The notes beneath the pieces are model-generated. The model saw only the letters and a program-made list of their open reading frames with translations, was not told the origin of the DNA and ran no database searches. Both the position numbers and the translations under genes were made by a program. A stretch of DNA of 35,514 bases. It comes from a virus. The stretch spans positions 1-35,514 of IMG/VR virus record IMGVR_UViG_3300022920_000019; one strand, written 5' to 3'. Shown here piece by piece: positions 1 through 35,514 of the stretch (the stretch's first letter is position 1; each line of letters starts with the position of its first letter).

Positions 1-1
1 A

Positions 2-91
2 TTCCCTCACACTACCTTTAATCTATATCATTCTCATTCTGATATTAAGATTCCAGTTGGAGATAATGTGAGGGTGAACCCGAAGAGTTAA
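2..91 (+). CDS. 3' end of an unidentified gene entering from the left
   Basis: Frame 2 is open from the left edge to a TAA at 89-91, giving about 29 residues ending in VGDNVRVNPKS. It stops 3-4 nt into the end of the convergent kinase gene, a compact tail-to-tail arrangement typical of phage genomes. Too short to assign a family, and it could be a chance open frame. The other + frame used from base 1 stops at once. Confidence 0.4.
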   Translation, partial: FPHTTFNLYHSHSDIKIPVGDNVRVNPKS

Positions 92-768
92 GTTCTCTTC
101 TTTGCTTCTCGTTCCTTTTTAATCCATTTCTTTGCTTTGGCATTCTCTGGTGGTTTGTCTAAGAACTTCCGAACATCTTTGTATGCTCGAAGAGTCTCTT
201 TCTGGTAATCCTTACCGTTAGAGTTATCTACGATCAACATATCCTTCTTACCGAAGAATGTCTGGAATGCACCAATGTTTCGTTGAACTTCGTTCCAGTA
301 ATTGGTGACTTCTTTCTCACCAATAGTTCTTGCACGTTGAGCATCACGATCAATAGCAGTTTGTAGATCAGTGTTAACAAAGATCATTGCGACATCGTAA
401 CCTAGTGCCTTCATTGCTTGTGCTTGTTTCTTGACTTTGTCAAACTCTTTACCAGTACCGTCAACCACAACACCAAGTCTACCCATGAGGTATCGTGCTT
501 GTTTCTTACCAGTAAGTGCCTTTGCCTTACCACGGATGTCTTGACCTTGAACCGAGAAGATGTTATCGGGAGACATTTCCATCCCTGCCTTCTTCATTGC
601 CGCCTCATATGCATCATCTGAGTTTACGACTTTCAGACCGAGAGCAGGGAGTCCTGTTTTACCTACGATAAAAGACTTACCACTTCCGGGGCCACCCGCA
701 AGGAAAACTGCTTTAAAGATTGCGGGGTCATCGACACCCTCTGTCATAAACTTCTTAAACTTTATCAT
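88..768 (-). CDS. P-loop kinase-like protein (zeta-toxin/polynucleotide-kinase type)
   Basis: 226 aa. A Walker A motif GGPGSGKS lies near residues 25-32, preceded by a hydrophobic strand (AVFLA). An NSDD acidic motif and VVVDGTGK follow, then a strand with a conserved aspartate (MLIVDNSNG), an order typical of P-loop kinases that phosphorylate small molecules or nucleic-acid ends. The C-terminus is very lysine-rich. The start at 768 is chosen because its ATG overlaps the TAA of the upstream gene (TAATG); the longer reading would begin at a GTG at 780 inside that gene. Similar proteins occur in marine T4-like phages as I recall them, with no established substrate. Inference: cytosolic kinase. 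A toxin role is not supported by anything here. Confidence 0.8.
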   Translation of the reverse strand: MIKFKKFMTEGVDDPAIFKAVFLAGGPGSGKSFIVGKTGLPALGLKVVNSDDAYEAAMKKAGMEMSPDNIFSVQGQDIRGKAKALTGKKQARYLMGRLGVVVDGTGKEFDKVKKQAQAMKALGYDVAMIFVNTDLQTAIDRDAQRARTIGEKEVTNYWNEVQRNIGAFQTFFGKKDMLIVDNSNGKDYQKETLRAYKDVRKFLDKPPENAKAKKWIKKEREAKKRT

Positions 769-917
769 TAGAAAATCCACACCAGTAATAGTGCTACTAC
801 CACACCTTCAATGAATGCTACTGATCGTGTACCAAGACCCCAATTTCGCAATGCGACATCGTAAAGGTCTTCATGTTTTTCAACGATCAATTCTTTTAGT
901 TCGTTTAACTTTTCCAT
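768..917 (-). CDS. Small single-helix membrane protein
   Basis: 49 aa. A charged N-terminal amphipathic half (MEKLNELKELIVEKHEDLYD) is followed by a C-terminal hydrophobic helix (FIEGVVVALLLVWIF) that should span or insert in the inner membrane. The start at 917 is supported by a strong AGGAG site at 926-930 that overlaps the stop codon of the upstream gene; the longer frame starting at 983 would overlap that gene by 56 nt without need. It is coupled to the downstream kinase by TAATG. The function is not recognised. A holin or antiholin is conceivable on size and topology alone, but no lysis gene lies beside it. Confidence 0.7.
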   Translation of the reverse strand: MEKLNELKELIVEKHEDLYDVALRNWGLGTRSVAFIEGVVVALLLVWIF

Positions 918-927
918 TGTTTGTCTC

Positions 928-1743
928 CTAGTCGTAGACTCTAATTTGCTGTTGCAGTGTTGATGCCATGTTTGGAAGGGCATCTCCTAGTTCGGGTAAA
1001 TCTGATGAATCTAGTAACACTGTATTGTTATTTATATATTCAAAGATTTCACGAGTATCTCTTGTAGTACCCATTATTCGGTTATCGGCACTAGGTTGGT
1101 AAATATCTATAATCACACTATCATACTTGTTTGTCGAATACCAAAGATCATTCTTCAAGTCTTGTGCATCAAAAACAGTTCCTTCTGGAATATCGTGTCC
1201 TGCAAATACTACCGCATCGTAATCAAGATCAACATACTCTGGTCGGTAATACACCCGATAGGTATCATCTCCCATCACGAATCTTTTGTTTGATTCCATT
1301 CCAGTATGCCATTGATCAGGACGCCATACCCCAAACCTTTTAAAAATCTCTTTCAGAAACGAACTATGATCTTCGGGGAATGCGACATAGACATTAGGGG
1401 TTTGCTCAAAGTAAGCATTGATGATGGGCCAAATATTTGACACCAGATTGTCTCGCACCTTCTTGTCATGTTGATGATATAATGTGGAGAAGTTAGTGTC
1501 CCTCCATGAAGGAATCACCAGAACTTCTTGGTATCCTGTTAGGGTAATGATATTCGACATACAGATTGCTTGCCATATCATACTCTTGATGAATGGTTCT
1601 TCTTGGAGATAGTCGTAAGCAGGGTATCTTGCGATCTGCTCCCTGATAATATCTTCCAGTTTTTCGAGGTCTTTGTCTGATACCAAGATACTCTCGATGA
1701 CATCACCAATCTTTTGTTTGACTACAATATAGTTATCGTTCAT
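928..1743 (-). CDS. Conserved hypothetical protein, paralogue A of a tandem pair
   Basis: 271 aa, starting at an ATG at 1743 that overlaps the TAA of the next gene upstream (TAATG). The protein is not recognised. It shares an ordered set of motifs with its upstream neighbour: GYQEVLVIPSW, then NVYVAFP, then a strand DAVVFAGHDIPEG, then a motif near IMGTTRDTR. Alternating hydrophobic strands and helices suggest an alpha/beta Rossmann-like fold, but no nucleotide- or SAM-binding glycine motif is clear. It is probably expressed late with the rest of the operon headed at 2833-2840. An internal TATAAATA on the minus strand at 1029-1036 may be chance. Confidence 0.75.
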   Translation of the reverse strand: MNDNYIVVKQKIGDVIESILVSDKDLEKLEDIIREQIARYPAYDYLQEEPFIKSMIWQAICMSNIITLTGYQEVLVIPSWRDTNFSTLYHQHDKKVRDNLVSNIWPIINAYFEQTPNVYVAFPEDHSSFLKEIFKRFGVWRPDQWHTGMESNKRFVMGDDTYRVYYRPEYVDLDYDAVVFAGHDIPEGTVFDAQDLKNDLWYSTNKYDSVIIDIYQPSADNRIMGTTRDTREIFEYINNNTVLLDSSDLPELGDALPNMASTLQQQIRVYD

Positions 1744-2546
1744 TAGTAGACCTTGTACCACTCATTAATACTTTCTATATTATGTGCCAATCGTCTGTAG
1801 AGTAGTTCATCTTTTGTATTGACTAATTTATCTTTAAACTCTGGAAGTAGTAATAGTTTGGGAGTGTATATTCTGTTGGGGGTATTGATCGCATTAATAA
1901 CTCGGTTGATAGAATTATCCCTAGATTTTGGTGTGCCAGTCAATCTGCGAAGTGTGCCACGGTAGGCATCGACTAATTGAAAATCATCGGTACAGTGTCT
2001 GGCAAACTTTGCTTTGACTGCTTGTGGATTGAAACTACCTTCTTTATATCCTTCGTTTCCTAGTAAGACAACGGCATCAAACTTGGGAGCATCATTCTCT
2101 GCTAAGTGAAACGAACCATCAATCTTGAACCAACTATCACAGTGAATGACATTGATGTCGTACATCGCATAGAGGTCATCAAAGATATTACCCAACTTGG
2201 GTTGTGCGACATAGATGTTACCGTGGGTTTCGTTTACTGTGTGTACGATAGGGAAAAGATGATCACCCGCACTTCTTATTGGTCTATATCGTCCATCTCT
2301 CAATTTGGGATAATCGTTATTTTCAAACGAAGGCACTACAAGAATATTCTCATAACCAGAAACCGCAATCATAGCATCCAATATAGATGCGTCTGTGACC
2401 ATAGAGGTTACATCATTAACCTTGGTGTGTTTACCATTATAGGATGGTATACACTTGCGGATATCACCTACTATCTTTTCCTTAGTACTAAGGGGTATGA
2501 CGGTGTTCTCTACGGAGTTTTTAGGTTGAGTCTTGTATAAGAGCAT
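1743..2546 (-). CDS. Conserved hypothetical protein, paralogue B of a tandem pair
   Basis: 267 aa. It carries the same motif order as its downstream neighbour: GYENILVVPSF, NIYVAQP, FDAVVLLGNEGYKEGSF, and a RLTGTPKSRDNS stretch that matches IMGTTRDTR in position. The shared order indicates an old tandem duplication that has diverged strongly. Its stop overlaps the start of paralogue A, and 3 nt separate it from the 87-aa gene upstream, so the three are co-transcribed. No function is known to me. The alpha/beta pattern could fit an enzyme, but no catalytic signature is visible. Confidence 0.75.
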   Translation of the reverse strand: MLLYKTQPKNSVENTVIPLSTKEKIVGDIRKCIPSYNGKHTKVNDVTSMVTDASILDAMIAVSGYENILVVPSFENNDYPKLRDGRYRPIRSAGDHLFPIVHTVNETHGNIYVAQPKLGNIFDDLYAMYDINVIHCDSWFKIDGSFHLAENDAPKFDAVVLLGNEGYKEGSFNPQAVKAKFARHCTDDFQLVDAYRGTLRRLTGTPKSRDNSINRVINAINTPNRIYTPKLLLLPEFKDKLVNTKDELLYRRLAHNIESINEWYKVY

Positions 2547-2549
2547 TAC

Positions 2550-2813
2550 TTATTTTCCTGAGTAAATCGTCTGAATGTGATCTTCAAACTGTTCTATCTT
2601 CTCGGTACGATTGGGCCATAGGATGTATTCCTTCTCAGGGTTCATCTTGAGGTTGTTCAACAATGGTTGAATCGCATTGAACAGTTTGTCTAGTTTTTCT
2701 TGGGTTTCTGTTGTAGACGATGACGCAGACTCTGCTTTCGCAGTTGCGGTCTGTACCGCATCTAGTTCTGTCTCGTCTACGAGGGTAAACCCGAAATCGA
2801 ATAATTCTGCCAT
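2550..2813 (-). CDS. Conserved T4-like phage protein of unknown function
   Basis: 87 aa, acidic. A short N-terminal segment ELFDFGFTLVDE is followed by an Ala/Ser/Thr-rich probable coiled coil, then a conserved-looking C-terminal block with LNNLKMNPEKEYILWPNR and a final EQFEDHIQTIYSGK. I recognise this pattern as a small protein recurrent in marine T4-like phages, without a known role. It is the first gene of the minus-strand operon. Its ATG has an AGGAG site at 2821-2825 and lies just downstream of a TATAAATA late promoter box, so it should be a late, possibly virion-assembly, protein. Confidence 0.75.
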   Translation of the reverse strand: MAELFDFGFTLVDETELDAVQTATAKAESASSSTTETQEKLDKLFNAIQPLLNNLKMNPEKEYILWPNRTEKIEQFEDHIQTIYSGK

Positions 2814-2832
2814 AATCGTTCTCCTGTCCTTC

Positions 2833-2840
2833 TATTTATA
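2833..2840 (-). promoter_or_regulatory. T4-type late promoter box for the left minus-strand operon
   Basis: A perfect TATAAATA on the minus strand. By T4 late-promoter spacing (box at -13 to -6), transcription would start near 2827, leaving a leader of about 14 nt that holds the AGGAG site of the 87-aa gene. It is back to back with the early promoter at 2861-2889. Confidence 0.75.
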
Positions 2841-2860
2841 AGGTTTTTTACTTAAAGTAC

Positions 2861-2889
2861 TTGACAAAGTATGCTGATTCGTGTATTAT
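2861..2889 (+). promoter_or_regulatory. Sigma70-like early promoter P1
   Basis: TTGACA (2861-2866), a 17-bp spacer and TATTAT (2884-2889). A second TATAAT at 2893-2898 is too far from the -35 to pair with it. It heads the plus-strand early block. Confidence 0.75.
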
Positions 2890-2920
2890 ATGTATAATAG
2901 TGAGAGAAAGAGGAAATGAT

Positions 2921-3214
2921 ATGCAAACACTCAATGGGTCAATGCGGTATGATGCATCAGGACGCAAACGTAAGACCAGTGCATGGACTAAGACCAAACG
3001 GTACAAACCAGAGTTTAAACCCCTAGAATCAGTCTCTGTACACCGTGACACCCATCGTGAGAAGTATCCTTCTCGTAATGATATGGGATATACCCAAACC
3101 AATGATACCTCATACAAACTAGAGGAATCCAAGAAGTTCACTGTCGCACCCGCATTCAACAAGGGTGCATATCAAGTAATACCCCAATCCGACATTAAAC
3201 ATATAGGAAAATAA
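2921..3214 (+). CDS. Small basic hypothetical protein
   Basis: 97 aa. The first gene after promoter P1. The ATG at 2921 follows an AGAGGAA site at 2909-2915, whereas the longer frame opening at 2861 would start inside the promoter itself. The N-terminal half is rich in Arg/Lys (YDASGRKRKT, TKTKRYKPEF) with scattered aromatics, suggesting a nucleic-acid or host-protein binder. No recognisable family. Early phage proteins of this kind often target host machinery, but that is only a general expectation. Confidence 0.65.
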   Translation: MQTLNGSMRYDASGRKRKTSAWTKTKRYKPEFKPLESVSVHRDTHREKYPSRNDMGYTQTNDTSYKLEESKKFTVAPAFNKGAYQVIPQSDIKHIGK

Positions 3215-3215
3215 C

Positions 3216-3392
3216 ATGGAAAATCTACTAAATCCCGACCCTCGTACCCCATTTGAGATATTCGCAAATGAAATGTACCAAGAGAACTGTATAGAACGTG
3301 AGTCATATGGTGAACCTTTCTTGACCTTGGATGAATATATTGAAAAAAATATGAAGTTTTTACTTGACAATGCCCCCAAGAGTGTGCTATAA
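3216..3392 (+). CDS. 58-aa acidic hypothetical protein
   Basis: Begins MENLLNPDPRTPFEIFANEM and ends in DNAPKSVL. The ATG at 3216 comes 1 nt after the preceding stop and has an AGGA site at 3205-3208. The middle (FLTLDEYIEKNMKFLLD) is helical. Its last codons carry the -35 element of promoter P2, and the stop TAA lies within the -10 hexamer, so coding and promoter functions overlap. The family is unknown; it is supported as a gene by spacing and ribosome site. Confidence 0.6.
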   Translation: MENLLNPDPRTPFEIFANEMYQENCIERESYGEPFLTLDEYIEKNMKFLLDNAPKSVL

Positions 3393-3393
3393 T
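3364..3393 (+). promoter_or_regulatory. Sigma70-like early promoter P2
   Basis: TTGACA (3364-3369), an 18-bp spacer and a perfect TATAAT (3388-3393), placed across the 3' end of the 58-aa gene. Start of transcription expected near 3400, about 30 nt before the next ATG. Confidence 0.8.
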
Positions 3394-3428
3394 ACCCTTG
3401 TATTGATAATGAGAAGAGTGAGTATATT

Positions 3429-3647
3429 ATGTCTGAAGTAACTTATGTAGTTCGTTGTGCCGAAACCGACAAACCCCTTGCAGGTTTCTTTACTCCCTGT
3501 TATGACCGTGAGACTGCGTTCATATACCAAACCCAGTTAGAACAACATGGTTACGAGAATACCTATGTTGTTGCTCGTAGAGAGAGTGCCGAGGTCACTG
3601 GTATGTATCAGGAACGTGAAGTATTCAATACGGAGGTATATGTATGA
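3429..3647 (+). CDS. Small hypothetical protein
   Basis: 72 aa. It begins with a strand (TYVVRCAETDKPLAGF), then a helix (RETAFIYQTQLEQHGY) and another strand (NTYVVARR), consistent with a small alpha/beta fold. There is no clear Shine-Dalgarno; only a purine-rich GAGAAGAG stretch at 3411-3418 precedes the ATG. It is the first gene after promoter P2. Its TGA overlaps the next start (ATGA), so translation of the following gene is probably coupled. Function not recognised. Confidence 0.65.
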   Translation: MSEVTYVVRCAETDKPLAGFFTPCYDRETAFIYQTQLEQHGYENTYVVARRESAEVTGMYQEREVFNTEVYV

Positions 3648-3886
3648 TTACCTTCGCAACCCAAGAACGCATTGACGTTCTGACCGAGAAGTTTGAGATA
3701 CTCACTGAGGGCATGGAGAACTGGAAGATGCCAATTGACACTGTCATCCACACATCTGAACTGAATGATATGCGTGATGCGTGTGAATGGTTTACTGGTT
3801 CCAAACTCTATGTGAAAGAACAAGTATCAAATGAATTAAAGTACCGAGTAATGGCAAAAGGATACTATAATGCAATCGGAAGTTAA
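3644..3886 (+). CDS. Small hypothetical protein
   Basis: 80 aa, largely helical (QERIDVLTEKFEILTEGMEN; TSELNDMRDACEWFTG) and mildly acidic. It overlaps its upstream neighbour by 4 nt and its downstream neighbour by 17 nt, placing it firmly in the compact early operon. No family is recognised and no membrane segment or metal motif is present. Confidence 0.65.
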   Translation: MITFATQERIDVLTEKFEILTEGMENWKMPIDTVIHTSELNDMRDACEWFTGSKLYVKEQVSNELKYRVMAKGYYNAIGS

Positions 3887-4151
3887 ATCAATCCAAGGTG
3901 GTTGCACAATTGAGAAGTTTGATATGCCAGATTTGAATGGTTATCAACTCATCTATAAATTTGATAATGGTTATGGTGCCTCTGTAGTCAAGCATGATAT
4001 GTCCTATGGAGGCAAGAAAGGTCTCTATGAGATTGCGGTACTTGACAATGAGGGTGACCTGTGTTATGATACAGACATAACTAATGATACTGTTGGTCAT
4101 CTCAGAATGAGTGATGTTGAGCAATATCTTGCTGAGATATCAATGCTATGA
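3870..4151 (+). CDS. Small hypothetical protein
   Basis: 93 aa. Predicted mostly beta in its first two thirds (GYQLIYKFDNGYGASVVKH; GLYEIAVLDNEGDLCYDTD), with a short helical end (SDVEQYLAEISML). It starts inside the previous gene (17-nt overlap) and its TGA overlaps the next ATG. The segment coding VLDNEGDLCYD also contains a good sigma70 promoter (P3). Function unknown. Confidence 0.65.
   Translation: MQSEVKSIQGGCTIEKFDMPDLNGYQLIYKFDNGYGASVVKHDMSYGGKKGLYEIAVLDNEGDLCYDTDITNDTVGHLRMSDVEQYLAEISML
4042..4070 (+). promoter_or_regulatory. Sigma70-like promoter P3 inside a coding region
   Basis: TTGACA (4042-4047), a 17-bp spacer and TATGAT (4065-4070), within the 93-aa gene. It shares the flank (T)AC-TTGACA-A with P1 and P2. 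It would give an extra transcript for the downstream 30-aa and 181-aa genes. Confidence 0.5.
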
Positions 4152-4240
4152 AAATTGAACTGACCCGATTAGACCTTGCGTATTGGTCAACACTATATGT
4201 TGGTATGATCGGATTTATTATTTACGAGGTTATGAGATGA
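4148..4240 (+). CDS. 30-aa membrane peptide
   Basis: MKIELTRLDLAYWSTLYVGM continues into a hydrophobic IGFIIYEVMR, making one likely transmembrane helix. It is locked between its neighbours by ATGA overlaps at both ends (4148-4151 and 4237-4240), which strongly favours real translation despite the size. The role is unknown; small single-span early phage peptides can act on membrane proteins, but nothing here shows a target. Confidence 0.6.
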   Translation: MKIELTRLDLAYWSTLYVGMIGFIIYEVMR

Positions 4241-4782
4241 ACATATTTCATCTAGACAATGATCCCAAAATTGCCGCACAGATGATGTGTGACAAACATG
4301 TGGTCAAGATGGTCACTGAGTACGGTCAGATGCTGTCTACTGCACATCGTGTACTAGACGGTGAGTTGTACACAGACAAGACCAAGAATGGTCGTAACAT
4401 CAAACGATGGAGACTCCAACAACCTGCCCGTCAAAACGATTTGTACAAAGCATCTCATGTGAATCATCCATCTAACATCTGGGTTCGTGAGAACGAGGAG
4501 AACTACCGATGGTTGTTCAAACACTTCCAAGCAACTGCAAAGGAGTATGAGAAACGATATGGCCGTGTTCATGCTACCTATGATAAGTTAGGTGGTTACC
4601 TGTGGTTTGCACCACATAATATTAACCGATTCGGAAGACTTACCAAATTCGCACAAGCAATGCCTGAGTATTGCAAACGTGAAGACCCTGTAGAAGCATA
4701 CCGTTTCTACTACATCAAAGAGAAGGTAGACTTCGCAAAGTGGACTAACCGTGAAGTGCCTAGTTGGTTCTTGGTAGCATAA
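4237..4782 (+). CDS. Conserved phage protein with N-terminal MNIFHLDNDP signature
   Basis: 181 aa. Starts at an ATG at 4237 overlapping the stop of the 30-aa peptide (ATGA); the longer frame from 4183 would run through that gene. It begins MNIFHLDNDPKIAAQMMCDK, then HVVKMVTEYGQMLSTAHRVL, and later has WVRENEENYRWLFKHF and GYLWFAPHN. I recognise this as a family widespread in T4-like and other marine phages, with conserved His/Asp/Cys residues near the N-terminus that could bind metal, but I know of no established activity. It is followed by a short A-rich gap and promoter P4. Confidence 0.7.
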   Translation: MNIFHLDNDPKIAAQMMCDKHVVKMVTEYGQMLSTAHRVLDGELYTDKTKNGRNIKRWRLQQPARQNDLYKASHVNHPSNIWVRENEENYRWLFKHFQATAKEYEKRYGRVHATYDKLGGYLWFAPHNINRFGRLTKFAQAMPEYCKREDPVEAYRFYYIKEKVDFAKWTNREVPSWFLVA

Positions 4783-4793
4783 TAAAAAAACAC

Positions 4794-4822
4794 TTGACTT
4801 TATAAGGAGAACACTGTATAAT
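4794..4822 (+). promoter_or_regulatory. Sigma70-like promoter P4
   Basis: TTGACT (4794-4799), a 17-bp spacer and a perfect TATAAT (4817-4822). The -10 overlaps the ATG of the 57-aa ORF, so transcripts started here (about 4829) would serve the DUF2693 gene at 4996 rather than that ORF. Confidence 0.7.
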
Positions 4823-4994
4823 GAACTTAACACGAAAACGAAGATATGTATTCTCGAACCAGTGGAAATGGGAACGAGAGTTCTGGATAACTCCATCGAT
4901 TAGTTTTAATTTTTCAGATGGATTCTGTTTAGATATATCGTTTTTGTTTTTTAAATTTTACACTTTTAATGACTATAACTATGATGGAGAATGA
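4821..4994 (+). CDS. 57-aa aromatic-rich hypothetical protein
   Basis: MNLTRKRRYVFSNQWKWERE is followed by an amphipathic Phe-rich part (ITPSISFNFSDGF; DISFLFFKFYTFNDY) with alternating hydrophobics, as in a small beta protein or membrane-associated peptide. AGGAG at 4805-4809 lies 11 nt upstream of the ATG, slightly far. The start sits in the -10 of P4, so it must be read from an upstream transcript if it is translated. The following gene starts 2 nt after its stop. Plausible but not certain. Confidence 0.5.
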   Translation: MNLTRKRRYVFSNQWKWEREFWITPSISFNFSDGFCLDISFLFFKFYTFNDYNYDGE

Positions 4995-4995
4995 A

Positions 4996-5250
4996 ATGAC
5001 TTATGAAGAAATTGTAAATACCCTGAGACTGGGTGTAGTAAACTTGTCGTTCACGAAAGTGAAGGATGGAGCAGTTCGTGAGATGAGAGCAACATTGGTA
5101 TCCGATAAGATACCAGAAGATAAGATGCCCAAGACTGATGTCAATTCAAATACTGAGAAGAACCAAATTGCGGTTCGTGTATTTGATTTGGATGTTAACG
5201 ATTGGAGATCATTTCGTGTTGATTCCCTATTGACTTTTAATGCTGTATAA
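4996..5250 (+). CDS. DUF2693-like SH3-barrel protein
   Basis: 84 aa. The pattern VNLSFTKVKDGAVREMRATL, then a basic/acidic loop (DKIPEDKMPK), then VRVFDLDVNDWRSFRVDSL matches my memory of the DUF2693 family, small SH3-like barrels found in phages. The ATG at 4996 is chosen because GGAG at 4986-4989 lies 6 nt upstream; three earlier in-frame ATGs (4969, 4981, 4984) overlap the previous ORF. The biochemical role is unknown. The last codons contain the -35 of promoter P5. Confidence 0.65.
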   Translation: MTYEEIVNTLRLGVVNLSFTKVKDGAVREMRATLVSDKIPEDKMPKTDVNSNTEKNQIAVRVFDLDVNDWRSFRVDSLLTFNAV

Positions 5251-5258
5251 TTTATAAT
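5230..5258 (+). promoter_or_regulatory. Sigma70-like promoter P5
   Basis: TTGACT (5230-5235), a 17-bp spacer and TATAAT (5253-5258). A second TATAAT at 5246-5251 is only 10 bp from the -35. Transcription would start near 5265, only about 4 nt before the ATG at 5269, which has no Shine-Dalgarno. Confidence 0.65.
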
Positions 5259-5268
5259 ATATACTATT

Positions 5269-5847
5269 ATGCCAAAGAAACTGACACCCGCACAAAAAGC
5301 AAAACGCACCAGAGATGCCAAGAAGAATGCAAATCTGGATGCGTTAGGTTTTGAACGTAAGAAAGTGAAACGCAGACGTAAACCAATGTCTGATGAACAG
5401 AAGAAGGCGGCAGTGGAAAGACTTGCGAAGGCAAGAGAAGCACGGGGTGCCGATGGTTCTAAGTCGGTACACCACAGCATCAGAGACTTGGATGTTGATC
5501 ACTTCTTACATTGGAAAAAAGTTAAAGGTTGGGTGAAGTCTTGTACTGATGAACTCAAAGGATTGAAGAGTTATAAAGACTCTAAAGTCTCGAAGGAACG
5601 AGCACAGTATCAAGACCTCGAAGTCTACATCTCTAATATGAAGAAGTATCTCAGTGGTGGTGTGTGGTCTGATTTTCGTTATGGTGAACAACGTGAGGGG
5701 AGAATCCAGAAGGTGTGTATTGCTATGGCATACTATCCTGACGGAACCCCCAAACGTAACTACGGAACATGGTATCCAGACATCGCACAAGTCTGGACTC
5801 GTGAACTGGAGCAAGAGTTCAAAAAGGATGAAGAATATGCAGGTTGA
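5269..5847 (+). CDS. Lysine-rich conserved hypothetical protein upstream of gp33
   Basis: 192 aa. The first 60 residues are extremely basic (KKVKRRRKPM; many Ala/Lys/Arg), suggesting a flexible nucleic-acid-binding tail. The C-terminal part has an aromatic block, RIQKVCIAMAYYPDGTPKRN then GTWYPDIAQVWTREL. The pattern is familiar from T4-like marine phages next to gp33/gp32, but I know no function. In T4 the helicase loader gp59 sits in this neighbourhood; I see no convincing match to it. The end overlaps the gp33 start by 11 nt. With no visible ribosome site and a promoter start near 5265, the mRNA may be almost leaderless. Confidence 0.65.
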   Translation: MPKKLTPAQKAKRTRDAKKNANLDALGFERKKVKRRRKPMSDEQKKAAVERLAKAREARGADGSKSVHHSIRDLDVDHFLHWKKVKGWVKSCTDELKGLKSYKDSKVSKERAQYQDLEVYISNMKKYLSGGVWSDFRYGEQREGRIQKVCIAMAYYPDGTPKRNYGTWYPDIAQVWTRELEQEFKKDEEYAG

Positions 5848-6109
5848 TTTTCAGATAGGTGGTGTGGACTCTTCTGGTAATGAGTCTAACTTTATGAACA
5901 AGAAGAAATTCACCAAGATGGTGGAGGACTGTGTAAGAAGAGAGTCCATGAGTTATATGGACACGGTTGTTTATTTGTGTGAACAGAACAACCTAGAGAT
6001 TGAAGATGTCAAGAAATATATTGCCATCTCAATAAAGGAGAAGATTGAGTTTGAAGCAATGAAACTTAATTTCCTCCAAAGAACTGAAAGTTTACCAAAT
6101 ACTAAATAA
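5837..6109 (+). CDS. 33: Late transcription co-activator gp33-like protein
   Basis: 90 aa. Contains KKKFTKMVEDCV, then SYMDTVVYLCEQNNLEIEDV, then KEKIEFEAMKLNFLQ and a TESLP end, the arrangement I associate with gp33 of T4-like phages. In T4, gp33 binds the RNA polymerase beta flap and links it to the sliding clamp, allowing the late sigma factor gp55 to use TATAAATA promoters. The ATG at 5837 overlaps the end of the lysine-rich gene; a longer frame from 5654 lies almost wholly inside that gene and is rejected. At 90 aa it is slightly shorter than T4 gp33 (112 aa). It fits the TATAAATA boxes found in this window. Confidence 0.7.
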   Translation: MQVDFQIGGVDSSGNESNFMNKKKFTKMVEDCVRRESMSYMDTVVYLCEQNNLEIEDVKKYIAISIKEKIEFEAMKLNFLQRTESLPNTK

Positions 6110-6162
6110 AGGTATTGAAGATACTAATATTCGGCAGAAAATAAACTGAATAAAGGTATTGA
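6105..6162 (+). repeat. 14-nt direct repeat upstream of gp32
   Basis: AATAAAGGTATTGA occurs at 6105-6118 and again at 6149-6162, 44 nt apart (about four helical turns). The second copy runs into the -35 of the gp32 promoter. Possible operator pair for a regulator, or remnant of a duplicated promoter. Confidence 0.55.
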
Positions 6163-6187
6163 CTTTCTATTTACATTATGATACAAT
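6159..6187 (+). promoter_or_regulatory. Sigma70-like promoter P6 for gp32
   Basis: TTGACT (6159-6164), a 17-bp spacer and TACAAT (6182-6187). Transcription would start near 6194, giving a leader of about 41 nt before the gp32 ATG. Confidence 0.7.
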
Positions 6188-6230
6188 AAATACTCATAAT
6201 ACAACTAATACGCAAAAATACGGAGAATAC
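6181..6230 (+). promoter_or_regulatory. Periodic ATAC array in the gp32 leader (candidate autogenous operator)
   Basis: ATAC occurs at 6181, 6190, 6199, 6208, 6218 and 6227, that is with spacings 9, 9, 9, 10 and 9. Four copies would be in the mRNA leader. The last two flank the ribosome site GGAG (6222-6225). The leader is A-rich and unstructured. T4 gp32 represses its own translation by cooperative binding to a leader RNA of this general character; that this array does the same is inference. Confidence 0.5.
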
Positions 6231-6234
6231 AAAT

Positions 6235-7158
6235 ATGTCTTTTGCAAACTTAAAATCTAATTCCCTAGATGTTTCTAAACTCGCACAAGCGGCACAAGAA
6301 GTCTCAGGGGTAACTCAATCTAAAAACAAATACGAAGACCTTCGATTCTGGAAACCTACTGTTGATGACAATGGTAATGGTTTCGCACAAATTCGATTTC
6401 TTCCTGCCGCAGAAGGTCAAGAACTACCTTGGGTACGTTACTTTGATCACTTCTTCAAAGGGCCCTCTGGTCAGTGGTATGTAGAGAAGTCTCTGACTAC
6501 TCTGGGTAACAATGATCCAGTGAGTGAACACAACTCTCGTTTGTGGAACTCTGGCATTGATGATGATAAAGAGATTGCTCGTAAGCAGAAACGCAGACTA
6601 CACTATGTGGCAAACATCATGGTAGTTAACGATCCATCCAATCCTGCCAATGAAGGTAAAGTATTCCTTTACGACTTTGGTAAGAAAATCTTTGATAAGA
6701 TTATGGATGTTATGCAACCTCAGTTTCCCGGTGAAACACCTGTCAATCCATTTGACTTCTGGTTGGGTGCTGACTTCCAACTGAAGATTCGTAATGTTGC
6801 GGGATACCGTAACTATGATAAGTCGGAGTTCAAGTCCACTTCTGCATTGTTTGATGCTGACGAGACTAAACTAGAAGCAACTTATAATCAGTTGCACGAT
6901 ATGTCAGAGTTTGTTGCGGAGTCCTCGTACAAGTCTTACGATGAACTGAAGTCACGACTAGAGGTTGTGTTGGGTCAGTCAACTGGTGAAGGTAGCACTG
7001 TAAAGAATGATCTGTTGACTCAGACTGCTGAGACTGCACCGATCCGATCTGCGGAACCTACTGTAGTCTCTCAGACTGCACCAGAACCAACGATCCAAGC
7101 ATCGGGTAGTGAGGATGACACATTGTCATACTTTGCTAAACTTGCGGCAGAAGACTAA
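6235..7158 (+). CDS. 32: Single-stranded DNA-binding protein gp32
   Basis: 307 aa (T4 gp32 is 301). The basic N-terminal cooperativity region is followed by an OB-fold core: FWKPTVDDNGNGFAQIRFLP (about 39-57), WYVEKSLTTLGNNDPV (81-96), KRRLHYVANIMVVNDPS (about 118-134), GKVFLYDFGKKIFDKI and FQLKIRNVAGYRNYDKSEF. The acidic C-terminus (SEDDTLSYFAKLAAED) matches the protein-interaction tail. It coats ssDNA during replication, recombination and repair. Oddity: the protein has no cysteine at all, so the His-Cys3 zinc site of T4 gp32 is absent, although surrounding motifs persist. GGAG lies 9 nt before the ATG. Regulation is probably by promoter P6 and self-repression through the leader array. Confidence 0.93.
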   Translation: MSFANLKSNSLDVSKLAQAAQEVSGVTQSKNKYEDLRFWKPTVDDNGNGFAQIRFLPAAEGQELPWVRYFDHFFKGPSGQWYVEKSLTTLGNNDPVSEHNSRLWNSGIDDDKEIARKQKRRLHYVANIMVVNDPSNPANEGKVFLYDFGKKIFDKIMDVMQPQFPGETPVNPFDFWLGADFQLKIRNVAGYRNYDKSEFKSTSALFDADETKLEATYNQLHDMSEFVAESSYKSYDELKSRLEVVLGQSTGEGSTVKNDLLTQTAETAPIRSAEPTVVSQTAPEPTIQASGSEDDTLSYFAKLAAED

Positions 7159-7160
7159 TC

Positions 7161-7280
7161 ATGTATCATTTGTATACTGAGAATGGTTCTTATTCAGAGA
7201 CAAGTCTTGTGAGGTTGCTGTTCGCAGTAATCTCACACAGATTCCATCACTTTGTAAAGGGTGAAGGTTTCCGAGACTAA
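7161..7280 (+). CDS. 39-aa gene following gp32
   Basis: MYHLYTENGSYSETSLVRLL continues FAVISHRFHHFVKGEGFRD. It starts 2 nt after the gp32 stop and ends 37 nt before the terminator hairpin, so it is the last gene of the operon. One short hydrophobic helix is followed by a His/Arg cluster (SHRFHHF). I recall similar peptides with an HR-x-HH pattern after other phage genes but know no function. Confidence 0.55.
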   Translation: MYHLYTENGSYSETSLVRLLFAVISHRFHHFVKGEGFRD

Positions 7281-7317
7281 AGCATCCTCGCCTTAGGATA
7301 AACCGTTATGGTTATAG

Positions 7318-7342
7318 GGGTCTCTTCGGAGACCCTTTTTTT
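7318..7342 (+). terminator. Rho-independent terminator of the gp32 operon
   Basis: Stem GGGTCTC (7318-7324), loop TTCG, GAGACCC (7329-7335), then seven T (7336-7342). The UUCG loop with a 7-bp stem is a very stable hairpin. It works for plus-strand transcripts only; in the minus direction no T run follows the stem. It separates the convergent early and late operons. Confidence 0.92.
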
Positions 7343-7343
7343 A

Positions 7344-8948
7344 TCACCATGAGTAGGCAACTCGGTCGAGATCATCCGTAGCAGGACTCGGAGAATCGAC
7401 ATTGACACTACTGGAACTGTTATTGGTGGTCGAGGGTGCACTAATGTTCTGAACTGCCACTTGTGTTGCGGTTGCGTTTGCTTTACTGCTTTCAAGTTCT
7501 TCTCTACCACCAGAGAGGTTTTCCAACATAGAACCAAATCCACCTGACTTTTCCATAGATATAGGAACCTGTAATTCTGGTGGTTCGTTCATTCGTAACT
7601 CAGGTTGAGCAGTGTTGTTTAACTCCGACTTCGCATCCTGTAACTCTTTCTTTGCAACCACTTCCATCTTGGGCATCTCTGGAATCTCACTCTCTGCCGT
7701 TCCAGTCGTTTTTGCCTTTTCCAATCTCTTTGCTTCTTGCTTTGCTAATGTCTCTTCTTTGAACCTTTGGGCATTATTAGTATCCATCAATTCCGCATTC
7801 TCAAGATTCTTGACAAAATCTGGTACTTCAATACCCAATGCCGTTAGTAGTTTACCACCCAAACCTGCTATCTTCTTTGCTATTTTAATAAAGAAGTTGG
7901 CAACATGGGCAAGTCCATCTTTCATAAATTGCAAACCTAACAACATCACATCAAAGATACTGTCAAAACCTAATGCATTTTTTACCTTGTTCAGTAAAAA
8001 CGCAATACCTGCAATTGCGACACCGACCCCAAGAATGATCGGCAAGAATGGTGCAAGTGCAACTGCCATTGTTGTGACTATTCCCATTAGTGCGGGGACT
8101 AATGTTGACATAGTGAACACAGACACTGCTAAGAATCCTGCTCGTAGAAACTTAATTGCCGTACCGAGTTTTGCTAGTACCCCCTTTCCCATTGCACTCA
8201 AGTTCGTGGCAGCGGTTAATGTTCCGACTTGAACCGCAATGAAACCGATTCGCATTAATCTAATAGCATTTAGTATTTTAGTGAAGATTCTAAATCCGAC
8301 AATCGCACCCGCAATCATTACCATGCCATTAAATATCTCTTTGAAGTTATCACTAATGAACGGAAAGACCGTATCCTTAAAGAAGGTAAAGAGACCAGAA
8401 GTAGCAGGGATGATTTTATCTTTGACAAATGCTTTGATGGTATCGAAGTTTTCTATCATAAGTTGAAAGACTTTGATACCAACAATACCAAGAGCAAGTT
8501 TCGCAAGTTTACTGATAAATGATGGGGTCTTACCGACTTCTTTGTCCAGACCTTTGTCCTTTACTTTCTTCTGAACCCTGTCTTTCATGGATGCTTCTCT
8601 TTCTTTCTCTAGAGAGTCAAGACTACTTTGCTCTGACTGTCGTTTAGCATCCAGTCTTTCTGCTTGTGCATCACTCAGTGTCGCAAGTGCAACTTGTGCC
8701 TGTGACGCAACAACATCCCCTATTGACCTTAATTCAATTTCTCGTGCGGCATCGAAGTCACCCTTATCCTTCGCAATCTTAACAAGTTCCATATTGGAAT
8801 TATGATTTTCAACTGTCAGTTTGGCCTGCTCTTTCTGAAGGTCAGATTGCTTACGCATTTCATCAGTTGCTGTCTGTAGAAGTGCGATATTTTCTTTCGC
8901 AAGTGCTTTCTCGTCTTCTATATCTTTTCTTGTTTTTTGGTCTGCCAT
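7344..8948 (-). CDS. Tail tape measure-like / hub protein (gp29 position)
   Basis: 534 aa. The N-terminal third is a highly charged coiled coil (about 1-170). The middle (about 145-380) holds a series of hydrophobic helices with Gly/Ala-rich segments such as LAKLALGIVGIKVFQLMIEN and IILGVGVAIAGIAFLLNKV, and the C-terminus is low-complexity, Asn/Ser-rich. This is the usual make-up of a tape measure protein, which sets tail length and is ejected with the DNA; T4 gp29 has 590 aa. Its place directly after gp26 and a small chaperone-like ORF agrees with the usual chaperone-chaperone-tape measure order. The start at 8948 (1 nt after the upstream stop) is chosen over a longer frame from 9014 that would overlap that ORF. 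The only ribosome-site candidate is GAGAAA. Confidence 0.7.
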   Translation of the reverse strand: MADQKTRKDIEDEKALAKENIALLQTATDEMRKQSDLQKEQAKLTVENHNSNMELVKIAKDKGDFDAAREIELRSIGDVVASQAQVALATLSDAQAERLDAKRQSEQSSLDSLEKEREASMKDRVQKKVKDKGLDKEVGKTPSFISKLAKLALGIVGIKVFQLMIENFDTIKAFVKDKIIPATSGLFTFFKDTVFPFISDNFKEIFNGMVMIAGAIVGFRIFTKILNAIRLMRIGFIAVQVGTLTAATNLSAMGKGVLAKLGTAIKFLRAGFLAVSVFTMSTLVPALMGIVTTMAVALAPFLPIILGVGVAIAGIAFLLNKVKNALGFDSIFDVMLLGLQFMKDGLAHVANFFIKIAKKIAGLGGKLLTALGIEVPDFVKNLENAELMDTNNAQRFKEETLAKQEAKRLEKAKTTGTAESEIPEMPKMEVVAKKELQDAKSELNNTAQPELRMNEPPELQVPISMEKSGGFGSMLENLSGGREELESSKANATATQVAVQNISAPSTTNNSSSSVNVDSPSPATDDLDRVAYSW

Positions 8949-8949
8949 C

Positions 8950-9093
8950 TTAATTTCTCGTTTTGCGTTCTTGTTCTTCGTGTCTTTGTTTTTCCTCCTC
9001 CAACCATTGTTCAAGAAGGGTTACATAAATTTGCCTCTCCCAAGGCATCATGTTCTCAAGTTCAGTCAACGAATAACTATAATTGTGCATCAT
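8950..9093 (-). CDS. Small helical ORF, likely C-terminal part of a gp26 frameshift fusion (tail assembly chaperone)
   Basis: From the first ATG (9093) the ORF is 47 aa: it includes SYSLTELENMMPWERQIYV followed by TLLEQWLEEEKQRHEEQERK. The same frame is open without stop back to 9170, overlapping the end of gp26; the additional residues (LNLSHDSLENHYKTNFF) look like part of the same domain. A U-UUU-UUU slippery heptamer lies in the overlap, so the ORF is probably expressed mainly as a -1 fusion to gp26 of about 301 aa. There is no good ribosome site before the ATGs. Position before the tape measure gene matches the gpT part of gpG/gpGT-type chaperones. Confidence 0.65.
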   Translation of the reverse strand: MMHNYSYSLTELENMMPWERQIYVTLLEQWLEEEKQRHEEQERKTRN

Positions 9094-9102
9094 AAAGAAA
9101 TT

Positions 9103-9153
9103 AGTCTTGTAATGATTCTCAAGACTATCATGGGAGAGGTTTAGGAAAAAAAA
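9103..9153 (-). promoter_or_regulatory. Candidate -1 programmed frameshift signal at the end of gp26
   Basis: Eight consecutive T on the minus strand (9146-9153) place T-TTT-TTT in the gp26 frame at codons 235-236, two codons before its TAA. Slipping back one base enters the open frame of the downstream ORF. A perfect 7-bp stem, AGTCTTG / CAAGACT with a 10-nt loop (9126-9103), begins 19 nt after the run, farther than the usual 5-9 nt, so its role is uncertain. Confidence 0.6.
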
Positions 9154-9854
9154 TCCTGTAAACCCGTCAACTCATGTTTGTTTTCTTTACCACACTTCTC
9201 ACAGTTCCATTCCACATCTAAAGACAACTTCGGGATATCGTTAAGGAACTCTCCGACCTTTTCAAACTGCTGTCTGGTCATAGAATCAATAAAATCTTTT
9301 ACTTCTTTTACTGGTAAGTCTTTGAGGATAATTCTTTCTTCCTCGGTCAGTACTGCTTCTATAGACCTTGCCAACATAGTGAAACCAAACTCTACGGATT
9401 CATCCCCTTCTTTGAAGTTAGTAATAACATCACCATACGCAGGGTATTTCATCTCAACCGAAATACTATCGGTCAATTCGATGAGGGAATCAGTTTTCTT
9501 CATATCAACTTCTGCTTCTGTCATATTGATATTAACATCTGATCTATGTCCACACTCAGCATCACCACAGGAGATAGTAATATCTGCTGTCTCACCAACA
9601 GATCGACCACGAATCTGTGTGAAAATATACTCAACATCAAATGTAGTCAATTCTTTGACTTTTATGTTTTCTTCAACACAAGCACTGATGGTCTTTGCCA
9701 TCACTTCCATCATCTGTTTCTGATCACCAGTTTCATTGGCAATCATCATTTGCTTCTCTTCTTTGACCAAGTAAGGTCGGTATGTCACTTCAACACCAGT
9801 TGACGGAATTGTCAACCTATAAGTATTAGTCACATTTAACTTAGGTAATGCCAT
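9141..9854 (-). CDS. 26: Baseplate hub / tail assembly chaperone gp26
   Basis: 237 aa (T4 gp26 has 208). Begins MALPKLNVTNTYRLTIPSTG then TYRPYLVKEEKQMMIA, the pattern of gp26 in T4-like marine phages. Two cysteine pairs, C96-x4-C101 (SCGDAECGH) and C218-x2-C221 (NCEKCGK), can form a split zinc ribbon. The ATG at 9854 has a perfect GGAG 6 nt upstream; the longer reading begins at a TTG. T4 gp26 is needed for hub assembly. Its place before the tape measure gene, and the slippery run at its last codons, suggest a role like gpG of lambda-type tails: a short form plus a -1 extended form binding the tape measure. Confidence 0.8.
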   Translation of the reverse strand: MALPKLNVTNTYRLTIPSTGVEVTYRPYLVKEEKQMMIANETGDQKQMMEVMAKTISACVEENIKVKELTTFDVEYIFTQIRGRSVGETADITISCGDAECGHRSDVNINMTEAEVDMKKTDSLIELTDSISVEMKYPAYGDVITNFKEGDESVEFGFTMLARSIEAVLTEEERIILKDLPVKEVKDFIDSMTRQQFEKVGEFLNDIPKLSLDVEWNCEKCGKENKHELTGLQDFFS

Positions 9855-9878
9855 TATATTCTCCAAATAATAATAATG

Positions 9879-10580
9879 TTATAAAAATTTTCTAATCATC
9901 TCTCCGGCAAGACCTTCGACAAACCCTGTGTCTCTTGCGTCTCCACCTTTGGACTTCCAATTCTTGTACGATAATTGTACCGATACTTCAAGTAACTGTC
10001 CGTCTTGACTCAACTCAATTGAATTCAATGTTGTTGGGTATGCTTTATCTAGGACACAAGTATAAGTGATGTCCTCTCCAAAGATAAGGTTCAAATCAAA
10101 CTGACCCTGTGCTAAGTCCAGTGGGCCTAGTCTTGGGAGTCTGGCACGAAGGTAAGATGGAATCTTTCCTGCGTCATAAAGTTCTTTCTTTGCGATAGGG
10201 AATGCGGTTCCCTTCTTAATGTGTTGAATAATGACTGGATGTGTGTAGTCGTTAAAGTATCCAACCTCTTGGGTCTCTTGATTAACCGCAAGGTTCTGCC
10301 ATATCTCAAAGTATTCTCTTACTTTCATATCATTGAGACACAAGAAGGTCAACTGCATATCTTCTGACGCATGACCATATGCGATCTTGGTTTGATATAG
10401 ACCCATCTGTTTTTCGGTTGACAGTATTTGTCTGCCGGGCAATGATGCTGATTTACATAACAGATTCATTCCTCGTGCATCACCTTTGAGGGGTGGTAAG
10501 AAAATCTTAAACAGATTCCCCATTGCAACACCACCACCTTTACCGATCTCGGATTTGAAATCATCAATTGCAACTGCCAT
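9879..10580 (-). CDS. 54: Tail tube initiator-like protein (gp54/gp19 tail-tube fold)
   Basis: 233 aa. The pattern GNLFKIFLPPLKGD, LLCKSASLPGRQIL, a beta-hairpin with TKIAYGHASEDMQLTFLCLN, then MKVREYFEIWQNLAVN and YFNDYTHPVIIQHI is that of the T4 tail tube fold shared by gp19 and gp54. Near the C-terminus, VLDKAYPTTLNSIELSQDGQ is also typical. The neighbours (gp26, gp4, gp48 and tape measure) favour gp54, which starts tube polymerisation on the baseplate; a gp19-type tube protein is the alternative, and T4 gp54 is longer (320 aa). The ATG overlaps the upstream stop (TAATG). Confidence 0.65.
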   Translation of the reverse strand: MAVAIDDFKSEIGKGGGVAMGNLFKIFLPPLKGDARGMNLLCKSASLPGRQILSTEKQMGLYQTKIAYGHASEDMQLTFLCLNDMKVREYFEIWQNLAVNQETQEVGYFNDYTHPVIIQHIKKGTAFPIAKKELYDAGKIPSYLRARLPRLGPLDLAQGQFDLNLIFGEDITYTCVLDKAYPTTLNSIELSQDGQLLEVSVQLSYKNWKSKGGDARDTGFVEGLAGEMIRKFL

Positions 10581-11191
10581 TAGTTTCTACCTATCTTTTT
10601 TCGTGAATCTGAATAAACTTTCTTCGAGTTTGCCTTACGGAACTGTGCGGTCGGTAAGAATGTTGCGATCTCCCATTCTGGCATCGGGACTTCTGCGAAC
10701 TTACTCTTGACATGCTTAGTCAGATAATGTTTGAAGCAGGGTTCGTAAAACCTTAAATTCGCAATCGACTGTAACTTTTTGTATGTGATCTGAAACTTTG
10801 CGTCATCGGTTGCTTTCATATTTGCGGTCTCCATCAACGAATCCAACATCTTTGCTCGAAGGATCGGAGGAAGGTAATGTAGGTTCAATCCGTAGAATCC
10901 ACCTTCCGCAGGCCCAACCACCACAATCAAAGGAAACAAATCGTAGTACGGAAGTTTATCTTTGTGCTTGGGATCATAGAAGAACATCTGCATTGTACCA
11001 ACCAGTCCAGTCCTCGACAGATTCTGTAATGCTTTCCTCTGAACGAGAGGGTCTTCTCTCAACAATGCTTGTCGATTGATAGAACGCATGTTCTTTGCTT
11101 TGTTCATAAACCACTCACGACTTTCCTTGGTGCGAGGTGTAATACCCGCACGGAATGCCTGTAGTTCTAACCTATTGAATATCTGACTCAT
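10580..11191 (-). CDS. Conserved late protein between gp4 and gp54, unassigned
   Basis: 203 aa, basic. It includes DKLPYYDLFPLIVVVGPAEG, then GFYGLNLHYLPPILRAKMLD, then FYEPCFKHYLTKHV and a basic Ser/Arg/Lys tail. I recognise this as a conserved protein of T4-like marine phages, probably virion or assembly related, but cannot match it to a T4 gene with certainty. Its ATG lies exactly 5 nt after a TATAAATA box, so an mRNA from that box would have no leader; it also lies in the gp4 transcript. It is coupled to gp54 downstream by TAATG. Confidence 0.65.
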   Translation of the reverse strand: MSQIFNRLELQAFRAGITPRTKESREWFMNKAKNMRSINRQALLREDPLVQRKALQNLSRTGLVGTMQMFFYDPKHKDKLPYYDLFPLIVVVGPAEGGFYGLNLHYLPPILRAKMLDSLMETANMKATDDAKFQITYKKLQSIANLRFYEPCFKHYLTKHVKSKFAEVPMPEWEIATFLPTAQFRKANSKKVYSDSRKKIGRN

Positions 11192-11196
11192 AGTTC

Positions 11197-11204
11197 TATT
11201 TATA
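11197..11204 (-). promoter_or_regulatory. Late promoter box immediately before the 203-aa gene
   Basis: TATAAATA on the minus strand, followed by GAACT and ATG. With T4 spacing the +1 base is the A of the start codon at 11191. The same layout recurs at 19952 and 34339. Confidence 0.7.
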
Positions 11205-11205
11205 C

Positions 11206-11706
11206 TTATTTTTTACGCTTCTTGCGAAAAGGTTTCAATGTTTTTGGTAGAGGTTTCAACGGTTTTGTTGATTTGGGAATGAGAGTCTTCAGAGGTTCAT
11301 TCTTCTCAGTCCATATCTCAAAGTACCACCCACGGTTTTCGGCATACTCTTTTGCGGCAGTCCACTTGTTAATGTTCTTGACATAGGTAAAACTCTCATT
11401 AAGGTATCTCTTGGTCTTCTTGCTACCAGTCGGTATTCGAGTTTCTTTATCTGGTTTGATTTCAATCAGATAGGTCTTACCATTTTCCATGACCATCTTC
11501 AAATCCATGAAGTACCGATGATAACGATTGTCTACCTCGTATAGATAAGGTATGACAACTTCCTCGGAAGACCAAAGTTTTACATTGGGATTGTCATCAC
11601 ACCATCGGAATGCGTGTTTCTCCCACAGAGAACGGTAAACCACCTTTGTGTGATCACCCTCATACTTATTGGTATTTTTTACTCTGTACCTGCCACTATA
11701 TGCCAT
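11206..11706 (-). CDS. 4: Head completion protein gp4 (PD-(D/E)XK nuclease fold)
   Basis: 166 aa (T4 gp4 is 150). Starts MAYSGRYRVKNTNKYEGDHT, followed by VVYRSLWEKHAFRWCDDNP and WSSEEVVIPY, then HRYFMDLKM and TYLIEIKPDKE. The Glu of SLWE, the Asp of FMDL and the E-x-K of IEIKP line up as the active site of a PD-(D/E)XK / TnsA-like nuclease, as known for gp4. It is thought to finish the filled head so that the neck and tail can join. The C-terminus is a Pro/Lys-rich basic tail. The ribosome site is AAGG 5-6 nt before the ATG; the late box is at 11743-11750. It is the first gene of the minus-strand late operon. Confidence 0.85.
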   Translation of the reverse strand: MAYSGRYRVKNTNKYEGDHTKVVYRSLWEKHAFRWCDDNPNVKLWSSEEVVIPYLYEVDNRYHRYFMDLKMVMENGKTYLIEIKPDKETRIPTGSKKTKRYLNESFTYVKNINKWTAAKEYAENRGWYFEIWTEKNEPLKTLIPKSTKPLKPLPKTLKPFRKKRKK

Positions 11707-11714
11707 AAAAACCT

Positions 11715-11722
11715 TATAAATA
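11715..11722 (+). promoter_or_regulatory. Late promoter box for the large plus-strand tail operon
   Basis: TATAAATA on the plus strand. +1 expected near 11728, about 34 nt before the gp48 ATG. It faces the minus-strand late box at 11743-11750. Confidence 0.75.
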
Positions 11723-11742
11723 AAGATAATGAATTTCTAACT

Positions 11743-11750
11743 TATTTATA
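11743..11750 (-). promoter_or_regulatory. Late promoter box for the gp4 operon
   Basis: TATAAATA on the minus strand. +1 expected near 11737, about 30 nt before the gp4 ATG. The two start sites are 9 nt apart and each transcript runs through the other's promoter box, so their 5' ends are complementary over about 10 nt. Confidence 0.75.
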
Positions 11751-11761
11751 GAGAAACTAAA

Positions 11762-12862
11762 ATGGCAGAACCAGTAAACATCGATGATCTGAGAGAGGGA
11801 GATAGACTTACCCCCGAACAGGTGCGTGAATTATTAGCACGAGGTGGAAAACACGATGTAAGAGGAGACCCAGAAAAAACCCAAGGTGTTGAATCTGTAC
11901 TTGAGCAAAAAAACCTTGAATATCCTTTGAACAATGTAGATGACTACAAGGGTAGGATTGTCTTTGATGTTATGAAAGAAGCAGAGACCGACCTCGGTAA
12001 TGTTATCGGTAGTATTGCTGATATTGCCAAGGGTGGGAAGGAGGCTTTGAAGAAAGAAGTACAGAAGGTTACTGAGTCTACTAACCCTTCTGATACTGTG
12101 GAAGCAATTGAAGGACACCGAGGAAATGGTAATGCCGTTCAAACTGTAGCAACACCAAACCTTGCGAAACCTGTTGGTAGACGAGTATCACTGTATCTTC
12201 CTGTCGGTTTACAATATCGTGATGCGGTTTCATACGACAATATGGACTTGGGTGGCATGGGTGCATCCGCAGAGGCAGGACTAAAAAGTGGTGGAAGTGC
12301 AATTGGTGCTATCATACAGGGTGGAATGAAAACATTACAAGCAGGATTAACAGGTGCCGCAAACAAGGATGTAGCAAAAGTTAGTGCGGTCAAACTAGTA
12401 TCCGCATTACCAGATGAGGTTCAAGGTGCGTTTAAGTCTGCCGCAGGGGTGACATCAAACCCGAACACACGAGTACTATTTAAGGCAGTCAACCTCCGAG
12501 ACTTCTCTTTCACATTTAAATTCATTCCTACTTCCGCAAAAGAAGCAGAAGAAGTAAAAGAAATTGTCAAACTATTTCGAACAGAACTGTATCCCGAAAA
12601 CATTAAACTGGATGTTCCCGGTGGAAGTTCTATCTCTCTTGGTTATCGTTTCCCAAACAAGTTTCGAATCAATATAGAATATAATGGTGAACAGATTGCC
12701 ACAAAAATTAAACTCTGTTACCTCCGAGATGTGAGTGTGACATATAACAACACTGCGATGTCAATGCATTCTGACGGTAACTTCGCAGAAACCGAAATGA
12801 CATTGGCATTCCAAGAAAGCAGAACACTCAACAGAAAAGATGTTGAAGAGGACGGATTCTAA
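11762..12862 (+). CDS. 48: Baseplate tail tube cap gp48
   Basis: 366 aa (T4 gp48 is 364). The C-terminal half carries the recognisable segment NPNTRVLFKAVNLRDFSFTF, then FIPTSAKEAEEVKEIVKLFR, then SLGYRFPNKFRINI and a final LRDVSVTYNNTAMSMH. These are tail-tube-fold elements of gp48, which caps the hub and seeds the tube together with gp54. The N-terminal 150 residues are charged and less conserved, then YLPVGLQYRDAVSYDN. First gene of the plus-strand late operon; only a weak ribosome site (GAGAAA). It overlaps gp53 by one base (TAATG). Confidence 0.85.
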   Translation: MAEPVNIDDLREGDRLTPEQVRELLARGGKHDVRGDPEKTQGVESVLEQKNLEYPLNNVDDYKGRIVFDVMKEAETDLGNVIGSIADIAKGGKEALKKEVQKVTESTNPSDTVEAIEGHRGNGNAVQTVATPNLAKPVGRRVSLYLPVGLQYRDAVSYDNMDLGGMGASAEAGLKSGGSAIGAIIQGGMKTLQAGLTGAANKDVAKVSAVKLVSALPDEVQGAFKSAAGVTSNPNTRVLFKAVNLRDFSFTFKFIPTSAKEAEEVKEIVKLFRTELYPENIKLDVPGGSSISLGYRFPNKFRINIEYNGEQIATKIKLCYLRDVSVTYNNTAMSMHSDGNFAETEMTLAFQESRTLNRKDVEEDGF

Positions 12863-13617
12863 TGACAACTAAGTATTTTAAAAACTTTGGTGTAAAGGCA
12901 TACCGATTTGGTGACAATGAACCACCAGTCCTCTTTGACGATCTATCACAATATGTTGATGTTATTGATGGTCTCAAGGGTTCGATATCCTTTGCCACTA
13001 TGCACACCATTATTGCGGGAGATCGTCCAGATACACTGTCCTTTAAGTTATATGGGACTACGGACTATTACTGGACATTCTTCTTGATGAATGACCACAT
13101 CCGTGAATCAGGATGGCCCATTGATACTGCGGAAATACTAGGTGAAATAAAGGAAAGATATCCACATCGAACCGTCACAAGTAATGATGTTCTTGCGGTT
13201 GACTTTACAGTGGGAACGACCGTAACGGGAAGTGTGAGTGGTACTGTCGGCACTATCTTAAAACGAGACCTTGACATGGGTCAACTTGTTATCGAAACAG
13301 TAAACGATGAAGCATTTTCTGTGGGTGAGTTCATCCAATATACTGCTCAAGATGGTGCGTTTTATCGTGCCACATTGGTCGCAGAATCAGAACAGTATAA
13401 TGCGGTTCATCACTACGAAGATGCCGATGGTGCTCATATAGACTTACCGATATACGATTTTTTGAACGCACCCTCTGGTGCCAAGGCAGTCACCTATCGG
13501 GATCGTGTCGAAGATAGAAATGATAAGTTGAAACAAATTGCTGTTTTAAAACCATCAGTGGTTGCGAGGGTAGTGATCGAGTTTAACAACTTCCACAGAA
13601 ATGCCACGGGTGCTTAA
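12862..13617 (+). CDS. 53: Baseplate wedge protein gp53
   Basis: 251 aa (T4 gp53 is 196). Near the N-terminus DRPDTLSFKLYGTTDYYWTF then FLMNDHIRESGWPID is the LysM-like part typical of gp53, which ties wedges together around the hub. The middle has a beta segment (VGTTVTGSVSGTVGTI) that may be an insertion accounting for extra length. The end, KPSVVARVVIEFNNF, is compact. The start overlaps the gp48 stop. Confidence comes from motif and neighbours. Confidence 0.8.
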   Translation: MTTKYFKNFGVKAYRFGDNEPPVLFDDLSQYVDVIDGLKGSISFATMHTIIAGDRPDTLSFKLYGTTDYYWTFFLMNDHIRESGWPIDTAEILGEIKERYPHRTVTSNDVLAVDFTVGTTVTGSVSGTVGTILKRDLDMGQLVIETVNDEAFSVGEFIQYTAQDGAFYRATLVAESEQYNAVHHYEDADGAHIDLPIYDFLNAPSGAKAVTYRDRVEDRNDKLKQIAVLKPSVVARVVIEFNNFHRNATGA

Positions 13618-13619
13618 TA

Positions 13620-14984
13620 GTGAGTAACAAAACCACACAGTCTCAACAGTTCAAGATCACCAAAGCAACGATCACGGCAGATCGGTTCGGTGGTATTGAT
13701 GGTAGCAAAATAGATGTTAGACCATCTATCGCAGAACTGAATATCTTTGAGAGTTTGGACAAACCGTATCTTACTGGTACAATTGTTATCCTTGATGACA
13801 AGGCAATGTTTGATAGTATATCATTTCAAGGAACCGAGAGAATATCAATCGACATGGCATCGGTTGACAATGATTTGAATACAGTGATGTCTCGCACATT
13901 CATTATGACAGGAATCGAAACACAAGTCAAGTCAAATGATAACGGAAAGTCTAGTATGTATTCGTTCACACTATTAGACGAACATGCGTTCTTATCGTCA
14001 CTCAAGAAGATCAGTAAGTCTTTTAATGGTCGTATTGATGAGGTAATGATCAAGTTACTCGCAACCGAAATGAAACTGGATATTGATACCTCATATTTGA
14101 GTCTGTCTAATGGTACAGAATCACTACCAACACAAACAAATATTAGAGGCATCATTCCAAATCTATCACCCATAGATGCTATCAAGTGGTTAACCAGTAG
14201 AGCAACAACAGTAACTGGTTCACCTTTCTTTGTGTATGCGTCAATGCATGATAAAAATCTGCGTTTGGGTAATCTAGATTCCATGTTATCACAAAAAGCA
14301 TTTAATTCAAAACTGCCATACACTTATAACCCTGCCAATATATCGAATGCTGAAGGACAAACCGAATTTGAAAGAACTTTCACAATCAAGGCACTCAAGG
14401 GTTCGAAATCAGCAAACACACTGAAGTTGATACAGCAAGGTGCGGTGAGTGCTTCTATGGAAAACACCAACCTAAATACTGGTTTGATATCTAAGTCTCA
14501 TTTTAGTGTAAGGAATGTCCTAGATAAATTGAAAAATAGTAATATTATCGGGGATAATCAAAATGTCTTTGATCCAGAGTTTAGACTCGGAGAGGTCTTG
14601 GTTGATGAATACGACTCCCATAAGTTTCATACGGTGTCATCGACAGGAACATATGGTCGAAAGAAAAGTTATCACGATGAGTATGACAAAAACCAGTTTA
14701 ATAAGAAACTAGCAAACCGTTCTATACTCAATCATATGTACAAGAATATGTTAAATGTAGTTGTAGAGGGTGCGGGGTTTATTGTCGCAAAGGCAGGTGT
14801 TGGTGATATTGTCAACCTACAAGTTGTGAACGATAATGTGGAAAGTTCTGATACTGCGAATGAAGATGACCTGATTGATAAGGCAAAGTCAGGTAATTTC
14901 ATCATCTATGATACAAGACACACATTTCAAGGGACACAACATACTGTTTCTATGAATCTTTGTAAACTGGAGAAACTTCCGTAA
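13620..14984 (+). CDS. 27: Baseplate hub protein, gp27-like
   Basis: 454 aa (T4 gp27 is 391). It begins with strands and turns (FKITKATITADRFGGIDGSK; PYLTGTIVILDD), has a helix-rich middle (PSIAELNIFE; LSPIDAIKWLTSRA) and a C-terminal beta part (AGVGDIVNLQVVND; FIIYDTRHTFQGTQHTVSMN). This fits the gp27 / gpD hub fold that forms the trimer carrying gp5. It lies directly before the gp5-like gene. The start is a GTG, 2 nt after the gp53 stop, with poor ribosome complementarity; no in-frame ATG is close. Its TAA overlaps the next ATG. Confidence 0.7.
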   Translation: MSNKTTQSQQFKITKATITADRFGGIDGSKIDVRPSIAELNIFESLDKPYLTGTIVILDDKAMFDSISFQGTERISIDMASVDNDLNTVMSRTFIMTGIETQVKSNDNGKSSMYSFTLLDEHAFLSSLKKISKSFNGRIDEVMIKLLATEMKLDIDTSYLSLSNGTESLPTQTNIRGIIPNLSPIDAIKWLTSRATTVTGSPFFVYASMHDKNLRLGNLDSMLSQKAFNSKLPYTYNPANISNAEGQTEFERTFTIKALKGSKSANTLKLIQQGAVSASMENTNLNTGLISKSHFSVRNVLDKLKNSNIIGDNQNVFDPEFRLGEVLVDEYDSHKFHTVSSTGTYGRKKSYHDEYDKNQFNKKLANRSILNHMYKNMLNVVVEGAGFIVAKAGVGDIVNLQVVNDNVESSDTANEDDLIDKAKSGNFIIYDTRHTFQGTQHTVSMNLCKLEKLP

Positions 14985-15844
14985 TGCCCACACCAATTCT
15001 ATCTGAGTTCTATGGTGACAACACACGATGGTTTATTGCAACTGTCGTAGATGCGTCTCCCCCATATGGTTTCGAGGGTCGTGTGAAGATTCGTGTTCAT
15101 GGATTACACACAGAATCTACTCGACTGATTCCTCAAGCAGACTTACCTTGGGCACAATGCGTAGTTCCTACTACCGAGGGTGGTGCATCTGGTATAGGAA
15201 GAATGCCACAATTACAACCAAGTGCATTGGTATTTGGTATGTTTATGGATGGGGTCAACTCACAGACACCTATTGTATTGGGTTCTCTACCTCATGTGGA
15301 ATTTCCCACACCCGTACAACTAGGTCAGACTGACGAAGACATTGTGGCAGATAACAAACCAGAAGGACTCTGGAATAAGATCACTGATGCTTTTAAACCA
15401 AAAGAAACTGATATTCAGAACGAAGAAGCAGGAAATATTTCTACTACAGTAAAAATTGCACGACAGAATACGGCAGTAAAGTTCTTCTTGAATGTAGGAT
15501 ATACCGAGAAACAAGCAATCGGACTGACCGCAGGATTATCTATCGCATCTGGTATGCGTACTGGAATCAACCCTCAAGCAAAGGGTCTGGGGGCATTCAG
15601 TGATAGACGATTTGCTGATCTTAAAAAGTTCTCCAATCAAAGTGATAATTTCCTCACACAACTAGCATTTGTTGCCTACGAGTTGAATGGTACTCAGTCT
15701 TCTGCCAACATACGATTGTTACAATCTGACAGACTCGACAATAAGGGTATCTGTCACATAGTAGGTAAATATTATTTGGTCAATGCTCCTAGTGTGAAAC
15801 AAATAGAATTGGAAGCAAGACGATTGACGGATAGGATAGTATAA
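14984..15844 (+). CDS. 5: gp5-like hub protein: OB fold plus tail-lysozyme-like domain
   Basis: 286 aa. Residues about 15-45 (RWFIATVVDASPPYGFEGRV, KIRVHGLH) and the segments up to VLGSLPHVEF form the gp5/VgrG OB fold that binds the gp27 ring. Residues about 155-280 resemble the phage tail lysozyme family (PF18013 as I recall): FFLNVGYTEKQAIGLTAGLS, GINPQAKGLGAFSDRRFADL, FLTQLAFVAYELNG. In that family the motif after GYT..QA.GL usually reads ESG; here it is IASG (A188), so the presumed catalytic Glu is missing. The protein ends without the beta-helix of T4 gp5, which is on a separate gene at 17843. Coupled to both neighbours by TAATG overlaps. Confidence 0.75.
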   Translation: MPTPILSEFYGDNTRWFIATVVDASPPYGFEGRVKIRVHGLHTESTRLIPQADLPWAQCVVPTTEGGASGIGRMPQLQPSALVFGMFMDGVNSQTPIVLGSLPHVEFPTPVQLGQTDEDIVADNKPEGLWNKITDAFKPKETDIQNEEAGNISTTVKIARQNTAVKFFLNVGYTEKQAIGLTAGLSIASGMRTGINPQAKGLGAFSDRRFADLKKFSNQSDNFLTQLAFVAYELNGTQSSANIRLLQSDRLDNKGICHIVGKYYLVNAPSVKQIELEARRLTDRIV

Positions 15845-17853
15845 TGGCATTAAGAAAACAAGATTTAAATCACATCCTAACTGGTGAAGCAATACAGAAT
15901 AGTGATGAGAAAAACAATTTTCAACAGAAAACACTTGCGTCTATTGACGAGACCTATGCTAAGAGAACAACTCTTGTTGGACAAATAGATGGTCAGATTC
16001 TTGGTGGTATAAAAGCACTTGGAGCATCTACCAATTCGAGTGAAGAAGTTATAACCAGTGCGGTTGGTGCGATTACTGATGCGTTTCCTACAACGGGTGC
16101 TGTGGGTAACCTTATTGTTGCCACCAAAGATACCGTAGTAGACTCTAATGGTGAGTTCCTACGATTCAAATCAGATTTAGATTCGGCAGGGGGTCTTGTT
16201 CTCAATACATTAGGTATAGACTCTGATGGTAGTGGTAATCTATCCGTGTTACGAGGTGCGGGTCGTGATTCCGCAGACGAGGCACGAGGGTTTGGTACTT
16301 TAGAAACTACTGTAACCGCACTGACAGGACTTCCCGCAATCAAGGTAAGTAATCCCACTTCTGCCCTCGCAGTTATCACTGATGGTACTGCCGAAAGTAT
16401 TGCCCAATGTGTTGCGATTGCAGATGATAAAAAAGCAGAAGCATATGCGTCATTGATCGAATTCACCACTGCTGTAGATGCGGCAAAACCCAAATCAGTG
16501 GGGGGTGGAGGAATCATGGGATTCATAGCAACGGTCACGAGTGCTATCAGTGTGGCAGGTAATTTAGCAAACACTCTTGGTGCCATATCACCTGTTGCCG
16601 CAATAAATGACGCAATCCAAACGGCACAGGATGCCGTCAACAACACAACCTTTGTTAAAGAATTAAATGCTACAGTTCAAGGAATAAAAGATAGTCTTCC
16701 TACTCTAGCAGATGTTGAGGCAGTGATTGGAACTGATCTGAAAGACATAAAAAGTGCTATCAATGAAGCAACTGATGCGATAGATACTTTTAATGCTGAG
16801 TTTGATGCTCGTGTTGAGAGTGGACTTCCCGGTGTGTTACAGGATGTGGCAGAAAACCTTTCGGGGACTGCTAGTGAATTTATTGCTAATCTTGTTCCCG
16901 GTGGTATTGTTTCGTCTGATGCGGAAAGACAACAAATCCTTTCACAGTTTACTAGTGGTGATCCTAGACAGAAGAAGGAAGCAGTCAAGACACTGGTAAG
17001 AAAATCAGACAATGTGACGGGTAGAATGAAAGAAATCATTGCCTCGGACGAAGGGACATCTAGTTCATTAGAGATGCAAATTCAGATGATCGAAAAGGCA
17101 AAGGCACAAGGTGTTCCCGAACAAGAGATTGCGAGAGCACAACAAGAAATCTCCACCATTGATGATAAAATGTCTAAACTGGACACTACTATCTCTGGTA
17201 CTGTTGTTATTGATGCAAGTCTGTACGAGGAAGGTCAACCCGTCAGTACCGACAAATGGGATGGTCGCAATAGTCCAGACGATACCTTTACCTATGTTTC
17301 ATCGGTAGAAGAACTAGACGCAGAGTTTACTAGGGTAGAACGAGATGTGACCGAGGTTGTTGTTCACGCATCCGAGACTCACACCAATAAAGACATCGGT
17401 TCTATAGAGATAAATAACATACAGATTGATCTTGGACATGACGGTATTGGATACCATTATGTTATACGAAGAGATGGTAGATTACAACGAGGCAGACCAG
17501 TGAACATACAGGGTGACCACGCACCAGTAAATGGTCACGACAAATTTTCTATTGGTATTGTGATGGTTGGTGGTATTAATGTTGCTACGGGTGAAGACAA
17601 CCCAACGGACTACCTTTCTTCTCAGTCATTTACAAGAGAACAGTTTACGACATTAGAGAAGTTTTTGAATGGATACTATCGAAGATTTCCCGGTGGTCAA
17701 GTATTTGGTCACAACGATATTGATGTCAATGAACTTGATCCATATTTTGATGTGGTAGATTATGTAGAGTCTGTGTTCAGAAAACAGAACAGAACAGACG
17801 ATCCATTGAATGCTTCACCATTGAGTCCATCGGAGATGAATAGTGACAACTAA
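15844..17853 (+). CDS. Tail-associated hub protein with C-terminal N-acetylmuramoyl-L-alanine amidase domain
   Basis: 669 aa. The first 450 residues are Ala/Ser/Thr-rich and helical with long amphipathic stretches. The last ~170 form an Amidase_2/PGRP domain: EVVVHASETHTN (H508), GIGYHYVIRRDGRLQRGRP (Y537, H538), GDHAP...GHDKFSIGIVMVGG, then VFGHNDIDVNELDPYFD. By comparison with AmpD and T7 lysozyme, H508, H623 and D632 would bind zinc. The enzyme would cut the bond between muramic acid and L-Ala in peptidoglycan, locally, during infection. Placed between the OB-fold hub gene and the needle gene, it likely supplies the wall-cutting activity that gp5 lysozyme gives T4. The start overlaps the previous stop. 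Confidence 0.85.
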   Translation: MALRKQDLNHILTGEAIQNSDEKNNFQQKTLASIDETYAKRTTLVGQIDGQILGGIKALGASTNSSEEVITSAVGAITDAFPTTGAVGNLIVATKDTVVDSNGEFLRFKSDLDSAGGLVLNTLGIDSDGSGNLSVLRGAGRDSADEARGFGTLETTVTALTGLPAIKVSNPTSALAVITDGTAESIAQCVAIADDKKAEAYASLIEFTTAVDAAKPKSVGGGGIMGFIATVTSAISVAGNLANTLGAISPVAAINDAIQTAQDAVNNTTFVKELNATVQGIKDSLPTLADVEAVIGTDLKDIKSAINEATDAIDTFNAEFDARVESGLPGVLQDVAENLSGTASEFIANLVPGGIVSSDAERQQILSQFTSGDPRQKKEAVKTLVRKSDNVTGRMKEIIASDEGTSSSLEMQIQMIEKAKAQGVPEQEIARAQQEISTIDDKMSKLDTTISGTVVIDASLYEEGQPVSTDKWDGRNSPDDTFTYVSSVEELDAEFTRVERDVTEVVVHASETHTNKDIGSIEINNIQIDLGHDGIGYHYVIRRDGRLQRGRPVNIQGDHAPVNGHDKFSIGIVMVGGINVATGEDNPTDYLSSQSFTREQFTTLEKFLNGYYRRFPGGQVFGHNDIDVNELDPYFDVVDYVESVFRKQNRTDDPLNASPLSPSEMNSDN

Positions 17854-19354
17854 AAAAGACAATTTTAATACAAGAGTTGAGCAACTCGGTGAGGGACTAG
17901 AGAATACTTTGGGTGTTGCCCAAGATGGTATGCAAGACCCTACAGGTGAATATCCCAAACGAGACTATAACTTTGGGACATCTATCAATAAGGCATCTCG
18001 TGGTTCCAAGGTAAACAACCTCTATGTTGGGGGTGGTGACATTGGTGTATCCTTGGGAATACAACCACAGAGACCATCCGAGTATCCGTTTAACCAAGTA
18101 CAAGAGACTATCTCTGGTCATGTGATTGAACAGGATGACACTCCCGGTGGAGAACGAGTACTAATCAAACATCGCACAGGTGCGGGTGTTGAGATGAGAG
18201 CAGATGGTTCTGTTATTATCTCTGCTGTAAACAACAAGGTAGAAGTGACTGGTGGTGACCAGACTGTTATCATTGAGGGTAATGGTAATCTCGTGTATCA
18301 GGGTAACTTGAACATGAAGGTGACTGGTGACTATAATGTTGATGTTGGTGGTAACTATAATCTTAATGTGGCAGGTAGTCTACGAGAGAACATCCTAGAG
18401 AATCACCGAACGATCACCACAGGCAATCGTGAAGAGACTGTCAAGAAGAGTAAGATCAACCGAACAATGAGTACACTCACCGACATATGTCTGGGTGAAC
18501 ATAACATCGATGTCAAGTTGGATCAGAAGACTGCGGTTGAGGGTAACATAGAAATTGCGGGTGGAGCATCCGTCTTTGTGTCGGGTGAAGAATCCTTTGC
18601 GGTATCTGCCGATGTTGCCAATGTGACTGGTGCCAAGTATGTCTCCGTCTTAGGACAGAGAGGTGCGATTGGTGGTAAGTTGGTTGACTTCACAGGTAAT
18701 GTATTCCAAGGTGGTGAGGGTGCGGTTCCATTTAATTCTGGTGCGGTGTTCTATGGTTCGTTCTATGGTAAGGCACTTGAAGCAATCAAGTCGAACCATG
18801 CTGATAAGGCAGACCTCTCACTCAGATCATACTATGCTGAAAACTCTAAACACGCATTGACTGCGGTCACTGCGGGTACTGCCGCAACTGGTGCGTCATC
18901 ATTCTCACCACCTAAGATTCTCACAGCAGGTATTCATATACCTATGCTTGCATTAGAAGAGATGGCACTACCAAGTGGTCACGCAGAACCACCTCAAGCA
19001 CACATCACCCCCGACTGGGTAGTTGGTCAAGTTGCTAATGGTGACTTTGCGATTAGGACTGTTGTGATTGATGGAGGGGATGTGTTGTTGACCAAGACAT
19101 TACTTACGGATGACTATGAGGATGTGTTCAATCATGTTCCATCAACCCAAGAGATTCGTTCTGCGTTTAGAAACGAAGCATCCAGAAATGCAATCGGAGG
19201 AATACTTGTTTCCGAAGAAAGACTTAATACAAAATACAAAGTAAAGGCACCACCGAAGATCGGTAGAACAGTGAAGAAATCCCCATCATCTAGATTCGGA
19301 TTTGAACCTATTGGTAATGCAGTTGAGAATAGAGGAAAGAGGTTTACACCATGA
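17843..19354 (+). CDS. Central spike / needle protein with gp5-type beta-helix
   Basis: 503 aa. Residues about 85-240 consist of short repeated strands of the V-x-G-D/N type, such as VEVTGGDQTVIIEGNGN, KVTGDYNVDVGGNYNLNVAG and ENHRTITTGNREETVKKS, the signature of the triple-stranded beta-helix of gp5/VgrG spikes. C-terminal of this are further Gly/Ala-rich parts (AGGASVFVSGEESFAVSADV) and a basic end. It would form the membrane-piercing needle beneath the hub. The GTG start at 17843 has GGAG at 17832-17835 seven nt upstream and lies 2 codons after an in-frame TGA; it overlaps the amidase gene by 11 nt. Confidence 0.8.
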   Translation: MTTKKDNFNTRVEQLGEGLENTLGVAQDGMQDPTGEYPKRDYNFGTSINKASRGSKVNNLYVGGGDIGVSLGIQPQRPSEYPFNQVQETISGHVIEQDDTPGGERVLIKHRTGAGVEMRADGSVIISAVNNKVEVTGGDQTVIIEGNGNLVYQGNLNMKVTGDYNVDVGGNYNLNVAGSLRENILENHRTITTGNREETVKKSKINRTMSTLTDICLGEHNIDVKLDQKTAVEGNIEIAGGASVFVSGEESFAVSADVANVTGAKYVSVLGQRGAIGGKLVDFTGNVFQGGEGAVPFNSGAVFYGSFYGKALEAIKSNHADKADLSLRSYYAENSKHALTAVTAGTAATGASSFSPPKILTAGIHIPMLALEEMALPSGHAEPPQAHITPDWVVGQVANGDFAIRTVVIDGGDVLLTKTLLTDDYEDVFNHVPSTQEIRSAFRNEASRNAIGGILVSEERLNTKYKVKAPPKIGRTVKKSPSSRFGFEPIGNAVENRGKRFTP

Positions 19355-19944
19355 TAATATTAGTTGATCCAGTATATAATCCCAACAATCAGGGACAGAT
19401 TACATCTGCGACCAAACTTGGCCCCGGTGTGACGATTGCCAAGTTTCTTGGTGCGTATGGTGACAAGACACCGTTCAATCATGTGACCACTAATACTGAA
19501 CGACAACAGATTGCTCGACACTTGTATCTACAGGCAGAGGCAATGAGAGTCATCAACGGTAACACGGTCAACTTTAATGATGTTCGTATGGTTGTGTCTG
19601 AGGGTCTCTACAAACTCCGAGAGAGTGATGAGGGTAATGAGACCATGCAGAAGAAAGCAGATGGTAGACTTGTTTACTATCAAGTGGTAGATCAGGAAGG
19701 TAAGATCAGTCTAGAGAAGACATTTGATGTGGCAGAGTATCTGAAAGATTATATCAAGTTTAAGGCACTGTATCTGGACTATGACAACTATAATCCAGAC
19801 GATAGTCTCTGTGCACAGATTGGTATTGAGTTCCCGACTACACCCGAAACCTTTGACATTAACTTCAAGGGAGATGTAGAAACTTATTTCAATAATCATC
19901 TCCAAAGTAAAAACGAATTAGTAGAAATAAAGGAAAGTGACTAA
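19351..19944 (+). CDS. Conserved tail-cluster protein of unknown function
   Basis: 197 aa. A mixed alpha/beta protein: IILVDPVYNPNNQG, GPGVTIAKFLGAYGDKTPFN, ERQQIARHLYLQAEAMRVI, then DVRMVVSEGLYKL and an acidic tail. It overlaps the needle gene by 4 nt and lies just before gp25. Similar genes occur between gp5 and gp25 in T4-like marine phages as I recall, annotated only as structural or hypothetical. It could be a spike tip, a wedge part or a chaperone; nothing decides. Confidence 0.65.
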   Translation: MIILVDPVYNPNNQGQITSATKLGPGVTIAKFLGAYGDKTPFNHVTTNTERQQIARHLYLQAEAMRVINGNTVNFNDVRMVVSEGLYKLRESDEGNETMQKKADGRLVYYQVVDQEGKISLEKTFDVAEYLKDYIKFKALYLDYDNYNPDDSLCAQIGIEFPTTPETFDINFKGDVETYFNNHLQSKNELVEIKESD

Positions 19945-19951
19945 AAAGTCA

Positions 19952-19959
19952 TATAAATA
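19952..19959 (+). promoter_or_regulatory. Late promoter box immediately before gp25
   Basis: TATAAATA then GAACT then the gp25 ATG at 19965. By T4 spacing, +1 is the A of the ATG. The 16-nt element is identical to that before the 203-aa gene on the other strand. Confidence 0.75.
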
Positions 19960-19964
19960 GAACT

Positions 19965-20414
19965 ATGGCAATACGAAGAGCATTCGCACAAGAAGATACT
20001 AACCTTAATACGGTTTCGATTACATCGACTCGTGTTAGGCAGTATTCGGATATCGACTTAACATTCACCGCAAAACCTTCTAGTGGAGAAATCTATAAGA
20101 AGTTTGGTTCAAGTGCGGTGAAGCAGTCGATAAAGACACTCATCCTGACTAATGCGTATGAGAAACCATTTAATCCAAATTTTGGTGGAAATCTGATAGC
20201 ACAACTATTTGAACTAGCAGATAGAAATGGATCATCTATGGTGCGAAGGGATATCATAGAAAACATCCAAGTCTACGAACCAAGAGCAAAGGTTATCAAA
20301 GTTGATGTGTCTCTTCAACCAGACAACAATCTTTTAGATTTAACGATAAAATTCAAAATAGTGAATACCGAAGAGCAAGTTGAATTCACTACTACACTAG
20401 CAAGGTTAAGATAA
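19965..20414 (+). CDS. 25: Baseplate wedge protein gp25
   Basis: 149 aa (T4 gp25 is 132). GPW/gp25 family features: DIDLTFTAKPSSGEIYKKFG, KTLILTNAYEKPFNPNFGGN, and the core motif VYEPRAKVIKVDV (EPR). gp25 nucleates sheath polymerisation and packs against gp6 and gp53. No ribosome site is present between the late promoter box and the ATG. The stop is 1 nt before gp6. Confidence 0.92.
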   Translation: MAIRRAFAQEDTNLNTVSITSTRVRQYSDIDLTFTAKPSSGEIYKKFGSSAVKQSIKTLILTNAYEKPFNPNFGGNLIAQLFELADRNGSSMVRRDIIENIQVYEPRAKVIKVDVSLQPDNNLLDLTIKFKIVNTEEQVEFTTTLARLR

Positions 20415-20415
20415 C

Positions 20416-22242
20416 ATGGCAACGACAATAAAATCAACCGCATTAGATTTTAATTCTATCAAGAATAACTTAAAGGTATTCCTCTCACAGAAAGATGAGT
20501 TTGCGGATTACAACTTTGAAGCATCTGGTCTGTCAAACATTCTGGATGTCCTTGCGTATAATACGCATTACAATGGACTTACTGCCAACTTTGCCTTGAA
20601 CGAATCGTTCCTTGGAACCGCACAGTTGCGTAGTTCTCTGGTATCTCTCGCAGAGGGTATTGGTTATGTTCCAGATTCAATGAATTCGGCACAAGCAATT
20701 GTTAAAATCTCAATGAATCTATCTAGTGTTGTTGATCGTACTTCTACGATACAGATTCCGGCAGGTTTTAAATTTAACGCATCAGTTGATGATGTTGACT
20801 TTGTATTCCAGACTATAGTAGATATTAGTGCGGATGAGGTCGGTAATGGTTTGTACACATTCAAGGACGCATCTGGTTCTGAGAACATTAAAGTGTTTGA
20901 GGGTACCGAGAGGGTTAAAACCTTCATCGTATCTAGTGCGGAAGACAATGAAATCTACATAGTTCCAGATGCTACGATGGACACTTCTACTGCGATTGTT
21001 CGTGTGTATGAACAACCATCTAGTTCCTCATTTACCCCATACACAAACATTATTAATGCTAACACCATTAGTGCTAATTCTACAGTATACATTCTAAAGG
21101 AATCTCCCAACGGTTTATTCGAATTATCATTCGGTAATGGTAACACTTTAGGAGAAGCACCTAAGACTGGTTCTAAGGTCTCGTTGACCTATCTTTCTGT
21201 TACTGGTAAGAACGCAAATACCGCAAAGGTTTTCGAACCACAATCAGGAGTGAGTGTTGGTGGTCAGACTTATGATGTAACTGTATCAACAGTCGCAAAA
21301 GCAGTGGGTGGTTCAGATAAAGAAACTACAGAATCTATTCGACAGAACGCACCATTCCAGTATGCGACTCAGAACCGAATGGTTACTGCGGCAGACTACG
21401 CATCATTGGTATTGAAAAACTTCTCTACCTTGATCAAAGACATCCAGTCCTTTGGTGGTGAGGAGGCACTTGAAACAGAATATGGCACAGTGTTCTTGTC
21501 GATACTATTCAATGACGATGTAGATGCCACAACTAAACAGATAACTAAAGATGCTGTTCAAGACCTCGCAAAACAATTGTCAGTTGCGTCTTTCCGACTC
21601 AAGTTCGATGATCCTGTCACGACCTTTGTTGGAACTAATACATTCTTCCAGTTCAATCCGAGTCTAACCACACTATCCAATAATACTATTAAAGATACTG
21701 TGAATTCCGAGATTAGGAAATATTTTGAAGAGAATACTGGTAAATTCGGACAGTCATATAGACGATCTAATATGTTGACACTCGTTGATGACATATCTCC
21801 TGCTATTCTATCTTCTCGTTCAGAGACATTTGTCCAGAGACGATTTACTCCGACTCTGACCAAGATAGAAGATCAGACATTACGATACGCAGTTTCACTT
21901 GCGGCACCTGATGATGTAAACTACATCATAACTTCTTCTTCCTTCTCATACAAAAATAAAATTTGTGTGTTGAGAAATAAGTTAGGTTCAAATAAACTAG
22001 AAGTGTTCAATACCGAAGATAAGATAGTAGTCGTTGATAATGTAGGTTCCTACGAAGGAGACACTGTTAGTATCGTAGGTATACAGATTGATAACTACAT
22101 TGGTACTGATCAATTTATTAAGGTGATAGGAAGACCTTCGAACGAGAGTGCATTAACTCCTCTGAGAGCAGACATTTTAGAAATAGACAATACACAAACA
22201 ACCACTAACATAGTTGAACTAGACACTGCGGTGGGTAACTAA
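20416..22242 (+). CDS. 6: Baseplate wedge protein gp6
   Basis: 608 aa (T4 gp6 is 660). The N-terminus ALDFNSIKNNLKVFLSQKDE, YNFEASGLSNILDVLAYNTH and FALNESFLGTAQLRSSLVSL is characteristic of gp6. Later regions include LFELSFGNGNTLGEAPKTGS, PFQYATQNRMVTAADYASLV and VNSEIRKYFEENTGKFGQSY, the J-like baseplate segments. Two gp6 per wedge interlock to make the inner ring of the baseplate. It follows gp25 by 1 nt and overlaps the next ATG (TAATG). Confidence 0.92.
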   Translation: MATTIKSTALDFNSIKNNLKVFLSQKDEFADYNFEASGLSNILDVLAYNTHYNGLTANFALNESFLGTAQLRSSLVSLAEGIGYVPDSMNSAQAIVKISMNLSSVVDRTSTIQIPAGFKFNASVDDVDFVFQTIVDISADEVGNGLYTFKDASGSENIKVFEGTERVKTFIVSSAEDNEIYIVPDATMDTSTAIVRVYEQPSSSSFTPYTNIINANTISANSTVYILKESPNGLFELSFGNGNTLGEAPKTGSKVSLTYLSVTGKNANTAKVFEPQSGVSVGGQTYDVTVSTVAKAVGGSDKETTESIRQNAPFQYATQNRMVTAADYASLVLKNFSTLIKDIQSFGGEEALETEYGTVFLSILFNDDVDATTKQITKDAVQDLAKQLSVASFRLKFDDPVTTFVGTNTFFQFNPSLTTLSNNTIKDTVNSEIRKYFEENTGKFGQSYRRSNMLTLVDDISPAILSSRSETFVQRRFTPTLTKIEDQTLRYAVSLAAPDDVNYIITSSSFSYKNKICVLRNKLGSNKLEVFNTEDKIVVVDNVGSYEGDTVSIVGIQIDNYIGTDQFIKVIGRPSNESALTPLRADILEIDNTQTTTNIVELDTAVGN

Positions 22243-23243
22243 TGTCAAAGAAGGATGCCACATTATCTGATATTGGTCGGAGGGAACTCGGTAACTTCAC
22301 TACTCATACAGTAGAGAGTATTCTTCCGGGATTCTTCCAAGAAGATTATCCTAAACTTGTTAGTCTGTTGCAACATTATTATGACTTTGAGCATAGTGAT
22401 GATTCTCCTGCTAAAATGATTCACCAATTGTTTTTAAATCGAGACATCACGCAAACAGACTTAGAATTATTATCATATATTGAAGACGAACTGCTGTTAG
22501 GACAACAGTATTTTGAGGGATTTAAAGATAAACGAGCATCAGCAAAATATTCCAACCAGTTGTATCGTGCGAAGGGAACTAAGTATTCAATTCAACAGTT
22601 CTTCAGAATTTTCTTTGGAGTTGACCCTGAAGTAATCTATACCAAAGAAAATATATTTAAGGTTGGGGAAGAGAAATCTACTATTGGTGTTGAGAACCAA
22701 AAATACCTTACCGATAATAAATTATATCAGACATTTGCGATATTAATCAAGACGGATATTTCGTTCAATGAATGGAAAGAACCGTATAAGTTGTTTGCTC
22801 ATCCCGCAGGAATGTTTGTTGGTTCAGAAGTTCAGATAGTATCAGCAGTGGAAGATGCCCTGAGTGCTCCATTAGTCGTGCTTGAACCACCACCACCTAT
22901 TGCGGTTCATGCGACTGCATTGTTCGGAGACTTTGGTAGTACTGATATGACAGCACTTGTAGATGACGAATATATAGATTCAGCAGGGGTTCTAAGTAGA
23001 ATTAGACCAGAACTTATTTCACTGGATACTTTCTCATTAGAGCAGATACAAACTATTGAGAATCAGTACTCATCCTTGAGGGAGGCACAGATCGCAGGGT
23101 CTCCAACATTCGATGATTCGGATCAATTCCAGACTAATGGTATGGACTTGAGTAATGCCTTCGCATTCGAGACAATCGATCAAGAAAAACATCAGTGGTT
23201 TAGTGGAGACTCTGATCAATATGTGAAAAGTTTCACATTATAA
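22242..23243 (+). CDS. Baseplate wedge protein, gp7-like N-terminal region
   Basis: 333 aa. Begins with ILPGFFQEDYPKLVSLLQHY, FLNRDITQTDLELLSYIEDE and KYSNQLYRAKGTKYSIQQFF RIFFG, a helical module (PxFF.ED.P....L...Y; LYRAKGT..S...FFRIFFG) that I associate with baseplate proteins encoded right after gp6 in T4-like marine phages and with part of T4 gp7. It is far shorter than T4 gp7 (1032 aa). A Pro run (EPPPPI) links to a C-terminal tail with no recognised fold. It probably joins the wedge next to gp6. Confidence 0.65.
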   Translation: MSKKDATLSDIGRRELGNFTTHTVESILPGFFQEDYPKLVSLLQHYYDFEHSDDSPAKMIHQLFLNRDITQTDLELLSYIEDELLLGQQYFEGFKDKRASAKYSNQLYRAKGTKYSIQQFFRIFFGVDPEVIYTKENIFKVGEEKSTIGVENQKYLTDNKLYQTFAILIKTDISFNEWKEPYKLFAHPAGMFVGSEVQIVSAVEDALSAPLVVLEPPPPIAVHATALFGDFGSTDMTALVDDEYIDSAGVLSRIRPELISLDTFSLEQIQTIENQYSSLREAQIAGSPTFDDSDQFQTNGMDLSNAFAFETIDQEKHQWFSGDSDQYVKSFTL

Positions 23244-23255
23244 CTTATAAACTCT

Positions 23256-23263
23256 TATAAATA
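23256..23263 (+). promoter_or_regulatory. Late promoter box before the 340-aa fibre-like gene
   Basis: TATAAATA; +1 expected near 23269, giving a 17-nt leader with AGGA (23275-23278) before the ATG at 23286. Unlike the boxes at 11197, 19952 and 34339 it leaves room for a ribosome site. Confidence 0.75.
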
Positions 23264-23285
23264 GTAAGAACAACAGGAATATGAA

Positions 23286-24308
23286 ATGGCACGACAGACA
23301 TTAAATAGAGGCACAGTAGCAAACGATGGTACAGGTGATACCCTACGAACTGCCGCACAGAAGATAAATGAAAACTTCGCACAACTATACACTGCCATTG
23401 GTGGTGATGAAGCGACTGCGACAGTAAGATTAACTGCCGCAGGAGTTGAGTTTGAAGGTCAGGCGGCAGATGATCACGAGACTGTTCTAAGTGCCGAACC
23501 CACCGCAGACCGTGCAGTCGTAATACCTGATGCGAGTGGTACACTCGTTCTAGACACTGATACTCAGACATTGACCAACAAGACCATTCTTGTTCCCACA
23601 ATGACAACTCCAAAGATTCGAGATGCCAATGCGAGTCATACCTATAATGTAACAGTAGGTGACATCACTGCGAATCGCAACATTGCCCTTCCTGTATTGG
23701 GTGCGGGTGATACCTTTGTATTTGAGAATCATACTCAGACATTGACCAATAAGACATTAGAAGCACCGACACTGAATAAAGTAAAGATCGGTGGTGTTTC
23801 TGGTGGTGCGGTATTATTGGATAGTGGTAGTAATGAACACCTTCGATTTGTTACAACTGCCAGTGCGGTTAACAATATTACGATTAAGAATGCCTCGGCA
23901 GGTAATTCACCTATTATCAATGTAGAGGGTTCAGATACTAATATATCTCTTGAACTTTCCGCAAAGGGTACGGGTGCTATTGAGATTAAAAACAAACTGG
24001 TTCTTGAGAAAGGAACCGATGTTGCATCAACCACTGCGGTTGATCTGACCGAACCTCTAACAATTTTTAACTCAGGTAGTGGAATTAGTCCTACCCTTGG
24101 AGACGGAACTATACAGGGTGAAGTACAATACTTCTCTAATATCGGAGCAGGAACAGTAAAACTACAGAATACTGGTATAAATATTCAGGGCACTGATTCT
24201 GTGGGTGGTTACTTACAGTTCGATCAGGGAGATGGTTGTATCTTGGTATGGAACACTACCGCAAGTAAGTGGTTCTTGGTGTCCAACAACGGTGTAGTCC
24301 CATACTAA
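23286..24308 (+). CDS. Fibre- or whisker-like virion protein
   Basis: 340 aa. The N-terminus RGTVANDGTGDTLRTAAQKI, NENFAQLYTAIGG is a recurrent attachment module in marine T4-like structural proteins. The middle has two copies of a QTLTNKT motif (TQTLTNKTILVPT and TQTLTNKTLEAPTLN), common in trimeric fibre stalks, with short beta repeats after it (NSPIINVEGSDTNISLELSA). The C-terminus (GYLQFDQGDGCILVWNTTAS) looks like a small globular cap. It is set between wedge genes, so it may decorate the baseplate. The T4 counterpart is not clear. Confidence 0.65.
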   Translation: MARQTLNRGTVANDGTGDTLRTAAQKINENFAQLYTAIGGDEATATVRLTAAGVEFEGQAADDHETVLSAEPTADRAVVIPDASGTLVLDTDTQTLTNKTILVPTMTTPKIRDANASHTYNVTVGDITANRNIALPVLGAGDTFVFENHTQTLTNKTLEAPTLNKVKIGGVSGGAVLLDSGSNEHLRFVTTASAVNNITIKNASAGNSPIINVEGSDTNISLELSAKGTGAIEIKNKLVLEKGTDVASTTAVDLTEPLTIFNSGSGISPTLGDGTIQGEVQYFSNIGAGTVKLQNTGINIQGTDSVGGYLQFDQGDGCILVWNTTASKWFLVSNNGVVPY

Positions 24309-24339
24309 ATTTAAACAGTAGAATAATAGGAACAACATA

Positions 24340-25689
24340 ATGGCAATTTTAACAAATCCAATTAAAAAGCAAGTAATTCAAGACTTGAAGACCGATATGG
24401 ATTCTTCGGGTACGCACTACTATGCAGTAATTGGTCGTTCTGAGCAGTGGAATGCGACAGATGACGCACCTGCCGCAGTCAATAGTGAACGAGAGGAAAG
24501 AAACTTCCGTCTCGGTTTACAGTCTGCGAAAAAATTAATTGATGTCTCTTTTGTTGTTCCTCGTTACAACTGGTCATCTGGTGCGATCTATTCTGCGTAT
24601 GATGACGCACAGGTCGGGTATCCTGCTCAGACATACTATGTGATGAATGACGAAAACCAAGTTTATCTGTGTCTTCAACGAGCAGAGAACAACGCAGGAC
24701 AGGCACAGGTGTCTACTGATCAACCTACAGGTGGTACAGATGGTCTTCCTTTCGATACTACGGATGGTTACATCTGGCAGTTCTTGTACTCCATCGGTGC
24801 GGCATCTGCTACCAAATTTATGTCTGCGAACTATATTCCAGTTAAACTACAGGGCCCTACAGATGGTTCATCAACCGCATCTGAAGTAGAACAACTTGCA
24901 ATTCAGAATGCCGCAATTCCGGGACAGGTTGTCGGTTATTTCGTTGACTCAGGTGGTGCAGGATATAGTTCTGCTCCAACAATCACAGTTTCGGGAAATG
25001 GTACTAAGGCAAAGGCAGGGGCAACGATCTCTGGTGGTCAGGTATCCAAGGTAACTCTGATTGATAGTTCTGGTAGTTACACAATGGGTTCTGGTTATGA
25101 CTATGCCACAGTATCAATAACAGGTGGTGGTACACCAACAAAACCTGCCAAGGTTCGTGCCATATTAGGTTCACCATTAGGACTAGGTGGTGATTCAAGG
25201 GATGATCTCCGTGCTACGGCAATTATGATGAACACCAAACCTACTGGTGACGAAGCAACAGACTTCATTGTTGGTAATGACTTCCGTCAGGTTGGTATAT
25301 TGAGGAACCCATTGGACTCTGCAAGCACTGCACTATTCACAGAGACCACAGGTATTTGTTTGAAGAAACTAAACTTTGCTTCTATAACCAGTGGATTCGT
25401 CACAGATGAACTTATCACTGGTAACATATCGGGTGCCAAGGCATATGTTGATAAGATAGGAACAAACGAATTGCATTATCATCAAACCGAAGAAACTGGA
25501 TTTGCTGACTTTACCACAGGGGAAAATGTTACCTCTACCGCAGGAAGTGGTACAACTGCGGCATCAAATCACATCACTACTCCCGAAATTGACATCATGT
25601 CTGGAGAAGTACTATATATTGATAATCGTTCAAAGGTGGCACGAGCAAGTGACCAGACCGAAGACATTAAACTCGTAATTCAAATTTAA
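24340..25689 (+). CDS. 8: Baseplate wedge protein gp8 with an inserted repeat module
   Basis: 449 aa (T4 gp8 is 334). The N-terminal part has SSGTHYYAVIGRSEQWNATD, REERNFRLGLQSAKKLIDVS, NWSSGAIYSAYDD and DENQVYLCLQ, the gp8 signature. Residues about 185-275 hold an apparent insertion: DSGGAGYSSAPTITVSGNG followed by ISGGQVSKVTLIDSSGSY and GSGYDYATVSITGGG, two copies of a G-x-GY...P-x-V/I-x-V-x-G beta unit. The gp8 fold resumes at RAILGSPLGLGGDSRDDLRA. gp8 bridges gp7 and gp10 in the wedge. AGGA precedes the ATG. Confidence 0.8.
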   Translation: MAILTNPIKKQVIQDLKTDMDSSGTHYYAVIGRSEQWNATDDAPAAVNSEREERNFRLGLQSAKKLIDVSFVVPRYNWSSGAIYSAYDDAQVGYPAQTYYVMNDENQVYLCLQRAENNAGQAQVSTDQPTGGTDGLPFDTTDGYIWQFLYSIGAASATKFMSANYIPVKLQGPTDGSSTASEVEQLAIQNAAIPGQVVGYFVDSGGAGYSSAPTITVSGNGTKAKAGATISGGQVSKVTLIDSSGSYTMGSGYDYATVSITGGGTPTKPAKVRAILGSPLGLGGDSRDDLRATAIMMNTKPTGDEATDFIVGNDFRQVGILRNPLDSASTALFTETTGICLKKLNFASITSGFVTDELITGNISGAKAYVDKIGTNELHYHQTEETGFADFTTGENVTSTAGSGTTAASNHITTPEIDIMSGEVLYIDNRSKVARASDQTEDIKLVIQI

Positions 25690-25702
25690 GGTAGTATAGA
25701 AG

Positions 25703-28700
25703 ATGCCAAAAACATTTACATCCAATGTATTCTCCTCCTCTTACAAGGATGATTTTGTAGACAGTGATAACTATCACAGAATCCTCTTTAATAGTGGTCG
25801 TGCTCTACAAGCAAGGGAACTTACCCAATTACAAACTATTATCCAAGAGGAAATAGGAAGATTTGGTAGAAACATTTTCAAGGAAGGTGGTGCTGTCAAT
25901 CCCGGTGGGCCAACTATACACAACGATACTGAGTTTGTCAAGTTAAATGTTGCGGGTGAACTCGATGGACTTCCTGCTGATTCAACTGAAATAGTAGGAA
26001 CAGTCTTCATTGGTAACCAGTCTTTGGTTCAAGCAAGAGTACTGGAAGTTATTCCTGCCGAGGGTGCTGACCCTGCTACATTGTTTGTTCAGTATATAAA
26101 CACTCAAAATGCTACCGCAGATGTAAATGGTATTCGTTTCTTCCCAGATGAAACGATGAGTAACGGTTCTAAGCAGTTAAGAGTTGCAGCGACTGTTGGT
26201 ACTGACCTCCCTGTCGGTCGTGGTTGTAAATTCTCTAGTTCCGAAGGTGACTTCTTTACTCGTGGACATTTCGTATTTGCAACTGCTCAGTCAATTATCC
26301 TTTCCAAATATAGTAGATTCCCAACTGCGACTGTTGGTTTTAAAGTAACAGAAGATATCGTAACATCATCGGATGATACTGCGTTATTTGATAACCAAGG
26401 ATCAACTCCAAACCTTGCCAGTCCCGGTGCGGATCGTTATCGTATTAAACTTACTCTCGTCAACAAAGCAGATGTTGCTAATGATGAAAACTTTGTGTAC
26501 TTTGCCGATGTTCTGGATGGTAATATCGTTGATGCCGTAGAGGGCACCGATGATTATAATAAGATTGCCGATGAACTTGCTACAAGAACTAAAGAAGAGT
26601 CTGGTGACTATATTGTCGATCCATTTACAATAGACTTTTCCGATCAAAGTGACTCAGGTTCCGCAAATAATATCACTGCGACTGTATCAAATGGTGTTGC
26701 GTATGTGAATGGTTACCGTGGTGATGTGAATACTCCCGTACCACTAATACTTCCCAAATCTCGTGCAACCGAGACAGTTAATAATCAATTTACTGGTATT
26801 TCCTATGGGCAGTACTTTATTGTTGCAGGAGCAACTTTCAAGGGATTACTTGACACTCGAACCTATGCTACAATAAACCTATCTTCACACGCAACCGATC
26901 CATCTGGTAGTGCGATTGGTACTGCACGAGTTCGTTATGTCGAAGAAGATGGTTCAAACTACCGAGTTTACCTGTTCGACATTAATATGAACTCAGGACA
27001 GAATATAAGAAGCATCCGATCTATTGGTACCAACGCAACCAATCGTGGTATTCCTGTTCTTGAGGGTAGTCAGGCAGTACTGAAAGAAGTTCGCAAAACT
27101 AACATGGTCTTTGGATTACCTAATCCTCGACCCAAAGTACTTACAGATATTTCTTACGAGGTTCAACGAATCTTAACTGGTACTGCCAGTGGAACTCAAC
27201 TACAGTTTACCTTGACAACTTTTGGAGAAGCATTCTCTAACGAATCGCAGTGGATTGTTTGTGATGCGGATGGTGATGTTATATCTCCAACTATCACATT
27301 GTCTAGTGGCAACGAAACCGCAACCATTACAGGATTGGCAAACGAAGCACACACTGTTTATGCCAAAGTAAGTAAAGGTAACCCAACAGTTCGTCTGAAA
27401 AACCTTACTGATGCGACCGTAACAACCACAGTGACCACTGGTTCTGATGGTGTTAGATTTGTCAATCTGGGTGTCACAGACATCTATAAGGTTTCGGCAG
27501 TAAAACTAGGAAGTTCTAGTGGTGCTGACATTTCTCACCTATTCACCTTAGACGATGGTCAACGAGCAGGATTCTATGGTCTGGGTCGTATGGTACTTGA
27601 GACTGGTGCAACGGCACCGACTGGAAATGTCTATGTGTCATTCAAACACTTTGTTCATGGTACAGGTGACTTCTTCTCTGTGACCTCTTATAATGGTCAG
27701 GTTAATTACGAGGACATTCCTAATTTCAAAACTGGAGTGAGAACTAGTGTAAACCTAAGAGATGTTATTGATTTCCGTAATGGTGTGAATTCTAGTAATG
27801 CCTTTGTTGCTACCTCTGCAACCGAACTTCCCACTAATGGTGATACGGTTCAAGCAGATGTTGAATACTATCTACCTCGTACAGATAAGATTGTCGTGAC
27901 CACTCAAGGTGAAGTTAAGAAAATTCTAGGTGAAGCAGGATTTACTTCTCAGATTCCCGAAACTCCGATTGACACGATGGCACTATTCACCATTGAGCAC
28001 AATGCCTATGGTCTGAATGACTCGGATGTGGTTCTTACTCCATTCAAAGCAAAACGATTCACGATGAAAGACATTTCCAAACTGGAAGATCGAATCGACA
28101 AGGTTGAAGAAGCAACCTCACTAAGTTTGCTTGAAGTTGATACTGCTAATCTGATGGTATTGGATGAGAATGGTAATCTAAGAACTAAGTCTGGTTTCTT
28201 TGTAGATAACTTTGCAAACAGAACATTCTGTGATGCAGATAACATTGAATATCGTGCCGCAATTGATCCATCACGAGGACTGTTATCAGTACCTACACTA
28301 GAAGATGATGTGATTCTTGCATACGATTCTTCCAAGTCAACTAACACTATTTTGAAAGGTGATACTGTTTACTTGAAGTATACAGAATCTCCCACTATCA
28401 CACAACCACTTGTATCTGGTACAGAGAATGTAAACCCATTCGCAGTTATCACTGGTGAAGGTAACATTACTATGTCACCCGCAACCGACAACTGGTTCCA
28501 AACCAAGTATACTCCTGCCAATATCATCAACAAAACGGCAGTAGATAATACCGAAGTCAATCTGGGTAACATTAGTAGTGGTTTCCAAGAGATGACTGTG
28601 TCACAGAAACGAGAATTCCTTTGGGGTGGTGGCAACACATATGTTCCCATCACTGGTTTTGGAAGCACCCAATCAAATGTTGGTAGTGGTTGGAGAGGAA

Positions 28701-30910
28701 CTCCCGCATGGAACTGGAGAGGTGTCGTTCAAGAAGGTTCTAGAACTGTTAATGTTGGTAATGACAACGGTGGTCGTAACAACCAAGACTTCAATGTCAT
28801 TGGTTCTTTCTCACAACGAGTTGTTACTGGCACAAAGACTATTCGTAAGGTAGTTGGTGAAAGAACTGTGTCATTGACCTTCCTACCATTCATTCGTTCA
28901 CGAAAAGTATTCTTCCGTGCCGAGGGTCTACGACCTAGTACTAGGTTCTTCGCATTCTTTGATAATAAGAGTGTTGATCAATTCTGCCGTAATGAAGATT
29001 CGTTCAAACGATACGGTGACATTGCTACAGACGCACAATATGCTAATAGCATGAGAAAGTCAACTTCTCACCCCGAAGGTTCAGCAAACCTTATCAGTGA
29101 CGGAGCTGGTAAGATCGAGGGTTCTTTCTTCATTCCTTCTAATGAGACAACTCGTTTCCGAGCAGGAACTCGTGAGTTTAAATTACTTGACATTAGTAAG
29201 AATGACGATGATGCGGCACTTTCAAGTGCGACATTCAATTATACCGCACAGGGTACTCTGGATACTAAACAGAAGACTATTACTTCTACTCGTATCACTC
29301 AGGTCAGAACTCGTAGGTGGACTCAAACTCTAAAAGTTAAAGTAAAAGACCCATTGGCACAATCATTCTTTGTGACTAATCCTAATGGTATCTTTGTAAC
29401 TAAGGTTCAGACTTATTTTAGTACCAAGGATTCTACTATTCCGGTTCAGTTACAGATTCGACCAATGGTTAATGGTCACCCAAGTTCGACTGAGATTCAC
29501 GGACAATCTGTTGTGTTCAATGCTCCAAACCAAGTCCATCCTCCTGCTTCACAGACACAAGCAGCGGTAGAGGCATCACCGACTACTTTCGAGTTTGAAG
29601 AACCCATCTTCTTGAATCCCGAAACAGAGTATGCGATTGTACTTCTTGCTGAATCTACTAACTACAATGCCTATGTCGCAGAGACCTATGCGTTTGAGTT
29701 GGGTTCTACCGAGAAGAGAATCTCTCGTCAACCATCTATGGGATCACTGTTTAAGTCTCAGAATGGTACGACTTGGGAACCAGATCAGACAAAAGACCTT
29801 GCGTTCAAAATCTTCACTGCTAACTTTGAGGCATCTGGTACTGCGGTATTTGAGAACCGTGATGTCGATAAAGAACTACTGGACAACAACCCCATATACA
29901 TGAGTGCAGATGTGGGAGCAGACAGTGATGCAGTAGTAATGCTTGTTCCTAATCATGGATTTTCGATTGGTGATACAGTAAAGGTTGAAGGACTGGATAG
30001 TGCTACAACTTATAATGGTGTAAAAGGTACATCTATCCTTGGTGCGAGAACGATCACAAATGCAGATGGATTTGGTATTCAGTTTAATGCCGACTCTTCT
30101 GCGACATCGTCTGGTAGATTTGGTGGTGAGAACATCCTGATTGATAAACAACTTCAATTCGATATTTGTTCACCAAACTTTACTACAATGGTTCCAGATG
30201 ATACTACACTGGTTTATAGCAGTAAGTTTATCACTGGTAAATCATTCGCAGGACTTGAAACCAAGTATCAGAGAGAGGACAACTACAGTAGTGATATTAC
30301 TATCGGAGACGAGAATTATTTCTCTGCTCCACGATTGATCGCAAACCCATCAAACGAGTTGAGTAACCTCGGTGCCAACGAGAGGTCAGTATCAATTAAA
30401 GTTGATATGGCAACATCTCGACCATCGGTAAGTCCTATAATTGACACACAGGGTGCGTCTTTGACAACTGAGTCGAATCAGATTGATAACCAGAATAACA
30501 CTGCGGCAACTGGATTCAATGTTCCATTGACATACTCTGCGGAGACCAATGCGTTTGGTGGTTCTTCACTTGCTAAACATATGTCTGTTGTTGCAAGTTT
30601 GGATGAACCTGCTACTGGTATGAAAGTTATCCTTGCGGCACTAAGACCCGCAGGTAGTGAACTGGAATTATATTTCAGAACTGGTAACGATGGTGAAGAC
30701 ATTCTTGGTAAAAACTGGACACTGATTGCACCAGAATCAACTCAGGCACCAGATGCGATAAACTTCCGAGAGTATCGTTATCTGATTGGTGGTGACAGTG
30801 GAACACTAGATGAATTCACCGAATATCAATTTAAGTTGGTATTCAAGGGGATTAACACATCGCAAGTTCCGTTCATACGAGACTTCCGAGCAATTGCAAT
30901 GGCAACCTAA
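25703..30910 (+). CDS. Very large baseplate / fibre-anchor protein (DUF4815-like)
   Basis: 1735 aa. The N-terminal region, with SYKDDFVDSDNYHRILFNSG, RALQARELTQLQTIIQEEIG and FKEGGAVNPGGPTI, resembles DUF4815 of marine T4-like phages. Further on are long beta-rich parts, a basic-aromatic stretch (GSGWRGTPAWNWRGVVQEGS), and a later segment LKVKVKDPLAQSFFVTNPNG, IFVTKVQTYFSTKDS that is conserved in such proteins. The C-terminus (FTEYQFKLVFKGINTSQVPF, IRDFRAIAMAT) is a beta-sandwich-like end. By position after gp8 it takes the place of T4 gp9/gp10/gp11, probably forming the outer wedge and the attachment point for fibres. Enzymatic motifs were not seen. Confidence 0.75.
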   Translation: MPKTFTSNVFSSSYKDDFVDSDNYHRILFNSGRALQARELTQLQTIIQEEIGRFGRNIFKEGGAVNPGGPTIHNDTEFVKLNVAGELDGLPADSTEIVGTVFIGNQSLVQARVLEVIPAEGADPATLFVQYINTQNATADVNGIRFFPDETMSNGSKQLRVAATVGTDLPVGRGCKFSSSEGDFFTRGHFVFATAQSIILSKYSRFPTATVGFKVTEDIVTSSDDTALFDNQGSTPNLASPGADRYRIKLTLVNKADVANDENFVYFADVLDGNIVDAVEGTDDYNKIADELATRTKEESGDYIVDPFTIDFSDQSDSGSANNITATVSNGVAYVNGYRGDVNTPVPLILPKSRATETVNNQFTGISYGQYFIVAGATFKGLLDTRTYATINLSSHATDPSGSAIGTARVRYVEEDGSNYRVYLFDINMNSGQNIRSIRSIGTNATNRGIPVLEGSQAVLKEVRKTNMVFGLPNPRPKVLTDISYEVQRILTGTASGTQLQFTLTTFGEAFSNESQWIVCDADGDVISPTITLSSGNETATITGLANEAHTVYAKVSKGNPTVRLKNLTDATVTTTVTTGSDGVRFVNLGVTDIYKVSAVKLGSSSGADISHLFTLDDGQRAGFYGLGRMVLETGATAPTGNVYVSFKHFVHGTGDFFSVTSYNGQVNYEDIPNFKTGVRTSVNLRDVIDFRNGVNSSNAFVATSATELPTNGDTVQADVEYYLPRTDKIVVTTQGEVKKILGEAGFTSQIPETPIDTMALFTIEHNAYGLNDSDVVLTPFKAKRFTMKDISKLEDRIDKVEEATSLSLLEVDTANLMVLDENGNLRTKSGFFVDNFANRTFCDADNIEYRAAIDPSRGLLSVPTLEDDVILAYDSSKSTNTILKGDTVYLKYTESPTITQPLVSGTENVNPFAVITGEGNITMSPATDNWFQTKYTPANIINKTAVDNTEVNLGNISSGFQEMTVSQKREFLWGGGNTYVPITGFGSTQSNVGSGWRGTPAWNWRGVVQEGSRTVNVGNDNGGRNNQDFNVIGSFSQRVVTGTKTIRKVVGERTVSLTFLPFIRSRKVFFRAEGLRPSTRFFAFFDNKSVDQFCRNEDSFKRYGDIATDAQYANSMRKSTSHPEGSANLISDGAGKIEGSFFIPSNETTRFRAGTREFKLLDISKNDDDAALSSATFNYTAQGTLDTKQKTITSTRITQVRTRRWTQTLKVKVKDPLAQSFFVTNPNGIFVTKVQTYFSTKDSTIPVQLQIRPMVNGHPSSTEIHGQSVVFNAPNQVHPPASQTQAAVEASPTTFEFEEPIFLNPETEYAIVLLAESTNYNAYVAETYAFELGSTEKRISRQPSMGSLFKSQNGTTWEPDQTKDLAFKIFTANFEASGTAVFENRDVDKELLDNNPIYMSADVGADSDAVVMLVPNHGFSIGDTVKVEGLDSATTYNGVKGTSILGARTITNADGFGIQFNADSSATSSGRFGGENILIDKQLQFDICSPNFTTMVPDDTTLVYSSKFITGKSFAGLETKYQREDNYSSDITIGDENYFSAPRLIANPSNELSNLGANERSVSIKVDMATSRPSVSPIIDTQGASLTTESNQIDNQNNTAATGFNVPLTYSAETNAFGGSSLAKHMSVVASLDEPATGMKVILAALRPAGSELELYFRTGNDGEDILGKNWTLIAPESTQAPDAINFREYRYLIGGDSGTLDEFTEYQFKLVFKGINTSQVPFIRDFRAIAMAT

Positions 30911-31116
30911 TGAGCAATTTCATCGGTGTGGAAAGTAACTCGGATTTGGCAAGATGTCCAAATTCGGGTGCCATTATTAATATAAATAAAGATGAGATAA
31001 AAAAAGCAAAAGCATTAAAACTCGCACGACAAAATAAAGATAAAGAGTTCCAAGAGTTAAAACAAGATGTTGTCGAACTCAAAGCACTCCTCAATAAATT
31101 AGTAGAGAAACTATAA
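30910..31116 (+). CDS. Small coiled-coil protein
   Basis: 68 aa. A short N-terminal segment (NSDLARCPNSGAIININKDE) is followed by a continuous heptad-patterned helix (FQELKQDVVELKALLNKLVE). This layout recurs in T4-like marine phages next to neck, baseplate or fibre genes; its role is not established. The ATG overlaps the stop of the 1735-aa gene and its own stop overlaps the next ATG (both TAATG), so its level is tied to these structural genes. A trimerisation or assembly aid is plausible. Confidence 0.7.
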   Translation: MSNFIGVESNSDLARCPNSGAIININKDEIKKAKALKLARQNKDKEFQELKQDVVELKALLNKLVEKL

Positions 31117-32213
31117 TGGCATCAAGAACTTCACAAGTGACCGTCACCGACATACAGGATACCTTTACTACACTAGTATCCAATCTGAATCATATCTCAT
31201 ATGATGTTGGTTCGACAGGGGGCACTAATGGTTTAAACACAAACGAAGATTCCGATTTAGTTGGTTCTATTAACGAACTTGAATTGGGAATTCGTGGTAC
31301 CTCTAACAATCTAGTAGCAACTGACCTTGCTGACTTTACTGCCAATAACATCGTATCTGCACTACACGAACTTGATAGTGACCTTCACGGTGCGGGTGGT
31401 GGTAACGCAAAGGCAGACTTGACCACCAATGCGAATGACATCGTATCAGGTATCAACGAACTTGAAGTAGGTATCCGAGGAACATCAAACAATCTAGTTG
31501 CAACTGATCTTTCGACTACTGCGAATGATCTTGTAACTGGTGTCAACGAACTAGATTCTGACATTGGTGCGAGACCACATACTAATCTGACCACTGCTAC
31601 AAAGACTTTGACTGCGGCAATCAATGAACACGATGCAGAGTTAGGTACGATCACTGCGTTAGCAATGGGTACAACCGCATCAACTGTATCAACCGCAATT
31701 AAAGAACTAGAAGTAGAGATTGATACACTCAATACCTTTGTTGAACCCACACAGGCATTGACCACTACTGCGACAACTGTTGCTGATGCGATCAACGAGC
31801 ATGATGCTGAGATCGGTGCCGCAACTCTTGCTACATCGGCAACCACTCTCCGTGGTGCGATAAACGAATTACACACCGAAGTTGGTGATGCAATTGGTTC
31901 GGCAAACAACACAACCACTGGTAATATTGGACAATCTCTAAACTTACTAGATAGTGCGGTAGGTAATTTAGGTTCCCTTACTGCCACAATAACTAATAGA
32001 ACAACCCTCGTAGATGCGATCAATTCAAACACGGCAGATATTGCTACACTTGATGCCAATGGTATTGCCGCAAACCAAGCATTGGGTTTACTAAGTGACT
32101 TGGATGCCACAGGATTTACGGGATCGGAAAGAACAAATTTTGTAAATGCATTGAACGCATTAAGGGCGGACATTCCACTGATATATGACGAGAATGGAAC
32201 TCAACTAAATTAA
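31116..32213 (+). CDS. Repeat-built fibre/whisker protein
   Basis: 365 aa, made of about nine units of roughly 30 residues with a core like T-x2-L-V-x-A/G-I-N-E-L-D/E-x-E/D-I-G: examples are DLVGSINELELGIRG, DIVSGINELEVGIRG, DLVTGVNELDSDIG, TLTAAINEHDAELG, TVADAINEHDAEIG and TLRGAINELHTEVG. A block GIRGTSNNLVATDL is exactly repeated. The units suit a segmented trimeric coiled-coil shaft like fibritin or long-fibre stalks. The C-terminal 50 residues are not repeat-like (SERTNFVNALNALRADIPLI). It lies between baseplate and tip-fibre genes, so it may link them. Confidence 0.75.
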   Translation: MASRTSQVTVTDIQDTFTTLVSNLNHISYDVGSTGGTNGLNTNEDSDLVGSINELELGIRGTSNNLVATDLADFTANNIVSALHELDSDLHGAGGGNAKADLTTNANDIVSGINELEVGIRGTSNNLVATDLSTTANDLVTGVNELDSDIGARPHTNLTTATKTLTAAINEHDAELGTITALAMGTTASTVSTAIKELEVEIDTLNTFVEPTQALTTTATTVADAINEHDAEIGAATLATSATTLRGAINELHTEVGDAIGSANNTTTGNIGQSLNLLDSAVGNLGSLTATITNRTTLVDAINSNTADIATLDANGIAANQALGLLSDLDATGFTGSERTNFVNALNALRADIPLIYDENGTQLN

Positions 32214-32231
32214 TCGGAGTATTGTAACACA

Positions 32232-34343
32232 ATGAGTAGTGTTCCATTAAAGTTAAATGACAGTGCGGCACCAACCAAACTGCAACAAATGTCAACAACC
32301 GAAGAGAACTACCTCGCATATCAGGTAGGCCTTGGTTTTGCGGCACTTGATAGTTCGTCTGTAAATCAGTTAGGTGTAAACTTAACAGGTAGCAACCGAA
32401 CGGTCGGAACTTTCACTGACACATCATATGATTCTGCGATAGGAACTCATAGTAATCTATTGTCACTGACCCAAACTGATACTATAGTCCGACAAAAGAC
32501 TGGTACGATTGCGGTTAGTAATACTGATTATCGTGTGCCCATTTCTATGCGAGATAGTGGTGGTCAATCAATTATCGATGAGATGAATGACACCAAACTA
32601 AATCCTCTGCTTGATCGTGTTGCTTCTAGAATATACACCTCCGACTATCCCGGAACATACAAACTGGCAACCTCCGCACCAAGTAGTGACTATTCGGTAA
32701 ACCTTGCCAATGTAATGACTGACACTAGGTCAGATGGTCATTCATTGACATATAATATCTACAAAAGAAATACCATGACCGCACCCACAACGGTGCGACC
32801 ATTTGCGATCAAGAGGTCTAGTGGTAGAACAGGTACTTATCAGGGTCTACAGGCAATGACCGATGCTCAGATTAAGTACACTCTTGGTTTGAATATAAGA
32901 AATCGAATATCTGCCACTGCCAACTCGGTTGGTTCGTACAAGTTATTAAGTTCCGCAACAGGAACCCCGACTAACGCAGGATTTGCGGGAACTTGGCAAG
33001 CAAAGGGAACTGCCACAGATACTCGACAAGATTTAACAATTGCTGACTACACAAGGTCTCGTTCATCAACCTATTCGAGAACAAGGAGTTCAGCATTTAC
33101 TGCTGACTACACAAGGACTCGTGCCTCTACATATTTAAGAAGTTCGACAACTTCTCGCAGTAGTACCTACTCTGCCACCTATACAAAAACTCGCACGAGT
33201 AATTACTCTCCTGCCTTTGTCGGTGATTATATTGGTAACTTTACAACTTCTACTGGAGCAACTTTTAGTCGTACAAGAGGATCGACACTTACATATCTTG
33301 GTGAGTTTACTGGTGATTTTACTGGTAACTATGGTAATACTTTATCATATTTGGGTGAGTACACAAACAATTTCATTGGAAACTATCTGGGTCAAGATTT
33401 CTTGCAAAATTTTTCTCGCACACTATATGTGAGTGTTGACCAAGAGGAATTCGATTACACTGGTAACTTCGCAACTGCTTACGCAGGTACCTATACTGGT
33501 AACTTTACTCGAACTAGTACTACAGGTGTCAGTTATCAGAGAAATAGTACCAACACATTCACAGGTAATTACACCAGATTAACAAGTTATGTTGGTAACT
33601 ATAGTAATACATTTACCACAGAATCTACTCGTAACAGTCAACGAATCACTGCCAACACCTATGTTCGTCAACGAATAGATACCTATACTGGTGATTTTAC
33701 TAGAGATCGACAGACTAACTTTGCCAGAAACTTTACGGGTGACTATACTGGTGATTTTACTGGTAATTTTACTGGTGATTATATCGCAAACTTTACTGGT
33801 AACTATACCAGAAACTTTTCTCGTGTCACTAGAGTTCAAACCGTGTTTACTAGAAGTTTCTCGACATATCAAATGGGTAAAGGTATCTGGTTCTACTCTT
33901 CTGGTTCCTATGTCGGTTCACCTCAATATTATTCGAGGAATTTTGCAAGAGAATATCTGAGATATCGGGCAGTAAACTATCAACGAACTCGTGCAACTGC
34001 ATATAGTCGAACCTTCGCAGGTGCGTATGCGAGAAACTATTTGGGTAACTTTATCGGTGAGTATGCGAGTGATTTCCAACGCACTGTTCAAGAGAGTTTC
34101 ACAGGGGCATCTTCATTCGCACGAGATTTTGCGGGTAACTTTGTTGGTGACTATGCTAGAAACTTTACTGCTCAGTTTACTGGTGATTATGGTAGGAATT
34201 TCGCAGGTAACTATGCAGGTAACTATTCGAGGAACTATTTGGGTAACTATGCTAGGACATTCGCAGGGAACTATACTGGAACAACAATTGGAGCAAGTCC
34301 TGTGAACATAGAAACCTATACCTTATATGTAAGAGTTGTATAA
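32232..34343 (+). CDS. Tail fibre-like protein with aromatic-glycine tetrapeptide repeats, copy 1
   Basis: 703 aa. Residues 1-270 form a unique N-terminal part (TTEENYLAYQVGLGFAALDS; SDYPGTYKLATSAPSS; TVRPFAIKRSSGRTGTYQG). From about 272 the chain becomes low-complexity: first Y-S/T-R-T/S-R-x-S-x-Y units, then tetrapeptides x-G/R-N/D-Y/F such as FTGDYTGDFTGNFTGDY. An island at about 545-560 (MGKGIWFYSSGSYVGSPQYY) interrupts the repeats. The C-terminal end is IETYTLYVRVV. Every fourth residue is Tyr or Phe for long stretches. It is probably a receptor-binding or shaft protein given the adjacent genes. GGAG lies 12 nt before the ATG. The next gene is a paralogue. Confidence 0.75.
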   Translation: MSSVPLKLNDSAAPTKLQQMSTTEENYLAYQVGLGFAALDSSSVNQLGVNLTGSNRTVGTFTDTSYDSAIGTHSNLLSLTQTDTIVRQKTGTIAVSNTDYRVPISMRDSGGQSIIDEMNDTKLNPLLDRVASRIYTSDYPGTYKLATSAPSSDYSVNLANVMTDTRSDGHSLTYNIYKRNTMTAPTTVRPFAIKRSSGRTGTYQGLQAMTDAQIKYTLGLNIRNRISATANSVGSYKLLSSATGTPTNAGFAGTWQAKGTATDTRQDLTIADYTRSRSSTYSRTRSSAFTADYTRTRASTYLRSSTTSRSSTYSATYTKTRTSNYSPAFVGDYIGNFTTSTGATFSRTRGSTLTYLGEFTGDFTGNYGNTLSYLGEYTNNFIGNYLGQDFLQNFSRTLYVSVDQEEFDYTGNFATAYAGTYTGNFTRTSTTGVSYQRNSTNTFTGNYTRLTSYVGNYSNTFTTESTRNSQRITANTYVRQRIDTYTGDFTRDRQTNFARNFTGDYTGDFTGNFTGDYIANFTGNYTRNFSRVTRVQTVFTRSFSTYQMGKGIWFYSSGSYVGSPQYYSRNFAREYLRYRAVNYQRTRATAYSRTFAGAYARNYLGNFIGEYASDFQRTVQESFTGASSFARDFAGNFVGDYARNFTAQFTGDYGRNFAGNYAGNYSRNYLGNYARTFAGNYTGTTIGASPVNIETYTLYVRVV
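33679..33829 (+). repeat. Tetrapeptide-coding repeat array, central block of copy 1
   Basis: Imperfect 12-nt units (ACTGGTGATTTT / ACTGGTAACTAT type) code x-G-N/D-Y/F tetrapeptides, for example GDYTGDFTGNFTGDY. Third-base variation between units shows that selection acts on the protein pattern. Confidence 0.8.
34111..34290 (+). repeat. Tetrapeptide-coding repeat array, C-terminal block of copy 1
   Basis: A second run of 12-nt units codes ARDFAGNFVGDYARNF and GNYAGNYSRNYLGNYARTF. Here Ala-Arg and Ala-Gly pairs replace Thr-Gly, but the aromatic residue stays at every fourth position. Confidence 0.8.
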
Positions 34344-34346
34344 ATA
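34339..34346 (+). promoter_or_regulatory. Late promoter box immediately before the second fibre paralogue
   Basis: TATAAATA then GTCCT then ATG at 34352; the box lies across the end of the preceding gene. The expected +1 is the A of the start codon. Confidence 0.7.
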
Positions 34347-34351
34347 GTCCT

Positions 34352-35514
34352 ATGGGAACTACGACATTAAAACTTGAAGGTACCAACGGAGACCTCAAGG
34401 AAATAACGACTACCGAAGAGAACTACCTTGCTTATCAAGCAGGGTTACATCTTGCTACCTTGGATTCGAGTGATGTCGGGGCAATAACCACATCCCCAAC
34501 AGGCAATACTTTAATCGGTACTCATACAGATAGTAGGTTTGATGACGGTTCGGGTACTCACGGATTCACTGGTGGTAATGTTCCGATCATTCAAGAAACC
34601 ACATCTCTGTATCAGAGAGAAGGTGTCGCAGACTTTGCGGGAGACTCTGCCGCATTCCGATACCCCATTGAGTTCGCAGACAACGGTGGAACACCAGAAC
34701 TACACGAATTAGATTCCTCTGAGATGGATACTCTGTCTGACAGACTAATGTCTCGTATTGCGACATCTGAATATCCCGGTGTATTCAAACTTGCCACATC
34801 TGCCCCTAGTGGATATGGTACCTACAAATCAGGTGTATTTGCTGATAGACTACAGACAGGTACCACTGGAACCGTATATAATCTCTATGTAAAGAATACA
34901 ATGTCTGCCCCGACTGCGGTGAGACCTGTTGCCATCAAGAGAGCAAGTGGACTGACTGGCACCTTCCAAGGTGTCCAAGAGATGTCTGATCCAGAGATTG
35001 CTTATACCTTTGGCACACGAGTCCAGACTCGAATGATGAACGGAAGTGGTGTTATCGGAACATACCAGATGCGGAGTTCGGCACAGGGTGCTCCAACTGA
35101 TACTGGTACTTGGACTGCTCGTGGTACTGCATCAGACTCTCGTTTTGCTACAACAACTGCTGACTACTCTGCTGACTACACAAGGACTCGTTCAAGTAAT
35201 TACACTGGCAACTTCGCAAGGAACTTCACCGCATCTTTTGAAGGGACATTTGTGGGTAACTTCCTCCGCAGTTTCCTTGGAGATTACATTGGTGACTATG
35301 CTAGGAATTTCGCAGGTGACTATATTGGTGACTATGCTAGGAATTTTTTAGGTAATTACACTGGTGACTATGCTAGGGGTTTCTTGGGTGACTATGTTGG
35401 TGACTATGCCAGAAACTACTCAAGAACTCGTATAACAGATTACACAGGCAACTTTACTGGTGATTTCACTGGTAACTATACTGGTAACTACGCAAGAAAC
35501 TTCTCTGCTGACTA
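34352..35514 (+). CDS. Tail fibre-like protein with aromatic-glycine tetrapeptide repeats, copy 2 (runs off the right edge)
   Basis: At least 387 codons with no stop before the window end. The N-terminus MGTTTLKLEGTNGDLKEITT, then TEENYLAYQAGLHLATLDSS, SEYPGVFKLATSAPSSG-like and NTMSAPTAVRPVAIKRASG segments align with copy 1 (TTEENYLAYQ, YPGTYKLATSAPSS, NTMTAPTTVRPFAIKRSSG), proving tandem paralogy. After about residue 270 it enters the same repeat style (FLGDYIGDYARNFAGDY). Between the shared blocks the two copies differ a lot. It has its own late promoter box at 34339-34346 and no ribosome site. Confidence 0.75.
   Translation, partial: MGTTTLKLEGTNGDLKEITTTEENYLAYQAGLHLATLDSSDVGAITTSPTGNTLIGTHTDSRFDDGSGTHGFTGGNVPIIQETTSLYQREGVADFAGDSAAFRYPIEFADNGGTPELHELDSSEMDTLSDRLMSRIATSEYPGVFKLATSAPSGYGTYKSGVFADRLQTGTTGTVYNLYVKNTMSAPTAVRPVAIKRASGLTGTFQGVQEMSDPEIAYTFGTRVQTRMMNGSGVIGTYQMRSSAQGAPTDTGTWTARGTASDSRFATTTADYSADYTRTRSSNYTGNFARNFTASFEGTFVGNFLRSFLGDYIGDYARNFAGDYIGDYARNFLGNYTGDYARGFLGDYVGDYARNYSRTRITDYTGNFTGDFTGNYTGNYARNFSAD
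35161..35514 (+). repeat. Tetrapeptide-coding repeat array of copy 2
   Basis: 12-nt units to the window edge. A 23-nt stretch is perfectly repeated at 35288-35310 and 35324-35346, a 36-nt offset that equals three tetrapeptides, pointing to recent in-frame duplication. Confidence 0.8.

Follow-up and report, generated by a model that had tools for sequence, protein, structure and literature searches.

The window analyzed here is a stretch of 35,514 nucleotides from a marine T4-like phage. A gene 26 homologue and the region immediately downstream of it carry the following features, all on the minus strand:

9141-9854, minus strand: gene 26, encoding the short product of 237 amino acids (PF12322/phrog_150), with the stop codon TAA at 9143-9141
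9147-9153, minus strand: slippery heptamer T_TTT_TTT, within a run of eight Ts at 9146-9153
8950-9153, minus strand: −1 frame extension of 67 codons counted from the T run, a gp51-type domain (phrog_634), with its first start codon at 9093
8950-9854, minus strand: predicted long product gp26-gp51 of 301 amino acids, equivalent in layout to T4 gp51
9161-9168, minus strand: Shine-Dalgarno (SD)-like stretch GACGGGTT, −3.2 kcal/mol, weak in the window and stronger in most relatives
9131-9139, minus strand: 5′ arm of stem P1, CCTCTCCCA, about 6-7 nt after the heptamer
9034-9042, minus strand: 3′ arm of stem P1, TGGGAGAGG, from the covariation scan
9102-9127, minus strand: hairpin P2 of 8 bp inside P1, containing a 7-bp stem at 9126-9103
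7344-8948, minus strand: next gene, encoding 534 amino acids, a candidate tape measure gene by position only

In profile searches, the gene 26 homologue matched PF12322 over nearly the full length (E=3.2e-58, 197 bits at a cut-off of 24.5) and phrog_150 (E=9.8e-63), the latter match ending at profile position 232. The 3′ end of the gene reads GGT TTA CAG GAT TTT TTT TCC TAA on the minus strand. A previous reading of the window, made from the sequence only, had recognized an X-XXY-YYZ heptamer in this end, and T_TTT_TTT is indeed found in register within the run of eight Ts, with one sense codon between it and TAA. The lengths given in that reading, about 65 extra residues and a fusion of about 301 amino acids, were likewise correct; gp26 counted from its ATG has 237 residues, and the predicted fusion has 301. 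The gp26 protein of the window contains two cysteine-rich motifs, CGDAECGH in the C95 region and CEKCGK near the C-terminus, which suggest a metal site; CxxC motifs are also present in T4 gp26 and gp51, and many cyanophage gp26 proteins have none. At other places in the window, a gp5-type hub or tail lysozyme looks split (14984-19354, plus strand): the N-terminal part (14984-15844) matches phrog_430 positions 15-111, the middle part (17843-19354, plus strand) matches positions 332-528, and an ORF with an amidase domain (15844-17853) lies between the two. A protein of 1735 amino acids, encoded among baseplate and fibre genes (25703-30910, plus strand), belongs to phrog_358, a large family of phage proteins whose function is unknown.

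Following a TGA, the −1 frame is open as far as 8950, the last base of its stop codon. This had been described by the sequence-only reading, and only the position of the TGA, given as about 9171-9173, had to be corrected to 9174-9172. Counted from the T run, the extension has the 67 residues FFFLNLSHDSLENHYKTNFFMMHNYSYSLTELENMMPWERQIYVTLLEQWLEEEKQRHEEQERKTRN. Part of it is coded ahead of any start, as had been claimed: there is no ATG, GTG or TTG before two consecutive ATG codons at 9093-9088, the first of which is residue 21. The extension matched phrog_634 ('baseplate hub assembly catalyst', gp51) with E=2.2e-25 from residue 2 on, and thus the match begins at the T run rather than at the first ATG. 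It also matched phrog_150 near the C-terminus (231-278 of 282), where the profile continues directly beyond the part matched by gp26. Pfam searches with the extension yielded chance-level matches only and no tail-chaperone family. The −1 extension matched the phrog_634 profile in all 35 members tested, and 554 phage records were matched by it. The annotations of cultured phages either give this stretch as a short gp51 that starts at the nearest ATG or omit it. The domain had been called hidden, which is true in so far as it is carried in the −1 frame; however, it is already present in the databases as the gp51 family, as a separate short ORF. The proposal that gp26 is joined by a −1 frameshift to a domain of the tail-chaperone type is the best-supported reading, with a member of the gp51 family encoded in the −1 frame.

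Related loci were collected by two scans of viral contigs with patterns from inside gp26 or inside gp51, and neither the junction nor the heptamer was used for the selection. Together with isolates and a first scan, this yielded 174 loci that contain both parts. They comprise 160 distinct junctions, which are related sequences and therefore non-independent trials; 142 of them remain below 85% identity. In an alignment of distant gp26 proteins, conservation was too low throughout to provide a pattern for such a scan. All 160 distinct junctions place gp51 in the −1 frame relative to gp26. The motif T_TTT_TTN is equally universal (160/160), with six invariant Ts and a free seventh base (73 T, 67 C, 18 A, and 2 G), as expected for X_XXY_YYZ. 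In 156 of the 160 junctions, the distance from the first T to the gp26 stop codon is 7-10 nt. The run comprises exactly six Ts in 87 of 160 cases, and 8-9 Ts are found in some members, including the window. Because Phe-Phe coded in both frames would explain part of the invariance of the T run, the test was restricted to the wobble positions that are free in the gp26 frame. The wobble base of the codon before the run and that of the first Phe codon, which gp26 does not constrain, are both T in all 160 junctions, compared with 78% and 75% at such positions in comparable codons elsewhere. As judged from this conservation at all 160 related junctions, the arrangement in the window is far more than chance.

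The T run and a gp51 in the −1 frame are also present in KVP40, Ah1, Aeh1, Aeromonas 65, Cronobacter S13, pf16, Cr30, Rhizobium Y68, and S-CRM01. In Aeh1, gp51 follows TTTTTTC in the −1 frame (locus L189, 1465-1644), and in Aeh1, Aeromonas 65 (locus L190, from 1462 on), and Cronobacter S13 (locus L191, from 1417 on) it is unannotated or partly annotated. The part read for VmeM32 comprises a run of seven Ts and the residues just after it. The sequence-only reading had named relatives that retain the ORF without a slippery run as a refutation, and none of the 160 contig or isolate junctions was of this kind. The phages that were found to lack the T run are those that have gp26 and a full-length gp51 as two genes. 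One exception of another kind is S-SCSM1 (locus L185, around 1487-1525), which has kept TTTTTTC, but an insertion of about 11 nt after it breaks the −1 ORF, and gp51 is in another frame with an ATG nearby. At an identity of at least 99%, this junction was matched only by two records of that one phage, and either the frameshift has truly been lost there or the sequence contains an error.

Next to the heptamer, two elements that might stimulate slippage were found. The best anti-SD pairing in the region from −24 to −4 had a mean of −6.1 kcal/mol (n=142), and synonymous shuffles had one of −4.8 kcal/mol (p=1e-11); values of about −1 kcal/mol were obtained at −60, −90, and −120. The SD-like site is located at −17 to −14, about 10 nt upstream of the heptamer, and this spacing is close to that of −1 sites such as dnaX. 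On the downstream side, regions starting at +9 to +15 were more stable than their synonymous shuffles (z −1.1 to −1.75, with p about 1e-19 at z=−1.7), and z was 0.0 for the region from +60 to +120.

Covariation was scanned for all 18,144 helices of 9 bp. The top six were overlapping windows of a single long-range stem, P1, which pairs +9 to +22 with +111 to +124 (z up to 7.6), and the next helix was the P2 register (z 5.5). A 7-bp stem had been predicted at 9126-9103 by the sequence-only reading; AGTCTTG/CAAGACT is located exactly there and belongs to the second-best supported helix of the scan, but the stronger stem P1 around this hairpin had been missed. In the window, P1 is formed by CCUCUCCCA/UGGGAGAGG, and together with the enclosed P2 the total is −29.9 kcal/mol. 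An ungapped alignment of 81 sequences contained 120 double-change cells for P1 and P2, in contrast to 77.5 ± 9.7 in shuffled controls (0 of 500) and 43-60 when the helices were slid. In 70 phylogenetically independent pairs, 22 compensatory changes were counted for P1 (4-12 when slid) and 25 for P2 (5-14 when slid). The strongest covarying P1 pairs, columns 15-120 and 18-117 with C-G versus U-A, join third codon positions, and therefore the strongest covariation is not explained by amino acid constraint.

There is thus statistical support for the SD-like site and the downstream long-range stem as two further putative stimulators. P1 is not universal and is missing in some cyanophages: P-RSM6, P-SSM2, and S-RSM4 do not have it; P-RSM6 and P-SSM2 have strong SD-like sites. 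A trade-off between SD strength and P1 was weak (rho 0.25-0.29, with relatedness uncontrolled), and no claim is made. RNAalifold gave no consensus fold for the whole set (energy 0), and Rfam contained no family at this junction.

The two T4 proteins gp26 and gp51 both belong to PF12322 (8.8e-64 and 3.9e-52, respectively). T4 gp51, with 249 amino acids, covers phrog_150 from 13 to 280 plus phrog_634 without interruption, across the position of the frameshift site. T4 gp26, with 208 amino acids, stops at phrog_150 position 235, where the frameshift site would be. T4 gp51 therefore corresponds collinearly to the predicted fusion, and T4 gp26 corresponds to the short product. The difference is that the long form of T4 is a separate gene in a single frame, whereas the PF12322 part and the gp51 tail are in different frames in the window and in 160 of 160 junctions. 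Five of the phages examined have gp26 and gp51 as two genes, which are adjacent in RB43 and on opposite strands in T4, phiAS4, Krischvirus, and an Acinetobacter phage. The run of six Ts is absent from the four gp26 ends that were read (T4, phiAS4, RB43, and the Acinetobacter phage). T4 gp26 has kept the end ...GLKEFFELL, in which EFFE is coded by GAG TTC TTT GAG.

In an unrooted tree of 24 proteins with long end branches, the proteins of the two-gene phages T4, phiAS4, and RB43 were on one side of a branch with a support of 91/91, and all gp26 proteins of the frameshift type were on the other side; gp51 formed one group (99/98). Because KVP40-like and Aeh1-like members of T4's family have the predicted frameshift, a single duplication in the branch of T4 would be the simplest history, and we infer from the sequences that this duplication replaced the frameshift. 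That two paralogous genes can supply a G/GT pair with no frameshift is known from gp143/gp144 of Bacillus phage 0305phi8-36 (PMC2147016); this phage belongs to an unrelated group, and frameshifting relatives are not described there.

It is very probable that a −1 programmed frameshift at the 3′ end of gene 26 leads to both gp26 and gp26-gp51, likely with roles like those of G and GT, and that they are the counterpart of the two-gene pair of T4. Most ribosomes would terminate at the TAA and produce the short chaperone gp26. A minority, with tRNA-Phe in the P and A sites on U_UUU_UUU, would slip back by one base, aided by the upstream SD-like sequence and/or the downstream stem with its inner hairpin. 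These ribosomes would read about 65 more codons and produce the gp26-gp51 fusion of 301 amino acids. If lambda gpG/gpGT is taken as the model, the short form would form a coat on the tape measure protein, and the long form, the rarer of the two, would bring in subunits of the tail tube or the hub. T4 would make the same pair from two genes, with gp26 as the short and gp51 as the long form.

Xu, Hendrix and Duda reportedly described in 2004 the −1 frameshifts of lambda gpG/gpGT and of other tail assembly chaperones. The locus resembles gpG/gpGT in that the −1 ORF has no start of its own, the next large gene is a candidate tape measure gene, and the products would share their N-terminal part. 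It differs in the protein families (PF12322/phrog_150 and phrog_634) and in the upstream SD-like site and the long-range stem with an inner hairpin. The gp26 protein and the extension were folded separately. The AlphaFold2 model of gp26 had a pLDDT of 93.5, and its best PDB match by probability was the HK97 chaperone gp13 (2OB9; 0.92 and 0.84), with a weak E value of 0.13-0.23. The match covered 77 alignment columns of the 236 residues at 10% identity, and gp26 is more than twice as long as gp13. The extension was predicted to be helical (pLDDT 78), and its fold search yielded no PDB match. By analogy, a role of the G/GT type is likely for gp26 and the fusion.

Competing with this role, and not with the frameshift, is the alternative that ribosomes do slip, but that the long form has its function solely in the assembly of the baseplate hub and is not a tape-measure chaperone of the G/GT type. 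T4 gp51 has been named 'hub assembly catalyst' and is placed in the hub pathway (PMC3004832), the match to the HK97 fold is weak by E value, and the next gene is a tape measure candidate by position. In the window, this candidate had no match to a profile family and no pairwise match to part of the Cr30 'tape measure'; in Cr30, the gene with that annotation is one small ORF further on. However, the tape measure gp29 of T4 is itself a hub component (PMC3004832), and thus both roles can be one; moreover, the gene order and the −1 layout match those of G/GT, and the fold match with the best probability is a tail assembly chaperone. A function in the hub only is therefore somewhat unlikely. Some lineages have one or two small ORFs without a known function between gp51 and the next large gene (L011, 1425-1754; L014, 1395-1797; L180, 1689-2099; L182, 1683-1931).

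A different origin of gp51 would be synthesis as a separate small protein, by termination-reinitiation or from an internal start, with the T run merely coding for Phe-Phe. An in-frame ATG between the start of the −1 ORF and residue 18 was found in 43 of 160 loci, where reinitiation is possible; some of these ATGs overlap or just follow the gp26 stop (P-SSM2, KVP40), and gp51 of S-SCSM1 could use only such a start. In contrast, 117 of the 160 loci have no ATG in this region and 61 have none of ATG, GTG, and TTG, and in Aeromonas 65 there is no start codon at all in the early −1 ORF. Conservation extends to the residues that would be lost if translation began at a downstream start. Information content by codon position points to the gp26 frame ahead of the T run and switches to the −1 frame directly after it. 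In 320 moderately close pairs, pN/pS was 0.11 for codons 4-20, which precede the first ATG that is used in the window, and 0.08 after them. These values indicate that purifying selection acts on the −1 frame codons downstream of the run, even ahead of any ATG. Codons 4-20 would therefore be part of a protein that ribosomes hardly reach except via gp26. In addition, no start codon follows the SD-like site at a distance that could be used, the two wobble Ts would not be kept by gp26 alone, and T4 gp51 runs through the junction as a single protein. A separately initiated gp51 is thus very unlikely, and the −1 ORF, which overlaps gp26, is conserved, and usually has no usable start, in these respects resembles that of a cassette of the lambda G/GT type. 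Still less credible is a fusion generated by slippage of RNA polymerase on the T run, which is conceivable for the 8-9 Ts of some members including the window, but 87 of 160 junctions have exactly six Ts, which is short for polymerase slippage, and the invariant register, the SD-like spacing, and the downstream stem are ribosomal features.

A programmed −1 frameshift between gp26 and gp51 would also shed new light on earlier observations. Sullivan et al. (2010) reported that gp51 is missing in Aeh1, that cyanophage gp51 has about 20% of the full length, and that the first ~200 residues are absent in cyanophages and vibriophages (PMC3037559). The absent ~200 residues correspond to gp26, and therefore, the location of gp51 in the −1 frame explains the 'truncated' cyanophage gp51, the apparently incomplete vibriophage gp51, and the 'missing' gp51 of Aeh1. 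In openly licensed PMC papers, no earlier report of a gp26/gp51 frameshift was found. Frameshifting of the G/GT type has been reviewed as conserved in long-tailed phages 'except T4' (PMC5009743). Our results suggest that the T4 superfamily is probably no exception: most lineages, i.e., Kyanoviridae, KVP40-, Aeh1-, and 65-like phages and phages of Rhizobium, Caulobacter, and Pseudomonas, would use a frameshift with an SD-like site and a long-range stem covarying at wobble positions, the branch of T4 would have duplicated the gene, and T4 gp51 would be the long form of the G/GT type.

A frameshifted gp26-gp51 thus bears on the question why T4 was called an exception to G/GT frameshifting. Given the 554 matched records, hundreds of genomes of marine phages, which are very abundant, probably carry misleading gp26/gp51 annotations. 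If the proposed history is true, T4, the textbook exception to tail-chaperone frameshifting, swapped slippage for two separate genes, and the split and unsplit lineages would represent a natural experiment in which gene duplication replaced recoding.

Follow-up and report, generated by a model that had tools for sequence, protein, structure and literature searches.

A putative phage tail fibre family built on an aromatic tetrad repeat and linked to transferase-like and oxygenase-fold genes

Results

Two repeat-bearing genes lie in a baseplate and tail-fibre cluster

The window analysed here is the whole 35,514-nt stretch of viral DNA in IMG/VR record IMGVR_UViG_3300022920_000019. Near its 3' end lies P0001, a complete gene of 703 residues, followed by its paralogue P0002, which has the same two-part build and is truncated by the end of the record. 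The sequence-only reading had begun the repeat-bearing ORF at 32508; that position falls within a conserved non-repeat domain of ~266 residues, the real ORF being 32232–34343 and the repeat beginning at ~33036. The features are as follows.

25703–30910, + strand: DUF4815 protein of the upstream tail cluster (PF16075, E 2.4e-62)
31116–32213, + strand: 365-residue tail-fibre-like protein upstream of P0001 (phrog_25848 'tail fiber protein', E 4.5e-13)
32232–34343, + strand: P0001, comprising N-domain, aromatic tetrad repeat and C-terminal strand (relatives L006 and L007 at 93–94% identity)
32232–33029, + strand: non-repeat N-domain of P0001, residues 1–266 (AlphaFold2 model; kept in relatives)
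33036–33230, + strand, limits approximate: octad variant Y-x-R-x-R-x-S/T-x of the repeat (sequence and family-wide counts)
33231–34290, + strand, limits approximate: tetrads [YF]-[TAVSIL]-[GR]-[ND], whose phase shifts are mostly even (repeat statistics)
33867–33932, + strand: short non-repeat island YQMGKGIWFYSSGSYVGSPQYY, residues 546–567 (sequence)
34299–34343, + strand: conserved C-terminal strand, residues 690–703 (ending IETYTLYVRVV), and stop (AlphaFold2)
34352–35514, + strand: P0002, second gene of the family, truncated (769 residues in the L006 version)

The P0001 gene sits in a baseplate and tail-fibre cluster: upstream of it lie the fibre-like gene and genes matching the baseplate wedge families phrog_219 and phrog_438, PF07880, PF09215 and DUF4815. 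The motif TYT[LMIV]Y occurs within the last 25 residues in 73 of the 88 complete distinct family ORFs.

The repeat follows a four-residue aromatic step and an arginine rule

Tyr, Phe and Trp make up 84 of the 433 residues of the repeat part of P0001 (residues 271–703), which is rich in Thr, Tyr, Arg, Gly, Ser and Asn and contains 1.0% Pro and 0.6% Lys. Aromatic pairs four residues apart number 50, where 16.1 would be expected and the highest count among 10,000 shuffles was 29. Lag 8, with 48 pairs, and lag 12, with 43, are almost as strong. P0002 has 24 lag-4 pairs against 6.1 expected (shuffle maximum 13), and lag 12 is the top identity lag among lags 1–40 in both proteins. The x-G/R-N/D-Y/F tetrads described from sequence are thus present, as are the Y-x-R-x-R-x-S-x-Y octads ahead of them.

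The family unit [YF]-[TAVSIL]-[GR]-[ND] was counted in 9989 tetrads across 113 distinct ORFs, which are related sequences and therefore non-independent samples; the first position is Tyr (.56) or Phe (.44), the second Thr, Ala, Val, Ser, Ile or Leu, the third mostly Gly (.67) or Arg (.22), and the fourth mostly Asn (.48) or Asp (.23). Because these ORFs were chosen by their lag-4 signal, the selection bears on the family period and on the parity of the aromatic gaps (14369 even, 2654 odd); the residue preferences and the arginine rule are independent of it. Arg is avoided in adjacent tetrads (38 cases against 327.0 expected, or 0.12 of expectation) and is enriched every 12 residues, with pairs 3, 6, 9 and 12 units apart at 1.75, 1.75, 1.53 and 1.36 times expectation. 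Its flanks are ordered as well, with Tyr before it in 1286 of 1424 cases and Phe after it in 1230 of 1424. Coupling between repeat units is generally strongest for neighbours; chain adjacency alone could yield this, so coupling was not used in choosing a fold.

Known repeat classes were compared with this grammar. A collagen-like repeat is ruled out because aromatic pairs at lag 3 reach just 0.20 of the family-wide expectation, Gly holds place 3 of a four-residue unit, Pro stands at 1.0% and Pfam gives no match. A pentapeptide repeat is ruled out by lag 5, which has 5 aromatic pairs in P0001 against 16.1 expected and a family-wide count 0.32 times expectation. The octad VxGxxxxx of the gp5 type is likewise ruled out by the unit [YF]x[GR][ND], with its period of 4 and Arg superperiod of 12.

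Homology searches and fold prediction

Neither P0001 nor P0002 matched any Pfam or PHROGs family at E ≤ 1, and the sole match of P0001 in a PDB sequence search at E ≤ 10 was an antibody chain (E 0.064), taken as chance; the repeat, first described as unfamiliar and fibre-like, is thus uncatalogued in these collections. Long relatives (C48C1, L016, L015 and L018) gave one weak Pfam match, RIOX1_C_WH (E 0.014, under the cut-off), and one weak PHROGs match each for L015 (E 0.0016) and L018 (E 0.0018), to families without known function. A search of 50,697 phage records with the N-domain matched C48C1 alone at E ≤ 0.001. Its CDS WJE88074.1 (OQ984149.1, Kyanoviridae, 'hypothetical protein') belongs to the same family by its N-domain (40% identity), tetrads and C-terminal motif, but differs from P0001 in its 3347 residues and several long islands. 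One scan of bacterial genomes returned 20 pattern matches with no relative among them, and a detection rule tighter than the loose one used below for linkage found no aromatic-tetrad ORF in the tail regions of Melnitz (30 kb) and HTVC008M (29 kb). A literature search found no mention of the peptide GNYTGN or of phage C48C1.

The single-chain AlphaFold2 model of P0001 (24-row alignment) has pLDDT below 50 at residues 267–687, flanked by an N-domain in which the mean over ten-residue blocks is at least 80 in 21 of the first 26, and by a C-terminal part with block means of 86 and 88 and a strand at 690–702. The low confidence of the repeat model also fits disorder. When the whole model was searched against PDB and BFVD, nothing matched at E ≤ 0.001; the leading BFVD rows, at E 0.014 and 0.030, are unnamed or uncharacterised proteins. 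Fold rows from VIA (best Z 7.1, rmsd 16.6) were set aside because their alignments fall on the low-confidence part of the model.

Residue class is kept while residue identity drifts

The 50 tetrads of P0001 comprise 35 distinct peptides in 45 distinct DNA spellings; FTGN occurs four times in three spellings, FAGN three times in three and FTGD four times in two. In four near pairs of relatives, dN/dS of the repeat was 1.01, 0.93, 0.75 and 1.02 against 0.59, 0.43, 0.32 and 0.40 for the N-domain, and values near 1 indicate loose constraint on residue identity. Tyr and Phe sites remained Tyr, Phe or Trp in 82/83, 82/83, 72/81, 75/79, 96/97 and 76/78 cases in six pairs, counts that did not change when His was also allowed. 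In the two nearest pairs, identity outside the tetrads (94% and 91%) was about that of the aromatics (93% and 93%), which weighs against regarding the latter as special; only in the distant pair of the window and L008 were aromatics (67%) and unit position 3 (71%) more often identical than the rest (37–52%). Of the initial proposal that codons vary while residues are kept under selection, the codon variation and the kept class pattern stand, whereas the individual residues, with repeat dN/dS of 0.75–1.02, are loosely constrained. These comparisons suggest that selection is on the class pattern and not on each residue.

Islands interrupt the repeat

The short island of P0001 with GKGIWFYSSGSYVGSPQYY lies near residues 546–567. 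The suggestion that it could form the tip does not agree with the repeats on either side of it, the conserved strand that ends the chain, or the additional 118-residue block that L007 (94% identical to P0001) carries near it; on the same grounds, islands look like interchangeable inserts. Family length varies widely, and such cassettes interrupt the repeat stretches: 141 non-repeat islands were counted in 61 of the 113 family ORFs, by a filter that missed P0001's own short island. The non-repeat cassettes may be the receptor-contacting parts.

A transferase-like gene and an oxygenase-fold gene accompany the fibre gene in relatives

Downstream of the fibre gene, relatives carry a DxD glycosyltransferase-like gene and a 2-oxoglutarate (2OG)-oxygenase-fold gene, and the C48C1 locus has the same two genes downstream of WJE88074.1. 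Profiles of both match nothing in the window, whose record ends inside P0002, so the sequence-only reading could not see them. Among the matches listed, fibre-selected loci with at least 3 kb of downstream sequence carried both enzyme genes in 60/60 cases. Scans started from the enzymes (best 80 relatives per scan) found an aromatic repeat upstream, where there was room, in 75/76, 71/71 and 67/69. As the loci include duplicate and near-identical contigs, linkage was counted per distinct oxygenase core (298 oxygenase ORFs gave 112 distinct cores; matches without a readable core were excluded). In 233 loci from the best-80 lists of enzyme-started scans only, and without requiring the Asn of the HxN motif, the transferase was present for 104/104 distinct cores, and an aromatic repeat lay upstream of 98/100 cores with room by the loose rule and 91/100 by the strict rule. 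Inspection of the seven cores passing only the loose rule showed aromatic repeats that are short or rich in Tyr.

Of 166 control ORFs, two passed the loose rule, namely an 896-residue ORF of Melnitz (10 pairs against 5.5) and a 265-residue ORF of S-RIM2 (7 against 3.0), and none passed the strict rule. A pooled count that includes the fibre-selected loci and requires HxN gave the repeat in 103/105 distinct cores with room and the transferase in 109/109, among the matches listed. One enzyme-started scan drew its best 80 from at least 590 stretches in viral contigs matching the HxN oxygenase family, and 73 new loci among them were examined; rows L001–L005 (parts of the window), L025 and later L185 and L186 were dropped before counting. 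Two loci are exceptions. L169 (= L324) has both enzymes beside a fibre without tetrads, and L335 bears a spacing variant of the tetrad unit together with the IETYTLY motif. Among the 50,697 phage records, C48C1 alone matched the oxygenase or the transferase at E ≤ 0.01.

The oxygenase-fold protein is predicted to form a double-stranded beta-helix (pLDDT 91.4, pTM 0.89). Foldseek matched it to PHD2 (E 1.2e-4), and the titles of 45 of the 46 matches at E ≤ 0.001 name 2OG-type oxygenases, with low query-normalised TM-scores of 0.21–0.40 in these rows; fold comparison gave Z values of 11.3 for PHD2, 10.7 for a bacterial prolyl hydroxylase and 9.5 for a viral collagen prolyl hydroxylase. In Pfam at E ≤ 1, 11 families were matched by any of 40 members, none of them 2OG. 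The distal His and Arg never vary (40/40), and their pattern was recognised in 102 of the 112 distinct cores. All 112 cores among the matches listed have HxN in place of the usual HxD/E, which makes oxygenase activity uncertain. The transferase-like protein carries D-x-D and DQ..L[WY] in 115/115 distinct sequences among the matches listed; Pfam gave PF00535 in 17 of 29 members (best E 0.0011, below the curated cut-off) and ExbD in more of them, 20 of 29 (best E 0.0038), and its PDB profile matches look like chance.

Discussion

Proposed model and alternatives

We propose that P0001 and P0002 are tail fibres of a marine T4-like phage that are beta-structured and are hydroxylated and glycosylated by phage enzymes, a reading to which we give an even chance. 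The N-domain would likely anchor the fibre. The repeat would form an extended beta-structured rod, with which the mostly even aromatic spacing and the x-G-[ND] unit are consistent. This rod would most likely be an oligomer with neighbouring units on adjacent strands, an arrangement that would account for the avoidance of Arg in neighbouring units and for the Gly or Arg that accompanies the aromatic. Gene linkage and predicted fold suggest that the GT-A-like transferase and the 2OG-oxygenase-fold protein glycosylate and hydroxylate the repeat, whose candidate acceptors would be Asn/Asp, Thr/Ser or Tyr; in collagen, the modification targets are Pro and Lys. A more ambitious form of the proposal, which we put forward tentatively and consider rather less than probable, sees a phage counterpart of collagen in marine T4-like phages: one module with swappable cassettes, in which the residues of a new beta-fibrous aromatic-tetrad fold would be hydroxylated by a dedicated two-histidine (HxN) 2OG oxygenase and glycosylated by a dedicated GT-A enzyme. 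If true, phages would assemble fibres from an uncatalogued repeat with simple rules that can be read off the sequence, and would complete them with a hydroxylase and a glycosyltransferase of their own; the repeat would be a length-variable protein material, and the system could offer a new class of 2OG oxygenase substrate and a use for the HxN enzyme family.

The linkage of the transferase and oxygenase genes to the fibre gene is also compatible with other substrates. It is unlikely, though deserving of some weight, that the fibre is as proposed and both enzymes have other targets, such as a different protein of the virion, a small molecule or the host surface, being linked to the fibre gene through a shared tail locus only. 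L169/L324, which retains both enzymes beside a different fibre, fits this explanation, as does the relative HTVC008M, which has four annotated 2OG oxygenase genes near its tail genes in a region where no aromatic-tetrad ORF was found. Against it stand the upstream aromatic repeat at 98 of 100 distinct cores with room (enzyme-started, best-80 lists) and the exception L335, which still bears a tetrad variant and IETYTLY.

The shape of the repeat could also differ from the proposed oligomeric rod. In a single-chain beta-solenoid with 12 residues, or three tetrads, per turn and one Arg ladder, the Arg superperiod of 12 and the top identity lag of 12 in P0001 and P0002 would be expected, and fourth-position Asn/Asp could build turn ladders. 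We nevertheless judge this fold improbable, as the single-chain AlphaFold2 model stays below pLDDT 50 in the repeat, and as the fold gives no reason why Arg in adjacent units falls to 0.12 of expectation and would stack like charges. An intrinsically disordered, sticky Tyr/Arg-rich chain forming an adhesive brush would suit the composition rich in Thr, Tyr, Arg, Gly, Ser and Asn, the low model confidence and dN/dS near 1, but is just as improbable, since neither the strict four-residue spacing in P0001 and P0002 nor the ordering rules for Arg and for Y-R-F would be expected of such a chain.

Relation to known systems

Finishing by a hydroxylase and a glycosyltransferase is known from collagen and giant-virus collagens; we know of no such finishing in phage fibres. 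Among the papers listed in a literature search, no report was found of a phage fibre hydroxylated and glycosylated by the phage's own enzymes. The linked oxygenase is predicted to share its fold with AspH and with prolyl hydroxylases, including the viral collagen prolyl hydroxylase of PBCV-1, but differs from these enzymes in its HxN motif and low identity (7–15% in the rows shown). AspH is described as having two His ligands and no acidic iron ligand (PMC13168262); judged by its motif, the linked oxygenase may likewise lack the acidic ligand.

The C-terminal triple-stranded beta-helix of T4 gp5 has a VxGxxxxx repeat whose length can be altered (PMC4576200). P0001 resembles gp5 in its short Gly-containing repeat and T4-like tail apparatus, but the gp5 motif has eight residues with Val first, whereas P0001 has an aromatic step of 4 and a superperiod of 12; gp5 was not among the PDB sequence matches of P0001 at E ≤ 10. 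AON98036.1, a 'structural protein' of the Synechococcus phage S-RIM2, matches T4 gp5 entries (E 0.0062–0.63); these matches may reflect composition only, because the top match of the same query is an unrelated ARID-domain protein (E 2.8e-16). Like P0001, AON98036.1 comes from a T4-like marine phage and has x-G-[ND] tetrads; these read [VL]TG[ND], with Val or Leu where P0001 has Tyr or Phe, and follow a different N-terminus.

A T4-like tail cluster and two paralogous fibre-like ORFs

A T4-like tail cluster is present in the 35,514-base virus record. For its gp6-like protein, the annotated phages with the best scores were C48C1 (38% identity at 98% coverage), Methylophilales phage Melnitz (33% at 99%) and Pelagibacter phage HTVC008M (37% at 84%). 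Inside the cluster, a 669-aa ORF at 15844–17853 carries an amidase-type domain (phrog_822, E 2.1e-30). Two further ORFs share the same build, a non-repeat N-terminal domain (N-domain) of ~266 residues followed by a repeat:

32232–34343, + strand: P0001, ORF of 703 aa
From 8 bases after P0001, running off the record, + strand: P0002, ORF, paralogue of P0001

The fibre described in the sequence-only reading is real, but the start proposed there, 32508, falls inside the N-domain; the true ORF start is 32232. That reading also held the repeat to be unlike known kinds, and we likewise found no catalogued repeat that fits P0001.

Spacing and grammar of the repeat

P0001 contains 50 aromatic pairs four residues apart against 16.1 expected (maximum of 10,000 shuffles, 29), and P0002 contains 24 against 6.1 (shuffle maximum, 13). 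Phase shifts in P0001 are mostly even: of its 83 intervals from one aromatic to the next, 12 are odd. Across 113 distinct family ORFs, which include the window's two and were chosen by the same four-residue signal (present at each of the 99 loci inspected), intervals no longer than 20 residues were even in 14,369 cases versus odd in 2,654, with an even fraction per ORF of 0.62 to 1.0 (median 0.85). Even parity is what an extended beta strand would need to hold its aromatics on one face.

The four-residue units (tetrads; n = 9,989) begin with Tyr (.56) or Phe (.44), continue with Thr, Ala, Val, Ser, Ile or Leu, then Gly (.67) or Arg (.22), and end most often in Asn (.48) or Asp (.23). Among 2,717 octads whose central position is not aromatic, a second form is seen, Y-[TSA]-R-[TN]-R-[VTAI]-[ST]-x. 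The ORF at 17843–19354 of the window has octads of the gp5 type (VTGDYNVDVGGNYNLNV), which offer a comparison with the tetrads from within the same record.

The order of Arg-bearing units was counted in runs of at least six aromatics (5,103 tetrads in 506 distinct runs); the underlying sequences are related, so the runs are not independent samples. Arg occupied adjacent units 38 times versus 327.0 expected, was slightly enriched at two units (1.20) and clearly enriched at 3, 6, 9 and 12 units (1.75, 1.75, 1.53 and 1.36). Successive Arg residues were spaced by three units in 435 cases and by two in 352; the aromatic ahead of Arg was Tyr in 1,286 of 1,424 cases and the one after it Phe in 1,230 of 1,424.

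Predicted structure of the fibre

AlphaFold2 modelling of P0001 (24 rows) was mostly confident for residues 1–266, except 68–76, and confident for a C-terminal strand (690–702), with scores below 50 across residues 267 to 687. Fold searches with the whole model returned no usable match. Because a confident short strand follows ~400 low-scoring residues, the model suggests packing of the C-terminus against the N-domain, and the repeat may therefore leave and return. The repeat could form a beta rod. A solenoid built from one chain, with three units in each turn, is improbable, as the Arg-enriched three-unit distance would stack Arg on Arg; by this argument the Arg rule favours an oligomer with successive units on neighbouring strands, which is how we picture the fibre.

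Evolution of the family

The first viral scan yielded 18 relatives, and a profile scan gave 122 matching stretches, from which 79 loci were kept. Complete ORFs carrying the N-motif (n = 68) span 576–3347 aa, TYT[LMIV]Y lies near the C-terminus in 73 of 88 complete distinct ORFs, and 62 of 99 loci have two such family ORFs. In four near pairs, with few changes, dN/dS was 1.01, 0.93, 0.75 and 1.02 in the repeat versus 0.59, 0.43, 0.32 and 0.40 in the N-domain; the distant pair of the window and locus L008, where dS is saturated, gave 0.23 and 0.06. Tyr/Phe sites stayed Tyr, Phe or Trp in 82/83, 82/83, 72/81, 75/79, 96/97 and 76/78 cases in six pairs, and Tyr/Phe swaps made up five of six changes at aromatic sites in the two pairs compared residue by residue. 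Aromatic sites were no more identical than residues outside tetrads in the nearest two pairs, and stood out in identity only in the distant pair. At the sequence level, the repeat retains its pattern while residue identity drifts.

A crude density filter marked 141 islands (non-repeat stretches) in 61 of the 113 ORFs, of which 115 were distinct and fell into 54 clusters. The largest cluster (26) gives no evidence of exchange because at least some of its members are N-domains of 5'-cut ORFs. The clearest case is the relative L007, 94% identical to P0001, which has 118 additional residues in one block next to the island pointed out in the sequence-only reading. Islands may serve as receptor contacts.

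Strict linkage to two enzyme genes

The more surprising part of the finding lies beyond the window. In relatives, the fibre genes are followed by a small ORF (observed in C48C1 and L169) and by two genes resembling a transferase and an oxygenase. The small charged ORF between fibre and transferase gene (L024, 24130–24591; L169, 2766–3248) may encode a fibre chaperone.

Both enzyme genes occur in 60 of 60 fibre-selected loci with at least 3 kb after the last repeat gene. Conversely, in enzyme-started scans an aromatic repeat lay upstream in 75/76, 71/71 and 67/69 loci with 1.8 kb of room, and the transferase accompanied 104 of 104 distinct oxygenase cores. For distinct cores with room, an aromatic-repeat ORF was found upstream in 98/100 by a loose rule and 91/100 by a strict rule, which control ORFs, taken from three tail regions and from the remainder of the window, passed in 2/166 and 0/166 cases, respectively. 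The seven cores passing only the loose rule have real aromatic repeats, short or Tyr-rich. Tyr-rich variants with little Gly-Asn (e.g. YESVYVSEYTAEY) lie upstream of the oxygenase gene, with the same enzyme pair, in L174, L270 and L291. There were two exceptions. L169 has a dissimilar fibre without the tetrads. The ORF of L335 (2–2743) keeps [YF]-I-[DGR]-[ND] units, spaced mostly by 6 or 10 residues, and contains an IETYTLY motif inside the protein, after which comes more non-repeat sequence.

Among 50,697 phage records, a collection that may omit records very near the window, C48C1 alone matched the N-domain at E ≤ 0.001 and the oxygenase or transferase at E ≤ 0.01; a second record matching the N-domain at E 3 was taken as chance. 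This is an unrecognised family of fibre-like proteins with a strict enzyme partnership.

Predicted identity of the linked enzymes

Sequence searches with the oxygenase gave no meaningful match. Its model (39 rows; pLDDT 91.4, pTM 0.89) retrieved 46 Foldseek rows at E ≤ 0.001, of which 45 were 2-oxoglutarate (2OG) oxygenases by title and the remaining one a carbohydrate-binding module; TM-scores were low (best 0.40). In VIA structure comparison all 50 matches listed were 2OG-type enzymes, the best being PHD2 (Z 11.3, 154 residues, 3.7 Å). The linked gene is thus predicted to encode a 2OG-oxygenase fold. The His–His distance of 61 residues is that of PHD2. All 40 oxygenases compared share His140, Asn142, His201 and Arg209 (numbered as in L006), and HxN is present in 112 of 112 distinct cores. 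By this motif the acidic ligand is missing, as in AspH, an Asp/Asn hydroxylase without such a ligand (PMC13168262). Because 71% of tetrads have Asn or Asp at position 4, Asn/Asp hydroxylation of the repeat is our first guess, and only a guess, at the candidate reaction. For the transferase, the motifs D-x-D and DQ..L[WY] occur in every one of 115 distinct sequences, and Pfam matches to GT2 are weak.

The analysis establishes the repeat with its ordering rules, the protein family, the gene linkage and the predicted oxygenase fold; beyond these, we infer that P0001-type proteins would act as tail fibres and that the linked enzymes would modify the repeat.

Related phage loci

In HTVC008M (NC_020484.1), four neighbouring genes at 26443–28682, near the tail genes, carry a 2OG-Fe(II) oxygenase annotation, although its tail region showed no aromatic-tetrad ORF. 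A structural protein of Synechococcus phage S-RIM2 (L025, 3414–9152) has aliphatic [VL]TG[ND] tetrads, with Val/Leu in place of Tyr/Phe, perhaps the same architecture as the aromatic tetrads.
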